Assembly (NCBI GenBank): GCA_902984215.1
Contig: CADWAF010004612.1
Location: 1-12,141 of the forward strand
Direction of reading: 5' to 3'
Origin: Willaertia magna
Lineage: Eukaryota; Heterolobosea; Eutetramitea; Acrasida; Naegleriidae
DNA length: 12,141 nt
Of the stretch, positions 1 through 12,141 are shown piece by piece. Position 1 is the stretch's first letter. Each line of letters begins with the position of its first letter. The notes beneath the pieces were generated by a model. That model did no database searches and had not been told where the DNA came from. It saw only the letters and a program-made list of their open reading frames with translations. Made by a program: the position numbers and the translations under genes.

Positions 1-1
1 T

Positions 2-223
2 GGAAAGAGAAGATATAGAAAACACAGACAATATAAACCAAGAAAGTATGTCAGAGTTTACAAGAAAGGAAGAAAACACGGTAAGAGACATGGAAAGAAA
101 AGAGTAAGAGTTTACAAACCAAGAAAGTATGTCAGAGTTTATAAAAAGGGAAGAAAACATGGTAAGAGACATGGAAAGAGAAGACATCATAAGAGAAGAA
201 ATGTCAAACAATACAAACATTAA
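2..223 (+). CDS. 3' end of a highly basic Lys/Arg/His/Tyr-rich repeat protein (partial)
   Basis: The frame starting at base 2 is open for 73 codons and stops with TAA at 221-223. The start lies outside the window. The visible protein has no acidic residue at all. It is almost entirely Lys, Arg, His, Tyr, Gly and Val, with motifs such as KPRKYVRVYKKGRKHGKRHG. Two 27-residue units repeat in tandem (period 81 nt), and the third-base changes between them are mostly silent, which supports real translation. A poly(A) signal follows 57 nt after the stop. I do not recognise the family. A secreted structural or mineral/matrix-binding protein, a nucleic-acid-binding tail or a cationic antimicrobial protein would all fit. 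No function is assigned, and the shared cationic theme with the polyprotein gene further right may be coincidence. Confidence 0.6.
   Translation, partial: GKRRYRKHRQYKPRKYVRVYKKGRKHGKRHGKKRVRVYKPRKYVRVYKKGRKHGKRHGKRRHHKRRNVKQYKH
38..199 (+). repeat. Two tandem 81-bp coding repeats
   Basis: Unit 1 is 38-118 and unit 2 is 119-199, both beginning CCAAGAAAGTATGTCAGAGT. The first 21 codons encode identical residues with a few synonymous changes (TAC/TAT, AAG/AAA, CAC/CAT). The last six codons diverge. The array probably continues to the left of the window. Confidence 0.8.
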
Positions 224-280
224 ATTTTTGAAAAGTGAATTATAAATTTTGTAAGAGTTGTAATTAATATTGTAAAAAAA

Positions 281-286
281 AATAAA
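281..286 (+). terminator. Poly(A) signal AATAAA of the left-edge basic-protein gene
   Basis: A canonical AATAAA hexamer lies 57 nt after the TAA at 221-223, inside a very AT-rich tract. The spacing suits a short 3' UTR. Motif only; AATAAA is common by chance in such AT-rich DNA. Confidence 0.5.
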
Positions 287-440
287 GAAATTAGCTTACA
301 AAAACAAACTCAGTTTTTTTGCCATTTCAAATTCCGTTATTCATGGCAAATTAAAAAACCATTCAAATGGCGGAACATTTAAATTACAAAATTTTACAAT
401 TTTAAAAATTTCACAACATTTTGATTTTTCGTTATCGTTA

Positions 441-692
441 TTATTTATATTCAAGTGAAGTATTGCAATGTATTTCAAAAAGTTCAGTTGTTGATTCAGT
501 AGTATCACTATTATTTGTAAAAGTTGTTAATCGAAAAAGATTAAAAAATTTATCTAATAATGTTCCGGCAGATGGAACATAACCACTTTCTTTTCCGCAG
601 AGACATAAATGCTGTTGGGTCGGGTTTACAAATTTTGTTAAGAAATAAACAAACTCTCGTAAAGAGATTTTAATGTAATAACTGAAACTACG
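441..692 (-). pseudogene. Open frame without ATG, possible exon or gene remnant
   Basis: On the minus strand a frame is open from 692 down to a TAA at 441-443 (83 codons), bounded upstream by TGA at 693-695. It has no Met. The middle (about 550-630) is clearly richer in G+C than its surroundings and encodes a stretch containing NPTQQHLCLCGKESGYVPS, which looks protein-like rather than random AT sequence. No upstream exon or start is evident before the RCC1-like gene begins on the other strand. It could be the terminal exon of a minus-strand gene, a decayed gene fragment, or chance. I do not recognise a family. Confidence 0.25.
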
Positions 693-750
693 TCAAAAAT
701 AACATTGAAACAAACTGAAAAATATGTACCTTATTGTAATAATACCTACA

Positions 751-756
751 TATAAA
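751..756 (+). promoter_or_regulatory. Possible TATA box of the RCC1-like gene
   Basis: TATAAA lies 47-52 nt upstream of the ATG at 803. The position would fit a core promoter with a short 5' UTR. In DNA this AT-rich the motif alone is weak evidence. Confidence 0.3.
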
Positions 757-802
757 GTATTTATTGTAATATTAACAATAATTAATTTCAATTTTAAAAA
801 AA

Positions 803-2035
803 ATGCAAAAACAATATCAATCAGTTAATGATAATCAAAATAACAAATTGTTTCTAAAAACATCATCCAAAGATCACTATTTTCAACAAGTGAAACATAA
901 TTTTAAAATTACACACATTACTTCCTTTGGAGAAGGATTATGTTTTGCTAATGAAAATAATGAAATATTTAAAATTTCTAGTGACAATGAAAATAATTAT
1001 GAAAATATTTCAAATGGAACAATACCCTCCACTTTTAAAATTAAATTTTTTATTTCAGGACAAGAAGATATTTTTGTTATCTTAGAAAATAATATGATGT
1101 TTAGAAGTGTCAGTTCAGAAGAATTTGAAAATATCACTCACGTACATTCAATGAAAAATATTACACACGCTTGTTGTGGAGTATATTGTGGAATATTTGT
1201 AGATAATTATAAATATATTAATACTTTTGGAAGAATAATTGAAACAGGATTTTGTGAAATATCTAATGATGACACTTTTAAATTTGAATATGGAACTATT
1301 AAGAATATTTCAATTGGTTTTGAACATTTAATTATTTTAAACTCAATTGGTGAAATGTATGGCTTGGGTGTTAATGTTTGTGGTCAATTAAATGGTATCA
1401 GTCAGAATAATGAACTTTTTAGTAGTCTAATTAAGATTTGTCCTACATTTATTCAAGATTCAATAATTTTAGATGCATTCGCTCTTCCATTTAGTCATTC
1501 AACAGTAATTGTGACAAATAATGATGACATTTTCATTTATGGATATCCAGTTGTGAATTTTTCTTTTGATAAACCTTTTGAAGTGAATCCAAAAGTATTT
1601 AAATTAAAACATTCTTGTTTTAATAAAGATGAAAAAGAATTAAAATGTAAAACTGCTTATAAGATTAGTGAAATTGAAGATGATACTGTTGACAGTGAAA
1701 ATGACTCAAAATTTAATTATGAAAAGAAAGAAATATCAATTCTTGGAGGAAATGGAATAATAGCATTAATTAATAATAAAAAGAAAAAGATTTGGTTGGG
1801 TGGGAAATCACTTAGTCATTTCACTGAAGAGAGTATTGATTTAAAAAACTCTGATAATAATTTTAGAGGAGATGAATGTGTGATTAATATATTGAGTTGT
1901 GGAGATGGTATTATTGGAATATTAGTTGGTGACAATAATTTAATGAGTGGCTATTTGGAAAATAATTTAAAAATTGTATCAAAAAGTTGTTGTAAAGAAA
2001 TTCCATTTTCTGACATTTTAATAAAACAATTTTGA
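803..2035 (+). CDS. Divergent RCC1-like repeat protein (410 aa)
   Basis: A single uninterrupted frame of 410 residues from an ATG in a favourable A-rich context, with TATAAA about 50 nt upstream. It carries degenerate RCC1-type beta-propeller repeats. The clearest spans residues about 165-197: ISIGFEHLIILNSIGEMYGL followed by G.N.CGQL, matching the family pattern cG..H...L...G..y..G.N..GQLG. Weaker copies are near residues 119-143 (ITHACCGVYCGIFVDN), 232-247, 310-333 and 361-384. An acidic low-complexity insert lies at 288-303. No signal peptide or membrane segment is seen. RCC1-like propellers are general protein-interaction scaffolds; only some are Ran exchange factors, and nothing here supports that activity. 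A decayed RCC1 relic follows about 160 nt downstream, suggesting an old tandem pair. The fold family is fairly sure, the function unknown. Confidence 0.75.
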   Translation: MQKQYQSVNDNQNNKLFLKTSSKDHYFQQVKHNFKITHITSFGEGLCFANENNEIFKISSDNENNYENISNGTIPSTFKIKFFISGQEDIFVILENNMMFRSVSSEEFENITHVHSMKNITHACCGVYCGIFVDNYKYINTFGRIIETGFCEISNDDTFKFEYGTIKNISIGFEHLIILNSIGEMYGLGVNVCGQLNGISQNNELFSSLIKICPTFIQDSIILDAFALPFSHSTVIVTNNDDIFIYGYPVVNFSFDKPFEVNPKVFKLKHSCFNKDEKELKCKTAYKISEIEDDTVDSENDSKFNYEKKEISILGGNGIIALINNKKKKIWLGGKSLSHFTEESIDLKNSDNNFRGDECVINILSCGDGIIGILVGDNNLMSGYLENNLKIVSKSCCKEIPFSDILIKQF

Positions 2036-2196
2036 GATATATGGCTTATAAGAATATTATTATAAATCAATAATTTTTTCTTTTTGGTCAGTTCACTTTA
2101 CAAAATTATTGCCGTAACATTCTTTACTTTGAGAAACAAGCGACAACATATGAAAATGAACTCCACTAAAAAAATTAGCAATTAAATCCATAAAAT

Positions 2197-2456
2197 CCGG
2201 CTGTAATTACTTAATGATATTAACAGATAATGGTTTAAGTACTTGGTTATGGAAATAACAAAAATGGAGAAATTGGGTTGGGTAAAGAAATTATTAATAC
2301 CAATAAACAATTTACACTAGTTCCTTAATTTAGAAAATAAAATAAAGTTGTTGGAATGTGGATATAATTACTATTATTGTTGACAAATTTAATCAATTAT
2401 ATTTTACTGGACTTACATATACTTCTGTAGGAAATTACGGTTGGACCACAGACTGA
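2197..2456 (+). pseudogene. Relic of an RCC1-repeat gene, frameshifted
   Basis: Three plus-strand frames read in sequence give a good RCC1 repeat. From 2199: GCNYLMILTDNGLSTW. After a shift near 2243: LGYGNNKNGEIGLGKE with the tail FTLVP. After two further shifts near 2356 and 2378: CGYNYYY, then VDKFNQLYFTGLTYTSVG, ending at TGA 2454-2456. In-frame TAA codons at 2326-2328 and 2338-2340 also break it. Its repeat is closer to the RCC1 consensus than those of the intact gene upstream, so it looks like a dead neighbour or truncated tandem duplicate. Bases 2036-2196 and 2457-2642 show nothing else recognisable apart from possible poly(A) signals. Confidence 0.65.
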
Positions 2457-2544
2457 AAGTTAGATCAAATATGAGACACTGACATTTACTTAAATTAATT
2501 TTATTTGTCAATGTTGTTTACAATAAGTACTAAATAAACTACAA

Positions 2545-2550
2545 TTTATT
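2545..2550 (-). terminator. Candidate poly(A) signal of the peptide polyprotein gene
   Basis: TTTATT on the plus strand is AATAAA on the minus strand, 93 nt after the polyprotein stop codon. Other matches lie at 2638-2643 (overlapping the stop codon) and 2500-2505, so the site in use is uncertain. Confidence 0.35.
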
Positions 2551-2642
2551 TTAAATTTAAAAGCAAAGCAAGATTGTTTGGCATTATTACAGTAAAAAAT
2601 GAGGACAATTTAATTGCTGAGTAGAAAATTAGAAGAATTTAT

Positions 2643-3923
2643 TTAACCTCTTGCAACTGCATCAAAGTTATTGTTAACATAATCTTTAACACCTGCCTTT
2701 AAGTATGGGAGTGCCTTCTTAAATAATTTACCTAACTTCTTGAAGAATTTATCAGATTCAACTTCATCTTCTAATGGTAAACCTTGGGTTCTTAAGTATG
2801 CCTTACCTAACTTTAAACCAACTTTACCGACCTTCTTTAATAATTTACCTAATTTGAAGTCTGCTTCTGCATCAAAGTTTTGGTTAACATATGATTTGAT
2901 TGCTCCCTTACCAATTTGTTTAACAACCTTGAATAATTTCTTGAAGAATTTATCTGCTTGTTCATCTTCTAATGGGATACCTTGGGTTCTTAAGTATGCT
3001 TTACCTAACTTTAAACCAACCTTACCGATCTTCTTTAAGATTTTACCGAATTTGAAATCTGCTGCTTCATCAAAGTTACCATTGATATATTCTTTAACAC
3101 CAGCCTTTAAGTATGGAAGAGCCTTCTTGAATAATTTACCTAACTTCTTGAAGAATGCTGCATCAGATTGGACTTGTCTTCTTGCAATTTTGAATGGGAA
3201 TCTTCTTGGAACAGTACCACATCTTCTTCTTGGGAGGATAGATCTAACTGGTTTATCTTCTAATGGAATACCTTGAGTTCTTAAATATGCTTTACCTAAG
3301 TTTAATCCGATTTTACCAATCTTCTTGAAGATTTTACCGAATTTAATGTCTGCTTCTTCATCTTCTAATGGTAAACCTTGGGTTCTTAAATATGCTTTAC
3401 CTAAGTTTAATCCGATCTTACCAATCTTCTTGAATAATTTACCAATCTTGAATTTATCTGATTCAGTCATAGCATCAAAGTTTTGGTTAACATATGATTT
3501 AATTGCTCCTTTACCGACTTGTTTAACAACCTTCCATAACTTCTTGAAGAATTTATCTGCTTGTTCATCTTCTAATGGAATACCTTGGGTTCTTAAGTAT
3601 GCTTTACCTAACTTTAAACCGACTTTACCGACCTTCTTTAATAATTTACCGAATTTAAAGTCTGCTTCTTCATCAAAGTTATTATTGACATATTCTTTAA
3701 CACCAGCCTTTAAGTATGGGAGAGCCTTCTTGAATAATTTACCAATCTTCTTGAAGAATTTATCAGATTCAACTTCATTATCCCAATTTTTATTGACATA
3801 ATCTTTAGCTGCACCCTTTAAGATGTCTAATAAAAAGTTATCTGCTTCAACTTCTTGTTGTTGTGCACTGACAAAAACGACTGCGAATAAAGCAATCAAT
3901 AAAACTGCTAAGACTGATTTCAT
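2643..3923 (-). CDS. Secreted precursor of many cationic amphipathic peptides (putative antimicrobial/cytolytic polyprotein, 426 aa)
   Basis: An intronless 426-residue frame from ATG at 3921-3923 (A-rich context) to TAA at 2643-2645. Residues 1-20 are a clear signal peptide ending VSA. About twelve units follow, most separated by acidic spacers ending in [AS]D (VEAD, VESD, EEAD, EQAD, TESD, EAAD). Type A (55-88, 255-288, 392-426) is like KFFKKIGKLFKKALPYLKAG. Type B (89-123, 157-192, 193-227, 289-324, 356-391) is like FKFGKLLKKVGKVGLKLGKA with tail RTQG[IL]PLED. Type C (124-156, 325-355) is like KFFKKLWKVVKQVGKGAIKS. Unit 1 (29-54) is weakly charged; segment 228-254 is Arg-rich with one Cys. 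Lys spaced every 3-4 residues among Leu/Ile/Val/Phe gives amphipathic helices, and each type A or B core carries about +6. This is the architecture of multi-peptide membrane-active precursors. Killing activity and processing are inference; no homologue is recognised. Confidence 0.8.
   Translation of the reverse strand: MKSVLAVLLIALFAVVFVSAQQQEVEADNFLLDILKGAAKDYVNKNWDNEVESDKFFKKIGKLFKKALPYLKAGVKEYVNNNFDEEADFKFGKLLKKVGKVGLKLGKAYLRTQGIPLEDEQADKFFKKLWKVVKQVGKGAIKSYVNQNFDAMTESDKFKIGKLFKKIGKIGLNLGKAYLRTQGLPLEDEEADIKFGKIFKKIGKIGLNLGKAYLRTQGIPLEDKPVRSILPRRRCGTVPRRFPFKIARRQVQSDAAFFKKLGKLFKKALPYLKAGVKEYINGNFDEAADFKFGKILKKIGKVGLKLGKAYLRTQGIPLEDEQADKFFKKLFKVVKQIGKGAIKSYVNQNFDAEADFKLGKLLKKVGKVGLKLGKAYLRTQGLPLEDEVESDKFFKKLGKLFKKALPYLKAGVKDYVNNNFDAVARG
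2751..3161 (-). repeat. A-B-C-B peptide block, copy 2 (137 codons)
   Basis: Encodes residues 255-391, again A-B-C-B, and is separated from copy 1 by an extra type-B unit and the Arg/Cys segment. The units differ mainly by conservative swaps (Ile/Val/Leu, Trp/Phe) and by spacer changes, so the helical cores look constrained. Confidence 0.75.
3348..3761 (-). repeat. A-B-C-B peptide block, copy 1 (138 codons)
   Basis: Encodes residues 55-192 of the polyprotein in unit order A-B-C-B. It is nearly the same length and order as the block at 2751-3161, with long near-identical DNA stretches, for example ATCAAAGTTTTGGTTAACAT (plus-strand reading) in both. This points to an internal duplication of a four-peptide cassette. 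Confidence 0.75.
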
Positions 3924-4250
3924 TTTGTTTTTTTTTGACGGATGATTTAGAACAGACAGTGAAATTGCAACTATTTAACAGTCATTTTTGATTATAATGA
4001 TATCTATCTATTGTTATTTTTAAGGATTATAATGGTTGGTGGTTAACACGGAATTAGAGTTTACAAGCGCACAAAATAGAATGGCCAATGGGAATCACTT
4101 GAATCAAAAATCAGGTCACTAAAACTTTTTTTACTATTTGATCAAGATTTTATTGTCAAAAACCAATTGTGTATTGTGGATAATGACACAAAGTTATACA
4201 ATGATTGTGTTGTATCTAATAAATTGATGTGGAATAAAGAAGAATGAATT
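3924..4250. other. Intergenic region between transporter 3' end and polyprotein start, 327 bp
   Basis: Both flanking genes run on the minus strand, so this holds the transporter's 3' UTR and the polyprotein promoter. TTTATT at 4149-4154 (AATAAA on the minus strand) lies 97 nt after the transporter stop and is a plausible poly(A) signal. CCAAT (plus strand) within ATGGCCAATGGG at about 4081-4092 is about 160 nt upstream of the polyprotein ATG and could be a CCAAT-type element. No clear TATA box for the polyprotein. No coding or RNA gene seen. Confidence 0.45.
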
Positions 4251-6864
4251 TTAATTAACTTTAGAGCTTTCCTCTTCAACTTCTTGTAGTTCAATTTCTT
4301 CTTTAGTTTCTCTCAAAGCAGTATCGTCAGATGACATTGGTGTAGTTTCTACAACTGACACATCTATCTTTTCACTCTCCTCAACTTTTGTTTCTCTTTT
4401 CCTTAAAATATTTGGGAAGAAAAATAATAAAACCAAAACCAGGAAATAAGCACAAACAATGGATAAACCAATTGTCAAACTTAACCAATCAAATTCTTTA
4501 GAATCTTTTCCTTTTGTTGAATAAGGTGAAGTAATCTCCTTAATTAAAGCAATGATAAATAATATTGTCAATAAAATTGGTGCAATAAACTTGATAATTA
4601 AATTAAAATCATAAGATGGACCAAATTGACAAATTGCCTTAATTTTTAAACGATGTTCATCAACGCTATGAAATGCAACTAGTTTAATACATTCCCATAA
4701 CTTTCTAATTTTTCTTTTCATTCCACTTCTTCTTCTATTATTACTTTCTTCTTCATTATTACTTATAGGTGACACAACTGTCTCACCAATATCTTCTTCA
4801 TCTTCTTCGTCCAATACTCTTTCTTGATAACTATTTTTATTAAATAAACGTTTTAATTTTGTTCTTAATGATTCACTTGAAATTAAATAGCCAATTAATA
4901 TACATTCTAAAACAGCTGAAAAAACTAAACAGAAATCACTTAACCAATGGTCAACAATATCCATTAAATAATAACCATTATCTAAACAGTAAGGGATACC
5001 AAATAAAAAACATAAAAAACAAGTAATTAAAGCAATCCAATGTAATTTTAATTTTGGGAAAGTATCGTGAATAGCAGCATTGACACCTTCCATCATTCCA
5101 AAACAGGAATCAATAGCCAATGTATATAATGCCAATAAAAAGAATGCACAAAATAAGTGTGGGAATGGCATTAAACTAATGGCCTCTATTTGTTTAAAAT
5201 AAATATTAAAAATTATTAAAAATTAAATATTGTAAAGAAATTGTAATAAATATTAAGGAAATTAAAATAAAATTTAAATTACATACCTGGAAGTACAATG
5301 AATGCTAAACCAATTCCAGAATCAGTAACTTGATCAACACTTAAACCTTTTTGATGGGCCATATAACCTAAAATTGAAAATACACAAAATCCAGCAAAAA
5401 TACTAAAGAAATAAGTTGAAATTCCAATAATCCAAGCATCTTTTACAATATCTTGATTTGGCTTATTAAATGAAGATAATGCTGTAATTGTTCCACTTGA
5501 TAAACTTAATGCAAAACTATTGTAAAATATTAATGAATAAATAATTTCATTGTAAATACTGTTAAAACTTACAATCTATAATTTATATCAATTTAAAAAT
5601 ATTAATAAATTATTATAAATATAAATTATAAATATTTTAAAAAATAAAACATACATTTGACCTGCTGCTGACAACCAAATATTAACATCAGCCAATTTTG
5701 TAAAATCAGGTTTAATATAATAATACATTCCATTAAAAGAACCTTCCAAAAAGAAAGAAGTAATAAATAAAATTAAAAATAAAATCATTGGTAAAGGTAC
5801 AGTTATATAAGTTATAATACCAGTACTTTTCGTTCCTTTCCAAATACCAAAATAAACTGTAACCCAAACTAAAAATAAAGAAATTAAAATTGGAATATTT
5901 AATTCATTAACTTCAGTATCAGAAGTTGATTTACGTAAAATAACTTCATAAAAGAATTGTTCTGATTTACCAGTCCATGGTAAAGTTGTATTAAACATGT
6001 GATAAGCATAAACAAATACGTAAGAAATTAATATTGAATAGTAACTACATATTCCAAATCCACCAAAAAGTGTCATTACTAGACCAATTCCTTTAGATCT
6101 TTTTTGTAATTGTTCAAATGCATAGATTGATGATTTTCTTAAGATTTGACCTAATGATAATTCTAAAATTAATAGTGGTATACCTAGTACAATTAATGCT
6201 ATAGTGTATGGAATTAGAAATGCTCCACCTCCTTTTAATTATTATTTTAATAAATATTTTAATTATTATATAATTCCAAATTTATTTCCAAAATTATTTA
6301 ATATTTTCACGCAAACCAGTAAAAAATGTTAAAATAATTGTGTTAAAAAAATTAAAATTAAAATTAAATCATACCGTTTTTATAAGCAAGATAAGGGAAT
6401 CTAACGAAACTGCCAAAACCTATTGCAGCTCCTAATGTTGCTAAGATAAATGATAATCTACTTCCCCATTGTTGTCTAGCATGTTGTTCTGGATTTTCAG
6501 GTTGTTCGGGAAGGTGGTCTATATCAACATCAATTGCTCCTTCAATTATTTTAGTTTCTTCTACAACAATAGGATTTGTTCTTTCTTCTTTCTCTTCTTC
6601 TTCTTCTTTATTATTGATATCTTTATTGTCACTAAAATGTTGAATGTTGTTATTTATTATGTGGTGTTTTACAATGTGTGGATGGTCAATAACATCGTCA
6701 TCATTATTTTCTTCATTATAATTTCGTATTATATCTTCACTATCAATACCATATCTTATTACACTTTCTTCTTCTCCCGAATTTGTTGTCCTTGTCAATC
6801 CATTATTATTGTTATCAAAATTATTAAGGTTTTCGTCTTCTTCTTCACGAAGGTGATGAGTCAT
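4251..6864 (-). CDS. SNF-family (SLC6-like) amino-acid/neurotransmitter symporter, 5 exons, 744 aa
   Basis: Exons on the minus strand: 6864-6375, 6231-5655, 5575-5573 (3 nt), 5516-5287 and 5185-4251. Introns (143, 79, 56, 101 nt) start GTATG or GTAAG and end AG; the joined frame closes exactly (2235 nt). Residues 1-132 are an acidic, Asn-rich cytosolic tail. Twelve membrane segments follow: TM1 contains [14 protein letters not shown] (145-158), then [20 protein letters not shown] and ELSLGQ in TM2, GQIFFALS in TM6, LPEAISLMP before TM8 and LAIDS in TM8, all SNF landmarks. TM1 has Gly where monoamine carriers have Asp, pointing to an amino-acid-type substrate. The Na2 residues are kept, but the Na1 side-chain ligands are replaced (see findings). 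The C-terminal tail is Glu-rich. Start chosen at ATG 6862-6864; an upstream ATG at 6914-6916 is out of frame. Exon 1 recurs as an orphan at 9361-9844. Confidence 0.85.
5573..5575 (-). other. Predicted 3-nt microexon (ATT) of the transporter gene
   Basis: Exon 2 ends GGT CAA AT before GTATGT. ATTATAG precedes ATT, which is followed directly by GTAAGT. The next acceptor AATAG precedes TTTTGCATTAAG. Joining AT+ATT+TTTTGC reads [12 protein letters not shown], which has the family-typical QIFF of TM6. Skipping the three bases gives GQIFALS, one residue short in a conserved helix. Confidence 0.55.
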
Positions 6865-7038
6865 TATTTTTTTTTCCAATAATTGAGATGAACAAAAAGC
6901 TGTTGCGGGCGATCATATTTTTTGATCCAAATGGAAGGTGGAAATGTTGGAAGACAAAGCAAGAAGATCTAATTCACCTCCTTTTACATTATCATTTCTT
7001 GTTTCACTCGTTTAACTGTTTGCTGTAACTAAGCACCA

Positions 7039-8640
7039 TTAGGTTATAAAGTCATCTCCAATTGAAGTTTTCTTTCTTCTTCTCTTTCTGTGATAGGTAC
7101 TGACAACGGGAGCTCTAGTTTCTGTGTCGAAATTACCGATTTGATTTGATGCGGTTGGACTTATCAACTTCTTTTGATTGTTATCTTCATCATCAACGTG
7201 GTCATTACTTTCGTTACTTTTAGATGAACTGCTATCTATTGAGTGAACGTTTTTCGTTTCGCCTTCCTCTTCTACATCTCTATTATATTCCTTTCTCTTG
7301 AGTGGATTAGAGTCGTTTTCTAAATCAACTTCCTTGATGCAATCCATAGGATCTGATATCACTAATACTGGTGGGACTTTTGTTCCTTCATCTTTCTTAT
7401 TGTCACCTTCTTTTTTGTTTTCATTAATTTCGTTCTTCTTTTGATTTTCTTCTTCTTTTCTTTCTTTCATTGCCTTGTCATAAATATTATCTGATAAAAC
7501 ATCAACATCTGAAAACTCTAAAATTCTGTCAAAATAATTCTTAATCAACTTAAGTTTCAATATTTCTCTTTCCTTAACCAATTCAATCATTTGTTTTACT
7601 TTTACAAAATCATTCTTTAACATACTTAAATAAATAAAATTATTTTCTAGTGTTACAATTTTCTCTAATGCATTCTTTTTCTGTTCTATTATTTTATTAT
7701 ACTTGTTCTCCCAATAACTTTTAACAGATAAAATATCATAAACTTTTAATTCTATATTAAAAAATCTACTTAAGTCTAATACTTGATTGACAGAAATAAA
7801 ATAATTTGTATTATTTTTAATTAATCTATTTAATAAAGATATAATTCTTTCAAAATCTAATTCACTTAATGGAATAATTCTACTTTTATTATAATTATCT
7901 AACCATTCTTCGTCCTCACTCTCTAAATCATATTCTATACCAATTTCTTCAATTAATTCGTCTTCATCTGTAAAACTATCATTTACAAATATTAAGTTAT
8001 TAAAATTCCTTTTTGATTCATATTTTATATATTTTTTGGGTCTTTTAAATTTACTTGTCTTTACATGATCTTCAATGATTTTAAAAGTAGGTATCGGAAT
8101 GTGAATATTATCAAAATCAATATCATGAAATTCATGATTTTCTTCAATTTCTCTTGCCCTTCTACTTTTTGACATTAAAGCACCATCAACTAGAGTAATT
8201 GTACCATTTCTATAGTTTTCATCTAAAAGTAAATCTAAATCCTTTTGATTTACAGATAAATTAGATAATTTAATAATATCAGAGTTATTACTTGTTGAAG
8301 TAGATGAAGATTGTAGCTTACTTTCCGATATTGCGGAATTTATTTTCTTTTTAAGGCTTTGAACATTTTTCAAATCTCCAGAATGAAGTAAAATTAATTT
8401 CTTTTGAACATCTAATTTTCTTGGACGAATAGTCATTCCCGAAGAAGATGACCGTGCAGGTGAAGTTGAAGTACTTGCCTTTCGGGATGACGTCCTCTTC
8501 TTTATATTCTTCTTTTTCTCATTATCATCTTCTACCTTTTCTTCAGTTTCCTTTTCATCTTCCTCTGAACTATCATCTTCTCTAGAGGATGAATCTTTTT
8601 TTTCTTTAAACTTGATCGTAGATTCTTTTCTTTTGGGCAT
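7039..8640 (-). CDS. Enhancer of Polycomb-like (EPL1/EPC) protein, copy 1 (533 aa)
   Basis: An intronless frame from ATG at 8638-8640 to TAA at 7039-7041. Residues about 69-325 resemble the EPL1 (EPcA) domain: MTIRPRKLDVQKKLILLHSG near the start (family: fRpRkLD..kplpi), then IPIPTFKIIEDH with FKRPKKYIKY, then IEYDLESEDEEWLDNYN and LSELDFERII (family: YDmDeeDe.wL..N...l....fE.i), then YWENKYNK (family: YW..KR). In yeast and animals EPL1/EPC is the NuA4/Piccolo acetyltransferase scaffold for nucleosomal H4/H2A. No PHD finger is seen, which argues against BRPF/Jade. The N-terminus (MPKRK, Ser/Glu/Lys-rich) and C-terminus (HRKRRRKK) look like nuclear localisation signals; the 395-510 region is charged and probably disordered. 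A second copy lies 2980 bp to the right. Confidence 0.75.
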   Translation of the reverse strand: MPKRKESTIKFKEKKDSSSREDDSSEEDEKETEEKVEDDNEKKKNIKKRTSSRKASTSTSPARSSSSGMTIRPRKLDVQKKLILLHSGDLKNVQSLKKKINSAISESKLQSSSTSTSNNSDIIKLSNLSVNQKDLDLLLDENYRNGTITLVDGALMSKSRRAREIEENHEFHDIDFDNIHIPIPTFKIIEDHVKTSKFKRPKKYIKYESKRNFNNLIFVNDSFTDEDELIEEIGIEYDLESEDEEWLDNYNKSRIIPLSELDFERIISLLNRLIKNNTNYFISVNQVLDLSRFFNIELKVYDILSVKSYWENKYNKIIEQKKNALEKIVTLENNFIYLSMLKNDFVKVKQMIELVKEREILKLKLIKNYFDRILEFSDVDVLSDNIYDKAMKERKEEENQKKNEINENKKEGDNKKDEGTKVPPVLVISDPMDCIKEVDLENDSNPLKRKEYNRDVEEEGETKNVHSIDSSSSKSNESNDHVDDEDNNQKKLISPTASNQIGNFDTETRAPVVSTYHRKRRRKKTSIGDDFIT

Positions 8641-8885
8641 TTTTATTCTTTTCTTGCTTTTTCATGTGTTGTGCGCCTATTTTAACGGAATTTTTTTTAA
8701 TCTTTAAAAATTAAATTTAATCAAAAGCCTAGTCAAAAAGAAGGCTTTGTGCATTTCTTCTCTATTGTTTCTTTTCTTCTTTTATTTCGCATTAATAAAT
8801 CAACAATAAATCCTTTATTTCTTTTCAGAATCAATAAACTGGAATAATGTGAATCCTTTTTCACATAAAAAAACTTTACAAAAAA
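8641..8885. promoter_or_regulatory. Divergent promoter between EPL1-like gene and secreted-protein gene, copy 1
   Basis: 245 bp between two divergent starts. The duplicate at 11609-11835 conserves GTGTTGTGCGCCTATTTTAA close to the EPL1 start. It also conserves an inverted repeat AAAGCC (8724-8729) / GGCTTT (8743-8748). A polypyrimidine run ending in AG just before AATCAATAAACTGG is kept too and could be a 3' splice site of a 5'-UTR intron of the plus-strand gene. No strong TATA box. Confidence 0.5.
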
Positions 8886-9221
8886 ATGAGACAGCTCTTT
8901 ATCTTCACACTTTTCTTTTTTCTTCTTTTTCTCTCACTCGTAACCAACAACACTTTGCAACAACAATCAACAGAACAAACACAACTCAACAATAAAGAAA
9001 TCAACAACAATGAAAATAATGAACTAATAATGAATAACTTTTTAAATTGGTTAACTAATAACCAAAAAGTTTATATCAATTCCAAACTCTTTTCAATCAC
9101 TTCCTTTCCACAATTATTATCTGCTGATTCTTCAAATAAAATTGTAAATAAAAATGTTAATCATTACTATTATTATGGTACACATTTAATTGCTAATAAG
9201 AAATGCTCCACCTCCTTTTAA
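8886..9221 (+). pseudogene. 3'-truncated secreted-protein gene with chimeric tail, copy 1
   Basis: The 111-residue frame starts at ATG in an A-rich context with a strong signal peptide (FIFTLFFFLLFLSLV, residues about 5-19), then a Gln/Asn-rich stretch. From residue about 49 a more ordered part reads MNNFLNWLTNNQKVYINSKL and later YYYYGTHLIA. At residue about 104 it crosses the duplication junction; the last residues (KCSTSF) and the stop come from antisense transporter exon 2 and intron 1 sequence. It is therefore the 5' part of a longer gene whose second copy starts at 11836. The FLNWL... and G-x-x-LIA pattern faintly recalls the start of Rubisco-LSMT/SETD-type SET domains, but this is weak. 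The fragment could still be transcribed from its duplicated promoter. Confidence 0.6.
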
Positions 9222-9844
9222 TTATTATTTGAATAAATATTTTAATTATTATATAATTCCAAAATTATTTCCAAAATTATTTAATATTTTCACGCAAACC
9301 AACCAGTAAAAAATGTTAAAATAATTGTGTTAAAAAAATTAAAATTAAATTAAATCATACCGTTTTTATAAGCAAGATAAGGGAATCTGACGAAACTGCC
9401 AAAACCTATTGCAGCTCCTAATGTTGCTAAAATAAATGATAATCTACTTCCCCATTGTTGTCTAGCATGTTGTTCTGGATTTTCAGGTTGTTCGGGAAGG
9501 TGGTCTATATCAACATCAATTGCTCCTTCAATTATTTTAGTTTCTTCTACAACAATAGGATTTGTTCTTTCTTCTTTCTCTTCTTCTTTGTTATTGATAC
9601 CTTTATTGTCACTAAAATGTTGAATGTTGTTATTTATTATATGGTGTTTTACAATGTGTGGATGGTCAATAACATCGTCATCATTATTTTCTTCATTATA
9701 ATTTCGTATTATATCTTCACTATCAATGCCATATCTTATTACACTTTCTTCTTCTCCCGAATTTGTTGTCCTTGTCAATACATTATTATTGTTATCAAAA
9801 TTATTAAGGTTTTCGTCTTCTTCTTCACGAAGGTGATGAGTCAT
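9199..9844 (-). pseudogene. Orphan exon 1 of the SNF transporter (truncated duplicate)
   Basis: Exon 1 (9361-9844), intron 1 (9215-9360, donor GTATGA kept) and only 16 nt of exon 2 (9199-9214) are present. The sequence then runs into the plus-strand gene on the other strand, so exons 2-5 are missing. The exon differs from 6375-6864 by a 6-nt deletion in the Glu run and few substitutions (Gly to Val, Asp to Gly), and retains [10 protein letters not shown]. An upstream ATG at 9893-9895 is in frame here and would add 17 residues ([17 protein letters not shown]); in copy 1 a one-base difference in an A run puts it out of frame. It cannot encode a working transporter. Confidence 0.85.
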
Positions 9845-10018
9845 TATTTTTTTTCCAATAATTGAGATGAACAAAAAGCTGATGCGGGCGATCATATTTT
9901 TTGATCCAAATGGAAGGTGGAAATGTTGGAAGACAAAGCTAGAAGATCTAATTCGCCTCCTTTTACATCATCATTTCTTGTTTCACTCGTTTAACTGTTT
10001 GCTGTAACTAACCACCCA

Positions 10019-11608
10019 TTAGGTTATAAAGTCATCTCCGATTGAAGTTTTCTTTCTCCTTCTCTTTCTGTGATAGGTACTGACAACGGGAGCTCTAGTT
10101 TCTGTGTCGAAATTACCTATTTGATTTGGTATAGTTGGGTTCATCAACTTCTTTTGATTGTTATCTTCATCATCAATATGATCATTACTTTCGTTACTTT
10201 TAGATGAACTGCTATCTATTGAGTGAACGTTTTTCGTTTCGCCTTCCTCATCTCTATTATATTCCTTTCTCTTGGGTGGATTAGAGTCGTTTTCTAAATC
10301 AACTTCCTTGCTGCAATCCATAGGATCTGATATCACTAATACTGGTGGGACCTTTGTTCCTTCATCTTTCTTATTGTCACCTTCTTTTTTGTTTTCATTA
10401 ATTTCGTTCTTCTTTTGATTTTCTTCTTTTCTTTCTTTCATTGCCTTGTCATAAATATTATCTGATAAAATATCAACATCTGAAAACTCTAAAATTCTGT
10501 CAAAATAATTCTTAATCAACTTAAGTTTCAATATTTCTCTTTCCTTAACTAATTCAATCATTTGTTTTACTTTTACAAAATCATTCTTTAACATACTTAA
10601 ATAAATAAAATTATTTTCTAGTGTTACAATTTTCTCTAATGCATTCTTTTTCTGTTCTATTATTTTATTACACTTTTTCTCCCAATAATTTTTAACAGAT
10701 AAAATATCATTTACTTTTAGTTCTATATTAAAAAATCTACTTAAATCTAATACTTGATTGACAGAAATAAAATAATTTGTATTATTTTTAATTAATCTAT
10801 TTAATATAGATATAATTCTTTCAAAATCTAATTCACTTAATGGAATAATTCTACTTTTATTATAATTATCTAGCCATTCTTCGTCTTCACTCTCTAAATC
10901 ATATTCTATACCAATTTCTTCAATTAATTCGTCTTCATCTGTAAAACTATCATTTACAAATATTAAGTTATTAAAATTCCTTTTTGATTCATATTTTATA
11001 TATTTTTTAGGTCTTTTAAATTTACTTGTCTTTGCATGATCTTCAATGATTTTAAAAGTAGGTATCGGAATGTGAATATTATCAAAAACAATATCATGAA
11101 ATTCATGATTTTCTTCAATTTCTCTTGCTCTTCTACTTTTTGACATTAAAGCACCATCAACTAGAGTAATTGTACCATTTCTATAGTTTTCATCTAAAAG
11201 TAAATCTAAATCCTTTTGATTTACAGATAAATTAGATAATTTAATAATATCAGAGTTATTACTTGTTGAAGTAGATGAAGATTGTAGCTTACTTTCCGAT
11301 ATTGCGGAATTTATTTTCTTTTTAAGGCCTTGAACATTTTTCAAATCTCCAGAATGAAGTAAAATTAATTTCTTTTGAACATCTAATTTTCTTGGACGAA
11401 TAGTCATTCCCGAAGAAGATGACCGTGCAGGTGAAGTTGAAGTACTTGCCTTTCGGGATGATGTCCTCTTCTTTATATTCTTCTTTTTATCATTATCATC
11501 TTCTACCTTTTCTTCAGTTTCCTCTGAACTATCATCATCATCATCTTCTCTAGAGGATGAATCTTTTTTTTCTTTAAACTTGATCGTAGATTCTTTTCTT
11601 TTGGGCAT
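10019..11608 (-). CDS. Enhancer of Polycomb-like (EPL1/EPC) protein, copy 2 (529 aa)
   Basis: Full-length intronless duplicate of the gene at 7039-8640, from ATG at 11606-11608 to TAA at 10019-10021. All EPL1 landmarks are kept: TIRPRKLD, IPIPTFKIIEDH, KRPKKYIKY, YDLESEDEEWL, LDFERII and the terminal HRKRRRKK. By eye it differs at about 17 residues plus small indels in the acidic runs (near residue 25, the ERKEE run and the RDVEEEGE/RDEEGE run). Within the domain the changes include Asp/Val in the FHDI-FDN motif, Leu/Ile in IIS-LNR, and Tyr/Asn, Ser/Asn, Asn/Lys and Tyr/Cys around the YW motif. No stop or frameshift, so both copies could be expressed. Which is ancestral, and whether both work in a NuA4-like complex, cannot be told from here. 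Confidence 0.75.
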   Translation of the reverse strand: MPKRKESTIKFKEKKDSSSREDDDDDSSEETEEKVEDDNDKKKNIKKRTSSRKASTSTSPARSSSSGMTIRPRKLDVQKKLILLHSGDLKNVQGLKKKINSAISESKLQSSSTSTSNNSDIIKLSNLSVNQKDLDLLLDENYRNGTITLVDGALMSKSRRAREIEENHEFHDIVFDNIHIPIPTFKIIEDHAKTSKFKRPKKYIKYESKRNFNNLIFVNDSFTDEDELIEEIGIEYDLESEDEEWLDNYNKSRIIPLSELDFERIISILNRLIKNNTNYFISVNQVLDLSRFFNIELKVNDILSVKNYWEKKCNKIIEQKKNALEKIVTLENNFIYLSMLKNDFVKVKQMIELVKEREILKLKLIKNYFDRILEFSDVDILSDNIYDKAMKERKEENQKKNEINENKKEGDNKKDEGTKVPPVLVISDPMDCSKEVDLENDSNPPKRKEYNRDEEGETKNVHSIDSSSSKSNESNDHIDDEDNNQKKLMNPTIPNQIGNFDTETRAPVVSTYHRKRRRKKTSIGDDFIT

Positions 11609-11835
11609 TTTTATTCTTTTCTTGCTTTTTCATGTGTTGTGCGCCTATTTTAACGGAATTTTTTTTTAATAAATAAATTAAAAGCCAAAAAGAAGGCTTT
11701 GTGCAATTCTTGTGTGTTTTTCTTCTTTTATTTCACATTATTAAATCGATTATTAAATCCTTTATTTCTTTTCTTTTTAGAATCAATAAACTGGAATAAT
11801 GCGAAGCCTTTTCCAACAAAAAACTTTACAAAAAA
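11609..11835. promoter_or_regulatory. Divergent promoter, copy 2
   Basis: 227 bp equivalent of 8641-8885. The element GTGTTGTGCGCCTATTTTAA and the inverted repeat AAAGCC (11681-11686) / GGCTTT (11695-11700) are retained, with a loop 5 bases shorter. The pyrimidine-rich tract before AATCAATAAACTGG still ends in AG despite an inserted stretch of T and C. Confidence 0.5.
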
Positions 11836-12141
11836 ATGAGACAGCTTTTTATCTTCACACTTTTCTTTTTTCTTCTTTTTCTCTCACTTGTGACCAACAA
11901 CACTTTGCAACAACAATCAACAGAACAAACACAACTCAACAATAAAGAAATCAACAATAATGAAAATAATGAACTAATAATGAATAACTTTTTAAATTGG
12001 TTAACTAATAACCAAAAAGTTTATATCAATTCCAAACTCTTTTCAATCACTTCCTCTCCACAATTATTATCTGCTGATTCTTCAAATAAAATTGTAAATA
12101 AAAATGTTAATCATTACTATTATGGTACACATTTAATTGCT
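11836..12141 (+). CDS. Secreted-protein gene, 5' part (copy 2, runs off the window)
   Basis: 102 codons are open from ATG at 11836 to the window edge. The signal peptide and Gln/Asn-rich linker match the truncated copy at 8886-9221, with one Phe-to-Ser change and one fewer Tyr in the YYY run. This copy is likely the intact gene, because the truncation in copy 1 is caused by the duplication junction and here the frame is still open at the edge, about 4 bp before the equivalent position. The region from MNNFLNWLTNN to GTHLIA is the only ordered part visible. A SETD/Rubisco-LSMT-like SET domain is a weak guess that needs the downstream sequence. Confidence 0.55.
   Translation, partial: MRQLFIFTLFFFLLFLSLVTNNTLQQQSTEQTQLNNKEINNNENNELIMNNFLNWLTNNQKVYINSKLFSITSSPQLLSADSSNKIVNKNVNHYYYGTHLIA

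What the first reader, a model, noticed from the sequence alone, without database searches (positions are those of the whole stretch)
2643..3923. Polyprotein encoding about twelve cationic amphipathic helical peptides
Seen directly: signal peptide, then units of about 26-36 residues, nearly all with a Lys-rich amphipathic helix pattern, alternating with short acidic spacers. Three helix families (A, B, C) alternate in one precursor. Known: such precursors (frog, ant and spider linear peptides) release membrane-active peptides. Inference: one mRNA makes a cocktail of cooperating pore-forming peptides. If the host is a bacterivorous protist, this could be an undescribed phagosomal killing system.
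Basis: partly seen in the sequence, partly recalled or inferred. Interest (0 to 1): 0.88.

Follow-up and report, generated by a model that had tools for sequence, protein, structure and literature searches.

The report
Predicted antimicrobial peptide precursor in amoeba
A bacteria-eating amoeba, Willaertia magna, carries a family of genes whose secreted proteins look like strings of positively charged helical peptides, set apart by a repeated two-letter site and in some relatives joined to a bacterial-wall-cutting enzyme; it looks like an undescribed killing kit, but no activity has been measured.

Summary
Window 2643-3923(-) is an intact 426-aa ORF: signal-like start, 11 helical units, one Arg-rich insert. 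Ten of 11 units are strongly amphipathic and net +6 to +8; unit 1 is neither. All 11 [Ala/Ser]-Asp dipeptides sit at unit starts (expected about 2). Unit differences are mostly synonymous per site (pN/pS 0.14-0.25). AlphaFold gives helices but no fold.

The host is Willaertia magna: three W. magna family proteins are exactly encoded in this genome. The family matches 18 contigs, with relatives in Naegleria and unnamed contigs. New here: in relatives the units are fused, behind an [A/S]-D, to NlpC/P60 peptidoglycan-endopeptidase domains and once to a GH45 glycosidase, which points to killing of walled prey.

Best reading: a secreted, probably lysosomal, multi-peptide antimicrobial precursor cut after [A/S]-D. 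Cleavage, activity and phagosomal location are inferred; the protease is unknown (legumain sought, not seen). New variant of a known kind.

The parts
3864..3923 (-). signal-like hydrophobic N-terminus, residues 1-20
   Evidence: sequence; predicted helix 2-20; no signal-peptide predictor was available
3840..3863 (-). short acidic pro-segment QQQEVEAD, residues 21-28, ends in A-D
   Evidence: sequence
3762..3839 (-). unit 1 (type D), residues 29-54; ocellatin-like stretch DILKGAAKD; weakly charged, not significantly amphipathic
3660..3761 (-). unit 2 (type A), residues 55-88
3555..3659 (-). unit 3 (type B), residues 89-123
3456..3554 (-). unit 4 (type C), residues 124-156
   Evidence: weak pleurocidin match among four PDB hits, E 0.68
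3348..3455 (-). unit 5 (type B), residues 157-192
3255..3347 (-). unit 6 (type B), residues 193-223
3162..3254 (-). Arg-rich insert with the protein's only Cys (residue 235), residues 224-254; ends QSD; no [A/S]-D before it
3057..3161 (-). unit 7 (type A), residues 255-289
2952..3056 (-). unit 8 (type B), residues 290-324
2859..2951 (-). unit 9 (type C), residues 325-355
2751..2858 (-). unit 10 (type B), residues 356-391
2646..2750 (-). unit 11 (type A), residues 392-426, ending in VARG
   Evidence: Arg-Gly C-terminus shared with P0004, P0005, P0007, P0009
3990..3998 (-). upstream element ATTATAATC, 75 nt before the ATG; core ATTATAAT shared with other family genes
   Evidence: motif chosen after looking; best of four forms tried
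4025..4033 (-). second copy of the upstream element, 110 nt before the ATG

Best explanation
The gene encodes a secreted multi-peptide antimicrobial precursor. The signal peptide sends it into the secretory pathway, most likely to lysosomes and phagosomes. A protease that cuts after Asp in the [Ala/Ser]-Asp motif at the end of each acidic spacer releases about eleven peptides of 26-36 residues, ten of them lysine-rich amphipathic helices of three kinds, which permeabilise the membranes of ingested microbes. In sister genes the same cassette system also delivers a peptidoglycan endopeptidase (NlpC/P60) or a GH45 glycosidase, so wall-cutting and membrane attack come from one gene family and sometimes one precursor. 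Shown: gene, units, junction motif, constraint, family, fusions. Inferred: cleavage, the protease, membrane activity, phagosomal location.
For: Intact ORF with signal-like start. Ten of 11 units strongly amphipathic, net +6 to +8; controls 8 of 94. 11 of 11 [A/S]-D dipeptides lie at unit starts; expected 2.2, reached in 0 of 1000 shuffles. pN/pS among units 0.19 (A), 0.25 (B), 0.14 (C). The motif persists where units have diverged: P0017 14 observed against 4.7 expected, P0007 13 against 3.8, P0004 15 against 4.7; none of 9 control proteins has an excess at 0.05, the nearest being a saposin precursor at 52 of 1000. Enzyme fusions: NlpC/P60 in P0008, P0013 and P0017, a truncated NlpC-like end in P0010, GH45 in P0012, each with [A/S]-D shortly before the enzyme part (5 of 5, read by eye and located). 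The NlpC domain of P0008 aligns with known peptidoglycan endopeptidases, with the FDCSGL motif and the following His matched in the three printed alignments. AlphaFold: one helix per unit, no fold (pLDDT 43.7, pTM 0.27). Codon choice resembles the genome's best actin match (AAC, TTC, AAG), which suggests good expression.
Against: No peptide, transcript or activity data were seen; supplementary proteome tables could not be opened. The passages I saw of papers on W. magna do not mention these proteins. Unit 1 is not a cationic amphipathic helix. Some relatives are weaker: P0011 3 of 10 units at p<0.05, P0018 0 of 5. [A/S]-D is not enriched at 0.05 in P0012, P0013, P0015 or P0016, and three cathepsins and two saposin precursors of this genome show no excess, so it is not a general processing signal of secreted proteins here. 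No legumain was seen: the only C13 match is a GPI transamidase, though only 19.24 Mb of a genome reported as 36.6 Mb is held. Most sister genes lack the window gene's codon bias. A solved bihelical peptide is the best match of unit 1.
Confidence: 0.68

Rival explanations
1. The helices act without being released: the long cationic protein, or the cationic tail on an enzyme, works as one multivalent membrane-disrupting or targeting polymer, like an engineered endolysin with a cationic tail (recalled comparison).
For: Fusions to NlpC/P60 and GH45 would give a natural version; total charge is strongly positive, since the tails sum to far less negative charge than the cores positive.
Against: Does not explain why [A/S]-D sits at every unit start, and shortly before each of five enzyme parts, while unit sequences diverge.
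Confidence: 0.17
2. A lipid- or LPS-binding helical protein, apolipoprotein-like, used in digestion or lipid handling rather than killing.
For: Unit 1 has its best solved-structure match in a bihelical peptide named NSPr (8t56, E 0.0052; that it is a lipid-nanodisc scaffold is recalled); amphipathic helices can carry lipid; the Naegleria member is less cationic.
Against: The window's A, B and C cores are net +6 to +8, unlike class A apolipoprotein helices (recalled, not tested); fusion to peptidoglycan hydrolases is unexpected.
Confidence: 0.08
3. A pro-region or assembly scaffold, for example for a cyst wall or secretory-granule packing, whose cationic repeats bind anionic polymers.
For: Arg-, His- and Lys-rich inserts in C266, C865 and C221; a separate secreted K/R/H/Y-rich family has a member at window 2-220.
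Against: Precise amphipathic periodicity in 10 of 11 units is more than polyanion binding needs (inference).
Confidence: 0.07

Closest known systems
Naegleriapore B and other multi-SAPLIP precursors of amoebae (N. fowleri; Dictyostelium AplE and AplK)
   Same: N. fowleri belongs to the nearest genus, Naegleria; one secreted precursor holds several pore-forming or antimicrobial polypeptides (PMC11542183, passages read).
   Different: Those are saposin-B-domain proteins; the window protein has one Cys and no saposin match. Saposin-like genes exist separately in this genome, and the two precursors tested show no [A/S]-D excess at 0.05.
Animal multi-peptide antimicrobial precursors (bee apidaecin; frog, ant and spider linear-peptide precursors) (recalled)
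   Same: Signal, repeated short peptides, acidic spacers, several peptides from one mRNA.
   Different: Boundary is [A/S]-D instead of dibasic or the spider XXXR motif (recalled, not counted); no such family over a Pfam cut-off; unicellular phagocyte; sister precursors carry wall hydrolases.
Ocellatins (frog, PF08110)
   Same: Unit 1 and its paralogues share DILKGAAKD with ocellatins; P0001 passes the Pfam cut-off, 32.9 against 22.7 bits.
   Different: The window protein does not (17.9 bits); the best matched stretch is 10 residues; convergence is likelier than descent (inference).
NlpC/P60 peptidoglycan endopeptidases (RipA, CwlO)
   Same: Domain in sister genes P0008, P0013 and P0017.
   Different: Here behind cationic helices in a secreted eukaryotic precursor; absent from the window gene itself.

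Membership tests
Saposin-like pore-formers (naegleriapores, amoebapores) | Saposin B domain with conserved disulfide cysteines | tested here: not met
   No saposin family among the 15 Pfam matches at E up to 1; one Cys in 426 aa
Ocellatin family PF08110 | Pfam gathering score 22.7 bits | tested here: not met
   17.9 bits for the window protein; its paralogue P0001 reaches 32.9
Cecropins and other Pfam antimicrobial families | Score over the family cut-off | tested here: not met
   15 families listed at E up to 1, none over its cut-off
Multi-peptide cationic helical antimicrobial precursor (as a kind) | Signal peptide, several cationic amphipathic units, regular boundary motif | tested here: met
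   signal judged by eye, no predictor available; 10 of 11 units meet it
Multi-peptide cationic helical antimicrobial precursor (as a kind) | Peptides released in vivo | not testable with these tools
   No peptidome; supplementary files could not be opened
Multi-peptide cationic helical antimicrobial precursor (as a kind) | Released peptides kill or permeabilise microbes | not testable with these tools
   No assay data seen
Precursors processed at dibasic sites (frog type) | KR or RR at unit boundaries | tested here: not met
   0 KR in the protein; 1 of 4 RR and 0 of 13 KK within 6 aa upstream of a unit start
Apolipoprotein-like class A helices | Acidic residues centred on the polar face, positives at the interface (recalled) | tested here: inconclusive
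   Only net charge was computed: +6 to +8 for 10 of 11 cores; no wheel-class test was run; unit 1 matches a bihelical peptide at E 0.0052
NlpC/P60 endopeptidase (sister genes only) | Domain over cut-off with catalytic Cys and His | tested here: met
   P0008 51.7, P0013 51.6, P0017 49.3 bits against 23; Cys and His aligned for P0008 only; P0010 not called

The most novel reading that the evidence does not exclude
Willaertia and Naegleria possess an undescribed modular killing system in which cationic helical peptides, Arg-rich peptides, peptidoglycan endopeptidases and glycosidases are interchangeable cassettes in secreted precursors, all released by one dedicated [A/S]-D-cutting protease inside the phagosome, so that single transcripts deliver a combined wall-plus-membrane attack; the same peptides could account for the direct anti-oomycete action of Willaertia lysate, whose active molecule is not identified in the passages read.
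Probability: 0.35. Interest if true: 0.88.

Novelty: new variant of a known kind. Interest (0 to 1): 0.73.

Why it matters
The passages read on amoebic antimicrobials name saposin-like proteins, lysozymes, cathepsins and the like, and one speaks of antimicrobial peptides in Naegleria phagosomes only in general terms (PMC9928731); none describes linear helical peptides in polyprotein form. If true, this gives phagocytic protists a peptide arsenal resembling animal host-defence peptides, invented separately, with a new boundary motif and, in sister genes, a built-in peptidoglycan hydrolase. It offers candidates, testable with simple synthetic peptides, for how Willaertia kills prey and for the direct anti-oomycete effect of its lysate (sporocyst release and zoospore germination inhibited; PMC7463879 passages).

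Tried and rejected
Chance or antisense artefact: rejected, since the frame is intact for 426 codons and the units differ proportionally far more at synonymous sites. Two long antisense ORFs at 2740-3276 and 3325-3801 (+) are taken as shadows of the gene (inference).

Known structural or lipid-binding family: Pfam and PDB sequence searches of the whole protein gave only matches below cut-off or weak ones (best PDB E 0.044, designed proteins by their names). Two single units (types C and D) were searched in the PDB; types A and B were not. Fold search was not run, because the model is of too low confidence to mean anything.

Legumain as the cutting enzyme: sought (PF01650), one match, which is GPI transamidase (E 2e-105, against 2e-30 for the best legumain). 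The enzyme stays unknown.

[A/S]-D as a general pro-site of Willaertia secreted proteins: three cathepsins and two saposin precursors show no excess, so rejected as general. One NlpC gene without helical units (C754) does have an acidic segment ending EEESD before its domains.

Upstream element: chosen after seeing the sequences; four forms were tried (family against control: 5 of 15 and 0 of 18; 7 and 1; 7 and 1; 9 and 0) and the last is quoted. Paralogues share ancestry, so it is a lead only.

Naegleria gruberi: no hit so labelled; these searches score only the candidates sharing most words (about 8000), so absence is not claimed.

Full report
WHAT IS THERE. Window 2643-3923(-) is an open frame of 426 aa. 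It begins with a signal-like stretch and continues as 11 units cut at [Ala/Ser]-Asp. By type they run D-A-B-C-B-B-(Arg-rich insert)-A-B-C-B-A, ending VARG.

IS IT MORE THAN CHANCE? Unit cores A, B and C have maximal 18-residue hydrophobic moments of 0.61-0.73 and net charges of +6 to +8. Composition-preserving shuffles reach the observed moment in 0 to 11 of 2000 (10 of 11 units). Unit 1 fails: moment 0.31, 443 of 2000, charge +1. With one fixed rule (the first 28 residues after each [A/S]-D, segments under 20 residues dropped), 10 of 11 window units have p<0.05, against 8 of 94 consecutive 28-mers of two saposin-like proteins, three cathepsins, two NlpC proteins and the neighbouring RCC1-like protein. 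Eight relatives were run the same way, not the whole family: P0004 10 of 13, P0007 9 of 11, P0009 7 of 8, P0005 7 of 9, P0017 (first 330 residues) 4 of 8, P0014 4 of 6, P0011 3 of 10, P0018 0 of 5. Paralogous units are not independent. Differences among units within the gene are proportionally far commoner at synonymous sites: pN/pS 0.19 for A, 0.25 for B, 0.14 for C, so the protein sequence is constrained; recent homogenisation could add to this.

THE BOUNDARY MOTIF. All 11 [A/S]-D dipeptides of the window protein lie at unit starts (positions 27, 53, 87, 122, 155, 191, 253, 288, 323, 354, 390). Shuffles of residues 21-426 give a mean of 2.2 and reach 11 in 0 of 1000. Of 19 proteins tested (window plus P0001-P0018), 15 exceed expectation with at most 1 of 1000 shuffles; P0012 (274), P0013 (216), P0015 (52) and P0016 (69) do not. 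None of 9 control proteins does (nearest: saposin precursor L035, 52 of 1000). A looser count found [A/S]-D within -9 to +7 of 96 of 96 pattern-found units in 20 sequences; those sequences partly overlap, the span of positions is wide, and only units caught by my patterns were counted. Dibasic sites are not at the boundaries: 0 KR, and 1 of 4 RR and 0 of 13 KK lie near one. In the five relatives with an enzyme-like end, I saw [A/S]-D shortly before it in 5 of 5 and located it with patterns written to include it. I take this as a cleavage site; no cleavage has been seen.

HOST AND FAMILY. phmmer against about 5.8 billion proteins (7991 candidates scored) gave 16 hits at E up to 10: 12 named Willaertia magna, one Naegleria lovaniensis, three without names. 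P0001, P0002 and P0010 are exactly contained in ORFs of the window's genome (3 of 18 proteins tested), so the host is W. magna. The genome held is 19.24 Mb in 894 contigs, about half of the 36.6 Mb reported (PMC6892926 passages). The window protein matches 34 places on 18 contigs, itself included; some are pieces of one gene or weak matches. A second search with a profile of five relatives gave 13 hits, 12 of them known already plus P0017. A search with P0014 gave itself, P0018 and a weak W. magna match. So by these word-limited searches the family is seen in Willaertia, Naegleria and unnamed contigs only.

THE FUSIONS. P0008 and P0013 carry NlpC/P60 (51.7 and 51.6 bits, cut-off 23) and P0012 carries GH45 (186.3 bits, cut-off 27). 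P0010 ends in a truncated NlpC-like stretch that Pfam does not call at 0.01; its locus C762 has an in-frame stop in the domain match. P0017, from a 1375-base contig, combines diverged B-like units with NlpC/P60 (49.3 bits) and matches both the NlpC domains and the B units of this genome. PF00877 has four matches in the held genome: two (C358, C762) are unit-bearing, two (C754, C633) are not. The P0008 domain aligns with solved peptidoglycan endopeptidases, with the Cys and His positions matched. The single GH45 match, on C95, lies beside a unit-bearing ORF that matches the start of P0012. Two unrelated kinds of wall hydrolase sharing these cassettes is the best evidence for attack on walled prey.

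STRUCTURE. AlphaFold2 with 11 sequences gives one helix per unit, mean pLDDT 43.7 and pTM 0.27: helices but no fold. The alignment is shallow, so this is weak evidence. PDB sequence matches of single units are weak: for unit C four hits at E 0.57-0.86, two of them pleurocidin; for unit 1 an NSPr peptide (E 0.0052), three ocellatin sequences (E 0.83-0.98) and a polymerase (E 1.7). Pleurocidin and ocellatins are antimicrobial peptides (recalled); the resemblance is more likely convergence.

EXPRESSION. Codon choice (AAC 11 of 18, TTC 24 of 33, AAG 39 of 77, GAG 0 of 22) differs for the first three from the neighbouring RCC1-like and transporter genes and resembles the best actin match (AAC 6 of 13, TTC 9 of 12, AAG 15 of 20, GAG 2 of 27). 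GAG is also rare in the RCC1-like gene (1 of 29). Most sister genes have a weaker bias. Nine of 15 family upstream regions (200 nt) hold ATTATAAT, against 0 of 18 controls. The motif was picked after inspection, as the best of four forms, and the genes are paralogues, so it is a lead.

MECHANISM. Most likely the precursor enters the secretory-lysosomal route, an unknown protease cuts after [A/S]-D, and the lysine-rich helices permeabilise prey membranes, alongside NlpC/P60 enzymes from sister genes. The only C13 protease match is GPI transamidase. Location, cutting and activity are inferred.

LITERATURE. I saw search listings and passages only, except section 22 of PMC7285305, which I read whole: it lists lysozymes, cathepsins, a Nox2 homologue and BPI/LBP proteins but no such peptides. 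PMC9928731 passages speak of antimicrobial peptides in Naegleria phagosomes and of 178 related genes without naming such a family; its supplementary table was not seen. Searches: Naegleria with antimicrobial peptide and amphipathic (7 papers), with cationic and helical peptide; at least two of Naegleria, NlpC and phagosome (15 of 178 listed); at least three of antimicrobial peptide, amoebae, polyprotein precursor and phagosome (15 of 125 listed); Heterolobosea and Willaertia with antimicrobial peptide; naegleriapore with precursor; protist polyprotein terms (6 listed of 8); NlpC P60 with amoeba, lysozyme and gene transfer. No listing describes this family. The library lacks most subscription journals. 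PMC7463879 passages report direct inhibition of Plasmopara viticola by Willaertia lysate and suggest lipopeptides; these peptides are another candidate.

VERDICT. A real, conserved and, by these searches, undescribed family of multi-peptide precursors in Willaertia and Naegleria: a known kind of architecture, with a new lineage, boundary motif and enzyme partners.

Noticed in passing
window 2-220 (+), contig start: 3' end of a second secreted family: small K/R/H/Y-rich, very basic proteins; three copies show the same signal-like start (MKISYLLAVLLLSVAFAVFFVSAEG in L069, L071, L073); 6 matches in the genome, itself included.
   Followed up: partly
window 6212-9194 and 9195-12141: Tandem segmental duplication, 95.5% identical over 2996 aligned bases, carrying the transporter 5' end, the EPL1-like gene and a small secreted ORF (8886-9221, 11836-end).
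   Followed up: partly
C-termini of the window protein, P0004, P0005, P0007, P0009: The last two residues are Arg-Gly in both Willaertia and Naegleria; purpose unknown.
   Followed up: no
C358 against P0008; C699 against P0003; C739 against P0006: Database protein models lack whole or part units that are present in this genome's open frames; either unit copy number differs between strains or annotation invented introns.
   Followed up: partly
L015 (C782) and P0011 (C164), C-termini: Both precursors end in a Cys-rich motif (CxxxC, then later CxxxC), a possible disulfide-linked helical hairpin peptide.
   Followed up: no
C754 (L026): NlpC/P60 with an SH3-like region (by eye) and no helical units, but with an acidic pro-segment ending EEESD before the domains, as in the fused precursors.
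   Followed up: partly
P0015, a W. magna model two gene numbers from P0010 on a contig of the same length: A membrane-protein model runs into degraded helix units and an NlpC-like start, which looks like a decayed tandem copy of P0010.
   Followed up: no
P0014 and P0018, unnamed contigs: A possibly separate family of secreted proteins with K-rich short helices and LSDA/SDSEAE spacers, only weakly linked to Willaertia. P0014 passes the Pfam cut-off of PF24810, a leucine--tRNA ligase domain (36.4 against 27 bits), though no single stretch passes alone; probably spurious.
   Followed up: partly
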